In this document: piece by piece, positions 1 to 64,000 of the stretch
Position numbering within the stretch: position 1 is the first letter of the stretch
Layout of the letters: the number at the start of each line of letters is the position of its first letter
The notes under the pieces: generated by a model
What the model was told of the DNA's origin: nothing
Database searches by the model: none
The model's input: only the letters and a program-made list of their open reading frames with translations
Translations under genes and position numbers: made by a program
Source of the DNA: a virus
Length of the DNA stretch: 64,000 bases
Reading direction: 5' to 3' (one strand)
IMG/VR virus record: IMGVR_UViG_3300023184_000030
Span: 62,001 to 126,000 of that record

Positions 1-215
1 CTGATAGGATCGTTTAAGTAAACGTAGTACTTGTGAATTTTGGATTTTGCTGGATTAACAGGATTCGGAACGAATCTAATTAAAGCTTTGTAAACCCCGT
101 CTTTACCATCCTCTGGATAAGGTTTGTAAAATTCAAGGTCTTTTCCACCGCCTTGTTTAGCGGTTGGTGTTACGAACGCCTCTGCGTCGAGATTGAAGAT
201 GTCTAAATTGCTCAT
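1..215 (-). CDS. 32: T4 gp32-like single-stranded DNA-binding protein (N-terminal part, cut by window)
   Basis: The gene starts at an ATG whose first base is 215 and runs off the left edge, so only about 71 residues are visible. They begin MSNLDIFNLDAEAF and contain a segment with YKPYPEDGKDGVYKALIRF followed by VPNP. That segment resembles the start of the core OB domain in T4-type gp32 proteins (charged linker, then a strand ending in IRF-hP). gp32 coats single-stranded DNA during replication, recombination and repair. The zinc-binding and acidic C-terminal parts lie outside the window. Upstream there is a long A-rich leader with an 18-bp tandem repeat, which would suit the self-regulated translation known for T4 gp32. 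The match is by recognition of pattern only, on a short fragment. Confidence 0.75.
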   Translation of the reverse strand, partial: MSNLDIFNLDAEAFVTPTAKQGGGKDLEFYKPYPEDGKDGVYKALIRFVPNPVNPAKSKIHKYYVYLNDPI

Positions 216-312
216 GTTTTTTTAAAATTTAATTTTTGTTTTACTTTTTGTTTTTGTTTTACTTTTTGTTTTCTGTTTGTTTCTCTTAATTTCCTATTTT
301 TCCATTAAAATT
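216..312 (-). promoter_or_regulatory. A-rich mRNA leader of the gp32-like gene (candidate autoregulatory operator)
   Basis: Read on the minus strand, the bases just upstream of the gp32-like ATG are almost all A with a few G, C and T, so the RNA should be unstructured. The stretch includes a perfect tandem 18-mer. T4 gp32 represses its own translation by binding cooperatively to an unstructured A/U-rich leader nucleated by an upstream RNA fold. A similar role here is inference. Confidence 0.45.
233..268. repeat. Perfect tandem 18-bp repeat (two copies)
   Basis: On the plus strand, TTTTTGTTTTACTTTTTG occurs at 233-250 and again at 251-268, followed by a partial third unit. It sits in the untranslated leader of the gp32-like gene, 18 nt from the start codon. 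Confidence 0.9.
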
Positions 313-327
313 TTCTTTTTTTTCTAC

Positions 328-615
328 TTATATCTTTGTGATGTTGTATTCTTTTGTAATTAGCCTACATGTACGAGGACTGTTTTGTGCTGAATGTGTT
401 TTTATTAGAGCACTAGTTATGTCTCCGTAGCGAGCTTGTAAATGACCGTTACGATTGACGTGGGATGCTGTTATCTTTGGGATAATGCTAAATGTATTTA
501 AAGATAGGGAAGATGCCTCTCCTGCAGAGCATAAATGCTCTGACCTTTTAGAAAAATAGTTTAGATTACTAGAGGCTTGCTGTGTGTTCTGTTTCAAAAT
601 TTCCTTTAATTCCAT
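328..615 (-). CDS. Doubtful small ORF in the gp32 leader region
   Basis: An open frame of 95 codons starts inside the 3' end of the RuvC-like gene (47-bp overlap) and ends before the gp32 leader. The product (MELKEILKQNTQQASS...) is rich in Ser, His, Cys and Thr, uses several CGN arginine codons where neighbours mostly use AGA, and matches no family I know. A hairpin with an 8-bp stem (CAGAGCAT/ATGCTCTG, about 523-540) lies within it. The stretch could equally be an untranslated, structured gp32 leader. If the ORF is not real, 216-568 holds no gene. Confidence 0.25.
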   Translation of the reverse strand: MELKEILKQNTQQASSNLNYFSKRSEHLCSAGEASSLSLNTFSIIPKITASHVNRNGHLQARYGDITSALIKTHSAQNSPRTCRLITKEYNITKI

Positions 616-1276
616 AAATTTCCTTTAATTCTTTCTTTAAATACAATGTTATCCAAGTTGCGTCCACAATATCATCAATCGGTTTGTTAACTACCTTAGC
701 TGGTGTTATCCACTCAGTTTTGTTAGTTTCTAATATATTAGCAAAGATTGCTAAATTTGTTTCATCCTCTTTGTAAATACATAGAGAATTATAAAGTTCG
801 TCCTTTTTAGCATTACCCTTTAAGGCAAACTTTTTAATTGAGGTAGGGGAGAAAACGTGGAACTTGTCTGCTCCAACCCTATCTATTATTTTTTTCCTTA
901 GTAATGCGGTAGCCATAGAGATATCTATAAGTGCATTACCGTTAGAGGAGAAGCTTAATCCCTCCATTGCAACATGGAAATCAGAATCACCCATAACTTC
1001 CTCTATGCTATTCCAAAACGAATCAACAATTTCCAAGAAGTAAACTATTTTGATTCTTTCCCTGCCTGTGTAATCATCCGGCAATTCCTTCTTATCGAGG
1101 AAGATAAATTTAAAATCCTTCTCCATTTCTAAAACGGCAAAGGGTTTCTTTAAACTCTTTCTTAGCGATTCTGGGCTTCTATCTGATCTGGTTAAAGATC
1201 CCCAAATATACTTACCGTCCTTATAGCAGCAAAATGCAGGAGAGTTTATAGAAAAATCTATTCCTACTATATTCAT
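569..1276 (-). CDS. RuvC-like Holliday-junction/branched-DNA endonuclease
   Basis: The 235-aa product has the RNase H-fold signature of the RuvC group. A first strand carries the catalytic Asp in GIDFSINSP (D7). An acidic residue follows in VAMEGLSFSSNG (E105), then a lysine-rich segment in SIKKFALKGNAKKDEL, and a C-terminal DDIVDA with D201, D202 and D205. These acidic residues would bind two Mg ions and cut branched DNA. T4 uses the unrelated endonuclease VII (gp49) for this job, but RuvC-like enzymes are known in other large phages. It lies upstream of the gp32-like gene in the same direction, consistent with a recombination/repair role. Length is somewhat above the roughly 170 aa of bacterial RuvC. 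Confidence 0.75.
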   Translation of the reverse strand: MNIVGIDFSINSPAFCCYKDGKYIWGSLTRSDRSPESLRKSLKKPFAVLEMEKDFKFIFLDKKELPDDYTGRERIKIVYFLEIVDSFWNSIEEVMGDSDFHVAMEGLSFSSNGNALIDISMATALLRKKIIDRVGADKFHVFSPTSIKKFALKGNAKKDELYNSLCIYKEDETNLAIFANILETNKTEWITPAKVVNKPIDDIVDATWITLYLKKELKEIYGIKGNFETEHTASL

Positions 1277-1291
1277 ATAAAAATTTAGGGA

Positions 1292-1525
1292 TTAAGAAGG
1301 GTGAACAATTTGACCAACCGCTCCTGTATATCCATAAACTTTAGAAAGCTTCTCGAAACAAGATTTCATTTGTGCATCCGTTAAACAGTTTACCAAGTCG
1401 TTTAATACTCTTTGGTCGTTACCTGCAGCAGATACCAAAAGGTTTTTCATTTGGTCCTTTTCACCACCCAGTGGCTGACCATACTTCATTTCGTTTAATT
1501 CTTTTACGTCTGAAAACTTTTTCAT
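1292..1525 (-). CDS. Hypothetical small protein (77 aa)
   Basis: Starts MKKFSDVKELNEMKYG. I recognise no family. It looks soluble, with one probable helical core (LNDLVNCLTDAQMKSCFEKLSKVYG) and no signal or membrane segment. The start is supported by a late-promoter-like octamer 20 nt upstream and an A/T-rich leader. It lies 15 bp upstream of the RuvC-like gene, so the two are probably co-transcribed. Confidence 0.7.
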   Translation of the reverse strand: MKKFSDVKELNEMKYGQPLGGEKDQMKNLLVSAAGNDQRVLNDLVNCLTDAQMKSCFEKLSKVYGYTGAVGQIVHPS

Positions 1526-1544
1526 CTTTATTGTTTAATTTAAT

Positions 1545-1552
1545 TATATATC
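1545..1552 (-). promoter_or_regulatory. Late-promoter-like octamer GATATATA
   Basis: On the minus strand the octamer lies 20 nt upstream of the ATG at 1525, directly after the stop codon of the 1553-2101 gene. It is one of a recurring set. Confidence 0.5.
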
Positions 1553-2101
1553 TTACCTAGCTTCAAGAACTATATCTAGATAGTTACATTTAAAACCTAG
1601 GTTAAATGATGTGTATGCAGGGTTATTGTTGGTGTAGTTTAATTCTAGTTCAGAAAAGGAAGTAAATAAAACCTCTTGGAATGTTACCGACATAACTATA
1701 TTACCCTCATTGTCCATTATTCTTAGTGGAAGTGCCTGGATAAAGACCTGATCATTAGCAAAATTAAGAAAATCTAAAACAGTGTCAAGCATTATAAAAT
1801 AGTTTATAAATCCATCAGCCATTTTAAAGTTCATACTAAAATCCTTAGAGAAAAGATCCTGTATAGGGGTAGAACTCTTATAAGCTACCTTTTTACCCAA
1901 GTTTCTAACCTGCTCTACTGAATCTATTGACAATCCTGGGAATCCCACTGATTGTATTGTACTATTTACATATTGAGCAACATCATCAAATGGAATAGGT
2001 TGTTTCTTAATATAGTCTTCATACTTATTGGTCACCCTTTCAGAGAAGAATCCTCTAGGGAAGTTGAAGTAAAAGCTATTTGATTTTGGATTAAGTAGCA
2101 T
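1553..2101 (-). CDS. Putative tail-tube-fold virion protein
   Basis: A 182-aa protein. Its N terminus (NSFYFNFPRGFF, then SVGFPGLSID) and C terminus (ELELNYTNNNPAYTSFNLGF, then KCNYLDIVLE) have the alternating strand pattern of gp19-type tube or baseplate-tube proteins, which usually close with a long strand ending in a hydrophobic/acidic motif. It overlaps nothing and sits 2 bp after the large structural gene 2104-4389, in the tail gene block. It could be the tube protein itself or a minor tube/terminator protein. Sequence alone does not decide. Confidence 0.45.
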   Translation of the reverse strand: MLLNPKSNSFYFNFPRGFFSERVTNKYEDYIKKQPIPFDDVAQYVNSTIQSVGFPGLSIDSVEQVRNLGKKVAYKSSTPIQDLFSKDFSMNFKMADGFINYFIMLDTVLDFLNFANDQVFIQALPLRIMDNEGNIVMSVTFQEVLFTSFSELELNYTNNNPAYTSFNLGFKCNYLDIVLEAR

Positions 2102-2103
2102 GC

Positions 2104-4389
2104 TTAAACTTTAATATTTGATAATGTTGGGGTAGAAAGAATTCCATTTGCAGCTATTTTAAACTGAGCTCTGGTTAATCCAGGATATTGGATGTATCCA
2201 GGTTTGCCTGGGGTTAAGAAGTAATCAACTATCGTTTGATCTGCCCATCCAGTAGCAACAAATCCTTGCATCTGAGCAGCTAAAGCACTTGTTAAAGCAC
2301 TACCTTTTAATTGCTGGTTGGTGTTTCCGATAGATGATGTGCTTGATGCATTACCGAGGTATGCGGAAAGGTTACCGCTAGATGCTGGCAGAATACTCTG
2401 AACTATATTTTTAGGAGCTGCCTGTGTAACTGATCCAACCAGTTGATTTCCTGATGTTACTGTTACTGTAGGGGTAACAACAGTAGTCGTATCAGTAGGT
2501 AATACTATAACTTCACCTTCTTTTTTCCAATATCCCCAGAATAAAACTGATGTTGATTCATTAGACATCGGTGTTTGTGTTGTTAGCGGAATTGAGGCAG
2601 CAGCAGTCCCGCTAGAAGATATAGATCTTTGTTCCGAATTAGAAGAAACTAAATTAGTAGCTTGTGCCTGCACGCTTTGTGTGTTGACAGTTGCATTAGA
2701 TTGAGCAGTTACGTTACCGTTTGTTATAAAGAATCTTCTGTCCGTAAAATTAAGTATTTTAGTTGATTGGGTTTCATCTATCTTGAAAGCAAGCTCTCCT
2801 AAAGCAGGTTTTGCTATATTATTATCAAGCAATGATGGAACATAATTCTTATTTCCTGAATTGTCAAGGAAAGCAATCTTATAAAGGCCGCTATTGCTTA
2901 AATCTATTTCAACAGGTATACCATTAGGACCTTCTTTAATAAATTTGAATTTATAATAGTTATCAAAAGGAGAAAGAGATACGGTAAGTTTACCTACACC
3001 TAAAGCGGTAACATTTGATGTCCCGTTATTTTGGGTTAGATTGCCATTGGTGAAAGTTAAATTTGCTGCAGTAGCAGTTACGTAGTTTTGCTGTATGAAA
3101 ACATTGGTGTACTTAATAATTTCCTTAGGTGCTGCCGTGTTATTAGATCCTACGCTAATTGAAGAAGCAGAATAAACTCTGTTATATATTTTCTGAACCT
3201 GTGGCAGATTCTGAAGCTTTATTGGGGTTATAGTCGTTCCCCATTGTGCAGGATTATTAGAAGCATAAGATGATATTCTAACCACCCTACTTTGATCGAC
3301 ACTGTTTATCAACGACATTGTGTATCTTAAAAAGAATGACGATGAATATGCTGCATTTCTTACGATAGGTCTATAGTAATTAGGTGAATCATAGGCAGTT
3401 GTTTGGGTTGACTCGAATCTAGAGGTCTCGATTATAGCAGCTCCTATTTGTTCAAGAACTTCTATTTGGTGACTTATATAATAACTATTGCCTATCGAGT
3501 TTTGAAAAAGTATAAAATCCTCAGTAAATCCTTCGTTATCTGTTGCATAATACTCGAAGAATTGACCGCTATTAGATTCTTTTATAGTAGCACCGATATT
3601 AGAAAATGGATCTTCTTGCTCTAATGAAAGCAGAGAAATTCTTGAAGAATCATATCTTGAATACCCCTCGAAGTCCGTAGTGCTTTGCACCTGCCATGCA
3701 GAGATTCTAATAGGTGCATCAGAAACAAATCCGTCCCCGCTCTGACTTATTAGAGAAGCTAAAGTTTGAGGTCTAAAATAATCTGAAGCAGAAAGATACT
3801 TATAGTTCATATCCTTAAGATTAGGTATCTTAATCTCAAAATATTTATCATAAATATTTGATCCTATAACTACTGGGTTAGGATTAAGTTCATAATCTTG
3901 CTCAGTTCCTTTCTTAAGTAGTATCTGAGAAGCAGTTACGTAATTTAAGTTCTGATCTTGAAATTCTATTTTAAGAATTAAACCATCTATGTTAGAAAGG
4001 TTATATCCAGCTCTAATGTGGTATCTAATAGTGTCATAGATCACTAATAGATTTGAAGGAAATACTATTGGTAGATCTACTGTATTAGTTAGCTGGTCTG
4101 AATAATCGTTAAATGGAATTATTAGATTTGAATCCAGGGTAACAAAAGAATTAGTACTAATCTGTACAACACTATTGCTTGCAGTATTTCTACTTAGATC
4201 ATAATCAGCATTCGGGTTGAATATCTGTACAGCATTATCCTGATAACCATTGATAAGTTTATCATATCCTATTGTTGATGGTCCGCTGTTAACAAAGTAC
4301 TCCTCTGGCTGCGGTTGATCAGCATACATATACTCCATTAGGAGATATGGGGTAAGCTGAACGAATTTTGATGTTGTGCTGTAAGCCAT
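2104..4389 (-). CDS. Large virion structural protein (761 aa), unknown
   Basis: The product starts MAYSTTSKFVQLTPYLLMEY and is rich in Ser, Thr, Asn, Gln and Tyr with many predicted beta strands, as expected of tail or baseplate parts. A low-complexity Gln/Ser/Thr/Ala stretch (NATVNTQSVQAQATNLVSS) lies near residues 570-600, and the C terminus is Ala/Gln-rich and probably helical. No enzyme motif is visible. It is packed between the tube-fold protein and a membrane protein in the tail region. The role is inferred from composition and position only. Confidence 0.6.
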   Translation of the reverse strand: MAYSTTSKFVQLTPYLLMEYMYADQPQPEEYFVNSGPSTIGYDKLINGYQDNAVQIFNPNADYDLSRNTASNSVVQISTNSFVTLDSNLIIPFNDYSDQLTNTVDLPIVFPSNLLVIYDTIRYHIRAGYNLSNIDGLILKIEFQDQNLNYVTASQILLKKGTEQDYELNPNPVVIGSNIYDKYFEIKIPNLKDMNYKYLSASDYFRPQTLASLISQSGDGFVSDAPIRISAWQVQSTTDFEGYSRYDSSRISLLSLEQEDPFSNIGATIKESNSGQFFEYYATDNEGFTEDFILFQNSIGNSYYISHQIEVLEQIGAAIIETSRFESTQTTAYDSPNYYRPIVRNAAYSSSFFLRYTMSLINSVDQSRVVRISSYASNNPAQWGTTITPIKLQNLPQVQKIYNRVYSASSISVGSNNTAAPKEIIKYTNVFIQQNYVTATAANLTFTNGNLTQNNGTSNVTALGVGKLTVSLSPFDNYYKFKFIKEGPNGIPVEIDLSNSGLYKIAFLDNSGNKNYVPSLLDNNIAKPALGELAFKIDETQSTKILNFTDRRFFITNGNVTAQSNATVNTQSVQAQATNLVSSNSEQRSISSSGTAAASIPLTTQTPMSNESTSVLFWGYWKKEGEVIVLPTDTTTVVTPTVTVTSGNQLVGSVTQAAPKNIVQSILPASSGNLSAYLGNASSTSSIGNTNQQLKGSALTSALAAQMQGFVATGWADQTIVDYFLTPGKPGYIQYPGLTRAQFKIAANGILSTPTLSNIKV

Positions 4390-4400
4390 TTAATTTTAAA

Positions 4401-5246
4401 TTATTTTCCGAATTGTAAAAATCTTGGTGAATAATGAACTCCAAATCCAATATAAAAACCAGGAGAAAGACCAGTAGCAGATCCAGAAATACCATATCCA
4501 AGTTGAATGCCCAGTCCGAATTCCTTTCTAGCTGCTTTTAAAGCCTTTCTAGTATCTGCATTATCAGTAATATCAAACGAGTTAATATCATTAAAAGTTA
4601 AACCTGGATAAGTTGTGGTCACTCTTGTCATCATTCTTTTAGTTTTTGGATCCCTGTATATTCCAGTTGTAATATCTATATTTTGTTCCAGATTCAAAGA
4701 TGTGAGTCCAGGTAAAATTGTAGCTATGTATTTGGTTGAATCTAAAGGATCTATACGAAGACCCATTGTATATGGGGTTTTTCCCGATATCATTAATCTG
4801 TTTTTCCCTGTCATAATTGGACTATGTAGGAAATTAATAGATTCTTCTCCATTAGGGTCCCTAATAATCGTAGATGCTATCTTAACGCTATCTCTAATCT
4901 CTGTAACAATGTTTATCACTGAGTTTGGCGTGTTACCTCTTCTGCTAGATTTTAAACCTAATTGATGAATTAGTTCTTTCTGACTTTTAGAAAGTTCAGA
5001 AGCTTTTAGCTCGTAAGCTGATTTCTCTTGAATCAGATGTCCATTTTCAGACTTAATGGTTCTTACACTGTCTAAAGATGCAAGATAATTATTGTGCTCT
5101 CTCTTAGCTTCTGCCTCCATATGGGAGGTTTGCCCGCACTGTTTTAAGAACATAAGAATCAAAATAACAATAACAACAAGCATAAAAAATCTGCTGGTTA
5201 TCACCGAATATATGCTTGATATAGATTCTTTACTTAATGACTTCAT
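4401..5246 (-). CDS. Membrane-anchored coiled-coil protein, spanin-like candidate
   Basis: The 281-aa product has one N-terminal transmembrane helix (residues about 19-34, FFMLVVIVILILMFL) after a short cytoplasmic end. A heptad-like helical segment follows (about 43-98, rich in E, K, S and L), then a beta-rich domain. The C-terminal 40 residues alternate Gly and aromatics (FGLGIQLGYGISGSATGL, then GFYIGFGVHYSPRF), typical of an outer-membrane beta segment. An inner-membrane anchor, a periplasm-spanning coiled coil and an outer-membrane end is the layout of a spanin, the last lysis step in Gram-negative hosts. A virion role is the alternative. It overlaps the upstream small gene by 17 bp. Confidence 0.5.
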   Translation of the reverse strand: MKSLSKESISSIYSVITSRFFMLVVIVILILMFLKQCGQTSHMEAEAKREHNNYLASLDSVRTIKSENGHLIQEKSAYELKASELSKSQKELIHQLGLKSSRRGNTPNSVINIVTEIRDSVKIASTIIRDPNGEESINFLHSPIMTGKNRLMISGKTPYTMGLRIDPLDSTKYIATILPGLTSLNLEQNIDITTGIYRDPKTKRMMTRVTTTYPGLTFNDINSFDITDNADTRKALKAARKEFGLGIQLGYGISGSATGLSPGFYIGFGVHYSPRFLQFGK

Positions 5247-5496
5247 ACACAGCTTCCTCCTTTTTCCATTTCAGACCCATAGAATCAAGTTGTCCTTCCC
5301 CATATTTTTCGGATAAAGAATCGGAAAAATATTTTTCTCTTCTTCTGCATTCTTCAAGTTCTTGAATCAACTCGGAGGATCTAATCTCCATCTTCTTAAT
5401 GGTTTCCTCTACTGTCATTATTTCACCATGGATTCTGATAAACTCCTGGGAAATACTTAAAACCTCTTCTTTTTCTTTTTTATCTAGATCTGTCAT
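5230..5496 (-). CDS. Small coiled-coil protein (88 aa) next to the tail fibres
   Basis: Starts MTDLDKKEKEEVLSISQEF and is almost entirely charged amphipathic helix up to about residue 65, so a coiled-coil oligomer is likely. It follows directly after three tail-fibre genes. T4 makes a small helical oligomeric chaperone, gp57A (79 aa), needed for fibre trimerisation, and this protein has similar size and character. That is analogy, since no sequence match can be claimed. Its 3' end overlaps the membrane-protein gene. Confidence 0.65.
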   Translation of the reverse strand: MTDLDKKEKEEVLSISQEFIRIHGEIMTVEETIKKMEIRSSELIQELEECRRREKYFSDSLSEKYGEGQLDSMGLKWKKEEAVYEVIK

Positions 5497-5511
5497 TTTA
5501 TTTAATTTTTA

Positions 5512-7263
5512 TTATGTACTTGTTTTCGCTGTTGTTGTTGATCCTGCATTTCCCGTTGACTTTCCAGATACAGTAACAATGCTTCCTACGCTATATCTAT
5601 CCGTCAATGGTATGTATCCGCTAATACCATCACACGTTTTCCAGAATAGCCTAGGATTTCCGTTTGTAGTGCTAGCAGAACCAAGAAAAGTTAAATCAAC
5701 ATAGCAACTTTGGGTAGGAAAAGCGTTCATTGAAGGCTGATACCTAAATCTCATAAAATATTGTACCGATTGTATTGTTGTTGTTTTTCCTACTGTGAAA
5801 TCCCAATAATTAAATACCAATCCTGCTATTTTATAATTCTGCCCACTTATAGTTGTAGTATCGTTCAAGAATATTCTATATGTGTTGGTGTATCCTGTAT
5901 TATAAAGTCCTTCCACATTTTGCTCATATGAGGTAGGTATTCTAAGGAAAACCTCTTTACTAGCGGGAAGATTGTATGTGCTTGGTGTAACTAGGATCAT
6001 GTTGCTGTCCCATAAAGAAATAGATGTTAAATCGATTACGTTATAAACGGTTGGTGTAAATGATGTGGCTGCATCCCAAATTCTTGCAGTCAAAGTGATA
6101 GTTGAAGCATTGACCTCTCTGACCTTCTTAACCGTATAAAGATAAGGTCCTCCTGTAGCTCCAGCAGCCTGTCCTCCGGTAGATCCAAAAGTGGTCTGAA
6201 TATGTTTCCCTGAAGAAACAGATCCTCTTGCTTTAGCTGAGAATATTGGTGCGTTTTTAAGATCGAAAAATTCAAAAGCAGAGTCTTGAGTGCTAGAAGC
6301 TAGGATTGATATGCCTGATGCTGATGTAGATCCGCCAGAAGGGAGATTCTTAGTAGCATCGAAAACTAGCTGACCATATTGCGAAACTGTACTTGGCTGT
6401 ACTTTTATAGGAATTCTAGAAGTTAAAGAAGATGAAGATAGCGTTATGTTCGAAGAGGCTAACGAAAGGTTTCCCCCAAGCCCAATAGTTGTGTTTGAGT
6501 ATAGATAAAAATCACCAGTTCCCCCAATAGTAACATCCTGAATGGAGCTTATTTCTGCCCGATCCCCGTATAAAATGGATCTTGCTGTATATGAATCTAT
6601 ACTAAGACCGTTTAAAGCAGAGATCTCGAGATTGCCTGTTGAGTAATATCTTAGAGAAGCTGAATTTCCTACCGTTCTCCAATAGAAACCCGGTACTCCT
6701 GTTGAGGTTGCTCCGGTTTTAGAGAAAGTAAATATGGGTCTGGTTATTTGATCGTCGGTAGAAACTAATAACTTGCTTCTATTTGGATTTATTCCAGCTA
6801 TTGTGTTATAATCATCCCCTATAACTAAAGATGTATTAGATGCAGTTAAACCTGCCTTTATACCTATTGCATACTTATCAGTTACACCGGCAGGTCCTAT
6901 TATGCCACCATATACAGAAAGATATGGTGAAGTGAATAAAGAATATCCACTGTATGCCCAAGAACCCCCAGTACCTAATGTATTTACTTTATAATCACTA
7001 GTGCTAGAATCTATCCACAAGTCAAAAGGATTACCTGAAATTGGTGCAGCATCAGATTTAGTCCAAACAGTACCTCTTAAACCAGTAGTTCCTGTTGCAC
7101 CCTTTCTCCCTGACGGACCATCATATCCGGCTGAACCCTTAGGTCCTTGATGTCCATTAGGTCCAACGCCAAAAGAAAGTATCTGGTCGAAATTATAATT
7201 GATCTTTCCTTTTATCTCAGAAGCTGAATCACCAGCAAAAATATATTTAGTATTAAAGTGCAT
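5512..7263 (-). CDS. Collagen-containing tail fibre protein, paralogue 1
   Basis: The 583-aa product has an N-terminal attachment segment (KINYNFDQILSFG). Exactly 11 uninterrupted Gly-X-Y triplets follow (residues 34-66), ending at W67. Next comes a DLWIDSSTSD module, then a long Ser/Thr/Gly/Asn-rich beta region. Collagen-like triplets in phage fibres form triple-helical stalks. It shares its first 200 or more residues with the next two genes (NFD, G-X-Y, W, D-x-W-[IL]-[DN] and a later FYW motif). The C-terminal half is unique and probably binds the receptor. Spacing to neighbours is about 15 bp, so the block is one operon. Confidence 0.8.
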   Translation of the reverse strand: MHFNTKYIFAGDSASEIKGKINYNFDQILSFGVGPNGHQGPKGSAGYDGPSGRKGATGTTGLRGTVWTKSDAAPISGNPFDLWIDSSTSDYKVNTLGTGGSWAYSGYSLFTSPYLSVYGGIIGPAGVTDKYAIGIKAGLTASNTSLVIGDDYNTIAGINPNRSKLLVSTDDQITRPIFTFSKTGATSTGVPGFYWRTVGNSASLRYYSTGNLEISALNGLSIDSYTARSILYGDRAEISSIQDVTIGGTGDFYLYSNTTIGLGGNLSLASSNITLSSSSLTSRIPIKVQPSTVSQYGQLVFDATKNLPSGGSTSASGISILASSTQDSAFEFFDLKNAPIFSAKARGSVSSGKHIQTTFGSTGGQAAGATGGPYLYTVKKVREVNASTITLTARIWDAATSFTPTVYNVIDLTSISLWDSNMILVTPSTYNLPASKEVFLRIPTSYEQNVEGLYNTGYTNTYRIFLNDTTTISGQNYKIAGLVFNYWDFTVGKTTTIQSVQYFMRFRYQPSMNAFPTQSCYVDLTFLGSASTTNGNPRLFWKTCDGISGYIPLTDRYSVGSIVTVSGKSTGNAGSTTTAKTST

Positions 7264-7278
7264 CTATTTATTTTTAAT

Positions 7279-9282
7279 TTATACCCCTGAAACTGTTATT
7301 TGATAAGCTGTTTGACTCGATAAAGATAAGCCAGCAAATTCTATTGTTCTTGCCGTTCCAGATCCCGTAACGGTTCCCTCGATAGTAATTCCTGCTGGAT
7401 AATAAATTAAGGTAGAAGTTACAAAGCTTGGGGAAGAAGCGAAGGTTACAGCCAATTCTATTTTAGTAACCCCACTATTAAAGGTTGCAGTTAATGCTGA
7501 GGTTGGTGATATATTAGCAGGTCCTGCAAGGTACGAGAAAAAAGGAAGAGTTGAATATAATGTTGCACTTACTATATAAATTCCACCCGAATTATAAACA
7601 TAAGAATTTGATGCAAATGTATTATATAAAACACCGCACTTAGTTCCTGATATATTACCTCCATATGCACTATAATAAACAGAAAACCATTTTCTGTTAC
7701 CCGCAGTAGAACCAACACCAGCTATATTCATTATAGTAAAATCCACATGGGAAGCTCCTAGAGCATTAGAAGATGTTAAATCCACAATCTGCGGATATAT
7801 CGAAGCGGGTGAATTTGAAAATGTATTTGATGTATTCAGTCCTAAGAATCTAATAAACTTGCTTTCAGTATCTATTCTAACTCTAAAGTTGATTGCCTCA
7901 TAGTTATTTAACATATTTAGCCATCCCCCATTATTATTACTTCCGCTTCCTCCAGTTGCTGGAGTCCACAGGCAAATTCCTATTGGATCGGAAGGTCCAA
8001 ATGTTGAAGGACTGATAACAAAATCAGTTCCGTTATTTGCATTTATCCTAGCTGTTGATGTTCCGTCTGAATAAATTGCACCTGGTATTATAGTGTACCA
8101 TTTAGTTGAAGCTACAGACAGTGCACTAGCGGTAACTGTTGGGGTAACCGGCTGAACCGGCTGTATTGAATTAATTCTCTTATTATAATAAACCTCTCCA
8201 TTAGCCTTCACATCAAATATAACTTCACTTGATGTATAGGCTAAGAATAATCTGGAAACATTACTGGATATTACGTTTGCTTTAAATCTTAGATTACCTA
8301 CGCCTGACTTAGTACTTTCTAACCAAAGAGGGGGAAGATCACTATTTAGGGTATTAGTAAAATCGAAAGCTATAGGCATCGTAAACACATTCCCTGAATA
8401 TGTGTTAGTGATATAACTTATGTTTCTATTGGACAGAAAAGAAGTACCTGCAGAAGAGAAATTTAATATAAATTTTCCTCCTGTCGTTACAGAAAGACCC
8501 TGATTTCCTGATAAGTTTAAATTAAAACCAGTAGATCTATATGTTGAATTCCCTCCTCCATTGGTAGTTGTAGAAAGCTTTAATTGTCCAAATGGTATAT
8601 CAAAAAATAACGAATCCCCATTTTTCCAAGAAAGACCATATTTCAAAGCAGCTGTTGTTAAAGTAGAAGTCCAATAAAATCTAGGGGTCTTTGTATTAAA
8701 TGAGGTAATTGCTGAATAACTACCCTTGGTAAATTCCATCAGATTTTTTCCAGTAGCTCCACCGTTTATTGCAATAACAGTCTTAGAATATTGCGGATTT
8801 GCAATCGGTCCAGCAGATAATGGATTATCGCTAAGTACTAAAGTGTAGCTGGATGGATTTACCGAAGTTAACGTGTACCCATTATATGCAGAATTACCTG
8901 CAGAGGTGGGGATATTAGAATAAACTCTAAATATGTCCTGCGAAAGGATTCCGAATCCGTATCCGTTCCATCCAGAGGAAGAAAATTGATAGATCTGATT
9001 ACCCGATCCTGTTCTTGTATTTAACCAGAAGTCATTATTAATATAGCCAGTTAATCCTGGATCAGTAGCTCCTATGGTCCAGATGCTACCTCTACTTCCC
9101 ATATCTCCATAAGAACCGACTGGGCCAGTTTGTCCGGATTCCCCCTGCGGACCCCGGTCTCCTATCTTTCCATAAGGACCACCACCAAAAGTTAATATAT
9201 CAGAAAAATTAGAGTTGACCTTGTCAGCTAAAACTTTTTGATTGTCCCCTTCTTCTATTCTTAGTAATTTTAAATCTGGCAT
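7279..9282 (-). CDS. Collagen-containing tail fibre protein, paralogue 2
   Basis: The 667-aa product has the same plan as its neighbours: KVNSNFSDILTFGGG, 11 Gly-X-Y triplets (residues 35-67), W68, then a NDFWLNTRTG module and a beta-rich body. After the shared N-terminal half, a region with WYTIIPGAIY and IGICLWTP resembles the corresponding part of paralogue 3 (WYFISRTSAT, VGIGLYND). These two are therefore more closely related to each other along their length. The C terminus (SFVTSTLIYYPAGITIEG and on) looks Ig-like. A late-promoter-like octamer lies 31 nt upstream. Confidence 0.8.
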   Translation of the reverse strand: MPDLKLLRIEEGDNQKVLADKVNSNFSDILTFGGGPYGKIGDRGPQGESGQTGPVGSYGDMGSRGSIWTIGATDPGLTGYINNDFWLNTRTGSGNQIYQFSSSGWNGYGFGILSQDIFRVYSNIPTSAGNSAYNGYTLTSVNPSSYTLVLSDNPLSAGPIANPQYSKTVIAINGGATGKNLMEFTKGSYSAITSFNTKTPRFYWTSTLTTAALKYGLSWKNGDSLFFDIPFGQLKLSTTTNGGGNSTYRSTGFNLNLSGNQGLSVTTGGKFILNFSSAGTSFLSNRNISYITNTYSGNVFTMPIAFDFTNTLNSDLPPLWLESTKSGVGNLRFKANVISSNVSRLFLAYTSSEVIFDVKANGEVYYNKRINSIQPVQPVTPTVTASALSVASTKWYTIIPGAIYSDGTSTARINANNGTDFVISPSTFGPSDPIGICLWTPATGGSGSNNNGGWLNMLNNYEAINFRVRIDTESKFIRFLGLNTSNTFSNSPASIYPQIVDLTSSNALGASHVDFTIMNIAGVGSTAGNRKWFSVYYSAYGGNISGTKCGVLYNTFASNSYVYNSGGIYIVSATLYSTLPFFSYLAGPANISPTSALTATFNSGVTKIELAVTFASSPSFVTSTLIYYPAGITIEGTVTGSGTARTIEFAGLSLSSQTAYQITVSGV

Positions 9283-9312
9283 CTTTTTCTATGGAATCTT
9301 AATAAGTTATTG

Positions 9313-9320
9313 TATATATC
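9313..9320 (-). promoter_or_regulatory. Late-promoter-like octamer GATATATA
   Basis: On the minus strand it is 31 nt upstream of the start of tail-fibre paralogue 2, overlapping the stop codon of paralogue 3. It would let paralogues 1 and 2 be expressed separately from the upstream giant genes. Confidence 0.45.
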
Positions 9321-10890
9321 AATAAGTGAAAGATCCCCCGGAACCTCCAGTAGATCCTATAGCACCAATCGATGAGTAAGGTGCATAAGCACGATAATAA
9401 ACTGTGGTTAAACCAGATCCTGTCATTCCCCTAGCAACAGTAAGTTCAACGGTTGGAGATAGGAAGGGTAATGTTACCTTAGTTACGCAAGAAGCTGAAG
9501 CCCCTGTTCCTACCCCAATAAACTTAAACCCCGAAGCTGATGTTGTTGGAGAATCTGAGCTATTATGAACCGTTATATCTATTGATTCCCCCATTCGAAG
9601 TCCTCCAGATCCACCCCATCCTAAATCAGAATCGTTATATAGGCCAATTCCGACATGTTGTCCCGAAACTATAGCCGGATTGATTATCATAGTATTTCCG
9701 TTATCTAAAGGGGACCCTACTGTTGCAGAAGTCCTAGAAATAAAATACCAATTTATTGCAGTAGCTCCTGAATAACCAATCGTTCCCGCACTAGTAGACG
9801 GATATGATATACTCTCCAATGTTTTATTCATTTTAAGCTTTCCCCTGGTTGAAAGCCAAACTTGATTTCCTGTAGAATTCTCTAGTGTTAAGTGATAAAC
9901 ACTTTGTGAAAGTGTGCTATATGTGTCACCTGTTCTTGTCGATCTGAATCCAGCTGTTCCTGATGGTGTTATCTGTGTATGTGGGGATGAAGATGCTACT
10001 GTTGCTATTGATTTAATAGGATCAAGGAAACCTCCAGATACCCCAGACACGTTAAGGTACTTACTTGTTACATTAAACTGTCCAGTTGAGCTAATATTAT
10101 ATCCACCAGTAGCATAGATGCCTGATCCTGATGTAGCTCCGTAATTTATATCTGTACCTTTTTGTGATTCCATCTTCAGAGAGGAAAACCCTGATTCAAA
10201 TCCTCCGGAAACACCAACATCTAAAGTACCACCAGGAACTCTTATACCTAATGAATTGTCTGTTGGTATAGGGGAAGGCCAATAGAAAAATGGATGCAAA
10301 GAGTAATCCGCTATGGTTCCATCTGCCAAGTCACTCCTAGAAAATTCTAAAAGAGGTGAATCATTCACGGTTGAATCTGTGGAAATAGAGAATTTAGAAA
10401 GCAATTCATTTATAACACCATTCTCTGGTGTAACATCACTTAATACGAATAAGTAATTCTTGGGCAATACCTGGGACATCTGTATAGCAGTACCAGTTCC
10501 TCCTACGTAGGTGCTACCTCCGTTATATGTAAAATTGTCTATCCTGAATAGATCTGCTCCTGATCTTATATTATATCCAGTGGAATTCCATCCAGTTAAT
10601 TCTAGGATGTATATGTCACTGCTTGTTGAATCTATCCAATAGTCTCCTTCCTGAGCTGATCCAGCAGGAGCTACAGAAGTAACGAACCATCTAGTTCCCC
10701 TTGCTCCATCTAATCCAGTAGGCCCAAAAGTTCCCGAATCTCCTATTGCTCCTCTGTCGCCAGTAGGGCCTAAAGTACCCTGACTTCCTCCGTGTATTTC
10801 CACGGTTTCGTCAAAGTTATTGTTCAGCTTATTTATTAGTTGGCTTTGGTTGTCGCTGTAATCTAAGGCCTGTATATTAGTATTTGGCAT
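9319..10890 (-). CDS. Collagen-containing tail fibre protein, paralogue 3
   Basis: The 523-aa product has the N-terminal KLNNNFDETVEIHGG, 11 Gly-X-Y triplets (35-67), W68, then GDYWIDSTSSD and a beta-rich body. It ends in a Gly/Ser-rich tail (IGAIGSTGGSGGSFTY). It is the shortest of the three paralogues. The identical triplet count and trailing Trp mean the three stalks could align in register, as separate homotrimers or one heterotrimer. It starts 3 bp after the 1846-aa tail gene ends. Confidence 0.8.
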   Translation of the reverse strand: MPNTNIQALDYSDNQSQLINKLNNNFDETVEIHGGSQGTLGPTGDRGAIGDSGTFGPTGLDGARGTRWFVTSVAPAGSAQEGDYWIDSTSSDIYILELTGWNSTGYNIRSGADLFRIDNFTYNGGSTYVGGTGTAIQMSQVLPKNYLFVLSDVTPENGVINELLSKFSISTDSTVNDSPLLEFSRSDLADGTIADYSLHPFFYWPSPIPTDNSLGIRVPGGTLDVGVSGGFESGFSSLKMESQKGTDINYGATSGSGIYATGGYNISSTGQFNVTSKYLNVSGVSGGFLDPIKSIATVASSSPHTQITPSGTAGFRSTRTGDTYSTLSQSVYHLTLENSTGNQVWLSTRGKLKMNKTLESISYPSTSAGTIGYSGATAINWYFISRTSATVGSPLDNGNTMIINPAIVSGQHVGIGLYNDSDLGWGGSGGLRMGESIDITVHNSSDSPTTSASGFKFIGVGTGASASCVTKVTLPFLSPTVELTVARGMTGSGLTTVYYRAYAPYSSIGAIGSTGGSGGSFTY

Positions 10891-10893
10891 TTT

Positions 10894-13800
10894 TTATATC
10901 TTAGCTATTCTTATATTAAACATTAAAGAGTAATAAAAACCAAATTCGGTTGGATATTCAAACTCATATATTAAATTAGTGATCGGCGTTAATTTATAGT
11001 TGTTATCTATAAAATATTCCAATTTATATCTATCACTAGAAAATAGATCGCCTCTAACTATTTCAGAATCGGGAATTGCTGCGTTTGCAATTTTCTTAAC
11101 ATAAAGATCAAATACGTCACCTCTGTATATAGGAGCAACGTTTAAATCGATATAAGTGTTGATATCATCATTTATTGATAGTGGATCGCCTACTCCAAAC
11201 TGTGATATTATATTATCGATAAAAACTTTCTTTATCCCTGAATTTAATAGGAATCTTCTAAGTATTCGATCTAATCTTATTATTCCTTTTATCTTTTTCT
11301 GTTTTGGAAAATTTTGCCAAACAACTTCTGCATTCGAGAATATCTTAAGGTCGAGCTTATTATAATCTACTCCAGAAAGGTATGGACCAACAGAGCCTAT
11401 ACCAGTTCCTGAATCTGCCTTACCTATTTCTTGAACGCTCTTGATAAAGCTGTCAATTCTAGAATTTAATCTACTTACATTTGTGCTACCTGTTGTTCTA
11501 GAAATCTGGAGAGTTATATAATTATTAGCCTGTATAGGATCAGGGGTCTGCATAACTTTAGAGCCAAAGAAAGTTTTATATTCTTTCATGGATCTTGTTC
11601 CTGCAACAGGTGATCCTGAATTACTACTAACATATCTGTCATAATATCCAGGATCCCATGAAGAAGAAAACAAATTAAAATTCTTTCTTGATATTGGGGT
11701 TAATCCTATTAAAGGATAAACTGGGCCTTCCGGATATGAGCTTGCAGCAGCCAATATATTAGATCCTTCTGAAACCTTGGTGTATCCTAGATTTCTTGAA
11801 ATACCAAAGTACTGTTTATCTGGTGCAAAATTACAGTTTCTGAAAGAAAGATCTATTGAATCAGATCCTATTAATGTGTCGGTCTTATCTCTGTCGAAAT
11901 GTATGACCTTTCTGAAGATTGGCTCGTATTCGCCCGAGTATCTGGTTAAAATAGAGGGTATTGTTGGATCTGGTGTTCTTATAGCATAACCAGTTTCTAC
12001 CCTTGCACCCTTTAAAATTCGAGGTCCGTTATACTCTTTAAAAACCAAAGATCCGCTAGGTTTAGTTATCTTAGTAGGTTTTTCGAAATAAAGCTCAAAA
12101 CCATTAGAAGTAAATATGGTTGATCCCGAAGTAGCGTCCTGTTGGTAGCTGGAGTATTTTATATAGGGTGAGCTTTTATTAAATTTATCTGCTATATAAG
12201 AAACAGAGCACCTCGAGAGTAATTCTTTATAATAGTTAGATCCACCTCCTATTTGTGTAACTGGCTTTCCCCTATATACAGAAGATGGTCCAACAGGAAC
12301 TGTCACGGGATTAGATGTAGAAAAGGGAATGGTAAATAAGTACGCTGATCCGGTAGCTACCTTTCCAAATTCTATAAAACTAGGACCAACCCCGGTTGGC
12401 CAAGGGTAAGTTGTTGATAAAGTTGAAACACTAAAACTTCCAGTACCAGTAGAGCTTGGACCTCCGGTAGCACCATCCGCATTGGGAACATATGTTGTGT
12501 GGATTTCCTCTCTTAGATCTGTATCATAATCAGAATTTTTTACTATGTTTATTACCCCAGTAGTTCTAGTTGTATTAACAACACTACCTGATACCAACGA
12601 AAGATCCAATGCAGCACTTAATTTTATATCGTCTACAGAATAAAACTTTTGTGAAGAAACCAGGGGAGACCTTAGTTTCTCTTTATCATTTAAAGTGTAA
12701 AGAAGCGTGTAATCTAAAATCGGATTACCCCCTGTTCCTCCGGTATAACCAAGATCAAAAGTTTTTTGATCCTTTATAACAAAGTCACAAACGAAAAGGA
12801 CAAACTTCTGCTGATCGTTTTCTATTACTTCGTATTTAACTGGAGCTTGTATAATTGTATTATCCTCAGGAATTGCTCTTAATATGGCAGAGAACTTATA
12901 ATCCTCGTAGCCTCTATAATATTTTATGTACCTGTCTGATTCAACAGATCCATCAAAAAAAGTATCAGATCTTTTTTTCAATACTATTTTACAACCTCTG
13001 AATATCGTCTCATAATATCCTGATGCTTCGTTATAAACAAGAGGAGTGAATAGCTCCTTGGTGTAAAATGAGGCATCACTAAATTCTAAAGCATAATCAG
13101 AGGGCTCCACAGTAAAGTATGAAGCTAAATATAAAGCATCATATGGGTCGGAGCTTCTAGCTTTATCTAAATCTATTTTATAAGGTAGATAACTATTCTG
13201 ATCGTTCATAAACTCTTTAGGAAAATCCCTAGGAGGTTGCTCAAGCAAAAACCATTCGTGAGTTAAATATTTAGGATCAGGAGTTATTCTTTCAAAACTT
13301 GGTGAAAAGTTAGTAGGGGAAAAAGCTGGGCTACTATTTAGCCTATATCGATTTCCTCTAGAATCTGTTCCCAGAGAAGATCCCCATTTACTTATATAAG
13401 GAACTATTTTTGATATATTAGCTCTCTGCGTTGTGAAATTCTCTTTCAGATATTCATATTCGGTATTAATCTTGCCGTAATAAAATACCTCTTCCTTTGT
13501 TGGATCTACATTCTTAGGATCTAGAAGAATCGCCTGTATGCCTATAAACCCATTAAAGGCTTCTAAGTCTCTTGTGTATCTGATGCCAGAATATGTAGTA
13601 GTAGAAGAAGAATAAATAACGTCAGAATATTGGGCAGGAAAGACAACGACATTTCCTGATGAAGAAGTTCTAGACTGAATGATATTTAATGCCGCAGATG
13701 ATTCGCTCAGATTTAAACTAGGATCGGAGACAGCAAACGAAGTATATCCAGTTGCGCCATAAAACAAATTACCGGCATTATAGATATTTCCAGTTGCACC

Positions 13801-16434
13801 ATAACTTATTTGTCCCCTTTCTACAAAGTATGGGACATTAGGTTTTATTACGTCATCCGTATTAGGTTTTATTTGGAAGTATTTATAAGTCTCCGGTGTT
13901 GGCGAATAGCTATAGTCAGAACTAAAGAAATCGAAATTAAATTCTTTGGTATCAAAGAAAGTAAATACCCCTAGATTTAAAGAAGCGGAATCGTATACAT
14001 TGAAAGATTGATCTGAACCTAAATTTATCCGAGAATATATGTCCTGTAGATTCAATACAAGCTTATATTGGAAATCATTAAAGCCTATAATCTTTCGGGT
14101 AACCGGATCTATCTCAGGATCATCAACATATTTATTAACTGAATCTATCATGGAAAATCCAGATTCTGTCTTAATATAATACCCTGCTAAAACCTGATTT
14201 GAATATTTGTTATCAAATACTATTCTATTGTTTCTATTTACCGTTCCGCCTACAAAGTTAATATTTTGCTTTATTTCTGAAGCATCCGTACCGTTAATCT
14301 TAATGTATCCAGGGTAGGAAAATGTTGAATACTCATTCCAACTGCTAGAAGTGTCGGGGGAATTTGTAAATTGGATACCCCCAGTTGGACCAGTAGATCC
14401 TACTATCGAATAATATGTATTATTATAAAGAACTATGTCATCAGATATGTAATTTGATTTATTATCCCACGCCCCCTTATATTTTTTAATAAATTCCGGA
14501 TAGTTATCAAATATTGATATAGAGTAAGAGTTATTACCATATAATCCTGAATTTTTAACTCTAATAATAGAGGATTCTTCAGAATTACCATAATCCATTG
14601 TTGAGGTATCAACATCAGAAAGAACAGAAGATAAAGCTAAAGCTATCTCAGCTGTTGTACCTGTAGATGCATTGAAATAATATGAATTTCCTGTTGAGTA
14701 ATAAGACCCTCCTGTCCATATCATCATCGAAGAATAATCAGCAGAACTTATTAAATCATATTTTCTTGATCCCTCCTTTCTTGATCCATTTGGCCAATAT
14801 AATTTAAAGGTTAAAGGTGTATTATTATCATACGCCTTTAGAAATTCTATCTCAGCGTAAGCTTTACCAGCTTCTACTGGTAAATCACCTTTAATAGTAA
14901 CAAGTTTATCGTCGCTTCCTGTGAAATTAAGTAGATCTATTGTTTGATTTTGAATTACTAATGATCCCGATGTTGCTCCTGTTGAGCCTGTTGCAGAGAA
15001 TTGTCCTGTCGTATAATCAAAGGGCCCATATGAATATTTAGGTTCGGAACCCCCATATCCACCATAATCTTCAGTTCTTTTTAAGTTATAGAAACTGTCA
15101 TTTTTATCAGTTAGATAGAACAATTTATTAGGATCCAATAGATTAACATTATCTGAGCCGGGTAAAAATCCAGTTGCGTTTTCATAGAATAATCTAATTC
15201 CAGATGTAGCACCTATCTTATATGGCTCATTGTTATAATAATATCCCACATTATCCCTCGAAGGTATCGGGGTGTTTTCATTTCCTGCTAAATTTCTGTA
15301 CTCGTAGAAAAATTCGCCATTAGTTCTGATTGTTGCAATGTCGTTTCGTGATACATACATTCCAACATACCTGTTTATAGTATATAAATCTGAATCAGCA
15401 TCATCAAAGAAGAATTCCAGGTTTAATAAATTGGGACATATTATACCATTTCTAGAAAATCCTGAAGTTATATAATCTTCTAAATCTATCATAGGGTCAG
15501 ATTTAGCAGATGAAAGATATTGATTTAAAAGTTCACCCTTTCTCGTATAGATCCCATCAGATACGCTGGCTCCCTTATAGTAAGTATATGAATTATATCC
15601 CCAACTTACCTCCAATGGTGAATTGGAAAATTGCTTATTATTAAATATCGATCTTATGTATTTACCAATTTTGGTATTTTCTCTAAGATCAAATGTCTTT
15701 ATAGCAGTTGCGTTATTTAATATCTTATTTTTAAAAGTAGAAGATACATCATTTACAAGTGGAAGATTTTCCAATTCAGCATAAACAGCAACCTTACCTG
15801 TACCACTTATTATACTATAGGTTGTGTTGTTTGTGTTACCTTGAAATATTTGACCGTCATAGTAATAAATATCATTACCTGAAGTATCCTTACCGTATGC
15901 AATCTTAAATTCAGATGCAGTATCATAATCTGCAATCACCTTATAACTCTTAGTAGCATCTATCTGTGTTACGTTTGTTGAATATGAATAGTCCAGAGGA
16001 TTATCCAGCTTAAATATAACGAAAAAATCAGGTATCTCATTTTTAATCCATATCGGAGCAAAGTAGCTAAAATCCTCAGGATAGTTTTTATCTATTAAGG
16101 CAGAAGCACCGCTTGCGTAGAAGAAATCATATTGATCAGAGAAATATTGTGCTGGTTCATTTTCTCCATTTGTGAATTTCCCAACCTGAAATATTATATC
16201 ATTAGAGATTTTACCGTCGGAGAAAAAAGTAGAGACGTCGCTGGCATAGGAATTCTCTCCTGTTACCGTGTATTTTTTAAATGCGTCGTTGCTCAAAGTA
16301 TTATTAACGTCCATTGAGTTAAACCAAACTCCACCTTGAGAATCTATAGAAATTTTAAAATTTCCAGTCAATTTTGGATTTGTTCTGATAACAGAAAAAG
16401 AAGAATTATAATCAAAAAGTCTGGATTGAGACAT
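10894..16434 (-). CDS. Giant tail/baseplate structural protein (1846 aa)
   Basis: This is the largest gene in the window. The product starts MSQSRLFDYNSSFSVIRTNP and continues KLTGNFKISIDSQGG, with beta-rich, Tyr/Ser/Asp-rich sequence throughout and no enzyme motif. Many loops carry short Gly/Thr motifs (SATGSTGATSG, GSTGPTGG, SYGATGN, GYTGGTGG, DGATGG). The very C terminus (FYYSLMFNIRIAKI) looks like a final packed strand. Position next to the fibres and other tail genes points to a distal tail part, such as an enlarged baseplate periphery or fibre-docking protein. No T4 homologue is evident by eye. Confidence 0.6.
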   Translation of the reverse strand: MSQSRLFDYNSSFSVIRTNPKLTGNFKISIDSQGGVWFNSMDVNNTLSNDAFKKYTVTGENSYASDVSTFFSDGKISNDIIFQVGKFTNGENEPAQYFSDQYDFFYASGASALIDKNYPEDFSYFAPIWIKNEIPDFFVIFKLDNPLDYSYSTNVTQIDATKSYKVIADYDTASEFKIAYGKDTSGNDIYYYDGQIFQGNTNNTTYSIISGTGKVAVYAELENLPLVNDVSSTFKNKILNNATAIKTFDLRENTKIGKYIRSIFNNKQFSNSPLEVSWGYNSYTYYKGASVSDGIYTRKGELLNQYLSSAKSDPMIDLEDYITSGFSRNGIICPNLLNLEFFFDDADSDLYTINRYVGMYVSRNDIATIRTNGEFFYEYRNLAGNENTPIPSRDNVGYYYNNEPYKIGATSGIRLFYENATGFLPGSDNVNLLDPNKLFYLTDKNDSFYNLKRTEDYGGYGGSEPKYSYGPFDYTTGQFSATGSTGATSGSLVIQNQTIDLLNFTGSDDKLVTIKGDLPVEAGKAYAEIEFLKAYDNNTPLTFKLYWPNGSRKEGSRKYDLISSADYSSMMIWTGGSYYSTGNSYYFNASTGTTAEIALALSSVLSDVDTSTMDYGNSEESSIIRVKNSGLYGNNSYSISIFDNYPEFIKKYKGAWDNKSNYISDDIVLYNNTYYSIVGSTGPTGGIQFTNSPDTSSSWNEYSTFSYPGYIKINGTDASEIKQNINFVGGTVNRNNRIVFDNKYSNQVLAGYYIKTESGFSMIDSVNKYVDDPEIDPVTRKIIGFNDFQYKLVLNLQDIYSRINLGSDQSFNVYDSASLNLGVFTFFDTKEFNFDFFSSDYSYSPTPETYKYFQIKPNTDDVIKPNVPYFVERGQISYGATGNIYNAGNLFYGATGYTSFAVSDPSLNLSESSAALNIIQSRTSSSGNVVVFPAQYSDVIYSSSTTTYSGIRYTRDLEAFNGFIGIQAILLDPKNVDPTKEEVFYYGKINTEYEYLKENFTTQRANISKIVPYISKWGSSLGTDSRGNRYRLNSSPAFSPTNFSPSFERITPDPKYLTHEWFLLEQPPRDFPKEFMNDQNSYLPYKIDLDKARSSDPYDALYLASYFTVEPSDYALEFSDASFYTKELFTPLVYNEASGYYETIFRGCKIVLKKRSDTFFDGSVESDRYIKYYRGYEDYKFSAILRAIPEDNTIIQAPVKYEVIENDQQKFVLFVCDFVIKDQKTFDLGYTGGTGGNPILDYTLLYTLNDKEKLRSPLVSSQKFYSVDDIKLSAALDLSLVSGSVVNTTRTTGVINIVKNSDYDTDLREEIHTTYVPNADGATGGPSSTGTGSFSVSTLSTTYPWPTGVGPSFIEFGKVATGSAYLFTIPFSTSNPVTVPVGPSSVYRGKPVTQIGGGSNYYKELLSRCSVSYIADKFNKSSPYIKYSSYQQDATSGSTIFTSNGFELYFEKPTKITKPSGSLVFKEYNGPRILKGARVETGYAIRTPDPTIPSILTRYSGEYEPIFRKVIHFDRDKTDTLIGSDSIDLSFRNCNFAPDKQYFGISRNLGYTKVSEGSNILAAASSYPEGPVYPLIGLTPISRKNFNLFSSSWDPGYYDRYVSSNSGSPVAGTRSMKEYKTFFGSKVMQTPDPIQANNYITLQISRTTGSTNVSRLNSRIDSFIKSVQEIGKADSGTGIGSVGPYLSGVDYNKLDLKIFSNAEVVWQNFPKQKKIKGIIRLDRILRRFLLNSGIKKVFIDNIISQFGVGDPLSINDDINTYIDLNVAPIYRGDVFDLYVKKIANAAIPDSEIVRGDLFSSDRYKLEYFIDNNYKLTPITNLIYEFEYPTEFGFYYSLMFNIRIAKI

Positions 16435-16458
16435 ATTCTAAGCTCGTATTATGTTTTA

Positions 16459-19400
16459 TTAAAAAGTAAATGTTTTAGCACCACTATCGAAATTAGGAGC
16501 TACTAAAGTATCATTTTGGTAAGATCCGCTAACTTGAATATCAAAAGAAAATGCGTCGTCATTTCTTATCTGTATATCTATACCTAATTTCTTTATGTAT
16601 GTTATATTAGATAAATTCCCTGCCTTTCTCCATCCCCCAATATAGCCTAATTTATCAACTGCTCTGAATTGAAATATCACTGGGATATTTATAGCATTTG
16701 TTTCACCTTCGCCCAGATAGGTAACCGATAAAGCAGTTGTTCCTGGAACTTGCAATGACGTATTTGAAACCGGGCCAAGATAAAGATAAGCACCGCATGA
16801 ATATTTACCTATTAGATATTCGTCATTTGATGAGAAACCTAACTTATCAGCATACATATTGTCTTCTCTAGAAGCAGTTGCACCAGTGGCAAAATCTATA
16901 GGTGTTCTTGATGACTGTTGAACCAAATACTGGGATAAAGTTGAATCCCCCCAAAAAGTTTGTGTATGTCTGAAGGGAGCATAACTTACCGATGTTGAGC
17001 TAAAAGGTTTAACCATATCTGGATAGTTAGTGAAAGAATACGTACTACCTACTGATAGCAAATAAGGGTGACTTGTATGAATACAGAATTCTGATAGTTG
17101 CCCGCTACCAACCGGTGTTCCCCCTGTCGTACCTGTAAATGTCCCATTCCAAACCGCTGCTGCAGTTCCACCCGTTACAGTAGCATAACTTGCAGATAAA
17201 GTGGGATTATAAGGAGTAAAGATCGTTCCGTTTTGAGGATAAATCCCTCCTATACCAAAGTTGGTTTGTGAAGAAGAAGAATTACCATCATATGCATAGG
17301 ATGGACTGTACGAGTTAGAAAAAAATTGTCCTAAATCAGTCAGAGCTGGATTATAATAAAGTACCTGATTGAATCCGATATTTCTATATCTAGGATAAAT
17401 GTACTGTGAATATGCGCTTGAAGAAGCATACGGTGGTGCCTGTCTAAAATCGGTTGAGCTTTCAACATCATTAGTTACTAGGGCTGTTAGAGATATAGGG
17501 CCATCGCCATATCTTAGATTAGTATTATAACCTGCAGGAAATGCCGAAGATATAGAAGAAGGTGCTGCAGTTTCCAATCCCCCTGGTATTATTGAAGCAA
17601 GTTCAACAGGTGAAGCCTGTGCGTTAAATAGCTGAATGTTATAAGATATAGAAGCTATTTTACCTGCGTTTGTAGTCGTTGGACTAGTAAAAATATCATT
17701 ATAAAATCCCGCATTAAGCTTGATCGTAGATCCCTTAGAAACTTTTATCTTATTATTACTTGAATCTATGATATAAACTTGTAATAAGCCCTTAGCGTTA
17801 CTTAATTCAGCTTTCATTAATGTTAACTGATTCTGAAGATCGGTTAGCTTATCAAACAGATTTAAAACAGTTCCTGCATTCGTATAGAATCCGCTGGCAA
17901 TACCTACTGCATTGTGATAATAAGTAGTATCACCCACTGTGAATTGTTCTGATAAATGCGCGGGAAGTCCCTGTGCATCTAATTCCGATTGCATTCTCGT
18001 AACTGCAGAATCCTCGGTATTAGTTCTTAGTGCTACATCTACTCCAGTAACCGATAAGTTATCAGGGAAAGAGATTATAACAGACTGAGAATAATCAGAG
18101 GTTAATGGATTATCAGGCCAACCTGCTTCTGATACAGAAGCTATTTGGATTTCTACCTTTTCACCTTTAGTGATAGCTAGATCTAATTGGTTGATGTTCT
18201 GTACATCAGAATTCCCTGGGTCTTCAGGGGACCAAATATAAATTCCTCTTTTAGGATCATAAACTTTTTTCCTGATATCGGTTTTATATTCTGTCCAATT
18301 TGAGAAGGAAGCATTTTTCATAGTTCCGTCATTGTCAAGGAATTCTATCTGATCGTTAGGCTGTGCAGATCCGCTGTCGCTAAGATACCTATATCTAACT
18401 TTAAATTGAATAACTTCCTGAGCTCCCGTAGATGGACTAATTTGAGGAGAAGGAAATGCCCAAAATCCTCTAATTCTGTACTTAGGTGGTGTTACTATTT
18501 GCGGAACATCCACGCTTAGAGTCTTAACTTCGGATACTAGAGATGCGTAAAGTTCAACCTTTTTAACTCTCTCTTGTATCAATGAGCTTAGATTTGCTTT
18601 AACAGCCTGCACATTAACACCAATAGGTGTTGTTTTTTGTCCTGTTACGCTAACTGGGCTCAAATTAGATCCTAGTATAGTACTAGTATTTACGTTTGTT
18701 AACTGTAAGGATCCTTCGTTTATAGTGGAAAGTCCGGTATTTAATTGAAGCTTAGATTGATTGATAGATTCATCTAACTGATTTATCTCGCTCTTTATCG
18801 AAGACTTCATTTCTAACTTATCATTAACAACTTTTATTGGTGTCGAATCAGTTATCTGTTTGTTTATTTGTACTACTCTAAAGTTAGTCTGATCAATCGT
18901 AGGTGGTGTTGGGGTTAATCCTTCGATAGCAGGAACTTTATTTTCTTTAGCAGCTCCAAGAAAGATCTTGCCTAAATCTGATACTTCGGTTAAATAATAT
19001 GTTTCAAGATTTACTACGGTACCGCTAGAATTTTTGGTCTGAAGCTCATTGCTCCAAAATACTATTCCTGTTGACCAAACTGCTCCGACAATATTAAAGT
19101 TATCATCTATTGCTTTAAAGAAAATACCTTGTCTTTCATTGTATCCTATGTTAACTTGTGCATATCTTGGGCCAAAATCTGTTGATGATATAGAAAGGGT
19201 ATTCGCTCCTATCATAATAGGCTGATATCCAGAAACTCTCTTAGCTTGAATAGATGCTTGATCCCTGTCAACTGAGGTTATTTGATATTGCGTTCCGTCA
19301 TTAGTAGAAATTTTATCATCTATATTAAGTGATCTTCCATCAACAAATGTGCTAAGTGTGTCGGTATAAGTGAGCTTATCTAATTTATAGTTTCTTCTGG

Positions 19401-20109
19401 TTTCTTGAAATTGATTTCCTGCTGCATCGGTAATGGTAACCAAATCATCATAATAATTTGTTACACTAAATCCACCTACGAATCTTATCGTTCTTAGCGG
19501 TAGCTGTTCAATCGATTCATCTACAAAATAACCAATACCATTATCGGTTAAATCCTGAATGAATTGATTATAAGAAAGATCGTTTCTTCCTTTTAAACTA
19601 GAATCAAAATAGTTTTTCTGCTCATCGGTTGTAGTGTTAGCGATTATTCTCTTAACCACTATTCTATCTGCTGCATCAGGAACTTGACCTGTTACATTGA
19701 CATTTATATACAAAAGGGGGGTAAGGAAACTTTCAAAAAACCAATTGTCCTTAACATCGAATGTACTAGGTACTGCTAAATTTGTTAATCTAGCGGGTTC
19801 TTTTAAAGGTTCACTTTTATAAACCTGTGTGTATGTGCCGTCAGGATTTCTAACAGTTGCAGAGGATTCGCTAATACCAGCTAAAGCTTGTATGTTGTTA
19901 TCGATTCTTTGAATTTCTCCTCTTAGAAATCCATAGGAAGGAATATTTTGATTTTGTGGTAAACCTTGTTCGTCAAGATATTCTATCGTAACCGTGTTAT
20001 TAGTAGATACCGCAACCTCATTTAATCCATTTATGATTTCTAATGAATTTCTTTGAAGTCTCAAAAACTGAGCTACTAATGAACTTATTGAATTTTGTGT
20101 GCCTGCCAT
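16459..20109 (-). CDS. Large tail/baseplate protein (1216 aa) with a fibronectin-like module
   Basis: Starts MAGTQNSISSLVAQFLRLQR, helical at first, then beta-rich. Around residues 545-690 there is a segment (YRIRGFWAF, QFKVRYRYLSDSG, EVEIQIASVSEAGWPDNPLT-type strands) with the strand order and Trp/Tyr spacing of a fibronectin type III-like domain. A helical stretch follows (LFDKLTDLQNQLTLMKAELS, about 770-790). The C-terminal third is Ser/Thr/Gly/Tyr-rich. No catalytic motif was found. Its neighbours are all virion-like, so I infer a structural baseplate or tail role. Confidence 0.6.
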   Translation of the reverse strand: MAGTQNSISSLVAQFLRLQRNSLEIINGLNEVAVSTNNTVTIEYLDEQGLPQNQNIPSYGFLRGEIQRIDNNIQALAGISESSATVRNPDGTYTQVYKSEPLKEPARLTNLAVPSTFDVKDNWFFESFLTPLLYINVNVTGQVPDAADRIVVKRIIANTTTDEQKNYFDSSLKGRNDLSYNQFIQDLTDNGIGYFVDESIEQLPLRTIRFVGGFSVTNYYDDLVTITDAAGNQFQETRRNYKLDKLTYTDTLSTFVDGRSLNIDDKISTNDGTQYQITSVDRDQASIQAKRVSGYQPIMIGANTLSISSTDFGPRYAQVNIGYNERQGIFFKAIDDNFNIVGAVWSTGIVFWSNELQTKNSSGTVVNLETYYLTEVSDLGKIFLGAAKENKVPAIEGLTPTPPTIDQTNFRVVQINKQITDSTPIKVVNDKLEMKSSIKSEINQLDESINQSKLQLNTGLSTINEGSLQLTNVNTSTILGSNLSPVSVTGQKTTPIGVNVQAVKANLSSLIQERVKKVELYASLVSEVKTLSVDVPQIVTPPKYRIRGFWAFPSPQISPSTGAQEVIQFKVRYRYLSDSGSAQPNDQIEFLDNDGTMKNASFSNWTEYKTDIRKKVYDPKRGIYIWSPEDPGNSDVQNINQLDLAITKGEKVEIQIASVSEAGWPDNPLTSDYSQSVIISFPDNLSVTGVDVALRTNTEDSAVTRMQSELDAQGLPAHLSEQFTVGDTTYYHNAVGIASGFYTNAGTVLNLFDKLTDLQNQLTLMKAELSNAKGLLQVYIIDSSNNKIKVSKGSTIKLNAGFYNDIFTSPTTTNAGKIASISYNIQLFNAQASPVELASIIPGGLETAAPSSISSAFPAGYNTNLRYGDGPISLTALVTNDVESSTDFRQAPPYASSSAYSQYIYPRYRNIGFNQVLYYNPALTDLGQFFSNSYSPSYAYDGNSSSSQTNFGIGGIYPQNGTIFTPYNPTLSASYATVTGGTAAAVWNGTFTGTTGGTPVGSGQLSEFCIHTSHPYLLSVGSTYSFTNYPDMVKPFSSTSVSYAPFRHTQTFWGDSTLSQYLVQQSSRTPIDFATGATASREDNMYADKLGFSSNDEYLIGKYSCGAYLYLGPVSNTSLQVPGTTALSVTYLGEGETNAINIPVIFQFRAVDKLGYIGGWRKAGNLSNITYIKKLGIDIQIRNDDAFSFDIQVSGSYQNDTLVAPNFDSGAKTFTF

Positions 20110-20122
20110 TTAATTTTTAATA

Positions 20123-22327
20123 TTATTGGTTGTTTGTTAAACTTTTTCCTACTATATCTACTTGGAATTTCAGATTTTTCTCATCGATACAAACTATTTC
20201 AAAAACTGGCATATAATCATATCCAGAGAATGAGCTGTCATCAAGAGAGACTATCAATGTAGAATAACCAACTCCCGAAGGATTGCTTAATGGATATAAT
20301 CCATCAGCATTGGTGATTATGTTTATTATAAAACCATTTGGATATACTTGATCTCCAAAAGATATTCTAAATCTTTGTCCTAATTTCCATCTAGCATTGG
20401 AACTGTCTTTCAGTCTTATTGTTAGATCACCTGTTAGTGTTAAAGGAGTGCTGTTATTAACATGTTTAAAATAATTGGAATAGTTAATTAAAGGAATTTC
20501 GTTTAATCCGCTTTGTGTTAATGTTCCTTTGCTTTGAGTATTAGAGATGTTAAAATCTTGAACCGCATTTATTACAGAAAGTTGATTGGGTACACTTCTA
20601 TCTACGATGATACCAGATCCTTGCTTAACCAGATCAAGATCATATGATATTTCTACGCTAGTCTGATTATTTAATATAGCCCTTACTAAATCATAATTCT
20701 GATCAATAAGTCCCATTATAGACTGTGTATTGTTAAATAAAGCCTGGTTTGCAGCTAATGTTTGTTCGATGTTTCCTATTCTTATGTCCATGTTGATAGA
20801 AGTAGGACTACTGAGCGTTATATTCTCTAAATTAGTTACCCTATTACTTAACTCTATAAAATCGGAAGAAGCATTATTCAATGTTGAACTCGCATCTTGT
20901 AAAACGTTCATAGCATCCATGAACATAGAAAGAGAAAAAGGAGAATAGTCATTAATTGCCTGTTCTACCCCCGTCTGATCAACATCAGTATCAAATTTAA
21001 GATTAAGCTTAAACCCGTATGAGTTTCCATTTAATTTTGTTACTGGATTAGGTCTATGCTTCTTTAATCTTGGAATGTAAATGTCTCCGCCTTCGCTATT
21101 TACGTCATCTAAAAATAAGACACCATATAGGTTCGTAGCGGACGTAGCAGGTTCTGCAGGATCATACACATCATAATAGATCAATACTGCGTTAAACTCA
21201 AAGTCTGCTGCGTCTGCGGTGGCGTTAAACTCTTCTAGCGTAGAGATACTAGAATTTGTTAATATTTGTTGATATGAATTAGGATCGAAATCAATACCGA
21301 CTGAATCCAATTTGCTTCTAGTGTAAACTAGTGTGTTAGCATTATCGGTCTTAGTAAGAATATAGTTAGAAGGATCTGTAAAAATATTTTCTGAAAAATA
21401 AGTGTTTGCAGTGTCCCTCGGTGAATACCAATTGCCAGCTATCGATGATCCATTTACTCCAGTATCATAATAACTAGCAGTAGGTGAACCCAAAACATCA
21501 TCATCAAAAATTGCTAATGTTGTTAATCCGCTAGGATTTGTTTCATCGTAATTTCTACTAAATAGATATTCGTCATTTAAAGGATTATTTGGGTTATTTG
21601 TCCATTGATAATCTGGATAATAGTTTTTATCAGTTACATTCTTAAATAAGACATATGGTGTATTTCCGTCCTTAGTTGGAATATAAACATAAACCTCAGA
21701 ATATGCGTTTGTTGAATTCTTTACCGAGTTAACAATATCTAAATTACCAACATACTGAACCACTCTATTATATGGTGCTCCAGTCATTCCATAAGCTCCA
21801 GTAGTTCCGTAAACTGCGTCGCCTTCCACGTATCTTTTCTGTGTTATAGGAACGTCATTTACAATGGTAACAGTATTCTGATCCAATGCAGGGGAAACCT
21901 CAGTCGAATCAGCTGCTGAATATCTGATCGCTCCTATTTCCTTTAACCATTTAAAAAATATTCTTTCTGAAATATTTTGCTTTAAAGAGGAATCGTATTG
22001 ATCGTTTCCTGTTATGGTAGACTCTATATTTAAGCAATAGCTCTGAAAACTTTGAGAGAAATCTATATTTGCATCACCAGTTATAATTTGCTGAGTGCTA
22101 TTAGCCCAATCGAGAAATGCACTATCAGGACCATTCAATCTCACATAGTTGGTTTGTGTAGATGCACTGTTATCTATATTAGGTATGTTCAATAAGGCAA
22201 ACTTGGAAAATCTAAATTTACTATCTGAATTATTGAACGTAAATGAAAGATCCTCCGCAGATGAAGAGAATGTATAAAATGTTCCGCCTTGTACTTGTAA
22301 AGGTCTTATAAATGGTGTCTTTGCCAT
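20123..22327 (-). CDS. Tail/baseplate structural protein (734 aa), unknown
   Basis: Starts MAKTPFIRPLQVQGGTFYTF. The N-terminal part is beta-rich and Asn/Asp/Ser/Tyr-rich. Residues about 440-550 contain a helical stretch with repeated Asn/Leu/Ile spacing (FIELSNRVTNLENITL, then IGNIEQTLAANQALF) that may form a trimeric coiled coil. The C-terminal domain is beta-rich again. This globular, coiled-coil, globular layout is common in trimeric phage fibres and wedge proteins. No family match can be claimed. Confidence 0.6.
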   Translation of the reverse strand: MAKTPFIRPLQVQGGTFYTFSSSAEDLSFTFNNSDSKFRFSKFALLNIPNIDNSASTQTNYVRLNGPDSAFLDWANSTQQIITGDANIDFSQSFQSYCLNIESTITGNDQYDSSLKQNISERIFFKWLKEIGAIRYSAADSTEVSPALDQNTVTIVNDVPITQKRYVEGDAVYGTTGAYGMTGAPYNRVVQYVGNLDIVNSVKNSTNAYSEVYVYIPTKDGNTPYVLFKNVTDKNYYPDYQWTNNPNNPLNDEYLFSRNYDETNPSGLTTLAIFDDDVLGSPTASYYDTGVNGSSIAGNWYSPRDTANTYFSENIFTDPSNYILTKTDNANTLVYTRSKLDSVGIDFDPNSYQQILTNSSISTLEEFNATADAADFEFNAVLIYYDVYDPAEPATSATNLYGVLFLDDVNSEGGDIYIPRLKKHRPNPVTKLNGNSYGFKLNLKFDTDVDQTGVEQAINDYSPFSLSMFMDAMNVLQDASSTLNNASSDFIELSNRVTNLENITLSSPTSINMDIRIGNIEQTLAANQALFNNTQSIMGLIDQNYDLVRAILNNQTSVEISYDLDLVKQGSGIIVDRSVPNQLSVINAVQDFNISNTQSKGTLTQSGLNEIPLINYSNYFKHVNNSTPLTLTGDLTIRLKDSSNARWKLGQRFRISFGDQVYPNGFIINIITNADGLYPLSNPSGVGYSTLIVSLDDSSFSGYDYMPVFEIVCIDEKNLKFQVDIVGKSLTNNQ

Positions 22328-22351
22328 TAAATTTCTTTTATTTTTATTCTA

Positions 22352-23266
22352 TTAAACCGTTACGTTGTTAGCAGATAAAACGATCCAAGAACCGTTTTGG
22401 TTTGCTTGTCCCTGTCCAACTCTCGTTTCCCATTGTAGAGTTATTGATGAACGATAGGACTTACTAGCAGTTACCGTTATACCGGATGTAGAATATCCGC
22501 CATAGGCTCCATAGGTATTAAATCCTGTATAGTAACTTGACGATGTACCTGTTATCCCGGTGTAAATAAATCCGGCTGCTGCTGAAGTGTTAACGATAGT
22601 TACCCTAGTTCCTTGAGGAATATTAGGTAGCGTTCCACCTACTGGTGATGTGCCATCAACAACTTTCATAAAGAATCCAGTAGGACCGCAGTTTGCGTAG
22701 ATAACATCTTCTAAACCAGTTATAGCATAAGGTGAGTTTACCGATGTTACATATCCACCGCCACCAATTCCTGATGTGTTTGCTGCAAATGCTGAACCTG
22801 CTGTTAGTCCTGTTTTATAAGTTGTATTTGAACTTATAATATGTCCCTGGGTACCTAAGGTAAATGCTCCATTAGCGCTAAAACTTCCATTGAAGCTAGA
22901 GGTTCCGCCTGCTACAAAAATAGAGGATGTTCCTAAAGTTATCGTTCCGTTAAAAACTACCGCTCCTGAAGCTGTTACGTCCGTTGATTGTAAGCTTACG
23001 AACGAAGCTGCACCTAGATTATTTACTGATGCTGTTGGGGTTCCTGTGGAAGGAATAGATAAAGCATCAAATGATCCGATTTTTGCCTGAACCTTACCGG
23101 TTGAGGCTCCACTAAGATCTAATATACCATTTACCGTGTCTATACCGAAAACTGTAATGTATCCGTTTATCCAGTTTTGTAAGATTAGAAAGTTGGAGTT
23201 AATTGTTACTCTCGAGCCTGATATTGAATCAGTACCTAAAATTTCTGTAATGTTTACTGTTGCCAT
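22352..23266 (-). CDS. Fibre-like virion protein (304 aa)
   Basis: The N-terminal motif DSISGSRVTINSNFLIL resembles the attachment motif of the three collagen fibres (K-[IV/L]-N-x-NF). The middle is a Gly/Ser/Thr/Ala-rich repetitive beta region (GTITLGTSSIFVAGGTSSFN). The C terminus ends NQNGSWIVLSANNVTV after a probable beta-sandwich. Size and composition suit a short fibre, whisker or head decoration fibre. It is first in the transcription unit that runs left from the bidirectional promoter at 23295-23304. Confidence 0.6.
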   Translation of the reverse strand: MATVNITEILGTDSISGSRVTINSNFLILQNWINGYITVFGIDTVNGILDLSGASTGKVQAKIGSFDALSIPSTGTPTASVNNLGAASFVSLQSTDVTASGAVVFNGTITLGTSSIFVAGGTSSFNGSFSANGAFTLGTQGHIISSNTTYKTGLTAGSAFAANTSGIGGGGYVTSVNSPYAITGLEDVIYANCGPTGFFMKVVDGTSPVGGTLPNIPQGTRVTIVNTSAAAGFIYTGITGTSSSYYTGFNTYGAYGGYSTSGITVTASKSYRSSITLQWETRVGQGQANQNGSWIVLSANNVTV

Positions 23267-23294
23267 TTTATTGTTTTATTTCTTTTTGAAGTGA

Positions 23295-23304
23295 AATATA
23301 TATC
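23295..23304. promoter_or_regulatory. Bidirectional late-promoter-like site between divergent genes
   Basis: One short AT run serves both directions. On the minus strand GATATATA (23297-23304) is 31 nt before the ATG at 23266. On the plus strand AATATATA (23295-23302) is 25 nt before the ATG at 23328. Overlapping sites would make the two directions compete for one polymerase. Confidence 0.5.
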
Positions 23305-23327
23305 TACGTCTCAGACAACACTTAAAT

Positions 23328-23495
23328 ATGGCAATACACAAAAACGAACTTACCATAATGGACGCCAAAGACATATCTTTAAGTCCAAAACCAGTGATTT
23401 ATTTCCCTAAAACACTAAAAAATATCAACAATTTTACTAGCATTAAAAAAACCACTCCGATTGGGAGAAATCTGTGTGGTTACACCAAAAAATAA
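23328..23495 (+). CDS. Small hypothetical protein (55 aa) upstream of phoH
   Basis: An ATG at 23328 opens 55 codons, beginning MAIHKNELTIMDAKDISLSP and ending at a TAA at 23493-23495, 7 bp before the phoH start. The leader (CACTTAAAT) is A/T-rich like other starts here. The product is basic (many Lys in the C-terminal half) with no recognised domain. It fills what would otherwise be a 236-bp gap, shares the promoter with phoH and is probably co-transcribed with it. Confidence 0.55.
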   Translation: MAIHKNELTIMDAKDISLSPKPVIYFPKTLKNINNFTSIKKTTPIGRNLCGYTKK

Positions 23496-23502
23496 ATATA
23501 AT

Positions 23503-24270
23503 ATGGCTAACAGAAAAAAAAGAATTACTGACGAAGAATTTTATGAAGCTTTCCCTCCTGGATATCAATCTACTAGCGGATCTAGATTCGATTTACAAAA
23601 ATTAAAGGTTGACTTTAAATTTAAAAACGAGAATCAAAAGAATCTCGCAAATCTGATAAATGATAATAAGATTACTATTGTAGCTGGTCCAGCAGGAACA
23701 GGTAAAACTTATTTAGCATGTGCTCAAGCTTTAAAGCTCATGAAGAGCGACCCAAGGTTTAAAAAAATAATACTTGTAAAAAGTGTAACAGTTTTAGAAG
23801 GGGAAGAGGTAGGATTTCTTAAAGGGGATCTTAAAGAAAAAATGTTACCATTTACCATATCTTTCCTTGATAACTTTCATAAAATCATTGGTGAGGGGTT
23901 AACCCAAATTATGTTGGATCAGGGTTACATCGAGGTATTGCCTTTAGCTTTTATTAGAGGAAGATCGATAGACAACGCAATAATAATAGTAGATGAAGCC
24001 CAGAATATAACTCAGAAAAATATGAGATCTACTATGACTAGGATAGGCACAGATACTAAGATGATTATTACAGGTGACACCAAACAGATAGACATGAAAA
24101 ATCCAAAGTTATCATCTCTTGATCTAGTTGTTAAAATATTCGAAAATAAAGATAATATCGGAACAATGCACTTTGGTGTTAATGATATAGTTAGGGATCC
24201 GATAGTAAAACTTATAGAGGAAACATTCGATGATTGGGACGAAAAAAATTCAAAGCCAGGTAAAGGATAA
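23503..24270 (+). CDS. phoH: PhoH-family P-loop ATPase
   Basis: The 255-aa product has Walker A GPAGTGKT (62-69), Walker B IIVDEAQN (161-168) and a sensor-type ITGDTKQID (189-197), all diagnostic of PhoH proteins, which share the helicase-like fold of RecD. phoH is common in marine phages, and its role in infection is not settled (RNA metabolism has been proposed). I chose the ATG at 23503. An in-frame TTG at 23461 would lie inside the preceding 55-aa ORF. It is one of few plus-strand genes and runs convergently into the 24281-28294 gene with a shared terminator. Confidence 0.9.
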   Translation: MANRKKRITDEEFYEAFPPGYQSTSGSRFDLQKLKVDFKFKNENQKNLANLINDNKITIVAGPAGTGKTYLACAQALKLMKSDPRFKKIILVKSVTVLEGEEVGFLKGDLKEKMLPFTISFLDNFHKIIGEGLTQIMLDQGYIEVLPLAFIRGRSIDNAIIIVDEAQNITQKNMRSTMTRIGTDTKMIITGDTKQIDMKNPKLSSLDLVVKIFENKDNIGTMHFGVNDIVRDPIVKLIEETFDDWDEKNSKPGKG

Positions 24271-24289
24271 ATCCTCGAATTTATCCTTT
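24262..24289. terminator. Bidirectional terminator-like hairpin over both stop codons
   Basis: AAAGGATAAA (24262-24271) pairs with TTTATCCTTT (24280-24289) around an 8-nt loop. The phoH stop TAA (24268-24270) lies in one arm and the stop of the convergent minus-strand gene (24281-24283) in the other. The stem is AT-rich, so it is a weaker terminator than the others here. Confidence 0.6.
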
Positions 24290-27200
24290 ATTAAATGTTG
24301 AATCTGGATTATTAGGGATAACTATAGCAGATCCGAATTGGCCTCTGTTAGATTGCAATATTTCCATTTCCTGATACATTAGATCTTTTCCTAATCTCAT
24401 TGCTTGATAATCTCTTGCAAGGAAAGGAGGATTAGGATATCCATAATCACTAGAATCAACGAAATCAGGTCGCAGATCATCAGGTCTTTTGTCCTTATGA
24501 TTTATTACTTTTATAAATCCTGGTTTAGAAACCTCATAGATATTTCCTGCAGAATCTTCTACCTGATTGTATATCGTATAATATCCAGGATCGACAAAGG
24601 TGTAAATAAAATATGGGCTTCCTTTTATGTTAAGAAGCTCGTCTTTTGTTTCGGAGTTGCTTAATATCCATTTGTTATTTTTCTTACCGTAAATGTTAGA
24701 AGCATAGTTATTAAAAACAACAGTAGATAACAGCGGTATCTCCATATAGTTATCCGTTGAATGAACATCACACCAGGTCCAAGCTCCTGATCCGGGTCTA
24801 GATATTATATTACCTAAATTTATACCAAGTTCTGGCTTATATTGTTCTATTAATGTGGCAAATCCTCCGGTAGCACCGAAGTAAACAAGGCTCCCCGTTC
24901 CGCCTGTAGTTCCGCTGGTATTTATACCAGATGAAAATATATTAGATCCGCTGTCTTTGGTAAATGTTATATCTCCTTCAAATAATCCAAGATTTTCCAA
25001 ATCGAGATTTTTTCCTGAATCGTTTGTTTTTAATAATGCAACGTTATATCCGGTTAAACCTGGCGTGTTTACTTTATAAGATGATATGAATTGATTGTCA
25101 TCAAGCTTATCGAAATAAATAATCCCCATTTCCCTATCAAGTACGCCTGTACCGTTTGAGAATATATTTTTAACTGTACCCTGATCTGTTATTTCTGCAG
25201 TGTAAAGATAGTTTTCTCCGGTTGATCCCAAAACTATTTGATTAAAAGCATAGTCTCCCGTTAGGCCTTGTCCATAATCTCCGATTATTGTATTTATATA
25301 ATATCCTGATCTATCTTTGGCTGCGTATATCTTATTAATATTTGAATTAGATGATGTTCCGCCTATGCCTATTATTTCACCTCTTATAAAATTTCCTGTT
25401 GCCCCTGCTATAATATAAAAGGGGTAGCTTGAATAATCCGATGGCGATGGATGAATTAAGCCAGCACCAAACATGTCAAAGGAACCTTTAGATTGACCAG
25501 TAATAAGAATACCTGATTCATTATCGGATGATTTTATACCGCTGATATAAAATCCACCGGTAGTTCCTGTTGTATTCACAACGTTACTTAAAGAAAGATT
25601 ATCGCAATCTAATTTGACATAAGAGCCAAAGATATTTTCAGACGAATTCCCTATAATACTAGGTGATGTACTTAAATCATCGTTTCTATCCCAAGCATTC
25701 TTTAGTGTGTTAAATGTTACTGGCGTACTTGCTTCGTGTGTAATAGCAAGATTCACATGATATTTGCTAGAATCAACCGACGTGTAAGCAGTTCCACCTG
25801 GATAGGTTGATGTTGGTACAAAATGCCTAAATGAATTTATCCTGTATGATTTTTGGATCGAGCTATTATAATCTCCAGTAATACCGGCAAACGATGAAAT
25901 GTCACCTAGATCTCTTCCTATTTTAGCAACAAATATAGCTTTAGAATCTGGTTTAGCCCCGTCATTAGCTATAGTGTATGGATAAACGCTAGGGGTATGT
26001 AGTGAAATTTGAATAGTAATAGAGGTTCCGTTTGTATATGGAAATGCTGCTGTCGCACCGCTCTGATAGGTTGTACGTATTCCGTATGAATTTGAATCTC
26101 TATAAATCTGATCTATTCTATAGTAAGCAGTGTTACCCCCCTCTATGATTGACAAAGTTTGACCTGTCAGTCTGTAGTTAATATTCAAAGATTGATCGAC
26201 TCCTGACGAGTCTTCAAAATTAAGATAGACCAAATTTACATTATTGTAGCTACCCCCCGTTCCTGCGGGGAATCCAATAAACCCAAAGTCACAGTAAGTG
26301 CTTCCCACTGAATCACCGCTACCTACTGAAACTTTCCATGGTCTATTTAAAACCAGGGTACCAAATGCAGGTACACCTATTCCGGGGTATGCCCCCGAGG
26401 TAGCACCAGGTACATTGGGATTAGTAACTCCTACAGGAGCTCCAGTTGCACCTCCTGTTGTAATCGGGCTTCCATATGCTCCCCAAACAAATTCTCCGAT
26501 CTCTATAAATCTATTAAATATTCCAGAAGCATATATGTAAAGTCCATCCTCACTTGAGCATATACTCTGAATCTCTGTGCTAAATCCTTTGAATGGCAGT
26601 ATTGATTCAACCTTTCCCCTTTCTGAATAAGCCACTATAAATCCAGTTTTACCATTATTCTCGGAATTGTGTGTTGATAAAACACCAGAATTTAAGCTAG
26701 GACCAATATCTGATAATATAGCCGGAGTGTTGTCTGAATAATATCCAAATTGAACCGAATAGCTCCCTGTATAAATATCAGGTTCTACACTGCCAGAAAT
26801 ATAATATCTTTTCTCCCCCAGAAATGTTTGTGAAGTTGATGATGTTATGCTAACCATTCCAATATTTCCTGATGCTCCTGCAATATATGATATCGATTCA
26901 TCCCATAAAGGAGATTGTATACTTTCTGTTATCAGATCCTGTTCAAATGTCGGGATCGAAAAATTATTCCAATATGGCTGTTTACCTGCTCTTCCATCAG
27001 CGATATCACTTAATTTTGTAGTCAGGAATAGATTACGGGGATCGAGTCCAGGATGCTTATATTCAAGAAAAGAATTATCATAAACCATCCATTCAGGATA
27101 ATCCCATGTGTATTTATTTATTTTAGGTAGAGGTGCTCCACCTCCCGTCGCTGTATAATATGTGAAATTCCATCCAGTAGCACCAGCATATTTCGATGAT

Positions 27201-28294
27201 GCATAAACGTGGGGTAAGTCATAGTCGAAAAGCGAAAGTGAATTATACTCAAGAACCCAAAAATCATTTTCATGTATGAGTAATCCATCTTGGGATGTAT
27301 TGTGACCTATTAGCTCTATACCAAGCACAGAATTAGAACCCAGCGAAGAATTCAAGGTATTATATTGAGTGTGTGTAGTGCCATTAAAATGCCAAATACC
27401 CGTGCCTTGACCTAATTCACCATCTCCCTTTGAATAAAAAACATGTCCATTGTTTCTTGACTTTACTGAAGTTATAGATCCTCCGCTAACTCCATAATTC
27501 CAGAATTCAACTCCATCAAAATAAGAAAGACCTACATCCGTTCCAATCCAAAGATTGCCATTCTCGTCAAAATCTAAGCAGTAGACATTGTCTGATATTA
27601 TTCCACTTGTGCTAGTGTTATAAACCTTTGCCTGCTGAATATATTTAGATCCATTGGTTAGAGTTAGGGTCTGCAGTTTTCCCTGCGGAACAACAAAAAG
27701 ACCCTCAGAGGTTCCCATATAGTAAAAATAGTCCTTACCTTTATATCCTTTTGTTTCGATATCATATATGTGAGGCCAAGTGTAGTCATCAATAGTTTCG
27801 TTCCATTGATCAGTTTCTTTAAGGTAGTAGAATAATCTTCCCCCTGTTGCTCCTTCTATTCTTGTGTAAGCAGATGCACCAGTTCCCCCTACTCCATTAA
27901 GAGGGTTTATGAATGCAAGTATGTCATCTCCAAAAGGACAAGCATAAATTAAAGAAACCTCCTGCTGCTGGTCAAATGTTCCAAGTGCTTGGAATGTCCA
28001 ACTGTCACCTTCATCAACCTTATTGGTATTGATCCAAAAAACAGCAACCTGATTTATACTTGGGTTACCAGCAGTTGGTCCCTGTGCTACCCCCACCCAG
28101 GCTTTATCCTCAGGATCTATTGATATACATCTAGTATCTAGATAATAGGGGGAAACCTGAGGTACAGCAGAGTTTGTGCTGTTATAGTATTCCCAGCTTG
28201 ATCCATTAAATCTCCTAACATCCTGGCCGGAAGCCCAAACATAAAATTCTTGATCTAAATCTATTTGATTAATATAAAGTGAGCTATTAGGCAT
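24281..28294 (-). CDS. Virion protein with Reg_prop-type beta-propeller and PKD-like domain
   Basis: The 1337-aa product opens with beta-propeller blades. The clearest is at about residues 236-268 (NVYCLDFDENGNLWIGTDVG, then LSYFDG), which matches the Reg_prop repeat known from Bacteroidota two-component sensors. A related blade is at about 55-70 (TRCISIDPEDKAWVGV). The middle is Gly/Thr/Ser-rich with many GATG-type loops. Near 1190-1262 a PKD-like strand set (DPGYYTIYNQVEDSAGNIYE) is followed by a Pro/Asp-rich C terminus. It lies among tail genes, so I infer a distal tail or receptor/glycan-contacting part. Exchange of the propeller with a host gene is plausible but untested. Confidence 0.65.
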   Translation of the reverse strand: MPNSSLYINQIDLDQEFYVWASGQDVRRFNGSSWEYYNSTNSAVPQVSPYYLDTRCISIDPEDKAWVGVAQGPTAGNPSINQVAVFWINTNKVDEGDSWTFQALGTFDQQQEVSLIYACPFGDDILAFINPLNGVGGTGASAYTRIEGATGGRLFYYLKETDQWNETIDDYTWPHIYDIETKGYKGKDYFYYMGTSEGLFVVPQGKLQTLTLTNGSKYIQQAKVYNTSTSGIISDNVYCLDFDENGNLWIGTDVGLSYFDGVEFWNYGVSGGSITSVKSRNNGHVFYSKGDGELGQGTGIWHFNGTTHTQYNTLNSSLGSNSVLGIELIGHNTSQDGLLIHENDFWVLEYNSLSLFDYDLPHVYASSKYAGATGWNFTYYTATGGGAPLPKINKYTWDYPEWMVYDNSFLEYKHPGLDPRNLFLTTKLSDIADGRAGKQPYWNNFSIPTFEQDLITESIQSPLWDESISYIAGASGNIGMVSITSSTSQTFLGEKRYYISGSVEPDIYTGSYSVQFGYYSDNTPAILSDIGPSLNSGVLSTHNSENNGKTGFIVAYSERGKVESILPFKGFSTEIQSICSSEDGLYIYASGIFNRFIEIGEFVWGAYGSPITTGGATGAPVGVTNPNVPGATSGAYPGIGVPAFGTLVLNRPWKVSVGSGDSVGSTYCDFGFIGFPAGTGGSYNNVNLVYLNFEDSSGVDQSLNINYRLTGQTLSIIEGGNTAYYRIDQIYRDSNSYGIRTTYQSGATAAFPYTNGTSITIQISLHTPSVYPYTIANDGAKPDSKAIFVAKIGRDLGDISSFAGITGDYNSSIQKSYRINSFRHFVPTSTYPGGTAYTSVDSSKYHVNLAITHEASTPVTFNTLKNAWDRNDDLSTSPSIIGNSSENIFGSYVKLDCDNLSLSNVVNTTGTTGGFYISGIKSSDNESGILITGQSKGSFDMFGAGLIHPSPSDYSSYPFYIIAGATGNFIRGEIIGIGGTSSNSNINKIYAAKDRSGYYINTIIGDYGQGLTGDYAFNQIVLGSTGENYLYTAEITDQGTVKNIFSNGTGVLDREMGIIYFDKLDDNQFISSYKVNTPGLTGYNVALLKTNDSGKNLDLENLGLFEGDITFTKDSGSNIFSSGINTSGTTGGTGSLVYFGATGGFATLIEQYKPELGINLGNIISRPGSGAWTWCDVHSTDNYMEIPLLSTVVFNNYASNIYGKKNNKWILSNSETKDELLNIKGSPYFIYTFVDPGYYTIYNQVEDSAGNIYEVSKPGFIKVINHKDKRPDDLRPDFVDSSDYGYPNPPFLARDYQAMRLGKDLMYQEMEILQSNRGQFGSAIVIPNNPDSTFNKG

Positions 28295-28317
28295 TTATCT
28301 TTTTTTAAATTATATTC

Positions 28318-28325
28318 TATATATT
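28318..28325 (-). promoter_or_regulatory. Late-promoter-like octamer AATATATA
   Basis: On the minus strand it lies 24 nt upstream of the ATG at 28294 of the propeller protein, in the 51-bp gap after the PKD gene. Confidence 0.4.
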
Positions 28326-28345
28326 TGAATTCCAATAATCCCGAA

Positions 28346-30058
28346 TTAGTAGCCAAACTCCCATCCTCTTTTAGGTTGTGGATCTGAGGTAACATTTAAT
28401 TGATGTGGGTTTGCTATTCTATTTGTATTGAAAGAAATCCAATTTGATCTACCAGGGGTATTGGGAACACCAGGGTAACTCTCATAGGGAGGCCAGGGTC
28501 CATTATCGCTTAAATCCACAGCAGTTATATAAGGGGAACTGCCTCTATCTATTATAGCTATCTTAAGCCCGTTAAATGTATTGGCGTCATATGATAAAGC
28601 TCCGGTAAGTCCTGATGCCCAAGCATAATCAGGTGATGCAGAAGCAACGATATTAGAGTCATAGCCAGCTAATACCAAAGCATTATTTATAGCTGTTGCT
28701 ACACCCGTTCCATCTGGGTTATCCTGCATAAATACTAGATTTTTATCGGGGGAATTCCCTAGTCCCGCATTAATCGTGGGATCCGATACCACTACATTTA
28801 CTACGACATCTAAACCAGGATCTATACCATCTATACTACCATCATAGCTAAATTTTATTGTTAAATTTAGCTCAATGCTAGGTAATCCGGTAAAATTTGA
28901 CGAAGGAAGACAAGCTCCTCCGAGACCTCCGCTTGCTCCCCCAGCACCATCAAGTCCTATTCTATAAGCTGTGGGTTGTTGGACACTCGAAATATATAAC
29001 TCTAGTGCTCTAGAAGATTGATAACCAAAAGATGCTTCATTAAATATAAGTGCATCTACTAAATCTCCAGTCCAATACCTGTTAACTAGCAGCGAATTTC
29101 CATATGCAAACACATCACCAAAGTAAAATATATTACTAAAATAAGTTCCAAGATCCCCGGGGATCATATAGTTTCCAACCATATATCGGCTTAAAGATTC
29201 CCATCCTGTTGGGGTAACCCCTAGAAATTGGAATGCTGTCTTGGAAGCAACATATTGACCAGGATAATATCCATATCTTCCTGGCAAAAATTCAATATCC
29301 TGGGATGACGAAAAATAGCCAACAATCTCACCTTGAGCTCTAAATTGGGTATTATCAATAGGTAATGCCGAATAGTAATTTGTATTAACCAAGAATATGT
29401 CACCAACCCCTGCCATTCCCACTGCACCCGTTTTAATCCCTGTATTAGTAATATAATAGTAATTTGCTCCTATTGTATAAACATCAGTTAGATAGTTATA
29501 TGGCTCAAATCCACCATTTTTACTGTATGCTACGTTGGTATTAGATACCGATGTGTTACCAAGAAAGCTATTAAACACCACCGAAGATGTTGATGTATAT
29601 GTAGAATATGCCGCTCCTGAATCAGATCCGGTCAGGTTAAGCCAACTTAAAATGCTCGTAGATTCATTTGAATTGGTCCCCGTGAATCCTGCTACACCAG
29701 CAAGGGTCCAGCTATAATAAGAAAGACTAGCGGTAGATCCTACAGCTGTATATGTTACCGCTGTTCCCATTGGAATAGTAGTGACCGTGGGAATGTTACT
29801 AGTTAATGTTACTGAAATATTCTCTGGTGTTACTATGATTATATTTGTATCCTCCTTAAATGTATTAATCGGTCCCTTTGTTATAGTTAATTTAGCACCA
29901 AATCCAGCAGTGGAGGGGGAAAGATATCTAACAATAGGATTAGTTGCCGTGGCACCTGTCGGGGTTCCCCCTGGAAAATTCCAGACTCTACCTGTAGGAC
30001 TACCTAATGAGGTATCCTGATACAAAACGTAATCTCCTTGGGCTATTGATATCGACAT
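28346..30058 (-). CDS. Tail-associated protein with PKD/Ig-like N-terminal domains (570 aa)
   Basis: Residues about 25-60 (VWNFPGGTPTGATA, then IVRYLSPSTAGFGAKLTIT) match the PKD pattern of a W-x-F-x-G turn, a Tyr strand and a final G-x-h-x-h-T strand. A second Ig-like unit follows (about 100-145, YYSWTLAGVAG). The C-terminal half is beta-rich, with a stretch resembling a carbohydrate-binding or fibre tip. It ends in QPKRGWEFGY. PKD modules are frequent in Bacteroidota surface proteins and phage tail tips. Binding specificity is unknown. It has its own promoter-like octamer 23 nt upstream. Confidence 0.6.
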   Translation of the reverse strand: MSISIAQGDYVLYQDTSLGSPTGRVWNFPGGTPTGATATNPIVRYLSPSTAGFGAKLTITKGPINTFKEDTNIIIVTPENISVTLTSNIPTVTTIPMGTAVTYTAVGSTASLSYYSWTLAGVAGFTGTNSNESTSILSWLNLTGSDSGAAYSTYTSTSSVVFNSFLGNTSVSNTNVAYSKNGGFEPYNYLTDVYTIGANYYYITNTGIKTGAVGMAGVGDIFLVNTNYYSALPIDNTQFRAQGEIVGYFSSSQDIEFLPGRYGYYPGQYVASKTAFQFLGVTPTGWESLSRYMVGNYMIPGDLGTYFSNIFYFGDVFAYGNSLLVNRYWTGDLVDALIFNEASFGYQSSRALELYISSVQQPTAYRIGLDGAGGASGGLGGACLPSSNFTGLPSIELNLTIKFSYDGSIDGIDPGLDVVVNVVVSDPTINAGLGNSPDKNLVFMQDNPDGTGVATAINNALVLAGYDSNIVASASPDYAWASGLTGALSYDANTFNGLKIAIIDRGSSPYITAVDLSDNGPWPPYESYPGVPNTPGRSNWISFNTNRIANPHQLNVTSDPQPKRGWEFGY

Positions 30059-30080
30059 TAAAGAATAAGATAGTTTAATT

Positions 30081-30088
30081 TATATATC
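30081..30088 (-). promoter_or_regulatory. Late-promoter-like octamer GATATATA
   Basis: On the minus strand it is 23 nt upstream of the ATG at 30058, in a 43-bp gap. The extended context is AGGATATATAAATTAAAC. Confidence 0.5.
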
Positions 30089-30101
30089 CTGATTAAAACT
30101 A

Positions 30102-33100
30102 TCATGGATAAAGTTGGTATGTGAATCCAGCAATTAATAATCCACTACCACCTATCTGTGAAGGAGGTGAAGAACTTGCTGAATTGAATACTTCTGAATT
30201 ATTTATAGAAACATTTATCGGTGGGCTATTTAAAGGCAGATTCCCGCTTTCGTTAGGAATAGGTCGGTAATAAAAATTCTGAATATTGGTATCCGCTGAA
30301 TTGTTTAGTTGATCAGATAATTCTCCTATAGTCAAAGAAGCCGATCCTGGCTGTATAGTCATTCCTGTTGGATATGGATAAAATTCGTTGCCTGTGCTGA
30401 TCTTTAAGAAATCCCCGGGAGTTATGTTGTGTAGTTCATATCCGCCAAGCCAATCGTTATTAAATTCGTAATCAAGCCACGTATGTGCATACCCTTCGTC
30501 CCATCCATTATCAGTGAATACGTCCCAATTTAGCTTTTTAGTTCCCCAATACTTTAGATTAGCGTTGGGTAAGGATTCACTAGATTCTGACCAATAAACA
30601 TAGGTTTCAGCAGGACTAGATCCTCCTGATAATTCACCAGAATCCGAAATTATCGAAATTGATCCAGTAGTTTCGTATGTTAGTAATACCCCGTTTTGAT
30701 CCGCACCCATTTCATCGGGTGCAGCAATAACTAAAGTGACAGGATCATTTCCTGGATCTGTACAAGAAGCAAAATAATCAGGATAAGTCCTAAGTGAATT
30801 AACAGAAGATGTTATACCATTTACCGTCCTGTATAGGGAATCCCCAGAATTGCTGGAGCCTATCAATCTTCCGCTCACATAAACTGAAATACTTCCCGCT
30901 CCGGTAACATATTGATTAGTAAATATAGAGGAATCTACAGATAATCTGGAAGGTCCAGTTAAGCCTATTGTATTGTTCCACGAAGAACTCATTATTGTAG
31001 GTATGGTAAAACTATTATTAGAACCAGAAGGAACCGTTATTATCCATCTTCCTACTAATTGTGGTATAGTATTCAATAAAGTTACTTCTTCACCTGTGCT
31101 AAGGTTATGAGGCGTAGCACATATCACTGTGGCAAAACTATATTGGCCAGCTATAATTAAATAAGATGTTATCTCCGTTATAGCTATATTCTCTTGTGTA
31201 AATGAAATATACCCCGTTGCTCCGATAGGATCTGTGTTTACCTTAACATAAGCATCTTGGCCCTCTTCAGATTTGTTTCCGTATGTAGCAAAATCTAGAA
31301 TCTCGCTAGGTATGGTCTTTTCTAAAATCTCTATTGTCTCTCCCTCAGCAGGATATTCCCATATTGAATTATAATCTTCCCATCCCTTAAATACATTTCT
31401 CCAAGTGTAATCCTCAACCTCTCTATATCTAGTCCATGCATCAATATCAATGATCTTCGGACTAACTGTTATAGCTCCATTCTTTATCGCTACCGTTTTA
31501 GCGTTAAAGGCATCATAGACGTTGCATGTTACCTGATAAACTCCAGTGTATGGTACAAAGTGGGCTAAGGTATAAAAGTCCAGTATAGACCCTCTAAATT
31601 GGAAATTATAGGGACTTCCTTGTTGTGTTGCTGACTTATTTATTATCCACTCAATATCAACCATATTAGAAAAATCTACGTTTCTCCAATTGAGTAAAGA
31701 ATAATTCTGTATAGTTGAAAATAATGATGCTTCATCAGTGTTTACAGTAGTTGAGTTATCAAGGAAAATCGTATAAACCCCAGTTGAATAGCTAACTGCT
31801 GTTACAGTCCCAAATATGTTTGTTGGTTTGTATAAAACTCTACTCCCAACTTTAAATACCGGGGTCAAAAGGGAAGACCAATTTATATTTAATTCGTCCC
31901 AACTCCATCTGTCTAAAATAAGCTCCAATACTATTGGCATGCCCAGTGGGGTATCGTATGTTAATCCTGTTGTTGGATCAACATAAGCCGGAGGATCATA
32001 TTTCCCATCACCCAATTCAAGCAATTCCCCATTCTGTTTGAGATCATAGAAATTAGTTATTGCATTCAATAAAGAATTGTTCTGAGGAGCTGTGTATATC
32101 TGTTGATTTGATAAAGGATCCACTATATTGCCCAGATCAGAAAGCTCTGCGGGAGCAACCTCTATTACTCCATTGAGAAGGGTTTTATTGGTTGATGAAT
32201 AATAATATACCGGTGAAGTCTGCTGTGGAGTTACGTTCCAGATTAAGTTAGGTCCGCCAGAGGTAACCCCATTATTAATTATACCTAATGGATCTATCTG
32301 GGAAAGACCTGGATCTGTTGTTATGTAAAAATCAGATCCTGCTGTAGAAATACTAAATTCATAGGTGTTACCAGCATTAATATTTAATACAGGATTGGGC
32401 CCGGTTAATCCAGTTGCTCCGGTAAGTCCAGTTATATAAAGAGCACTTCCGGTTCCACCCAATACATTTACATAAGCATCAAATGTATTATAATAAGAAG
32501 AAGGAGTCTGTATAGAAGTGCTTAAAGGTCTGATGGAAAAATTTCTAAGATCCCCGATAAATCCAAAATCTGGGGTAACCTTAATGTCAGTATAAAATCC
32601 AGATTCAATATCGGGTCTTTGCATGACATCTGTCCATGCTTTAGTATTATAAACATTGAAATAAATACCTTCACCTGTTATATCTATAATTCTTGCATTC
32701 AGAGGTAGATAATCTCTCTTAAGCCTTTCCTTAAGAGCGAACATTTTTATAAGAACTTCTTCTTGTGTAAATTGAAAATTATCAACAACCCCAGGATATC
32801 CATAATCTGAATCATATCCAGTTAATTTATTTATATCATAATACAGTCCAAATAGCGAGGTCTTTTTATAAGTTCTGCTAGGTAGAATTGTGGTATCTGA
32901 AGAAACATCAAGAACATATTGTCCATCAGCATTCGGACCATATGTCTGAACCAATTTATATTTACCTGAATTTGGATTATCTAAAACATCACCTACCTGA
33001 TAACTCTGACTATATCCAGTAGACTGTTGTTCTTTTATCTGATTTAGGAATCTTTGATTCTGCTGAAGTGGCGATTCTAATCTTGCGCTTTGATACTGTA

Positions 33101-34292
33101 GATTTAGCCAATACTCTTTTATCCTTAAATCCTGATAACCAAAGAATCTAATCGCATTGATCAGACCTTTATAACTTCCTATATAGGGAAATATTTCTTC
33201 ACCTGCTATTAATAGTTCTTTTCTCTTGTCATTTATTTCTATGTAATTAGGAAGGGGTTCAACCGGATCGTGATCTCTAAGTATAATTGAATCGTCCTGA
33301 TAGAAAGCTCTACCCATGTTTTGTAACATGACGCTAAATCTTTCATCCTCGCCAACTATCTCTCCATAAAAATCCATCTCGATTATTTTTACCGGAGTTC
33401 CGGTACTAATATCTTCTATGATTAATTTTCTCTCGTAGATATTGGATGCTAAGTCAGTTGCATTAATAGCAACATTTATAGATAAAGCCTCAGAATTTAC
33501 TGAAGATGTAGAAACGTAACCATTACCAGAAAGGGTATCGGTAGGATCGAGATCCACATTATAGACTAGATTGGGATAACTAACTATCAAAGGGTATCCG
33601 TCTCCACCCTCAAGCTGGTCTTCTATTTTATATGTGAATAGGATTTCTGAAACATCTGTTTCGCCATAGCTATCATTATACCATCTGGATCTCCATTTAC
33701 CAGCGGTAGCCCCAGTGGCTCCTGTATGAGGAAGCCCATATTCTAGGTTACCCCCATTATTAAGCGTCTGTACTATAAATATTTGTTGGTTCTCATAAAG
33801 TCCGGAAGAAACCGGATCAAAATATATGTTACCTTTAAAATACCCACCCGGTCTATTAGAATATGTTGTACTAAAATAAATTTGATTATTTAGACTTATT
33901 AATCTTTGGCCATTAATGGTATCAAGTTCAAAGCTAACAGTTAAGTATGTTGAATTATTTACAACAGCGGATATTTTAGCTTCAAATTCCCCTTGGTTTG
34001 CTATTCTACCCTTAATGTATACATCTGCGCCATTAAGTATAGCGCTGTTTATCGAATCGCCCCAAGCTACAATATTAAATCCATTTACATCGGATATATT
34101 CAAATCAATATAACCCGGATCAACGTCCAGCTGACTAACTGATACTTGACCGTCAGAAGAAACCGATGATGAAGTTACGTACGTAAACTTTTGATCAAGT
34201 TCACTAGGACCTGTTGCCCCAATGTAATTAAAGTTTAGTGGGCTTCCAGTCTTATCATAAAAATTAAGCCTTCTATAGAAAAATTCTGACAT
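30102..34292 (-). CDS. Baseplate wedge protein, gp7/P2 gpI-like core with large extensions
   Basis: A 1396-aa product. Residues about 364-395 (GEEIFPYIGSYKGLINAI, then RFFGYQDLRIKEYW) match the conserved helix of P2-type tail protein I, whose T4 counterpart is the core of gp7. The gene order gp25-like, gp6-like, unknown, this gene fits the wedge operon of contractile tails. The rest is beta-rich with Ig-like segments and GATG loops (IGATGPSELD, TGATGATAGK, TGLTGATGLTG). T4 gp7 is 1032 aa, so this version is larger. It would connect the inner baseplate to peripheral proteins. Confidence 0.65.
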   Translation of the reverse strand: MSEFFYRRLNFYDKTGSPLNFNYIGATGPSELDQKFTYVTSSSVSSDGQVSVSQLDVDPGYIDLNISDVNGFNIVAWGDSINSAILNGADVYIKGRIANQGEFEAKISAVVNNSTYLTVSFELDTINGQRLISLNNQIYFSTTYSNRPGGYFKGNIYFDPVSSGLYENQQIFIVQTLNNGGNLEYGLPHTGATGATAGKWRSRWYNDSYGETDVSEILFTYKIEDQLEGGDGYPLIVSYPNLVYNVDLDPTDTLSGNGYVSTSSVNSEALSINVAINATDLASNIYERKLIIEDISTGTPVKIIEMDFYGEIVGEDERFSVMLQNMGRAFYQDDSIILRDHDPVEPLPNYIEINDKRKELLIAGEEIFPYIGSYKGLINAIRFFGYQDLRIKEYWLNLQYQSARLESPLQQNQRFLNQIKEQQSTGYSQSYQVGDVLDNPNSGKYKLVQTYGPNADGQYVLDVSSDTTILPSRTYKKTSLFGLYYDINKLTGYDSDYGYPGVVDNFQFTQEEVLIKMFALKERLKRDYLPLNARIIDITGEGIYFNVYNTKAWTDVMQRPDIESGFYTDIKVTPDFGFIGDLRNFSIRPLSTSIQTPSSYYNTFDAYVNVLGGTGSALYITGLTGATGLTGPNPVLNINAGNTYEFSISTAGSDFYITTDPGLSQIDPLGIINNGVTSGGPNLIWNVTPQQTSPVYYYSSTNKTLLNGVIEVAPAELSDLGNIVDPLSNQQIYTAPQNNSLLNAITNFYDLKQNGELLELGDGKYDPPAYVDPTTGLTYDTPLGMPIVLELILDRWSWDELNINWSSLLTPVFKVGSRVLYKPTNIFGTVTAVSYSTGVYTIFLDNSTTVNTDEASLFSTIQNYSLLNWRNVDFSNMVDIEWIINKSATQQGSPYNFQFRGSILDFYTLAHFVPYTGVYQVTCNVYDAFNAKTVAIKNGAITVSPKIIDIDAWTRYREVEDYTWRNVFKGWEDYNSIWEYPAEGETIEILEKTIPSEILDFATYGNKSEEGQDAYVKVNTDPIGATGYISFTQENIAITEITSYLIIAGQYSFATVICATPHNLSTGEEVTLLNTIPQLVGRWIITVPSGSNNSFTIPTIMSSSWNNTIGLTGPSRLSVDSSIFTNQYVTGAGSISVYVSGRLIGSSNSGDSLYRTVNGITSSVNSLRTYPDYFASCTDPGNDPVTLVIAAPDEMGADQNGVLLTYETTGSISIISDSGELSGGSSPAETYVYWSESSESLPNANLKYWGTKKLNWDVFTDNGWDEGYAHTWLDYEFNNDWLGGYELHNITPGDFLKISTGNEFYPYPTGMTIQPGSASLTIGELSDQLNNSADTNIQNFYYRPIPNESGNLPLNSPPINVSINNSEVFNSASSSPPSQIGGSGLLIAGFTYQLYP

Positions 34293-34295
34293 ATT

Positions 34296-34826
34296 TTAAA
34301 AAACCCTTTTATTATTTTTCTTAACTGTGTAATTAACAAAATTCTTAATCTGTTTGGTCGTTTCAACCAGACCAAAAACTACTCTATTAAAATATCCAAG
34401 TATTCCTTCTTTAATAGGATCTCTATAAAGAACATTGGATAAAGATCTTTTTAATAACTGATCCCTATAATCAAATCCATTATAAAGATTGTCATTAAAG
34501 CTATCCCTTATGTCATAGATATTCTGGGTAGGATCGAATTCATAATACCTTCTTTCTACTGGAATTTTTGGCATTAATTTCATAATAGTTTTATATTCCA
34601 ACATATCAGAGCAAGGTGCATATTTATATTCACCCAAACCACTAGAAAGAATCCTTCTATATCCAGAGCATCCTATATTATAAGATCTATCCGAAGCAAG
34701 TTCTGCTGTTGGGTATAAATCCTTAGGATCATAGAAAGTAGTGTTATCAGTTCTTGGTTTTATCCCAGCAACTGTATAGTTTACTCCTTTCTTAAGGTCA
34801 GGGAAAAATGGTGAATAGTTATCCAT
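34296..34826 (-). CDS. Unknown protein (176 aa) between gp6-like and gp7-like wedge genes
   Basis: Starts MDNYSPFFPDLKKGVNYTVA and is rich in Tyr, Arg, Asp and Lys, with a basic C terminus (FVNYTVKKNNKRVF). Its ATG shares a base with the stop of the gp6-like gene, and it ends 3 bp before the gp7-like gene, so translation is probably coupled. Position suggests a wedge component (T4 gp53 would be a functional candidate), but I see no sequence match to gp53. Confidence 0.6.
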   Translation of the reverse strand: MDNYSPFFPDLKKGVNYTVAGIKPRTDNTTFYDPKDLYPTAELASDRSYNIGCSGYRRILSSGLGEYKYAPCSDMLEYKTIMKLMPKIPVERRYYEFDPTQNIYDIRDSFNDNLYNGFDYRDQLLKRSLSNVLYRDPIKEGILGYFNRVVFGLVETTKQIKNFVNYTVKKNNKRVF

Positions 34827-36550
34827 TAGTTATTGTTTATAAGTTGAGATTTCATTTCAGCATTTAGAGACATGTTGAAATTCACAGGTATTACTTTAGC
34901 AATACTTACATTAAGAGCTCCCGGTTTACCCTGAACTATTCCCTGCTGGTAATTTGTACCGTTTCTATCGCTCCATCCTCCTCTTAAAACAACCAGATCA
35001 TTTCTACCTATTATAATATCACCAAACTCATTAAGGCCAACCTGTTGTTGTAATTGTGCATCCGAAACGTTGGTTAAACTTCTAAGTAAAGTTTGATTTT
35101 TTTCATTAGCTTCTCCGACAAAATAGAAAGAAACCGAATCTACTCCTTCAACGGATTCCACTAAAGCTATTATATCTGATTTAGGAATGAAATCTCTCCT
35201 TTTTAGATTTAACATATACTCGGAAACTTTCTTTCTTATAGCTTGTCTTATCGTCTCAGGATCATATCCTTCAAACATAGTAATCACCACGTTTGCCACG
35301 TATCTTTTAATTTGGGGTTCTACTATTCTAACAACAGTTGTTGCAATCATAGACCCAGAATCCTCAATAAGATTTATTACCTTAGTTTTCTGATTAGTAG
35401 TAAGTAAAAAGTCTGATACTGGGATATCGAAATAATCCTCATTAGAAGAAATATTTAAAGTTATATCAGGGACTAGGAAAATATAAACTACGTTATCATC
35501 GTCCAGATAATCATCATCAAATGTAGAAAATGCTTGGATCTGCGAAAATATCCCAAGTTTATTTAGAAAAATCTCATAATTTTGCGCATTAGCAAAAACG
35601 AAAGATCTACTGGTCTTTGGTGCAACCAATCTTATCAGATTTGTAGTTTCTGGATTTGTTCCGAAAGAAGGATCTATAGAATTAAGTGCATCTATGTAGT
35701 TATTTAGATCTACCTCAGCTCCAAATAAATCTGTCCCGCTGCTAACAAATTTATAGGTTAGTGGTTTTTCCTTAGTTGAAACAGCGTTTCCTGATCCTCC
35801 TGAGGTCTGAAGATATTCTATTCTTATTCTCGATCCTCTTTGTGGAACCATACCAAAATTAGAATTACCAAAATAAACATCAAGGCCTTCCTGTATTCCT
35901 GTTCTGACTATAAAGCCCTTTCCGTTTAAAGGAATATCATATAGAGAATCGTATCTTCTCCATTTTTCCTCATTAACATAAACATCAACATAGAACTGAT
36001 CAAGGTAAGCTCCAGAAGAAGACGGAAGATTAAAACTTTGTAAAACGCTTCCTGTTCCAGTTACCACAGAACTGATAAAATCCCCCTGTGCTACTTTAAC
36101 TCTAAGAGGGCTTGGACTACCTCCAAGTTGAATTGTTACCCTTGAAGATCCAAAAACTAATGAATATAATTTACCGTTTTCCTGACACCTTATTTGAGCA
36201 TGGTTGTTTATTATAACCGCACTTCCACCTATATCTGATTGTCTTCTATTCCAAGATAGAGTTACCTCTCCTTGTGCAGTACTTGCTCTCCCTGGATCAT
36301 AACCAGCTATTCTAGCTAAACTCCTAACAGAATAATCTCTGGTTGCTTGCTCTATATTTAATTCAGTTATCGAATCCTCTATGAAATATAGAATCATCTG
36401 CGAAAGGTTCTGTAAAACGAAAAGTATCTGTCCCCAAGCAGATGCTACGGTAAAAAGATTTGTCGTTTGGTTATACGTGTCTTGCAGGAAAGAAAACGTG
36501 TCGTTTAATAGACCGTTAATTAGGATATTATTCTTCTTAAAAATATTCAT
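34826..36550 (-). CDS. 6: Baseplate wedge protein, gp6/P2 gpJ-like
   Basis: The 574-aa product has the gpJ/gp6 hallmark at about 225-255: VYFGNSNFGMVPQRGSRIRI, then EYLQTSGGSGN, where the core of the family reads as a G-x-G-x-x-P-x-x-G turn followed by a Y-x-x-x-G-G-x-G-N strand. An N-terminal helical region with a stretch of aliphatic residues (ILFVLQNLSQMILYFIEDSI) precedes it. gp6 dimers form the inner ring of the baseplate and change shape at contraction. It lies directly downstream of the gp25-like gene, the usual order in contractile tails. T4 gp6 is 660 aa. Confidence 0.85.
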   Translation of the reverse strand: MNIFKKNNILINGLLNDTFSFLQDTYNQTTNLFTVASAWGQILFVLQNLSQMILYFIEDSITELNIEQATRDYSVRSLARIAGYDPGRASTAQGEVTLSWNRRQSDIGGSAVIINNHAQIRCQENGKLYSLVFGSSRVTIQLGGSPSPLRVKVAQGDFISSVVTGTGSVLQSFNLPSSSGAYLDQFYVDVYVNEEKWRRYDSLYDIPLNGKGFIVRTGIQEGLDVYFGNSNFGMVPQRGSRIRIEYLQTSGGSGNAVSTKEKPLTYKFVSSGTDLFGAEVDLNNYIDALNSIDPSFGTNPETTNLIRLVAPKTSRSFVFANAQNYEIFLNKLGIFSQIQAFSTFDDDYLDDDNVVYIFLVPDITLNISSNEDYFDIPVSDFLLTTNQKTKVINLIEDSGSMIATTVVRIVEPQIKRYVANVVITMFEGYDPETIRQAIRKKVSEYMLNLKRRDFIPKSDIIALVESVEGVDSVSFYFVGEANEKNQTLLRSLTNVSDAQLQQQVGLNEFGDIIIGRNDLVVLRGGWSDRNGTNYQQGIVQGKPGALNVSIAKVIPVNFNMSLNAEMKSQLINNN

Positions 36551-36559
36551 TTCTGTATA

Positions 36560-36931
36560 TTAGGTTATTCTTAGTGTAACTAGAGGACTTAATCCTCCAT
36601 TTACTGGTATTTTAAAATCTATTGTTGCTATATCTCTTTCTGTTCCTACATAAAATTTAAGATCATAAGAGCCTCCAAGTTTTCTAAAAAGAGGGATATA
36701 TGTTTTTAAAAATAGATCCAATTCTTTCCTTATGCTAGATTCGGAAAGATTTAAGCTAAATATAAGCTCCTCCAGATTAAGCCCAAATTTAGTGTCACCA
36801 AGTACCTCTCCCTTATTGGTAAGAAGCATCATTTTTAATTGGCCTACACAAATCTCCACCGGATCGGTTGTTTCGATCTGGAATGGGTTATAGCTTGGGT
36901 CTAGTGGATCCCTGTTATAAATCTCTCTCAT
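36560..36931 (-). CDS. 25: Baseplate wedge protein, gp25-like
   Basis: The 123-aa product is close to T4 gp25 (132 aa) in size. The signature GEVLGDTKFGLNLEELIF (41-58) matches the family's G-E-x-x-x-x-x-x-F-G-[CN]-x-L-x-x-x-[IL]-F motif. gp25 sits at the sheath-baseplate junction and links wedge to sheath. It is the first gene of the gp25-gp6-X-gp7 unit, with a promoter-like octamer 17 nt upstream and a terminator just beyond that. Confidence 0.85.
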   Translation of the reverse strand: MREIYNRDPLDPSYNPFQIETTDPVEICVGQLKMMLLTNKGEVLGDTKFGLNLEELIFSLNLSESSIRKELDLFLKTYIPLFRKLGGSYDLKFYVGTERDIATIDFKIPVNGGLSPLVTLRIT

Positions 36932-36947
36932 AGAAAATCTTTCATAT

Positions 36948-36955
36948 TATATATC
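36948..36955 (-). promoter_or_regulatory. Late-promoter-like octamer GATATATA
   Basis: On the minus strand it is 17 nt upstream of the gp25-like ATG and just after the terminator at 36988-37017, where a new transcription unit would be expected to start. Confidence 0.55.
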
Positions 36956-36983
36956 ATAGATTTTAAACACGCTGAACGTAAAC

Positions 36984-37018
36984 AAAAAACCTCTCGCTTT
37001 TTTAAAAACGAGAGGTTT
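36984..37018 (-). terminator. Rho-independent terminator after the neck-like gene
   Basis: On the minus strand AACCTCTCG pairs with CGAGAGGTT across a 12-nt A/T loop and is followed by TTTTTTG. It lies 21 nt after the stop of the 37038-37814 gene. Confidence 0.85.
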
Positions 37019-37037
37019 ATCTATAATAAGCTCTATA

Positions 37038-37814
37038 TTAATTCCATTGAAGGAAGTAGCTAGGTGTGTTTTCTCCGTTAATCATATCCATAACTTCCTG
37101 CAATTCTGTTTCCCCAGTGGTTCTGATATCAGAAGCGTTTATCTGAACTCCTCCAGGTAGATTGTAGGTAAATACAGAAAGCATGTTTGCTAGTGCTATT
37201 TTAGATTTAGCTATACAATATCTAACAAAAAGCTCATCTGCAAAAAGATCATCATCATTTAGTGCAACAAAGCATCTAACAGATACATCAGTACCACCAA
37301 CACCAAATCCCTGGGCAAGTTGACCTTTACCAGATCTATTAGGATCTCTACCAGAAATGGTTAATTTTTTGCTATTTTTGTTCCACTTAAAAGCAAAAGT
37401 CTCTAATAAATATGCTTTAGCTAAATCGAAATATGAATACATGACAGTACGATAAACTAAATTATCTCCGACAAAAGGTGAAAGTAATAATTCAGACCCA
37501 AGTAATTTAGAATCTCCAAAATCTTTATCCGGATTACCCGATATTCCTGATCCACCAACTTCTCTAACATCATATACACTAATGATAGATTCTGGTAATT
37601 TTATTTGTCTGGTTGCTCTAAATTCAGGATGTCTAAATATTTCATTCTTCAGGATGAAAACTCTATCCTCGACAGCATATTGATAATTGTCAAAAAACCA
37701 TGCTTTGGCTCTTTTGATTATTCTTTTTGTTTCTTGCTGATTTAGATTATATGGAAGGGCACAGCTAAAAGAAAGTGCGTCTTCTATTTCTTGTATTAAT
37801 TCTTCTTCTGTCAT
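37038..37814 (-). CDS. Putative neck/head-completion protein (258 aa)
   Basis: Starts MTEEELIQEIEDALSFSCAL with a helical N terminus containing KRIIKRAKAWFFDNYQYA, then a beta-rich middle (LPESIISVYDVREVGG) and a mixed C terminus. This helix-then-sandwich layout and length recall T4-type neck proteins gp13/gp14 (309 and 256 aa). The evidence is layout and position next to structural genes rather than residue identity. The gene ends at a strong terminator. Confidence 0.45.
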   Translation of the reverse strand: MTEEELIQEIEDALSFSCALPYNLNQQETKRIIKRAKAWFFDNYQYAVEDRVFILKNEIFRHPEFRATRQIKLPESIISVYDVREVGGSGISGNPDKDFGDSKLLGSELLLSPFVGDNLVYRTVMYSYFDLAKAYLLETFAFKWNKNSKKLTISGRDPNRSGKGQLAQGFGVGGTDVSVRCFVALNDDDLFADELFVRYCIAKSKIALANMLSVFTYNLPGGVQINASDIRTTGETELQEVMDMINGENTPSYFLQWN

Positions 37815-37830
37815 CTTTTAGCGGTTATTT

Positions 37831-39237
37831 TTAAAAGTTCATGTTACCGAATCTTGGATTATTGTATCTATCATTTAGATCCTTTAATCTCTTGTCGGTA
37901 ACGAATCTTTCTTTTCTGAAATCTTCCCAGCCTTTAACTTTCAATGTCTCCTTACTTACGTCGGCGTTTTCACCAATCTCACCGGCTCTTAAAACTCCAT
38001 CCTTTATCTTACAATTGATACTTTTACCTTCGCAATCAATAAAGCAATCTTCAAGTTCGTTTCCGAAATCAACAACACAATCTTTAATCTTCGAAGATGT
38101 AACTGTTGTGTCATTAACTATATAGCATTCCTCTATCGATGATTTTTTTATCTTAGAGCTGTAGATATTACAGTTTTTGATGACACCATTCTTTATATCA
38201 CAAAGTATAAGATCAATGTCTTTAAGTTCCAAAGCCTCTCTACTTCTAGCGTCTTTTAATTGACATCTTCCTGTGGTAGTGTCATAATTAAAATATCCTG
38301 ACGTAACGTTACCCTCGACGATTATATCGAATATTTTATCTCTGATAACTGACCAGTATGTTTTTATATTCTCGTCCCATCCTTTAAGATCTACAAAGAT
38401 ATGAAAATCTGGGTAATTTCTAAAGAAGAAATCAGGATCACTAAAAGATCTAACGACCTTAGTATACTGATTCATCATACTTTGAAGCTTAGCAAGATCC
38501 TCTTTTGAGTATCCTATTATTCTATGACTAAGCAAATCATAAAGGTAAAGAATTACATAATCTATGACCTCTCTTATGTCTTTGCTTTTCTTCTGGTAAT
38601 CTCTATTACCGAGATATCTAAATTCTAAATACCCCTTTGGTATTTTTGTGAAGTTTACTCCATAGTATTTGTCCTCAGGAACTTTAAACATTCGGGGATC
38701 AATGGTAGTTAGATTTTCAACCATAGAAAATCTATTTCTAGGAACTACTCTTTTTATAGATTTGGCGTAAACGTTTTTAGACCTATTACCAAATTTTGAA
38801 TAGATAAAATTCTCATCAAGACCTAGTATAAATTTTAGTTTATCTAGATTTTCTATCTTATCCTTAACGTCTTTTCTGAATTTATCATAGCTAACTGAGA
38901 ACTGGAATGCGCATCTATCTGTCGTCCAACCATTATCATCTATCCAATTAAGAACTTTAATTAATATGGTAATAGCTTCATTATAAGGTAATGGTCCAGT
39001 AATGAACTCCATCATCTTGCTTCCCCCTGAATAATCAGGCTCTAGCTTACATGTGCTGGCATCAACAACAATATTAGAGTGGTACCTTTCTGATACCACT
39101 ACCTTTTTCTTAATCAGCTTAGAAAGAGATTCAGCTGCCCTGCCCTTTAGCATATTAGTATAAAATTCAAATTCGAATCCTATTACAGATGAGCTAAGAG
39201 CATGGAGCTTATCAAAATGTGTTCTGTTATCGGTCAT
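37831..39237 (-). CDS. Amidoligase-fold (glutamine synthetase-like) enzyme with C-terminal repeat tail
   Basis: Residues 1-310 look like an amidoligase (COOH-NH2 ligase of the glutamine-synthetase superfamily). GFEFEFY (20-26) carries the paired Glu of the first ATP/Mg strand, MMEFITGPLPY (75-85) is the second conserved strand, and YLEFRYLG (203-210) is the late LEFR motif. Where many members have H-x-H, this one has AFQFSVS (110-116). Residues about 343-415 are short repeats (CDIKNGVIKNCNIYSS, SSKIKKSSIEECYIV) typical of a beta-helix. Such enzymes join an amine to a carboxylate using ATP. The substrate is unknown. It overlaps the S1-like gene by 11 bp. Confidence 0.65.
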   Translation of the reverse strand: MTDNRTHFDKLHALSSSVIGFEFEFYTNMLKGRAAESLSKLIKKKVVVSERYHSNIVVDASTCKLEPDYSGGSKMMEFITGPLPYNEAITILIKVLNWIDDNGWTTDRCAFQFSVSYDKFRKDVKDKIENLDKLKFILGLDENFIYSKFGNRSKNVYAKSIKRVVPRNRFSMVENLTTIDPRMFKVPEDKYYGVNFTKIPKGYLEFRYLGNRDYQKKSKDIREVIDYVILYLYDLLSHRIIGYSKEDLAKLQSMMNQYTKVVRSFSDPDFFFRNYPDFHIFVDLKGWDENIKTYWSVIRDKIFDIIVEGNVTSGYFNYDTTTGRCQLKDARSREALELKDIDLILCDIKNGVIKNCNIYSSKIKKSSIEECYIVNDTTVTSSKIKDCVVDFGNELEDCFIDCEGKSINCKIKDGVLRAGEIGENADVSKETLKVKGWEDFRKERFVTDKRLKDLNDRYNNPRFGNMNF

Positions 39238-40417
39238 TTACCGGCTCTGCGAAAATTTTTCCGCTAGCAGGTTCAACTTCGTAAACCGTAACTAGTAGAT
39301 CATCCCCAGGTTTAAGATTTTTGGTATTTTTACCAATTCTCTCCTGAGGGATAAGAGCCATAAGACCAAATTCTACAAGATCAATAAGAATACCATTCTT
39401 TCTCTTGTGTTTAATTTTTGCTTCAATTGGCTCGCATGTTCCGTCCTTAATTTGTTTATCAAGATCGTGTATAATAACGTTTCTTTCTAGAGGTTTCTCT
39501 AGAGTTAATGTTAATCTGTTATTATCTTTAATTTCCTTAACGTAGAATTCAATCTCATCACCAGGATTTACTCCAGTGATCGAGTTATCCTCGCTGAATT
39601 CAGTTTTATGGATAAGTCCTGTGTAAACCTCTTCCCATTCAACAAATACGCCAAAGTCGCTTGTTCCAGTAACATATCCTTTATATTTCTTAGTAAGATC
39701 CAATTCCTGAATCTTGCTTTCCATAATTTTATTAAGATATTTCTTGTAAGAAACGATAAAGATGTCTTTAGGCTCAACGTAGCCCTCAATCATTACATGT
39801 AATTCTTTTCCGATATAAGATTCAAAATCTGTGATTCTATTGGCAGCAGCCAAAGATCCAGGTAAGAAACATTTAATTCCTGATAGATCAACAATGTATC
39901 CACCTTTATTAATGCTCTCAATTTTAACTCTGTATGCGCTAGACTCCTTCTTAATCTGTTCGAATAATTCAACTCTAAGACTGTGGATATAATATTCGAC
40001 AACCGAACCTGTGTATATCCCGCCGCTTTTTCTAATCTTAGCCTGTAATACATCGCCAGGATTGAAAGATATGCCAGTTATTTTTAATTTGTCAGCGTCC
40101 TTTCTCTCCTTCTTAAGATCTATGTAAATTGTTTGCCCTGTGCTTGTCTGTGCTAGTGCCTCAGTCTCGGTAACACTTACAACCTTACATGGGTAAACGT
40201 TACCTTCGTCAAGATCTTTAGATAAACTCGTATTTTCAGGAACGTCTCTGAAATAATTATTATAAGCATCTAAAAGTTCCTGAGCATAAGGCTCATGACA
40301 ATAAATTTTTGACCCACTAGGAATCCTTTTTAGTTTAGTGTTTGGTTTTCTGCCATTCTCTACTTCCCAGTTAAAATCGTCTGGATTGTGTGTTTTAGTT
40401 GATGATAAATCAATCAT
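39227..40417 (-). CDS. S1-like RNA-binding protein with four S1/OB domains
   Basis: The 396-aa product has four S1-type OB domains, at about 71-141, 159-226, 243-308 and 327-393. The third is the clearest: YKGYVTGTSDFGVFVEWEEV, then TGLIHKTEFS and NPGDEIEFYVKEI. The second has GGYIVDLSGIKCFLPGS as in bacterial ribosomal protein S1. S1 brings mRNA to the 30S subunit, and in T4-type and RNA phages host S1 has extra roles. Here the gene has its own promoter-like site 33 nt upstream and is followed by the amidoligase gene. A role in recruiting SD-less phage mRNA is inference. Confidence 0.8.
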   Translation of the reverse strand: MIDLSSTKTHNPDDFNWEVENGRKPNTKLKRIPSGSKIYCHEPYAQELLDAYNNYFRDVPENTSLSKDLDEGNVYPCKVVSVTETEALAQTSTGQTIYIDLKKERKDADKLKITGISFNPGDVLQAKIRKSGGIYTGSVVEYYIHSLRVELFEQIKKESSAYRVKIESINKGGYIVDLSGIKCFLPGSLAAANRITDFESYIGKELHVMIEGYVEPKDIFIVSYKKYLNKIMESKIQELDLTKKYKGYVTGTSDFGVFVEWEEVYTGLIHKTEFSEDNSITGVNPGDEIEFYVKEIKDNNRLTLTLEKPLERNVIIHDLDKQIKDGTCEPIEAKIKHKRKNGILIDLVEFGLMALIPQERIGKNTKNLKPGDDLLVTVYEVEPASGKIFAEPVNDR

Positions 40418-40449
40418 GTTTTTTTTGTTTAAGAAGTTATTAATCTTAG

Positions 40450-40457
40450 TATATATC
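40450..40457 (-). promoter_or_regulatory. Late-promoter-like octamer GATATATA
   Basis: On the minus strand it is 33 nt upstream of the S1-like ATG, in the 73-bp gap after the 40491-41951 gene. It is embedded in a small inverted repeat CTTAG-TATATAT-CTAAG. Confidence 0.5.
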
Positions 40458-40490
40458 TAAGCTTAAGTTCCTTTAAAAGTCCGTAATATT

Positions 40491-41951
40491 TTAAAAAACT
40501 ATGGGAACAAAACCTACCATAGGAACAGGTCCAGCGGTGGTTGGTATACCGCCACTATAAATGAGCTTAAATTCAAGCATATTGGCTGCAAACGAGAAAG
40601 CTAGAGCAGTAGCAACTGCAGTAGCACTAATTGGTTTCTCAGGTAAAGTTTTGAAAAGTTTTCCTGTATTTAATGCTCTTCTAAGATAACCAGCAAGTCT
40701 TTTTCTGCTCCCGTAATAAAGGGGAACATAGAAACCACCTAAAGGTGCGGTAATTATACAGGGCGGTATTGGGGGTGCTGCTGAAAATGGTTGTTGTAGT
40801 GTGGAAGCCCAATAAGCTAAAATTCCGGTAGCCATGATAATATAAGGGTCATTAACGTCGTCTTTCTCTGAAGCTTTCTTTTCCGCATCTGCTAATTCCT
40901 GGATGTACCTTTGTTTTAGTTCAACAAATCTCTTTGCCTCTTCACCATATGCTGCAGCTTTTGTTGCATTTATACCAGCCAAAGAATTCTCTAGACCTTG
41001 CTTATATGTGCTATAAGTAGATGAGCTCTTTGACAGATAATTTAACTGCTGTATATTGAACGATCCGATATTTCCCCCGAAGAGCTTATCTAGATTATCA
41101 TTAGTTAATATATTACTTACTTTAAATGTTTCGTCTATAGCCAGGTTTACTATATAATTATCCTGAGTTAGCCTTTTAAAGTATCTGCTGTTATAATTTT
41201 TATCATAGGTGAACTTAGTTATAAAATCTCTTACCATATAATCAGGTATTCTCTGTGGATCATTAATGTGCTCCTCTTGAAACAATTCCTTAGAAATATT
41301 GACATCCGGAAGATTCTTAAAATCTTCTATTTTTTTACTTCCGCTAGTTCCTATGCTCTTTATGATTTCTAGAGCTTTGTTTGAAATCTCTGTTGTCCAA
41401 TCGGGATAACTAGGATCAAATCTCAGTACATATAGCCATTGGATATAATCTGATGTTCCGTCATATTTCTGGACTATTCTTCTTGCTATCTCTAAAACCT
41501 GCTGGCTTCTAGTAGTCGGAAAATTTGGAAATTGCGAGAAGAATAACGAATAGGTAAAGTCCGGTATAGTTTCTCCCCTTGACTCTGCCCAAGCTAAAAA
41601 CTCAAGATCAAACTTATCAAGATATGCGTCAGTATTAACAGAGGGAATTGGATCTTTTAAATCCGCATATTTAGGATCCTTTATTTTATCTGCTAATGTT
41701 GGTGATCTTTCTTCCTCCAGTAATTTAAAAGCTTTTTTAAATGCGGTTTTTATAATTTCCGAATCACCCTGCTGATGTAAGTTACCAAAAGGTGTTTGTG
41801 CCTTTCCCGATATAGCCAAAACGTATTGATTTGCTAAATATGTTGCAAAATCATCTACATCTTGTCCTGGCTTATCATAAGCCCCCTGAATTGATTGCAA
41901 AGAAAGCTTAATAGAAACATTACTTATAAAAGAACCCCAATTTGCTGGCAT
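40491..41951 (-). CDS. Virion protein of unknown role (486 aa) with hydrophobic C terminus
   Basis: Starts MPANWGSFISNVSIKLSLQS. The body is helical and charged, including a likely coiled coil (EEAKRFVELKQRYIQELADA, about 335-355). The last 110 residues are hydrophobic with Pro/Gly turns (APPIPPCIITAPLGGFYVPL, then AFSFAANMLEF, and a final GPVPMVGFVPIVF). It lies 2 bp after the spike gene. The hydrophobic end suggests contact with a membrane or a buried baseplate interface. Function not recognised. Confidence 0.6.
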   Translation of the reverse strand: MPANWGSFISNVSIKLSLQSIQGAYDKPGQDVDDFATYLANQYVLAISGKAQTPFGNLHQQGDSEIIKTAFKKAFKLLEEERSPTLADKIKDPKYADLKDPIPSVNTDAYLDKFDLEFLAWAESRGETIPDFTYSLFFSQFPNFPTTRSQQVLEIARRIVQKYDGTSDYIQWLYVLRFDPSYPDWTTEISNKALEIIKSIGTSGSKKIEDFKNLPDVNISKELFQEEHINDPQRIPDYMVRDFITKFTYDKNYNSRYFKRLTQDNYIVNLAIDETFKVSNILTNDNLDKLFGGNIGSFNIQQLNYLSKSSSTYSTYKQGLENSLAGINATKAAAYGEEAKRFVELKQRYIQELADAEKKASEKDDVNDPYIIMATGILAYWASTLQQPFSAAPPIPPCIITAPLGGFYVPLYYGSRKRLAGYLRRALNTGKLFKTLPEKPISATAVATALAFSFAANMLEFKLIYSGGIPTTAGPVPMVGFVPIVF

Positions 41952-41953
41952 TG

Positions 41954-42655
41954 TTATTTGGTTTTAGATACTTGACTTAAGTGCTGAGGATCGGTCATAG
42001 GTACAACAGGTACACCAGAAGGACCTACCCCAGTAGGATGTGTATGGGTATTAAAGAAAGTTAGAAAGGTGCTTCCTAAAACTAGCTTTTCGATAGCGGC
42101 TTCTCCCAGCTCTATATTTTGGGATTTTACGATTACCTTTTGCTTTGCGCCTTGTTTTTCCATTCTGACCTCATCGTCATTTAACTTTAAAACTATTCTG
42201 AGCTTTTCCTTATTAGTACCAGCATTCTGCGTGTCTAGCTGAATTGTAGCATCGCCTAGCTGAAAAACAAGCCCTTTTTTTCTTGTATAAAGCATCTTCA
42301 GAGTTCCTGGTTGAGCCTCCGAGTCATAAATTAAAGCTTGTGTACCCTCATATGAATTATCCTCCTTGAGTTCTGTCATAAGATCCTTAGAAATCTCCTT
42401 GATATAGTGATAGCTTAACTTATAATAATTATTATCCTCAAAATGAACTGCTACTACAGACCCTACTCTAGGTATGGTTATGTTACCCCCGCCAAAACCT
42501 CCACCAAAAGATAAACCTGCAATCTGCTCAGCCCACGGTAAATCATCCGAAGGAAGACCATCAAATACACCAAAAACTTCTATTCTTGCTCTTCCTTGAT
42601 AAAGTGGATCTTTTATATCAACCACCTTACCGAGGTACGTTTTTTCACTTGGCAT
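41954..42655 (-). CDS. Baseplate central spike protein, gp5/gpV OB-fold type without lysozyme
   Basis: The 233-aa product starts with the OB domain of Phage_base_V/gp5-N proteins: YLGKVVDIKDPLYQGRARIE (7-26), then LPWAEQ (39-44) and PRVGSVVAVHFEDNN (62-76). A beta-rich stalk follows (GLVFQLGDATIQLD, KVIVKSQNIELGEAA), and the tip has THTHPTGVGPSGVP (203-216), typical of gpV-type spikes. T4 gp5 has a lysozyme domain between OB and stalk; none is present here. It lies next to tube/hub-type genes, as expected for the puncturing device. Confidence 0.8.
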   Translation of the reverse strand: MPSEKTYLGKVVDIKDPLYQGRARIEVFGVFDGLPSDDLPWAEQIAGLSFGGGFGGGNITIPRVGSVVAVHFEDNNYYKLSYHYIKEISKDLMTELKEDNSYEGTQALIYDSEAQPGTLKMLYTRKKGLVFQLGDATIQLDTQNAGTNKEKLRIVLKLNDDEVRMEKQGAKQKVIVKSQNIELGEAAIEKLVLGSTFLTFFNTHTHPTGVGPSGVPVVPMTDPQHLSQVSKTK

Positions 42656-42657
42656 AA

Positions 42658-45333
42658 TTATTCAAATTTTTCAGGGCTGGGATTCATTCCGCCTGTACTA
42701 ATGTTATACTTATCTTTTGGTTTTAAATTTCCCATATCTAAAGGTTTTTCAACCATAAAATCTCCATTTGTGTTAGGATAAGCTTTTCCTATATCTCCTC
42801 TTGATTTTTGACTCTTCATTTCAGATTTTTGGTAAACAGCATTAGGTTTTGTAGCAAATGAGTTTACAGCATCTCTAAGTTCACCGTTGGAAGATATTTT
42901 CTGAGTTTGTGCATAAACTGGGTTTGCTTCTATAGCTGTTTGATTAGCACTTTTTACAGCATCAGGATAAACCTTTTGTTCGGCAAGGGGTATTGAATTT
43001 TGATTAGGAGGGTAGACCTCCTCTGATATTTGTGGATATACTCTGTCAGGTACACCTAGATCAGATCCAGGAACGTTGGTGTAAGCATCACCTATCGGAT
43101 CAACGTAAACCCTATCTGGTACGCCTAAAGCAGTTCCTGGTACATCAGCATAAACGTCTCCGCCCGGAGCTGGATATACCCTATCAGGTACACCTAGAGC
43201 AGTTCCAGGTGAAGCGTCATAAACATCCCCGCCTGGAGCAGGATATACTCTATCAGGTACACCTAAAGCAGTTCCTGGTACATCAACATAAACGTCTCCT
43301 CCCGGAGCTGGATATACCCTATCAGGTACACCTAAAGCAGTTCCTGGTACATCAGCATAAACGTCTCCTCCCGGAGCTGGATATACCCTATCGGGAACAC
43401 CTAAATCTGTCCCGGGTACGCTCGTGTAAGCGTCTCCGCCCGGAGCGGGATAAACTCTATCAGGAGCACCTAAATCGGGTCCAGGTACAGTGGCATAAAC
43501 ATCTCCCCCTGGAGCTGGATATACCCTATCAGGTACACCTAGAGCAGCTCCAGGAACATCAGCATAAACGTCTCCCCCTGGAGCGGGATAAATCCTATCT
43601 GGCACACCTAAATCGGGTCCAGGTACAGTGGCGTAAACATCTCCACCTGGAGCTGGATATACCCTATCAGGTACACCCAGTGCAGTTCCTGGCACATCAT
43701 TATAAACGTCTCCACCAGGAGCTGTATAAACCCTATCAGGAACACCTAAATCAGGTCCAGGTACGTTTGCGTACGAGTCTCCACCAGGAGCGGGATAAAC
43801 TCTACCCTGAATACCGGATACATTACTAACACCTAAATCTTGTCCAGGCACTTTACCGTATACGTCACCTGATACTTTTCCGTAAACCCTTTGCGGTGGA
43901 CCACCTAAACCTGTTGTCTGTGGATTTGGTAGAATTGTCTCTCTAAATCCAGCATTAACATTACCTAGCTGATCCAAGTATTGCTGGGCAGTATTAAATG
44001 ATAGGTTACCTAAAACTTGAGAAGGATTTAAGCTATAAATATTACCGAGAATCAATTTATCTAATCCTGCGACATTAGGTTTTATGTAGGTTGCAACACC
44101 TTCGTTAATAAGGTCATTTAATGAATTACTTAAAAAGTTAGTTAATAACTCACCACCTATAGAAAGAATATCATCTCCTAAATTACTAGGATTTTTTTGA
44201 ACTGATGATCTAGCACCATCCCAGCTATCTCCAAGAATTAATGGTTTACCGTCTTGTCTTATATTAGGATATTGACTTCTCGTTCTAACCTTACCTACTA
44301 TGATTCTGAATTTTTGTCCTACCGGGGTTGCTGTATCTGAACCTGCACTGATCTCGCTAGGTATAGGGGTGCTTTCGCTAAAATCAAATTCACAATTTCT
44401 GCACTCAAAAACTATAACCGGTTTTACACCTGATTGATCTTGTTGATTTCTTAACATAGACAAATCATTATCAACACCAGCTCCATTTAAAACGTTTCCA
44501 ACAAATGAATTAAATCCGCTTGCAGGATTCGTGTTTGATGATCCCCCATTATATTCACTATTCTGCTCCCCCACATCTCCCAGGTTTGTCCCTGGATTAT
44601 TTCCAGATCCTAGCATAGTTGCTAAATTGTCTATAGTAGTCAAAGCAGCGGATGCACCAATAAGTCTAGACGTCTTAAAGAAATTACGTATCTCAGAAAC
44701 GAAAATATACATAGTAAATTTCCTAAGGTTTCTCGGGACTAATTCCCTCATGTTATCATAATCAAAAGTTGCCTGATTATAGAGATCTGCAAGAGCGGTC
44801 ATTCTTAAATTTAATGACTCTAATGTGGTAAACTCTAAAGCTTTACCAGCAGTTCTCTGTGGATTAAAATCAGAATCTGATTCAACAGCAAACCCCTTTC
44901 TTGATACTAAAGGTAATTGATCTAATCCTGATATTGTTTGTAAAAACCAAGGTGAATTATTAAGTAAGTCAGTTAAGCTGTTCTTAAACTGTATAAGCAT
45001 ATCTGAACGTTTTCCTCCCCTAGGAAATTCTGCCTCTCTTTCTCTCAGATATGATGTTGCAGAATAGAAATTAATCGCTCCGTTTGGTGTAGTTCTATAC
45101 GAATACTGGGGTTGCCCAAAAGGATTAGATGAGCTAAATCCACTAGGAATATATGACTCCTCTCTAAAAAGAGGACTAGGAGGAAGACCATCATCATCTC
45201 TTATGGGGAGGGTACCGAAATCTATCACTATTTTAAATCCAAGATATGTTGGATCCTCGTAATTTCCTTGTTTGGATAGCTTAAAGCCTTTTAAAAATAG
45301 ACTCCTTAATTGATCTGTTGCTCCTAATGACAT
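42658..45333 (-). CDS. Baseplate/tube-like virion protein with 23-residue tandem repeats (891 aa)
   Basis: The N-terminal half (YLGFKIVIDFGTLP; LRKFTMYIFVSEIRNFF; VIVFECRNCEFDFSES) has strand patterns of tail-tube-type folds with a loop-rich insert. Residues 511-763 are eleven 23-residue repeats of the type RVYPAPGGDVY-x-x-VPG-x-x-LGVPD, with a degenerate copy before and a partial one after. The C-terminal 130 residues are Lys/Asn/Ser-rich and probably disordered. The repeat would form an extended Pro/Gly/Tyr-rich rod or tether. The neighbouring spike and hub genes place it in the baseplate centre. It could alternatively be a fibre-anchoring protein. Confidence 0.6.
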   Translation of the reverse strand: MSLGATDQLRSLFLKGFKLSKQGNYEDPTYLGFKIVIDFGTLPIRDDDGLPPSPLFREESYIPSGFSSSNPFGQPQYSYRTTPNGAINFYSATSYLREREAEFPRGGKRSDMLIQFKNSLTDLLNNSPWFLQTISGLDQLPLVSRKGFAVESDSDFNPQRTAGKALEFTTLESLNLRMTALADLYNQATFDYDNMRELVPRNLRKFTMYIFVSEIRNFFKTSRLIGASAALTTIDNLATMLGSGNNPGTNLGDVGEQNSEYNGGSSNTNPASGFNSFVGNVLNGAGVDNDLSMLRNQQDQSGVKPVIVFECRNCEFDFSESTPIPSEISAGSDTATPVGQKFRIIVGKVRTRSQYPNIRQDGKPLILGDSWDGARSSVQKNPSNLGDDILSIGGELLTNFLSNSLNDLINEGVATYIKPNVAGLDKLILGNIYSLNPSQVLGNLSFNTAQQYLDQLGNVNAGFRETILPNPQTTGLGGPPQRVYGKVSGDVYGKVPGQDLGVSNVSGIQGRVYPAPGGDSYANVPGPDLGVPDRVYTAPGGDVYNDVPGTALGVPDRVYPAPGGDVYATVPGPDLGVPDRIYPAPGGDVYADVPGAALGVPDRVYPAPGGDVYATVPGPDLGAPDRVYPAPGGDAYTSVPGTDLGVPDRVYPAPGGDVYADVPGTALGVPDRVYPAPGGDVYVDVPGTALGVPDRVYPAPGGDVYDASPGTALGVPDRVYPAPGGDVYADVPGTALGVPDRVYVDPIGDAYTNVPGSDLGVPDRVYPQISEEVYPPNQNSIPLAEQKVYPDAVKSANQTAIEANPVYAQTQKISSNGELRDAVNSFATKPNAVYQKSEMKSQKSRGDIGKAYPNTNGDFMVEKPLDMGNLKPKDKYNISTGGMNPSPEKFE
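43045..43803. repeat. Eleven tandem 69-bp coding repeats
   Basis: Each 69-bp unit encodes 23 residues in frame in the 42658-45333 gene. The unit contains two Tyr, two PG/GG turns and a LGVPDR junction. Copies differ mainly at four or five fixed positions (for example YADVPGTA, YATVPGPD, YVDVPGTA), so the array has both purified and freshly duplicated units. Confidence 0.95.
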
Positions 45334-45367
45334 TAATAGATTTAATTTTTATATTTATCCTTCTTTT

Positions 45368-46927
45368 TTAAACCATGTTTTTAAGAATGGAAATAGGAAA
45401 TGCCTTAGGGGCAGCTCCCGAGGAGTTAGCTTTCCATGTTCTTTTAGCTAGTATTAAATGCTGCTTCATTCCTGCACTTCCCCTGCTCCAATATATAGAC
45501 ATCGAGACAACCACATAATTACCTGACAAAAACTCATCCTTAGTTGGACTCATAGATGTATTATTTTCCCTATTAGGAAGTTCTCCGGCATTTTGTTGTC
45601 TTATACCTCCGCTCATAACATAAATAGCGACAGGGATAACCTGTCCTCTATAAATACCAGGAAAGAAATCAGTAAGCTCAACTTCTAATGTTAGTTTTGT
45701 GCAATCATTTATATTTATAAGATTTTGGTATTTAGCATGGAGATAATTCTTATGTACCCCACCATCACCAGAAATCTGTGTATTTAAAACCCCCAGCCAT
45801 TCCCTTCTTTTTTCGTCCTTGTATTCGTTTCCTCTGGCTCTACCTTTTTGCAGAATTGAACCCGTTCCGACATGCTCAGCTGTTATCGATTCTATTGGAT
45901 AGCTCACATATTTTTGTGAGGGATCTTCATTTTCAGTATTCTCGTCATAGAATCCGATATCAGTAATGTACCCACTCTTATTTACGTTATTACCTGCTCT
46001 AGAAGTTAATGTATATCCATTTATAAAAAAAGGCACTAAACCGAATCCTACCCTATTAGTTATGACCAGGGGTACTGTTTGAGCTGTCGGTGCAGTTCCC
46101 TCCGGAATAGCAGAATCTATTTTATTACCCGCCGAGGTATATCCAGGTAAAATCCTAGCCTCTGCTTTAGGATCTTTATCAAATGCAAACTGGGATCCAA
46201 GGTTAACAAAATTGAGATTATAATAAGGATCTATCCAGCAATCATAAAAGCTCGTATCATCGTCTTTATATGATCTAAGGGAAACCTCCTGGATGAAATC
46301 ATAATAAGAATAATTTGGACATATCCAAGTCATTGTATCTGCTAGCGATTTATCATTAGAGGAAAATCCAAGATTCAAATCCTGGGAAACCTCAAGAAGA
46401 GTATCATGTGAATTTAAACCATTAAATGATTTTATTCTGTTTGTGTAAAGTCCGGGTATTCTGCATTCTGCAACTATATTAAATCTTAAATTGATACCCT
46501 TTCCCTCCGGATCACTTCCAGTTTCTGAATATTTACTTGATACCTCACTAGCAACATTTAGTATATTAAAATCCATTCTTATTGGCTTATAATATTCACC
46601 GGGTGCTCTCATATAGAGAGAAACTATATCTCCATCTTTAGGATAATTCACGGATATGAATATATTTTCAGATGCAATAAAAGAAAATCTGATGACTGGC
46701 ATAAACCCGCTAAGATCCATGTCAAATTTAGTAAGATATAGAGAAATATTATAACCATTAATCGAAATAAACGGCACATTTAATCCCGTAGATTTTTCTG
46801 CAGTTTCCCCTGAGCTTCTTAATGAGCTAATATCACTAGCACCATTAGCAAAGTCGGTTTGGACCAACTCGTCCAGCTTCATGTTGTTTAGTGCTGAACT
46901 GGATATAATTATAGAATCTCTTTCCAT
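45368..46927 (-). CDS. Baseplate hub protein, gp27/gpD-like
   Basis: The 519-aa product has the hub pattern in its middle (201-242): WICPNYSYYDFIQEVSLRSY followed by a DCWIDPYYNLNFVNL strand, matching late-control-D/gp27 proteins, in which a helix (FLxxLA) precedes a beta strand reading the domain's own sequence. The N-terminal domain is tube-like (FDMDLSGFMPVIRFSFIASE). gp27 trimers join tube to spike. Position next to spike and LysM-like genes agrees. Confidence 0.65.
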   Translation of the reverse strand: MERDSIIISSSALNNMKLDELVQTDFANGASDISSLRSSGETAEKSTGLNVPFISINGYNISLYLTKFDMDLSGFMPVIRFSFIASENIFISVNYPKDGDIVSLYMRAPGEYYKPIRMDFNILNVASEVSSKYSETGSDPEGKGINLRFNIVAECRIPGLYTNRIKSFNGLNSHDTLLEVSQDLNLGFSSNDKSLADTMTWICPNYSYYDFIQEVSLRSYKDDDTSFYDCWIDPYYNLNFVNLGSQFAFDKDPKAEARILPGYTSAGNKIDSAIPEGTAPTAQTVPLVITNRVGFGLVPFFINGYTLTSRAGNNVNKSGYITDIGFYDENTENEDPSQKYVSYPIESITAEHVGTGSILQKGRARGNEYKDEKRREWLGVLNTQISGDGGVHKNYLHAKYQNLININDCTKLTLEVELTDFFPGIYRGQVIPVAIYVMSGGIRQQNAGELPNRENNTSMSPTKDEFLSGNYVVVSMSIYWSRGSAGMKQHLILAKRTWKANSSGAAPKAFPISILKNMV

Positions 46928-46933
46928 TTATCT

Positions 46934-47524
46934 TTAGTTTGTCTGCGGTGTATTGAATCCACCTCCGCCAGCATTCGGAGCGAATACAAAGAATCCTTTT
47001 TCTTTGAGTATAGTTTTTTCCCCTGGTTGTAACACATTAGGTGGAAGGTTAAGTTCTGGCTTATTTTTTATCTTATCCTGTAAAAATTTCTTCCTACCGT
47101 CGCTTACTTTAAATTTTTTCTGCTCTTGATTTTTCTTGAATACATTATTAGGATTTGTATTTGTGTTGGATGGAACCTCCTGATTCAGAGCTTTCTTAAC
47201 TCTAAAACTTTCTTTTACAGTACTAGCATCGGGAATTGCTAAAACCATGCCTTCTTTTAAAGAAAATGGATTACCTATTGCATTAAACTTTAATAGCGAC
47301 CCAACCATACCCGGATCTCCTAGCTTAATAGCTGCTATTAAATCAGGTCTCATTTGGTAATACTCAGTAACGATAAAAAAAGAAGTTATCGATACTGGTA
47401 AGTTGTTATATGTTATTGATGCTTTAGTCAAATCCCATATACCATAGGTCCCCGTAGCATTCAAATCGGTTTGAGGATTAAATACCGATTTATTCTGGGT
47501 AATAGTGTCTATTATTAATGCCAT
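46934..47524 (-). CDS. LysM-like baseplate protein (196 aa)
   Basis: Residues about 52-100 (VTEYYQMRPDLIAAIKLGDP, then LLKFNAIGNPFSLKEGMVLAIPD) have the LysM-like pattern seen in tail protein X and gp53-type baseplate proteins: a Tyr/Leu helix, NP-x-x-L-K-x-G and an h-h-h-IPD end. The C-terminal half is Lys/Asn-rich and extended. In contractile tails such proteins sit at the hub/wedge boundary. It is separated by 6-10 bp from the hub and tube-initiator genes. The exact counterpart is uncertain. Confidence 0.55.
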   Translation of the reverse strand: MALIIDTITQNKSVFNPQTDLNATGTYGIWDLTKASITYNNLPVSITSFFIVTEYYQMRPDLIAAIKLGDPGMVGSLLKFNAIGNPFSLKEGMVLAIPDASTVKESFRVKKALNQEVPSNTNTNPNNVFKKNQEQKKFKVSDGRKKFLQDKIKNKPELNLPPNVLQPGEKTILKEKGFFVFAPNAGGGGFNTPQTN

Positions 47525-47534
47525 TTTATATTAA

Positions 47535-49409
47535 TTAATTTCCGCCTGGACCCAAAGTGTCAGGTAAAGTGTCAAGCTGACTATTCCATAATCCAGTCGA
47601 TAATCCTTGATTCGGAGTGTCTTGGCTAAGTACGTTTCCTGCCACATCAGCAACGGCTCCAAAGCTTTGTAAATTAGCAGATGTTTTTTGAGAACTATGA
47701 TAAAGTCTTCCGTCTCCCCTATTAAATATACTTTCAATTTCTCCTCTTTCTCTGCTTCTTGCGTGTTTTAATGTGAATGTTGCTTTCATAGTGGTTGGGA
47801 AATCATCAGGACCTAGGGTGTCACCGAATTCAATGCTAACCCCATCACATAGCAGATTTCCAATCATTGCAATAGGATTACATGGATTACCTATAACTAC
47901 GTGCCATTCTCCTATCGGTGCTCCTGTTAAAAAGCTTAAAGGTGCTTGGTACTTCTCTATAAATTCACCGGTCATAGCTGTTTTCAAGAATCTAGAAGCA
48001 TCATCACCTAAAGCGCTCGTTATTTCTTTTAGTGTATCTGATATATTATTTCCAGCATTTTTACCTAACCTTGTATAGATCTCTTTTATCTTAGCAATAG
48101 AGGATTCGTCATTTTCTCCTACCCCTCCGCTTCCTACTGTTTCAGGTGTCTCCGCTGAATCACCACCACTCGTGAGGTTAGATAATTTGGATCCGTACGT
48201 AATTAGCCATCCCATTGGATCCTTATAATATTCCTGAAGTCCTTCGTCTCCCCCAGGAAATCCCATTGCAGGAAAGTTGCTGTTATATCTAATATCAGGG
48301 GTTAAAAAATTCCCGTAATTTGTGCCAATAGATAAAAGATTACCCATTAAATCCAAAAAAGCAGCCTTACTGTTAACTTCACCTACTGAGCTCAATTCAT
48401 ATTCAAATATTAGAGTTAATCCGTCCCAGGTAAAACTAAGACCTGTACCTCTGGTAAACCCATCAGTAACGACATCAACGGGGGTCCAAATATATTCACC
48501 CATTATACCTGCTCTTTCCTTAGAAAGATCCCTTAGGCCCTTAGCTCTTATACCCTTACTTATTGTTTCATCCTTGTCAGTTGCAATGATAGCTCCCTCA
48601 GCAAGAGCTGCACCTGCATCAAAAGCATTACCCATTCCCTCCGACATTTTCTGTAAAACACCACCAAAAAACTTAACCGGGCCATCCTGGAAAAATCCCT
48701 TAGAAAAGGCTTCCTGTACTAAAGTAGCTCCTTGAGAACTTGGGTTCCATGTCATTCCAGTACTGAATGCTATAAGATCACTTAGAACATTTCCAGTGTT
48801 ACCACCAAACCAGGTAACCGCCTGTGCAACAGGTCTACCTGCTCCGCCAGCGTGATAAGATTCGGTGCTTTTAATACTGTTCTTTTGCCCAGGAACAGAA
48901 AGATTATCCAAAACAGGGGTAGGAAATCTTCTCAATGTTATCATATAGTTATTAGGGATAGTACCGTAGTGTTTACAGTACAAAAAGTCTTTCCAATAAT
49001 AAGGTGCAGAAAGTCCGCCTATGATAGATCCTTCTATGCCACCGAGGAGTCCGCCTAATATACCTACGTTTACGTCGGCTACTGCTTCAAATGTTGATGT
49101 TTCTCTAACAAGAAAACCAGCTGTTGGATTTTTAGACTGTATTGAGGATACCCTAGTGTTATAATCGGAAGATTCAGATCTATAATAGGCATCGATGAAA
49201 TCGTTTCCCCCGCTTCCTAGAGAATAAAAAAGGTATTGCCCATATTTTCCTGGTGTCCTCTTAGCAGCCTCATAGAATAAACTCCTGGCAGTCGGACCCT
49301 TATATGGATTATTAGAACCTAGATTACTTGCTTCGGATATTATATCACCAGCAGTACCCTGAAGTGCTGCTTCATAGAGTAAACCAAACCTTTCCTTATC
49401 TCCTGGCAT
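47535..49409 (-). CDS. Baseplate tube-initiator-like protein, gp48/gp54 type (624 aa)
   Basis: Segments typical of tube-fold proteins are split by a long insert: IPNNYMITLRRFPTPVLDNL (about 150-170), FEYELSSVGEVNSKAAFLDL (about 338-358) and, near the C terminus, GEWHVVIGNPCNPIAMIGNL, then FPTTMKATFTLKHARSRERG. The last resembles the tail-tube strand that ends in a charged helix. The C terminus is Gly/Asn/Leu-rich. T4 gp48 and gp54 start tube polymerisation on the hub. At 624 aa it is larger than either (about 320-364 aa). Confidence 0.6.
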   Translation of the reverse strand: MPGDKERFGLLYEAALQGTAGDIISEASNLGSNNPYKGPTARSLFYEAAKRTPGKYGQYLFYSLGSGGNDFIDAYYRSESSDYNTRVSSIQSKNPTAGFLVRETSTFEAVADVNVGILGGLLGGIEGSIIGGLSAPYYWKDFLYCKHYGTIPNNYMITLRRFPTPVLDNLSVPGQKNSIKSTESYHAGGAGRPVAQAVTWFGGNTGNVLSDLIAFSTGMTWNPSSQGATLVQEAFSKGFFQDGPVKFFGGVLQKMSEGMGNAFDAGAALAEGAIIATDKDETISKGIRAKGLRDLSKERAGIMGEYIWTPVDVVTDGFTRGTGLSFTWDGLTLIFEYELSSVGEVNSKAAFLDLMGNLLSIGTNYGNFLTPDIRYNSNFPAMGFPGGDEGLQEYYKDPMGWLITYGSKLSNLTSGGDSAETPETVGSGGVGENDESSIAKIKEIYTRLGKNAGNNISDTLKEITSALGDDASRFLKTAMTGEFIEKYQAPLSFLTGAPIGEWHVVIGNPCNPIAMIGNLLCDGVSIEFGDTLGPDDFPTTMKATFTLKHARSRERGEIESIFNRGDGRLYHSSQKTSANLQSFGAVADVAGNVLSQDTPNQGLSTGLWNSQLDTLPDTLGPGGN

Positions 49410-49429
49410 TTTTAACTATCACTATTTTT

Positions 49430-49759
49430 TTACAAATTGTGGATAGCATAATCTATTGTTTCTGAGAATTCCTCAAGAAACTCCTCCAAATTTGATTTAA
49501 AGTCAGGAGGCATGTTTCTATAGCAAACAAGTATACTATCACACTTATTACTATATATTCCTTGAGTTATTTTATTACGAATTGAATGATTTAGTATAAA
49601 TTCGGATTCGGGATTTAGATTAATTGTCTCATATCCAAGATCTCTTATTATTTTAGTTATGTCTATAACATAGAAATCACAAGAAAAATTTGATCTTTTT
49701 CTTGCCTCTTTTGGTGAGTGTTTGGAAATATAAAAATTCACATTGGTCCCTTTAGTCAT
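49430..49759 (-). CDS. Hypothetical protein (109 aa)
   Basis: Starts MTKGTNVNFYISKHSPKEAR. The segment VIDITKIIRDLGYETINLN followed by CDSILVCYRNMPP suggests an alternating alpha/beta (Rossmann-like) fold, with a helical acidic C terminus. No family recognised. It is 2 bp from the next small gene and 20 bp from the tube-initiator-like gene. Confidence 0.6.
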   Translation of the reverse strand: MTKGTNVNFYISKHSPKEARKRSNFSCDFYVIDITKIIRDLGYETINLNPESEFILNHSIRNKITQGIYSNKCDSILVCYRNMPPDFKSNLEEFLEEFSETIDYAIHNL

Positions 49760-49761
49760 TA

Positions 49762-50049
49762 TTAGCTATTTTCTATTTTTTCCCAATCTTTGCTCAATAG
49801 CATCGACTGAAAACTACCGTACTCGTTAGATTCGTTTCGGTATGTAAATATTTCATTATCTTGAATGCTATCAGGTTTTTCAAATTTTCTTTTAGCTATC
49901 TCGTTATTCTTCATATCCTGAAGATTTTGTCTATGTAACTCCCTTCCGTTTTCTGCACTGGTCATCGACGAATTTTCAGAAAATGGTTTATATGACTTAA
50001 GTAAGCCAAATTGTCTAAGTAGTTTTCTTCTTTCTCTTCTATTTTGCAT
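49762..50049 (-). CDS. Small basic hypothetical protein (95 aa)
   Basis: The N terminus MQNRRERRKLLRQFGLLKSY is strongly basic and helical. The rest is polar and rich in Glu, Asn and Ser (ELHRQNLQDMKNNEIAKRK), probably disordered. No enzyme or membrane motif. It may be an assembly factor for the adjacent tail proteins, but nothing in the sequence shows this. Confidence 0.6.
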   Translation of the reverse strand: MQNRRERRKLLRQFGLLKSYKPFSENSSMTSAENGRELHRQNLQDMKNNEIAKRKFEKPDSIQDNEIFTYRNESNEYGSFQSMLLSKDWEKIENS

Positions 50050-50060
50050 TTTTAATTTCT

Positions 50061-50648
50061 TTAGATGTCTACACTAAATCCTTTTGATTTACCAAAGGTT
50101 GAATCGTCTCTGTTATAAAGATCCATACCAACTACAAACTTAAAAAGTTTTAAAAATATTGCAGGAACGAATACGTCTTTTGCTTTAACAACATCGTTAG
50201 CTGGGATAAAGATGAACTCCGATAATCTCTCAGATTCTGATCCATCTGTCGTAGGTGTACCCCTTTCTATTCCAGTGACATCCACACCAAAGCAAGGATG
50301 CTCCGCATCCACCATTTTAGAGGCCGTTACAGTGCCTAAAAAGTGCCACTTAGTGTTATCATCAATATCAAATCCTGACTCTTCTTTTAGCTCCCTTTTA
50401 GCTGTTTCCAGGAAGTCTGGATCTTCTTCCTCTGATGTTCCCGATATCAGACTAATAGAATATCCACCTTCCCTAAATGGGTTCTTTTCCTTAAGGACTC
50501 CTAGCATTAATGGTAATCCCTGATCGTCAGTAACAAAGGGTAATATCACAACAGATTCTACAGTTGATCTTATACCTACTTTACCTTCTCTTTCGACTAC
50601 ATCAAATTTTGGTGTAGATGAAAGTATTTTTTCTGAATTATTCGTCAT
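50061..50648 (-). CDS. Nudix hydrolase
   Basis: The 195-aa product contains the Nudix core: GTSEEEDPDFLETAKRELKE followed by ESGF (about 69-92). The REL-x-EE-x-G-F half is canonical and supplies the Mg-binding glutamates. The first half is two residues longer than the usual G-x5-E-x7-REUxEExGU spacing. Nudix enzymes cleave nucleoside diphosphates linked to another group, such as dNTPs, ADP-ribose or capped RNA. T4's NudE acts on ADP-ribose and similar compounds. The substrate here is unknown. Its start overlaps the end of the 50638-51300 gene by 11 bp. Confidence 0.8.
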   Translation of the reverse strand: MTNNSEKILSSTPKFDVVEREGKVGIRSTVESVVILPFVTDDQGLPLMLGVLKEKNPFREGGYSISLISGTSEEEDPDFLETAKRELKEESGFDIDDNTKWHFLGTVTASKMVDAEHPCFGVDVTGIERGTPTTDGSESERLSEFIFIPANDVVKAKDVFVPAIFLKLFKFVVGMDLYNRDDSTFGKSKGFSVDI

Positions 50649-51300
50649 CGCTTTCTTGTTTTACTGTTGTTGTTCTTTTTTCCCCTACTGATGAAGGTGC
50701 TTTAGCTTTTTCTACCTTTTCATAATAAGACTTTTTGATTGAATCTGCAAGGGATGCTTTAATATCCTCTATGTCTACTCCATCCAAAACAAAGTCTATT
50801 ATTTCTCTTTCTGCATCTTCAAAAGAGCCCGATAAAACAGTGTAAAGATCCTTTGGTGGAAGATTCAATTTTATCTTAATCGAAACATCAACCATGTTTT
50901 TTTTCTGCTTTTTCAGTAGCTTATATATCGGGGAATCGTTTTGAGGTATTTTAGAATCATCATATATTATTGATGTAACTGATGTATGCTCATTAGATCT
51001 TGTCTGAACTGGTGGATTGTTAACTGGAATACTCTGTACAGGTTGTGCAGGCAGCATTATCACATACTCATTAAGAAGCTCTGAATTTATTCTTTTCCCG
51101 CTCTGGAACTCTATGAATGAAAGATCCCCATTTAATACAATGTCCTTGTATTTTTCATCCATTCCAATATCATCACCTTTGATCCATTGGTAATCAAATG
51201 CACCATAATATGAGCGAGCATCATTTATTGTTTGTTCACTTATTTCCATTTTTTTCTTTTTTTTATCCTTCTTATTAAATAATGAAGACAATATCCCCAT
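50638..51300 (-). CDS. Hypothetical protein (220 aa)
   Basis: Starts MGILSSLFNKKDKKKKKMEI, a basic N terminus that could contact membrane or nucleic acid. A Pro/Asn/Gln linker lies in the middle (about 85-110), then an alpha/beta region (VDVSIKIKLNLPPKDLYTVL) and a charged C-terminal helix ending in DDE. No known domain. It lies between the Nudix gene and a small unknown gene and probably shares their transcript. Confidence 0.6.
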   Translation of the reverse strand: MGILSSLFNKKDKKKKKMEISEQTINDARSYYGAFDYQWIKGDDIGMDEKYKDIVLNGDLSFIEFQSGKRINSELLNEYVIMLPAQPVQSIPVNNPPVQTRSNEHTSVTSIIYDDSKIPQNDSPIYKLLKKQKKNMVDVSIKIKLNLPPKDLYTVLSGSFEDAEREIIDFVLDGVDIEDIKASLADSIKKSYYEKVEKAKAPSSVGEKRTTTVKQESDDE

Positions 51301-51304
51301 AGCT

Positions 51305-51574
51305 TTACTTTTTATCAGATTTTTTAGGAATTGTTTCTAAAGTTCTTTGACTATACGATTCATCAAATGATCTTATATTGCTATAAAGATCCCCTGTAGT
51401 TATCCAGGAAGACTCACCTCTTTTACTTTTTCTCTTATCGTATTTCCAGACCTCTATTATATTATCTAGATCCTTATCTGGGTGTCTGGAATACTCTACC
51501 ACAGAATACCCAGAGACCTTACTTAAAGTAAGTCTTTCTCCGTAGGGTAAAACAAAATCCTCATCTATCTCCAT
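51305..51574 (-). CDS. Hypothetical protein (89 aa)
   Basis: Starts MEIDEDFVLPYGERLTLSKV. It is polar and charged, with probable beta strands (SGYSVVEYSR, IIEVWKYDKRK) and a Lys-rich end. No family recognised. It ends 4 bp before the 50638-51300 gene. Confidence 0.6.
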   Translation of the reverse strand: MEIDEDFVLPYGERLTLSKVSGYSVVEYSRHPDKDLDNIIEVWKYDKRKSKRGESSWITTGDLYSNIRSFDESYSQRTLETIPKKSDKK

Positions 51575-51619
51575 ATCTAATTGTAGAAATTGGAGGAGTC
51601 TTTGTTTCGACTTTAAAAT

Positions 51620-52549
51620 TTATTCTTCTGGTAGTTTTGCAGAGATCTCTTCTACTTCTCTCTTGTTCATGAATTCAGAAAGGAGTGAAGCTATATTCTT
51701 TAGCATTTCTCTGTCTTGTGATCCTGAATCTACTGAACTCCTATAGTGCTTTAGCAAAGACTCCTCGTCAGAGTTGTCTTGTATATCCATTGCTCTCTTA
51801 GTTAAATATTTAACATAAGGATCTGGATTTTTTACATCAGTAAATCCCCCCGGAACTGTAATTATGTCCATATCTGGGATTTTAAAAGATGTTTTTTTAT
51901 TTAGAGAATCATTGTTTATATAAACACAAGGATGGTGATCGCTAGAATTTAGATATATTTTAAATTTAGATAAAAGATCATCCTTAGCTCTCTTTGATAT
52001 CTCAATAAGCATTCCATTATCTAATTTAGCATCCCAAATGTAATCTCCGCATGATTCGAAGGATTCTATGGATCCAGGTATACCTAACAAATCCATAAAC
52101 AATTCTACATCGTCTTGTGCATTCTGTGTTGTCCTGTCTTGTCCTGTGGTTTTTGAATATTCTAAATGATTTGCAAAATCTTCAATGAAATCATCTATCC
52201 TTGATCTGTTACTTTCTTTTGATATCCACTTCTTATAGGGATCTAAGTCTAATTCTATTATAGAACCATTATTATCTTTTTTAAATGAAATCGCATCATT
52301 GGGTATCCAAACATACTCCGACTCGTTGCCAGAGGAATCTACATAACATATAGCTATGGACGTTTCATTTTTCTTAGGAATTATTATTTTATCGGAAGGT
52401 ATTTCTTTTTCCCCAGCTGTTAAATCTACGGGAGATATAATATAACCGCCATCCCATGAATCTTTAACCCCTGGTATGTGATAAGATTGTCCCTCGTTAA
52501 TCTTATTTTTCTGAAAATCATTAAATCCTAATATCATCCTATTATACAT
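51620..52549 (-). CDS. Protein with capsid-targeting-like N terminus (309 aa), unknown function
   Basis: The N terminus MYNRMILGFNDFQKNKINEG has the hydrophobic-F-x-x-F-x-x-x-x-x-[IL]NE|G pattern seen in several neighbours and in the capsid protein, so it may be packaged and trimmed by the prohead protease after residue 19. The rest is a mixed soluble protein (VELFMDLLGIPGSIESFESC; a later PDMDIITVPGGFTDVKNPDP). The ATG overlaps the stop of the upstream gene (ATGTATAA). M5 is an alternative start. Confidence 0.6.
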   Translation of the reverse strand: MYNRMILGFNDFQKNKINEGQSYHIPGVKDSWDGGYIISPVDLTAGEKEIPSDKIIIPKKNETSIAICYVDSSGNESEYVWIPNDAISFKKDNNGSIIELDLDPYKKWISKESNRSRIDDFIEDFANHLEYSKTTGQDRTTQNAQDDVELFMDLLGIPGSIESFESCGDYIWDAKLDNGMLIEISKRAKDDLLSKFKIYLNSSDHHPCVYINNDSLNKKTSFKIPDMDIITVPGGFTDVKNPDPYVKYLTKRAMDIQDNSDEESLLKHYRSSVDSGSQDREMLKNIASLLSEFMNKREVEEISAKLPEE

Positions 52550-52982
52550 TATCGTTTCCGAAAGAAACCGTAATTTTAAAATTCTTTGGATCTGTAGATT
52601 TATTCATATCGATTAATAGATTCTTTGGATAAGTAGGTATTACGCTAGCAAGCTTTTCCACATTAAGTTGGCTATAATCTATGGTTTTACCAGGTATCAA
52701 ATCTATATCAAATTGTTTATGTTCGTTCGGATAATCATCCACGCTAAACTCAAGCTCTATCAGATCAATATTAAATATGAAATCATCGATACCTGCTTTT
52801 TTAATTATCAGATCAATGCTATACTCAATAAAAGCTTTAGAATCATCAATGTCGCTGTATTCATCAGGCCTATTAAAAAGATCAATCTCAATATATTTTA
52901 ATTCCATCCCAAATGAGTAATCCCCTCTAGAAGCACCCTTCTTAGAAGAGCTAAATGCAGAATAGTCGTAAATTCTTCCCAC
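52542..52982 (-). CDS. Hypothetical protein (146 aa), GTG start
   Basis: I read a GTG start at 52982 (MGRIYDYSAFSSSKKG). The N-terminal YDYSAF motif resembles the KDFDAF and GFNDF motifs of nearby proteins, which supports this start over the internal Met at residue 26. A promoter-like octamer lies 20 nt upstream. The body alternates acidic/aromatic strands (ELEFSVDDYPNEHKQFDIDL) and is probably beta-rich. It is co-transcribed with the 51620-52549 gene. No family recognised. Confidence 0.6.
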   Translation of the reverse strand: MGRIYDYSAFSSSKKGASRGDYSFGMELKYIEIDLFNRPDEYSDIDDSKAFIEYSIDLIIKKAGIDDFIFNIDLIELEFSVDDYPNEHKQFDIDLIPGKTIDYSQLNVEKLASVIPTYPKNLLIDMNKSTDPKNFKITVSFGNDNV

Positions 52983-53001
52983 TTTTGTTAGATTTTTCTT
53001 C

Positions 53002-53009
53002 TATATATC
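53002..53009 (-). promoter_or_regulatory. Late-promoter-like octamer GATATATA (minus)
   Basis: It is 20 nt upstream of the GTG at 52982. A plus-strand copy (53034-53041) lies 25 bp away for the divergent gene at 53071. Confidence 0.5.
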
Positions 53010-53033
53010 CGATTTACTATTTTTAATAACGGG

Positions 53034-53041
53034 AATATATA
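53034..53041 (+). promoter_or_regulatory. Late-promoter-like octamer AATATATA (plus)
   Basis: It is 30 nt upstream of the ATG at 53071, the only plus-strand gene in the right half of the window. Confidence 0.4.
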
Positions 53042-53070
53042 ATTAAGTATACTAACTAAATAATAAGGGT

Positions 53071-53799
53071 ATGACAAAGAGCATAAGTCCTGTATGGTTC
53101 CTTAGAGAGCCTATAGATCCAGAGCACAAAGAGTATGTGCTATTAGATTACTTAAAAGAAACGAGTAAGAGGTTAAACAAGGAAAATTGTTACCCTATAA
53201 TGAAGGAAATCTCCAAGATAGTAAAAATACTAAACGAATTTAGGAAGGATAAAACAATTAGTGAATCCGTCAAGAAGTCGCTGGGAAAGGTGGACAGAGA
53301 CTATATCAATTCTTTCGTCTTTAAGGATCTTTTACCCGGTCAAAAGGAAACCCTAGATCTTATAATAGAAGACTCTCTGGAGACATTGTATGACTATTCC
53401 GAGATATGTTTAGATATCTTAAAGGAGGAAGAATCTAAAATAAAAATATTCCGGATTCAATCCAAATTTGATAATGAGGATAATCTTGTAAATTCAGGAA
53501 TAGTTATCATCAGAAATATGGTAACTGATAAACTACTTAATTATTTCTTTAAATCAAATGTCAGAATGGAAACACCAGATGGAGACAAGGAGGTTTCAAT
53601 TTTAAAGAAGATACATTTAAAAAATTCATTCTTCTCATTGAACTATGAGTATATCTACCATGAGATCCTAAATGAGATCAACACAGATAACAAATATTCG
53701 CCCAAATTCTATGTTGTTGAGATATATGAGAACTTCGAGGAAACATCTGAGATCTACAAGTTAGCCAAAGAAAAATTCATAGAACATATAGGAGTATAA
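53071..53799 (+). CDS. Isolated plus-strand gene, unknown function (242 aa)
   Basis: Starts MTKSISPVWFLREPIDPEHK. The product is charged and mostly helical, with Lys and Glu throughout (VRMETPDGDKEVSILKKIHL; NFEETSEIYKLAKEKFIEH). No membrane segment, signal or catalytic motif is evident. It has its own promoter-like site and a strong terminator, and both neighbours are on the opposite strand, so it is a single-gene unit. It may be regulated separately from the late genes or be a recent insertion. Its composition does not stand out strongly from the neighbours. Confidence 0.75.
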   Translation: MTKSISPVWFLREPIDPEHKEYVLLDYLKETSKRLNKENCYPIMKEISKIVKILNEFRKDKTISESVKKSLGKVDRDYINSFVFKDLLPGQKETLDLIIEDSLETLYDYSEICLDILKEEESKIKIFRIQSKFDNEDNLVNSGIVIIRNMVTDKLLNYFFKSNVRMETPDGDKEVSILKKIHLKNSFFSLNYEYIYHEILNEINTDNKYSPKFYVVEIYENFEETSEIYKLAKEKFIEHIGV

Positions 53800-53806
53800 G
53801 GATCAC

Positions 53807-53833
53807 AAAAAAAGAGCCAATAGGCTCTTTTTT
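53807..53833. terminator. Bidirectional terminator between convergent genes
   Basis: AAAAAGAGCC pairs with GGCTCTTTTT across an AATA loop, with A-runs on one side and T-runs on the other, so it can stop both strands. It lies 8 bp after the plus-strand gene and 19 bp after the end of the minus-strand gene at 53852. Confidence 0.9.
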
Positions 53834-53851
53834 ATTATAGGGTTATTCCTT

Positions 53852-54199
53852 TTAGAAATCCTTTAGCCTAGTTATAGATGAATCAATATTTAATGATTCG
53901 CTGGCATCCATATTAAAAATGCCACCTACACCTGGCGCATCAACAATACCTGTTTTATCACTTCCCATATTTATTCTATAACCCGGTGCATCTATTTTAG
54001 ATTGCTTACCGAAAACAGAATCTGCGTATCCCGCATAATCGTATGCTGGTTCTCTTTTTATTTCTGATTGGCCTGATTTTGGTGACATCTCGCCTGACTG
54101 GTTTTCACCCGAGAGAGGCTTATATGTGTTATCATGCACTTTTGAAAGGAATTTCTTAAAATCTAAGATTTCTCTTTGCGATACGTTTTGTATATTCAT
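53852..54199 (-). CDS. Small hypothetical protein (115 aa)
   Basis: The N terminus MNIQNVSQREILDFKKFLSK has an hLDFKKFL pattern resembling the N termini of the putative internal head proteins nearby. The rest is Gly/Asp/Ser/Pro-rich and probably disordered (SGENQSGEMSPKSGQSEI; GIVDAPGVGGIFNMDASESL). No family recognised. It ends at the bidirectional terminator and lies 16 bp after the next gene. Confidence 0.6.
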   Translation of the reverse strand: MNIQNVSQREILDFKKFLSKVHDNTYKPLSGENQSGEMSPKSGQSEIKREPAYDYAGYADSVFGKQSKIDAPGYRINMGSDKTGIVDAPGVGGIFNMDASESLNIDSSITRLKDF

Positions 54200-54215
54200 G
54201 GTTTATTTTTTAATA

Positions 54216-54878
54216 TTAAGATTCTTTTTTTCCAGACAAAGAATTCCAGAAAGTTGAAAGGTAATCCATTGCTCCCGCGCTATTTCCTGATTTAGTTGAG
54301 TTACTAGGTTTACCATAGAATTGTGCGGCCTTATCTTTTGCAATACTTGAAAGCTGTGCTTTATCGCTAGGATTCAGGGATGCTAAAGCGTCTCTTCCAA
54401 CAGATCCTTTTGCTCCAGGACCTCCGAATGCTTCTATTAGTGCATTTTCTATTATCATTCTTCCTTTATCCGATTGTAACCCCTCTCTTAATGTAGAGTA
54501 AAGCCATCCTGTAGGTTTTATACCCATTTGTGTAGCTAGAGTATCTAAACCTTTTCTTTGTATAAATTCCTGTAAAGCTTTTGCCATCATTGGTGCAAGG
54601 TATTCAACGTTAGCTTTTTCCCCTGTTAATAATTTAGGGTAATCTTCAATAGGAATCTGGTCTATAACTTCCTGTACGATAACAGACATATTAGAGTTTT
54701 CTTCAACCCCTATCTGCTCCATTAATTTAGCAGCAACCTTTTGTTTTATAGTTTTTCTGAGGCCCTCACCAGCAAATCCGAGTAAGCCATTAAAAAATCC
54801 ACCCAGATCGCTGAACTGGAATGATTCGTTTGTTTCTTCGTCAGAAAATGCATCAAAATCTTTAATAATTCTAGACAT
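54216..54878 (-). CDS. Putative internal head protein with capsid-targeting-like N terminus (220 aa)
   Basis: The N terminus MSRIIKDFDAFSDEETNESF carries the h-x-x-F-x-x-F motif and a TNE|S candidate cleavage site after residue 18. The rest is mostly amphipathic helix (LRKTIKQKVAAKLMEQIGVE; APMMAKALQEFIQRKGL) with an Ala/Gly/Ser tail. Size and character fit packaged inner-body proteins such as the T4 internal proteins, which start with MKTYQEFIAEA-type signals. Promoter-like octamer 21 nt upstream. Function after injection, if any, is unknown. Confidence 0.55.
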   Translation of the reverse strand: MSRIIKDFDAFSDEETNESFQFSDLGGFFNGLLGFAGEGLRKTIKQKVAAKLMEQIGVEENSNMSVIVQEVIDQIPIEDYPKLLTGEKANVEYLAPMMAKALQEFIQRKGLDTLATQMGIKPTGWLYSTLREGLQSDKGRMIIENALIEAFGGPGAKGSVGRDALASLNPSDKAQLSSIAKDKAAQFYGKPSNSTKSGNSAGAMDYLSTFWNSLSGKKES

Positions 54879-54898
54879 CTATGTTCTTTTATTTTAAC

Positions 54899-54906
54899 TA
54901 TATATC
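54899..54906 (-). promoter_or_regulatory. Late-promoter-like octamer GATATATA
   Basis: On the minus strand, 21 nt upstream of the ATG at 54878 and just after the asnB-like gene. The extended context is TGGATATATAGTTAAAATAA. Confidence 0.5.
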
Positions 54907-54936
54907 CACAGAAGAATTATTAATCCAAGGAGTATA

Positions 54937-56343
54937 TTATACGTTGTCCAGAAAAAGATCCACAGCTTTTTGTCTATATTTAAGCTTATCCTCCTTAATC
55001 TCTGGATTTTTTAATGCCTCTTTCTTTCTATTAACAACTGAGTCCGGAAGCATTGGACCAAATGTGTCCTTTAGTATCTTTTTATCAGTTCTCCATTCGA
55101 GGGGAAGATGTAGAGCAAATCTAACTATATCAAGATTTAAGAAAGGACTTCTTAGCTCCAGTGTATGAGCCATTGACATCTTATCTAATCGGGGTAAGTG
55201 ATAATATGGTAACTCCTCAAATACATCAGACTGCTGTGAGTCATATTCATGTATTCTTGAATATCCTCCAAATAGCTCATCCGATCCGTCGCCACTTAAA
55301 ACTATCCTATAACCAGATTCTTTCTTAACTGCCTCGAATAAATGATACTGTGGGATCACTGAGCCTAAATCCACCGGTGTTTCATTCCATAGCGTGTATA
55401 TAAGAGCATTCTTACTTGAATCCATACTATAGTCTAGAAAATTGACAGGAGTGCTTAAATGGGCGCTTAAATCATTTACAAACGGGGTTTCTCCATTCTC
55501 TATAGTAAACCAGGTAACCCTGGCATTCATTTCTTTTAATACCCCTGCTATAATCGAAGAATCGAGACCTCCTGATACCAAAAGTGATATTGGATAGTTC
55601 TTAGAAACAAGTCTATTTTTTACACTCTCAAACATCTTATCCCATAGCCAACTCATATGGGTTTCATAATCCGCACCTTCTAGTTCGGATATCGGGGATT
55701 CCCAAGTTCTATAGTAAGGGCCATACGTTTGTTCAAATAGGGGTGATGCTATATTATAAAAATAAAAGGTGTTAGGAAGGATTCTTTTAATCGATTTAAT
55801 CGGTGTTCTGTTGTCCTTATTGTAACCCCATTTTCTGATAGCACTTATATAGGTTTCGTCTAACTCATCCAGTACCGTGGTAAGACCTTTAATCTCTGAA
55901 CAGATCTCCCCCAGGTCGTTTTTATAAAGGCATTTTTTTCCCAAAGGATCTGTGAATGCAATCACACTCCCTTTATTTGAGTCGTATATTACAACTGCCC
56001 AAAATCCATCCCAAGTTTGTATGTGTGGTGAATATGCAGCAGCAAAGAATTCCAGATTACCCCCTTTATAGCCACTGAATAAACTACATAGATATTCGGT
56101 ATCAGAGGAGAATGTAGTTCTGTCATAATTAAATATTTCCCCATTAAACATCAAATATACACCAGGTGAAACTTCCCTTGGCTGATTCCATTCATCTCCA
56201 TCGGAGGTCTGAATTGGCAATCTATGATGGCATAAGGTAACCTTATCAAGTTCCTCCACAGATCTTTCTATCCCTCTGTGTTTTATTGTATCCAAAATTT
56301 CCGGATGCTTATCCGCTCTAGTTGTTAATAGTATTCCGCACAT
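54937..56343 (-). CDS. asnB: Asparagine synthetase B-like glutamine amidotransferase
   Basis: The 468-aa product starts MCGI, exposing the catalytic Cys2 of class II glutaminases. NGEIFN (67-72) is part of the glutaminase pocket. The synthetase domain has the PP-loop SGGLDSS (257-263), then LSGDGSDELFGGY (349-361) and RLDKMSMAHTLELRSPFL (385-402). All are conserved in AsnB. The usual reaction takes ammonia from glutamine and an acyl-adenylate of Asp to make Asn. The protein is shorter than E. coli AsnB (554 aa), so another carboxylate substrate is possible. It is followed 10 bp downstream by a small head-protein gene and preceded by a P-loop kinase. Confidence 0.9.
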   Translation of the reverse strand: MCGILLTTRADKHPEILDTIKHRGIERSVEELDKVTLCHHRLPIQTSDGDEWNQPREVSPGVYLMFNGEIFNYDRTTFSSDTEYLCSLFSGYKGGNLEFFAAAYSPHIQTWDGFWAVVIYDSNKGSVIAFTDPLGKKCLYKNDLGEICSEIKGLTTVLDELDETYISAIRKWGYNKDNRTPIKSIKRILPNTFYFYNIASPLFEQTYGPYYRTWESPISELEGADYETHMSWLWDKMFESVKNRLVSKNYPISLLVSGGLDSSIIAGVLKEMNARVTWFTIENGETPFVNDLSAHLSTPVNFLDYSMDSSKNALIYTLWNETPVDLGSVIPQYHLFEAVKKESGYRIVLSGDGSDELFGGYSRIHEYDSQQSDVFEELPYYHLPRLDKMSMAHTLELRSPFLNLDIVRFALHLPLEWRTDKKILKDTFGPMLPDSVVNRKKEALKNPEIKEDKLKYRQKAVDLFLDNV

Positions 56344-56349
56344 GTTTTT

Positions 56350-56913
56350 TTAATTAAAAAGTATATCTTCAAACATTGAGTCTATATTGCTCACTGATTG
56401 GTCGTCGAATTTATTTGTAAATGCCCATATCTTATGTAGTCCAGCTTCTTGAAACATTGATATTACTTTCTCATAAGTAGCTCTTTCCCTCGTGTCGCCA
56501 TCTATATGATCCCACTGATCTTTACTTCTATCTGACTTGTCTGGATTTTCCCCATTTATATAAATGATAGTGATCTCGTGAAGAAGCGAGTATTTCTTCA
56601 ATATCTCTATTTGATTCTTAGCTTCTTCCTCAGTTATTCTACCCTCGAGCAATCCCCACACTAAGACAGTTAATATTCCTCTGTCGTGTATGAACGATCC
56701 CTGAGGTATGTCTTTTGCTAACTGCATAAGCATAAATTCTTTGCCCAATGAAAATGCATGGGCTTCTTTGCTATCCTCGCTTTTTAGATTTAGATCGCTA
56801 AAGAAATTAGCAAACTTAAACTGAAATCTTGGAATATGAAAATATTCTGAGATATGCTCAGATAAAAATGTCTTGCCTGAATTTCTTGGACCTTCAAATA
56901 CGTATACCATATA
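56350..56913 (-). CDS. P-loop kinase, thymidylate/deoxynucleotide kinase-like
   Basis: I start at the ATG at 56913 (MVYVFEGPRNSGKTFL); the frame is open further to a TTG, but that is less likely. The P-loop GPRNSGKT is at 7-14, the DRG motif (FIHDRGILTVLVWG) is as in thymidylate and similar kinases, and DGDTRERATYE looks like a lid or base-binding helix. The 187-aa length fits small nucleotide or nucleoside kinases, which raise dNTP supply for phage replication. A host-type TATATTTG element is present about 40 nt upstream. The substrate cannot be told by eye. Confidence 0.7.
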   Translation of the reverse strand, partial: YMVYVFEGPRNSGKTFLSEHISEYFHIPRFQFKFANFFSDLNLKSEDSKEAHAFSLGKEFMLMQLAKDIPQGSFIHDRGILTVLVWGLLEGRITEEEAKNQIEILKKYSLLHEITIIYINGENPDKSDRSKDQWDHIDGDTRERATYEKVISMFQEAGLHKIWAFTNKFDDQSVSNIDSMFEDILFN

Positions 56914-56985
56914 TTTCTTTCTATAGCGGAACACCACACATGTTCCACATAGCAAATATAATAAATTAGTACGGAAAAAGCACGA

Positions 56986-57017
56986 AAAACCCCGATCTTT
57001 ATTAGAATCGGGGTTTT
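56986..57017 (-). terminator. Rho-independent terminator after the 825-aa gene
   Basis: AAAACCCCGAT pairs with ATCGGGGTTTT across a 10-nt loop; on the minus strand it ends in a T run. It lies 2 bp after the stop of the 57020-59497 gene and separates it from the kinase-asnB unit. Confidence 0.85.
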
Positions 57018-57019
57018 AT

Positions 57020-59497
57020 TTATTTTGCTTCAATATTAACGCATTTGAAAGGTGATTGCTGCGGTATCTCATCGAATGAAGTTGAATTCATTCTTTTGAC
57101 ATGCGTTGCTATGCTAGGATAAATGTCAGCAGCTATATAATAGCAGTTATTACCTAGAATATTTTTTATTCCGCTATCAGATCCTTTCATGTTACCTAAT
57201 ATGCCAATTCCATCAAGCGAAGATGACATCTGCCTTTTGGATGTAGTTTTCTTTTTCTTAATATCATCATATTCTCCTACGATGATTTTAGATCCCTCAT
57301 AAGTTAATAGGGGTCCGCTGTCTGAGTCATCTTCAGTTAGACCGAATATACTATCTTTAGATATTCTTTTAGCTGTAGAAGCGCCTAAAACATTATCATT
57401 GATCCATTTTATACAGCTTACGAATTTGCTTCCGTCAAAGGTAACACAGTTAGCTATCATTACAAGGAAGTTGTTAATAGCAACAAATTCCTCTTTACCT
57501 AAATCTGGACTTCTATCACTTTTTTGTAAAGCGATGTTAAAAGCTCTAGATATGTCGCCCTTAAGATTATCGTAATCTATAAAAGGAATTTCTTTATTCT
57601 TGATAGACGATTCCATCATTTCAAAAGGTCCAGAAAGATCTAGATCATCGTTATCTGAATTTTTACTAATTAATTGTTTTATACCATCATATCTAAACTG
57701 GGGTCTAATCATACCGAACGTTGTCCAACCTTTAAGATAATTTCTAAGAAATTCAGTTGCGTCTTCGTTGCCTAATGTTTTAATTTGTCTAGCCTCTGTC
57801 CATTTGTTCCAGTTGCATGGGGTTTTTAATGATGATGATCCTAGGTTGATATTATAAACTGCACCTTTAGAAAAGAAATATGAGAATTCTTCCGCTGGTT
57901 TAGCTTTATCTAAAGCTAGATTCCAATCTTTTATAAATTCTGTGCTGTAGGATGATTTAAGAGATCCATCCTGCTTAATAAAATCATCAGACTCTACTTT
58001 TATATTATATTCAGATCTAAGTTTTTTAGCTAATCCACGTACTCCTGAAGCTGATTTTGCATCAGATGATCCTGATGATTTTTCTGGAGATGCTACTGCT
58101 CCTTGAGCTTTATATTGAACAGCTAACTCCTTTTCAAAATCAGAATTGTTGATAGTGATTTTACCCTCATTAACACTAGAGAATAATTCAGAAATACTTT
58201 TAACATAACCCGAATTAGATGTGCTTTCATGCATTTTTGTTCCTATCGTATGCAAAGCTGTATTGATAGCTTTTCTATTCTTATCTGAAACCCAATCTGA
58301 AGCAATTATATCAGTTAATAATGCTTGGTCTATCTGACCGCTTGCATTTTTATTACCTGATAATTTTTGGATAGTTGAGATAACAGAAGTTGTAGCTGGA
58401 CCATATTTTCCATTAGGACCTCCTTTAGATTTTATCAGCTTACCTGCAGAAGTTATACCGTCACAAAGTGCAGTTTGAATAGCAAAGATTAATCCGCTTC
58501 CTTTTATCTTCTTATCAGAATCTGCATCCCCTCTTTTTAAAGGAAAAATTGCTTTAGCAGTTTCCACTTCTTTAACCTCATTTTCATCCTTGATAACCTT
58601 AACAGCTATCCCGTACTGTGTCTTTGCTCTAGTCATAAGATCTAGTGCTTGATTAACTAAATTAGTAACGTCGGAATACGTTGTATAAACTTCTTCGTCA
58701 TCCTCTAACTTTTGTAGAGATCTATTTGCTGTTTGAATCATAGTGTTGTTAAATTCTTCCTGAAATTTATCAACTTGCTTTTCTAATTCTTCAAGCATTT
58801 TTCTATTCTTGTCTCCACCATCTGTATTATCTAAAGCCTTTCTTTTCTCGTCAAGATCTAGAAATGTTCTTTTCCAATCTCTTCCATATCCTGATTTTTG
58901 ATCTTTACCCTCGGAAGAACTTATTAGATTGGTAAGTAATTTTTTTAGATTATCAACTCTTCTTTTATAACCAGTGAAAATAGATTCATTTAACATATCA
59001 TCAGAATCAAATCCTTCGCTGTCATTTAGCTTCTTAGCTTCTTCTTCTGCTTGTTTAGCTATGTTGTCTATCGAATTCTGAAGTTTAGTTGTAGCCATCT
59101 TAAACTGCTTAAATATAACCTCATCTTTAGATTTAGAAATTTCTGAAGTTCTATCAAGTGCTTCAGCAAATTTATGTAAGCTCTCAAGATACAGTCTTTT
59201 AGCTTCTGCATATTTAGAATTTGCTAAATCATTATCGTCTGCATAGTCGATCAATTTAGCGGTTAAAGATTTTACCGTTTTAGAACTTGCAACATCGGAA
59301 AGCTTAAGCCTGATAACATCTGGATTTCTATCCCTTTTTGGAGCCAAATCAAAGGTTAATATCTTGAAAGCATTTAAAGCATTATCACAAACCTTAACAA
59401 GCAAAGAATCTACTTGTTCATTTTCTAATAGCCTAGTATAATATCCTTCCAATAGCTGTTTAGCTACCTGATTGTGGATGTATGGATTATTGTTCAT
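57020..59497 (-). CDS. Large head-associated protein candidate with coiled coils and a peptidoglycan-binding-like domain (825 aa)
   Basis: Starts MNNNPYIHNQVAKQLLEGYY. Residues about 95-290 are helical and charged with coiled-coil spacing. DDMLNESIFTGYKRR (166-181) contains an LNE|S site followed by IF, like the cleavage-like sites in the next two proteins. Residues about 333-402 (GLIFAIQTALCDGITSAGKL, then GPNGKYGPATTSVISTIQK) resemble a peptidoglycan-binding (DG-x-x-GPxT-x-x-x-h-x-x-h-Q) domain. The C-terminal 400 residues are mixed alpha/beta without a known motif. It may be a large packaged protein, as Alt is in T4. This is inference. Confidence 0.55.
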   Translation of the reverse strand: MNNNPYIHNQVAKQLLEGYYTRLLENEQVDSLLVKVCDNALNAFKILTFDLAPKRDRNPDVIRLKLSDVASSKTVKSLTAKLIDYADDNDLANSKYAEAKRLYLESLHKFAEALDRTSEISKSKDEVIFKQFKMATTKLQNSIDNIAKQAEEEAKKLNDSEGFDSDDMLNESIFTGYKRRVDNLKKLLTNLISSSEGKDQKSGYGRDWKRTFLDLDEKRKALDNTDGGDKNRKMLEELEKQVDKFQEEFNNTMIQTANRSLQKLEDDEEVYTTYSDVTNLVNQALDLMTRAKTQYGIAVKVIKDENEVKEVETAKAIFPLKRGDADSDKKIKGSGLIFAIQTALCDGITSAGKLIKSKGGPNGKYGPATTSVISTIQKLSGNKNASGQIDQALLTDIIASDWVSDKNRKAINTALHTIGTKMHESTSNSGYVKSISELFSSVNEGKITINNSDFEKELAVQYKAQGAVASPEKSSGSSDAKSASGVRGLAKKLRSEYNIKVESDDFIKQDGSLKSSYSTEFIKDWNLALDKAKPAEEFSYFFSKGAVYNINLGSSSLKTPCNWNKWTEARQIKTLGNEDATEFLRNYLKGWTTFGMIRPQFRYDGIKQLISKNSDNDDLDLSGPFEMMESSIKNKEIPFIDYDNLKGDISRAFNIALQKSDRSPDLGKEEFVAINNFLVMIANCVTFDGSKFVSCIKWINDNVLGASTAKRISKDSIFGLTEDDSDSGPLLTYEGSKIIVGEYDDIKKKKTTSKRQMSSSLDGIGILGNMKGSDSGIKNILGNNCYYIAADIYPSIATHVKRMNSTSFDEIPQQSPFKCVNIEAK

Positions 59498-59511
59498 AAT
59501 TTATTAATCTT

Positions 59512-59784
59512 TTAGTATATATTTTCTTTAGGTCCAGCAGCATTCTTACCAGTATTACTCTTTTGTATTTCAGCTGAAAGGCTTTTCATCAAAACGGATA
59601 TTTCCTGATATATCCCTGCTTGTTGATTTATACTTGCTATCTCTGAAGCAGTATCTCCAGGTTTTTTAGAATCCTTAGCACTTTTAATTGCATCAAATTT
59701 TTGGGAAAGAGTTGTTTTTATTCCCTGTACTTTGGTTTCCCCACTGTCTTCCTCATTAACAAGGAATTCTCTAAATTTAAGCAT
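59512..59784 (-). CDS. Small protein with capsid-targeting-like N terminus (90 aa)
   Basis: I start at the ATG at 59784 (MLKFREFLVNEEDSGETK); the open frame runs four codons further to a TTG, but the ATG overlaps the upstream stop (ATGCTTAA), the usual coupling here. hKFREFLVNE matches the F-x-x-F-h-x-NE pattern of internal head proteins (T4: MKTYQEFIAEA). The remainder is one helical, Ser/Lys/Gln-rich segment. Candidate small packaged or scaffold protein. Confidence 0.55.
   Translation of the reverse strand: MLKFREFLVNEEDSGETKVQGIKTTLSQKFDAIKSAKDSKKPGDTASEIASINQQAGIYQEISVLMKSLSAEIQKSNTGKNAAGPKENIY
59516..59523 (-). promoter_or_regulatory. Late-promoter-like octamer AATATATA
   Basis: On the minus strand, 19 nt upstream of the ATG at 59497, overlapping the 3' end of the 59512-59784 gene. 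Confidence 0.4.
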
Positions 59785-60715
59785 ATTTTCTAGCAATTGT
59801 TATTTTGGATCTTAGATCTCTTATTTCATCCATATATTTCTCTCTGATCTCCTTTATTCTTTTCGAAGCTAATTCTCTTGCTTCCTCCGGAGTAGTTGAG
59901 TTTTCAACTTCTTTATTTAGAATATCCCTTTCCATATCCATAGCAACATATCTGTCATTTCTCTCTTTTAAAAGGAAGGAAACAAGTTTCTTTGCTTGGG
60001 CAGGAATGTATCCCTTTATAGCATTTGTAAATTCGGTCAAAGGAAGTTTAGCAATAAATTCAAACGAAGCATCGCTTTCATTTCCTGATTTAGTGGAATT
60101 ATCTGTTCCGGTGGTAGATCTAGTTGATCTTGATCTATCCTTAAATCTCTCGCCTGACTCAATGTCCTTAGTCATTAAGTTACCATACCTATTTCTGAAG
60201 TCAGTATCCTTTTGCTTAGCTTTTAGAACTGCTGCTTTGTACTTAGCATATAGTGATCCGGAAAGTGATGAATCGGCTAGATTTTTAGCTCTTTTGTACA
60301 TCTCCTCAGCTATATCAGCATCAACGTTTGTTTTAAGTTTCTCCCAATATATTCTAACTCTTTTATTCTCGCTTACCACATCTCTAACCTTAGTGAATAT
60401 GCTTTCAGTCCTCTTCTCATGGGATCTAGACTGAGCATCCATTAACTCGTTATTTCTTTGAATCAAACGATCAATTCTTTTTATCTCTGCAGGATCGCTT
60501 TTAGTTTGAGATCTTTCCAGATCTAATTTATCGATCTCAACATTAATATCTTCCCATTTTTCAACATATTCAATCTCTGCTGATCTATACTCATTAGCTA
60601 ATTTATCTAATGAATCTATACTGCCACCAAAAGTGCCACTCAACCAGTTTTTTATCTTGTCAAATACACCAGCTTCGTTTAAGCTGTCCCATTCTTTAAA
60701 TTTTAAAGTCATCAT
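59777..60715 (-). CDS. Putative internal head protein (312 aa), coiled-coil rich
   Basis: N terminus MMTLKFKEWDSLNEAGVFDK with an LNE|A site after residue 14 followed by GVF. The rest is charged helix (about 40-125 and 240-312), typical of a core or scaffold-like inner protein. The TAATG overlap with the upstream gene couples translation. The same layout (short signal, [LI]NE, then [IV]F, then helices) in the 60715-61863 and 57020-59497 proteins suggests one family of packaged proteins. Confidence 0.55.
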   Translation of the reverse strand: MMTLKFKEWDSLNEAGVFDKIKNWLSGTFGGSIDSLDKLANEYRSAEIEYVEKWEDINVEIDKLDLERSQTKSDPAEIKRIDRLIQRNNELMDAQSRSHEKRTESIFTKVRDVVSENKRVRIYWEKLKTNVDADIAEEMYKRAKNLADSSLSGSLYAKYKAAVLKAKQKDTDFRNRYGNLMTKDIESGERFKDRSRSTRSTTGTDNSTKSGNESDASFEFIAKLPLTEFTNAIKGYIPAQAKKLVSFLLKERNDRYVAMDMERDILNKEVENSTTPEEARELASKRIKEIREKYMDEIRDLRSKITIARKYA

Positions 60716-61863
60716 TAGTTATTTAGTTTATCTTTTGCTGATCTTAATTTACCAGCGTCAATTTTACCGGTGGGTGTAACAAATACATCAGAAATTATTT
60801 TCTTGGTTCCAGAGTTTGCATCTTCACCATCAACTATTCCTTGATTTATCATATTGGTTAACTTGGTAAACTCCTGCTCCTTGCTTAATTTTTTATCTAT
60901 ATCTGATTCAGTTTTACCTAGGTCTCTGAATAATTTCAATAGATTTTTTTTAGAATCTAAGGCTGAGCTAAGTTCAAGCAATTCAATCTTAGACCTTTCT
61001 ACGTAAGATTTACTAACTTTATCAGGGTTAGCTTTTATTCTTTTTTCTAAAGTTGTCAATTTCCTTTCGATGTCTGCTCTTAAATCAGCAATATCTTTTT
61101 CTAGTTCTTTTTTTCTATCAATGATATCCTTGCCTCTTCTTCCAGCAACCTTTCTCTTTTCCTTCTCAGGATCTAACGAAAGATCATCAGAATTATCCGA
61201 TTCTGGTCCTTCTTCCGATTTGGATTTTTTATCCATTTGGTCTTTTAGATCTTGAGCTTTTTCTTCTGCCTCTTTCTTCTTCTCCTTAATCTTCTCTTCG
61301 AATTTTTTGATATCCGAATCATCAGCTCTATCCTTAGCTAATTTGTATTCAAGTTCAGCTAATGCAATTTCGTCATCTGCTCTTGCTGCTTCGAAATATT
61401 CTCTTCTTCTAGGATTATTTTCAATGACCTTGTTTATGTAATCCTTTGCTTTCTTTATCTTAAGAGCATGAGACTTTAGGAAGGATTCAAACTCTCTTAT
61501 TTTACTGTCTCTATCTTTCTCAACAGCGTTTATTTTTTCTTTATCGTTTATCGAACTTAAACCATCTATCTCAGAATCCAATTTCTCTACGCTTTCATCA
61601 AAAGCATCCCTCTTTTCTATAATATCAATTTCTAAGTCTACCAGAAGTTTTCTAGCCTTATCAATCATACCAACTCTAGATAAAGAGCCTAAGAAAAATT
61701 TAGAAAGAGAATTCTTAAGGTAGTCTCCGAAGATTCCTTCGTTTATTGTGTGGTTAGGTTCTGCTGCTTCTAAAGAAGCAAACTCCTCACTAAGTTCACG
61801 GTCTACAGTTTCTATTAGAGACTCGTATTTTTTAAAATCATTAAAAGATGGTAAATTCTTCAT
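60715..61863 (-). CDS. Putative internal head/core protein (382 aa), highly charged coiled coil
   Basis: N terminus MKNLPSFNDFKKYESLIETV, then TINEGIFGDYL with an INE|G site after residue 42. Residues about 85-330 are almost continuous Lys/Glu/Asp-rich helix (EFESFLKSHALKIKKAKDYI; DRKKELEKDIADLRADIERK). T4 scaffold and internal proteins have this charged helical character. Promoter-like octamer 27 nt upstream, first gene of the unit after the capsid terminator. Confidence 0.6.
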   Translation of the reverse strand: MKNLPSFNDFKKYESLIETVDRELSEEFASLEAAEPNHTINEGIFGDYLKNSLSKFFLGSLSRVGMIDKARKLLVDLEIDIIEKRDAFDESVEKLDSEIDGLSSINDKEKINAVEKDRDSKIREFESFLKSHALKIKKAKDYINKVIENNPRRREYFEAARADDEIALAELEYKLAKDRADDSDIKKFEEKIKEKKKEAEEKAQDLKDQMDKKSKSEEGPESDNSDDLSLDPEKEKRKVAGRRGKDIIDRKKELEKDIADLRADIERKLTTLEKRIKANPDKVSKSYVERSKIELLELSSALDSKKNLLKLFRDLGKTESDIDKKLSKEQEFTKLTNMINQGIVDGEDANSGTKKIISDVFVTPTGKIDAGKLRSAKDKLNN

Positions 61864-61889
61864 TACAATACAATACTTTTTTTACATTG

Positions 61890-61897
61890 TATATATC
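61890..61897 (-). promoter_or_regulatory. Late-promoter-like octamer GATATATA
   Basis: On the minus strand, 27 nt upstream of the ATG at 61863, between it and the capsid terminator. The extended context is TTGGATATATACAATG. Confidence 0.55.
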
Positions 61898-61930
61898 CAA
61901 TTTATATTTTCATTCTTAACCAGCAAGCAC

Positions 61931-61961
61931 AAAAAAACCCTAGGATAAATCCTAGGGTTTT
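61931..61961 (-). terminator. Rho-independent terminator after the major capsid gene
   Basis: AAAACCCTAGGA pairs with TCCTAGGGTTTT around TAAA, with a run of seven T on the minus strand. It lies 19 bp after the capsid stop codon. Confidence 0.9.
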
Positions 61962-61979
61962 AATTATGCGTGAGTTAGA

Positions 61980-63701
61980 TTATGCTAAACCGCCAGCAGG
62001 TACGTTAACATAGAATGTTAAGTACATAGTTTCTGGTAAGAAACCAGCTTCTACTAGAGCGTATCTAGATTTAACTGCGATTTTAGGTGACATTGTACCT
62101 TCAGAGATAGTCTGAATAGATTCTGCCATCATGTAAGGCATAAATTTGATACCTGGCTCATCGTCTCCACCTTTTCTACCGATACAAACTCTTGTATCAC
62201 TGTAGCTCATGTTTTGATCAACATATACAGTCATACCAGCAAGCGAACCTACAGGGTATAAAGTACCGTTGTTTTGAGTTAAAGTGTTAGAGAATGGAGC
62301 GAAAGTGAATTGAGAGATGTCTTGAAGTGCACTTGCAACTGCAGCGTTTGTAACGATGAAGTTAGCAGGACCTCTTCTACCTCTGTTAGCTACCACGTTA
62401 GCAGCTGCAAGGATTCTAGAGAATAATCTTCTTTGTAAAGTTGATAAGTTCTCATATCCTCCTGATGCAGGACCTGCAGGGATTACCATAGTTCCAGTAG
62501 TATCGTCTTTTCTAACATAAGCAGCTGTAGTTCCAGCACCACCACCAATAACTAAGTTTAAGTTAAGGTTTTGGTTTTCTACACTGTTGAATTGAGTGTG
62601 GTTAGACCATCCTAAAGCAAATGCTCTTGAAAGGATGTGCTTGTTAATTGCTTGAGAAACCTCGTTAACTAATGCGTTCTCGATCATTGAAATAACATCG
62701 ATACCGAATTGTTTGTTAAGGTCTTGGATTTGCTCAGTTGTAACTGATGCAGCAACTTGGAAAGTTTCAGCTTCTACGAATTTAGTGAAAGTTGAAAGAC
62801 CCATTGAGTTGTAGTAAGTAGACTCAGCAACACCTCTTAACATTGGGTTGTAAGTTTTAGTACCATCAACGTAAGGACCTTGCCAAGCTTGGTCGTTGTT
62901 GAAACCAGCTCCAGAGTAACCTTGGATGTGATCTTCTAAAGCTTTAACTAATTGTGCAGTACCTGAGGTATTTGCAGTGTAGAATCCTGATCCACCAGCT
63001 CCAGTAACTACTTGTGCAGGAGTACCGTTGAAGTAAGAAGCAACGTTAGAACCTGATGCGATACCAGTGATTTGGAAAATAGCAAATCCATCAATTCTTG
63101 ATAGACCTACGAAAGTTAGGTTTAAAGTGTTGCTTACAGAAGCAGTAGCACCTGCGGTGAAAGTACCAGCAGTAGCACCAGTAGTACCAGCAGCTCCAGA
63201 AGCAGTTTGGTAAACTGGGAATTTAATCATTGAAGGAGCAGTAGCTAACTGATCAGTTGCATTACCTGCAGCTGCAGCAGCAACTTTACCACCTGCGTAT
63301 ACGTAGTCTAAGTAAGACAAGATACCAGTTGGACCTGACATAGGGATAACAGGAACGATATCAAAACCTACAGTCTTCGCAGCTACTTGAATAGCTAATG
63401 GAAGTAATGAAGGGAATTTATCGCCTGAACCTTGCCAAGTGTTGTTATAAAAACCAGCGTTAGCGCCAGTTGATAATGCAGATCCACCACCGAATGATGC
63501 ACCTGGGAATGCTGGAGGAGCAACAGTACCCATACCGTTTACTACGCCTAGTGAGTTGTATGCACCAGCAGATTCGTTTAATGAATGGTAATGACAATAT
63601 TTAGTCAACCATCCTTTTTTGTTCTCATCTGTGATACCAGCCTTGCTCTCAATAAGAGGTGACCATGTTTCATAGATTTCTTGTTCGTTAATCAATTTCA
63701 T
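61980..63701 (-). CDS. 23: Major capsid protein, T4 gp23-like
   Basis: The 573-aa product aligns by motif with T4 gp23 (521 aa). WSPLIE (13-18) compares with WKPLLE at the T4 N terminus. GFDIVPVIPMSGPTGILSYL compares with AFDICGVQPMNSPTG. NFIVTNAAVASAL compares with NFIIASRNVVNVL. VYVDQNMSYSDTRVCIGRKG compares with VYIDQYAKQDYFTVGYKG, and SPKIAVKSRYALVE with the FKTRYGIG strand. SLNESAGAY (40-48) gives an LNE|S prohead cleavage site after residue 43, where T4 cuts at LTE|A after residue 65. An Ala/Gly/Thr-rich insert (about 160-245) holds surface-loop-type sequence. It forms the hexamers of the head. Confidence 0.9.
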   Translation of the reverse strand: MKLINEQEIYETWSPLIESKAGITDENKKGWLTKYCHYHSLNESAGAYNSLGVVNGMGTVAPPAFPGASFGGGSALSTGANAGFYNNTWQGSGDKFPSLLPLAIQVAAKTVGFDIVPVIPMSGPTGILSYLDYVYAGGKVAAAAAGNATDQLATAPSMIKFPVYQTASGAAGTTGATAGTFTAGATASVSNTLNLTFVGLSRIDGFAIFQITGIASGSNVASYFNGTPAQVVTGAGGSGFYTANTSGTAQLVKALEDHIQGYSGAGFNNDQAWQGPYVDGTKTYNPMLRGVAESTYYNSMGLSTFTKFVEAETFQVAASVTTEQIQDLNKQFGIDVISMIENALVNEVSQAINKHILSRAFALGWSNHTQFNSVENQNLNLNLVIGGGAGTTAAYVRKDDTTGTMVIPAGPASGGYENLSTLQRRLFSRILAAANVVANRGRRGPANFIVTNAAVASALQDISQFTFAPFSNTLTQNNGTLYPVGSLAGMTVYVDQNMSYSDTRVCIGRKGGDDEPGIKFMPYMMAESIQTISEGTMSPKIAVKSRYALVEAGFLPETMYLTFYVNVPAGGLA

Positions 63702-63727
63702 GATTTTAGTTGTTTTTTTTAGTTTAT

Positions 63728-64000
63728 TTATCTTTTTGGAAATTTTTGCTCAAGTGCAGAAGCAATATAATTCATATAATCTGAAGAATACGCTTGTGGT
63801 TTTGCAGTCTCGGCTACATTTTCACTCTCGTCAAGTTTTTGTACTCCAACCAATTTAGCTCCAAGCTGACGTGTTGACCAGAAATTTTTGATCTGGTAAG
63901 GTGTATCTAAATTATAGAAGTTTGACTGAGCAACAATTGATTGCTGATGTCCTTCTGATAAAGATTCCCATACCGGAGCATATTCTGCTGGCATTTCGTC
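63728..64000 (-). CDS. Probable scaffold/core protein, C-terminal end (cut by window)
   Basis: The frame is open to the right edge (it reads D-E before the first Met), so the true start lies beyond the window and the visible Met at 63994 need not be the start. The visible end includes YAPVWESLSEGHQQSIVAQS and a VQKLDESENVAETAK stretch. A scaffold (T4 gp22) is encoded just upstream of gp23 in T4-type phages and often ends with a W-x-x-L-x-x-x-x-[QR]-x-x-I-x-x-[QR] motif, which fits. It could also be the prohead protease end. Confidence 0.5.
   Translation of the reverse strand, partial: DEMPAEYAPVWESLSEGHQQSIVAQSNFYNLDTPYQIKNFWSTRQLGAKLVGVQKLDESENVAETAKPQAYSSDYMNYIASALEQKFPKR

What the first reader, a model, noticed from the sequence alone, without database searches (positions are those of the whole stretch)
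39227..40417. Phage-encoded S1-like protein with four OB domains inside the tail operon
Phage copies of S1 are unusual. In Bacteroidota mRNAs lack Shine-Dalgarno sequences, and genes here start after A/T-rich leaders without them. A phage S1 could favour phage mRNA on the ribosome, compete with host S1, or act in replication, transcription or antitermination. Its own promoter-like site and location in the middle of late structural genes suggest expression in the late phase.
Basis: partly seen in the sequence, partly recalled or inferred. Interest (0 to 1): 0.75.

Follow-up and report, generated by a model that had tools for sequence, protein, structure and literature searches.

The report
Late-expressed phage version of ribosomal S1
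A large freshwater-type phage, probably of Bacteroidota bacteria, carries a shortened copy of the ribosomal protein that feeds messenger RNA to the ribosome, switched on by what looks like the phage's own late promoter among its tail genes, which suggests that it retunes the host ribosome while virus particles are being built.

Summary
Window 39227-40417 (minus strand) encodes a 396-aa protein with four S1/OB domains, collinear with OB1-OB4 of bacterial ribosomal protein bS1; OB5-6 are missing. The single-copy family occurs in hundreds of viral contigs, Lak phages and the 462-735 kb phages, and forms one clade. In most of them it sits between baseplate hub and neck/wedge genes and is translationally coupled to an amidoligase-like gene (143 of 145 loci). 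A GATATATA box, shown here to be a promoter-like element of this phage group, precedes S1 in 64 of 73 genes checked; a conserved terminator closes the unit S1-amidoligase-neck protein. The N-terminus carries the F-x-W motif plus L...Y helix of Bacteroidia bS1; the OB2 mRNA pocket and OB3 RNA-binding residues are kept. Most likely it docks on the host 30S subunit and promotes initiation on SD-less phage late mRNAs (inferred; no binding data). Phage S1 proteins and this idea were published in 2020, so it is a new variant of a known kind. New here: defined truncated family, late-type promoter, host-type N-terminus, coupled amidoligase. It does not reach the bS1 equivalog cut-off, so I call it bS1-like, not bS1.

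The parts
39227..40417 (-). Phage bS1-like protein, 396 aa, four S1/OB domains
40250..40381 (-). N-terminal segment, residues 13-56: F-x-W motif (F15, W17) and helix 45-55 with L48/Y52, as in Bacteroidia bS1
   Evidence: alignment and counts; helix in model
39998..40216 (-). OB1 (about residues 68-140)
   Evidence: strands; collinear with bS1 OB1
39740..39940 (-). OB2 (about residues 160-226) with K171, Y174, F184 and the CFLPGS motif
39494..39694 (-). OB3 (about residues 242-308), the strongest S1 domain, with F255, F258, H270, R301
39230..39433 (-). OB4 (about residues 329-396), divergent
   Evidence: (S1_2, E 0.001)
40450..40457 (-). GATATATA promoter-like box, 32 nt upstream of the S1 start
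40463..40472 (-). AGGAACTTAA, extra element upstream of the S1 box, conserved in closer relatives
37831..39237 (-). Downstream partner, 468 aa: amidoligase/glutamine-synthetase-like domain plus pentapeptide-type beta-helix; overlaps the S1 stop
37038..37814 (-). Neck / head-tail adaptor protein, third gene of the unit
   Evidence: phrog_211 3.5e-07
36987..37018 (-). Terminator-like hairpin (14 bp, then T run) that ends the unit; hairpin kept with different sequence in four relatives
36948..36955 (-). Next GATATATA box, 16 nt upstream of the gp25-like gene
34826..36931 (-). Baseplate wedge genes (gp6-like, gp25-like)
   Evidence: phrog_219 2.4e-32, phrog_120 8e-4
41954..42655 (-). Baseplate hub gp5-like protein upstream
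   Evidence: phrog_430 1.2e-16

Best explanation
It is a phage-encoded, shortened relative of ribosomal protein bS1 (OB1-OB4 only) made late in infection. Shown: homology and domain order, single-copy conservation, purifying selection, own GATATATA box, SD-less mRNAs, Bacteroidia-type N-terminus, conserved OB2/OB3 RNA-contact residues. Inferred: the N-terminal helix and OB1 dock it on uS2 at the mRNA exit cleft of the host 30S subunit, in place of or beside the loosely bound host bS1; OB2-OB4 then hold and unfold the 5' ends of the phage's A-rich, SD-less late mRNAs so that structural proteins are made in preference to host proteins.
For: Collinear with bS1 OB1-OB4. In E. coli, OB1-3 are the minimal active S1, OB4 stimulates and OB5-6 are nearly dispensable (PMC3858243); the phage keeps OB1-4 and Lak phages OB1-3. 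The OB2 mRNA pocket of E. coli (K117, F120, F130; PMC10123108) maps to K171, Y174, F184; in 25 phage rows aromatic at 174 and F at 184 in all, K at 171 in 16. OB3 F255, F258, H270, R301 kept in 24, 25, 23 and 16 (K in the other 9) rows. The F-x-W motif occurs in 13/13 rows of the Bacteroidia-type bS1 clade, in none of the other ten bS1 rows apart from one chance VEW in an overlong frame, and in 19/25 phage rows; the helix matches host L...Y rather than E. coli F...F. 38/39 starts lack SD. The promoter box precedes structural units. Five phages that carry this S1 also encode bS21, whose phage version is expressed late with structural genes (PMC9723584); bS21 braces bS1 on the 30S (PMC10123108).
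Against: No ribosome- or RNA-binding data exist. E. coli K43, which enters the uS2 zinc pocket, is G in the window's clade (15 of 25 rows; K in 6), while it is K in 47/47 host rows, so docking may differ. It fails every bS1 equivalog cut-off. Some large phages have the gene outside the tail cluster. A late role rests on position and promoter, not on expression data.
Confidence: 0.55

Rival explanations
1. Non-ribosomal RNA-binding protein: it binds phage RNA off the ribosome as a chaperone, stabiliser, transcription or antitermination cofactor, or nuclease cofactor.
For: S1 domains are common in RNA-binding proteins outside the ribosome (PMC6375957). OB3 RNA-binding residues are the best kept part, while the uS2 anchor K43 is lost in the window's clade. 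Host S1 serves Qbeta replicase and T4 RegB (PMC13157829).
Against: OB1 and OB2, the ribosome-side domains of bS1, are retained in all 25 phage rows with the FLPGS-type motif, and the N-terminus is host bS1-like; a free RNA binder would not need them.
Confidence: 0.2
2. Translation shut-off factor: a dominant-negative S1 that takes the host bS1 site and blocks host (or all) translation.
For: Truncated E. coli S1 still binds ribosomes; forms with fewer than three domains are lethal (PMC3858243).
Against: It keeps OB3 and OB4 with RNA-contact residues, i.e. the set sufficient for initiation; a late-type promoter beside structural genes is an odd time to stop translation.
Confidence: 0.12
3. Virion or assembly protein: a baseplate/neck component or assembly chaperone that has kept an S1 fold.
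For: Synteny between hub and neck/wedge genes holds down to about 30% identity; in 634-735 kb phages the gene follows large probable structural genes.
Against: Seven of seven Lak and 462-735 kb genomes keep S1 although its place differs; nucleic-acid-contact residues and the host-like N-terminus are conserved; Lak phages lack OB4, not expected for a fixed structural part.
Confidence: 0.1

Closest known systems
Ribosomal protein bS1 of Bacteroidia (e.g. Flavobacterium-like PDB 9zcd_A)
   Same: OB1-OB4 order, OB2 FLPGS motif, N-terminal F-x-W motif and L...Y helix
   Different: 396 aa against about 580-670; no OB5-6 or C-terminal tail; about 30% identity; long separate branch (2.4 changes per column); uS2-pocket lysine lost in the window's clade
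Phage S1 proteins of huge phages (Al-Shayeb 2020, PMC7162821) and phage entries annotated 30S ribosomal protein S1
   Same: S1-repeat proteins in huge phages, several with predicted Bacteroidetes hosts; same hijacking proposal; BFVD hits at 25-28% identity
   Different: That paper states up to six S1 domains in a few genomes; in the text searched, no family definition, tail-cluster synteny, promoter or amidoligase coupling
Phage-encoded bS21 of Bacteroidetes phages (PMC9723584)
   Same: Ribosomal protein at the mRNA exit site, encoded beside structural genes, expressed late
   Different: Different protein; beside capsid/terminase genes; the window's record shows no bS21 (173 kb fragment), but the 348 kb relative and four huge phages do
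bS1 of jumbo cyanophage PhiMa05 (PMC13157829)
   Same: Phage-encoded bS1
   Different: PhiMa05 proteins group with Vampirovibrio host proteins; here one divergent phage-only clade, no recent host donor

Membership tests
S1 RNA-binding domain superfamily (PF00575) | Score over the Pfam gathering cut-off | tested here: met
   64.8 bits against 22, residues 244-304; all 17 rows of A3 match at E <= 0.01
Ribosomal protein bS1 | Tandem OB1-OB4 in bS1 order, with the OB2 FLPGS motif | tested here: met
   Profile 57-381 aligns to E. coli bS1 13-344; alignment
Ribosomal protein bS1 | Score over the NCBIfam equivalog cut-off | tested here: not met
   TIGR00717 84.5 against 577; four-domain model NF005208 83.3 against 368
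Ribosomal protein bS1 | Groups inside cellular bS1 in a tree | tested here: inconclusive
   One phage clade on a long branch; union with the Bacteroidia-type clade not rejected, AU p = 0.10
Ribosomal protein bS1 | Binds the 30S subunit through uS2 and binds mRNA | not testable with these tools
   Only residue conservation: helix kept, K43 position changed
T4-type late promoter (works-like) | Single AT-rich -10 box, no -35 element, before late genes | tested here: met
   GATATATA, 9 of 10 window copies in the 2.4% non-coding DNA; no conserved -35 in 23 non-S1 sites
T4-type late promoter (works-like) | Read by a phage late sigma factor (gp55 type), late timing | not tested
   No sigma search and no expression data
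Amidoligase_2 (PF12224), partner gene | Match to the family and a glutamine-synthetase-like fold | tested here: inconclusive
   23 of 26 members match, best 2.8e-06, but the window protein scores 15.1 against cut-off 22; fold hits to glutamine synthetase and YbdK at 3e-4 to 6e-4

The most novel reading that the evidence does not exclude
S1 and its translationally coupled amidoligase-pentapeptide partner form a late module that builds a specialised ribosome: the amidoligase would attach amino acids or peptides to the phage S1 or to platform proteins (as RimK does to bS6), switching the Bacteroidota 30S, which ignores Shine-Dalgarno sequences, to phage late mRNAs.
Probability: 0.12. Interest if true: 0.85.

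Novelty: new variant of a known kind. Interest (0 to 1): 0.58.

Why it matters
Bacteroidota ribosomes hide their anti-Shine-Dalgarno sequence, so how mRNAs are chosen there is open. A widespread phage version of the mRNA-delivery protein, cut down to the domains sufficient in E. coli and tied to a late-type promoter, would offer a natural tool to test mRNA selection by S1 and would extend the bS21 late-translation idea to a second protein at the same site of the ribosome.

Tried and rejected
Simple sigma-70 scan: 46 sites against 56.8 in shuffles, uninformative. PHROGs holds no family for this protein: window protein 0.23, only scattered weak hits in relatives. Recent transfer from a host: rejected, the phage sequences form one 100/100 clade on a long branch. 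Descent from Bacteroidota bS1: not resolved, neither supported nor rejected by the OB1-4 tree. Fixed link to the amidoligase: rejected as universal, since in four 634-735 kb phages it lies far from S1 and in two Lak genomes it was not found. bS21 in the same record: not found, but the record is a fragment. tRNAs in the record: none found. NCBIfam DNA polymerase epsilon hit of the partner gene (6e-4, far under its cut-off): taken as spurious.

Full report
Observation. The ORF at 39227-40417 is real, on the minus strand, 396 aa, ATG start. Pfam recognises one S1 domain over its cut-off and a second weakly, but a profile of 21 phage relatives aligns to E. coli bS1 from OB1 to OB4 in order (7.1e-47), and the AlphaFold2 model shows an N-terminal helix and four OB barrels (mean pLDDT 79.7; pTM 0.53, as expected for beads on a string). 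The best fold match is bS1 in a 30S mRNA delivery complex; the best viral matches are proteins named S1.

Distribution. One scan found 74 loci and a second at least 578 stretches in IMG/VR, a lower bound. Lak phages and four 634-735 kb phages carry it too, one copy per record in 14 of 14 records. All 25 phage sequences form one clade (100/100) on a branch of about 2.4 changes per column, so this is an old phage family rather than a recent host gene. It is under purifying selection (dN/dS 0.06-0.09).

Context. Order hub gp5 - variable gene - S1 - amidoligase-like gene - neck protein - gp25 - gp6 is kept down to about 30% identity. The amidoligase-like gene follows S1 directly in 143 of 145 loci in two partly overlapping sets, mostly with overlapping stop and start. 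In Lak and the 634-735 kb phages S1 lies elsewhere, in the latter just after large probable structural genes. Tail-cluster loci lie both at the base and in the window's part of the phage clade, which suggests that the tail position is ancestral (inference; the root is uncertain).

Promoter. Comparing leaders of S1 relatives showed a conserved GATATATA box. In the window it occurs ten times, all on the coding strand, nine times in the 2.4% non-coding DNA; the window sites with an assigned start lie 16-32 nt upstream of it (binomial p about 3e-14). In the relatives L002-L072, 137 of 144 copies lie within 60 nt upstream of a start. No -35 element is conserved. It precedes S1 in 64 of 73 S1 genes. 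A hairpin with a T run ends the unit after the neck gene and is kept, with different sequence, in L004, L008, L011 and L016, each followed by the gp25 box. So S1 is the first gene of a late-type transcription unit. That these boxes are late promoters is inferred from the genes they precede and from their likeness to T4 late promoters (general knowledge).

Mechanism. E. coli bS1 needs OB1-3 for 30S binding, mRNA binding and unfolding; OB4 stimulates; OB5-6 matter little (PMC3858243). The phage protein keeps exactly OB1-4, Lak OB1-3. The OB2 residues that hold mRNA in E. coli (PMC10123108) and the OB3 RNA-contact positions are kept in most phage rows. The N-terminus carries F-x-W, which among cellular bS1 rows sampled marks the Bacteroidia-type clade (13 of 13), and the helix has L and Y as in those hosts. 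The uS2-pocket lysine of E. coli is not kept in the window's clade, a real point against simple mimicry. Phage mRNAs here lack SD (38 of 39), like Bacteroidota mRNAs (PMC6847099, abstract), and F. johnsoniae bS1 doubles initiation amplitude on an SD-less mRNA (PMC9976891). Hence the preferred model: late docking on the host 30S and preferential initiation of phage mRNAs. Binding is not shown.

Partner. The neighbour at 37831-39237 has an amidoligase/glutamine-synthetase-like domain and a pentapeptide-type beta-helix. Its substrate is unknown; that it modifies S1 or ribosomal proteins is speculation (novel case).

What is known. Al-Shayeb et al. [quoted passage not shown] Mizuno et al. 2019 caution that the S1 domain is not exclusive to ribosomal proteins. 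Chen et al. 2022 tied phage bS21 to late replication in freshwater Bacteroidetes phages. This finding is a new variant of that kind. Because it misses every bS1 equivalog cut-off, I file it as a bS1-like phage family, not as bS1.

Limits. Host assignment to Bacteroidota is inferred from the bS1-like N-terminus, SD-less leaders, and related phages with known or predicted Bacteroidota hosts. The record is a 173 kb fragment. IMG/VR loci include near-identical contigs, and the two scans share many contigs, so counts are not independent events.

Noticed in passing
window 1545, 9313, 23297, 30081, 36948, 40450, 53002, 54899, 61890 (minus strand): GATATATA box upstream of genes and gene units: probable late-type promoter of this phage group, single box without -35 element, also in relatives (137 of 144 copies just upstream of starts).
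   Followed up: yes
window 37831-39237: Amidoligase-like domain fused to a pentapeptide-type beta-helix, nearly always directly downstream of S1, without a PHROGs match in the window protein.
   Followed up: partly
window 42658-45333: Protein with about a dozen near-identical repeats (VYPAPGGDVYADVPGTALGVPDR) between hub genes; highly repetitive tail-cluster protein.
   Followed up: no
window 40491-41951: Gene between hub gp5 and S1 is the most variable of the cluster (26-83% identity) and undetected in many relatives: a variable spot inside an otherwise fixed order.
   Followed up: partly
window 40463-40472: AGGAACTTAA upstream of the S1 box only; unique in the window, conserved in closer relatives: possible S1-specific regulatory element.
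   Followed up: partly
L180-L183: Some genomes of the Bacteroidota phylum sample encode a second S1-like protein of about 505-521 aa, a separate clade from both bS1 and phage S1.
   Followed up: partly
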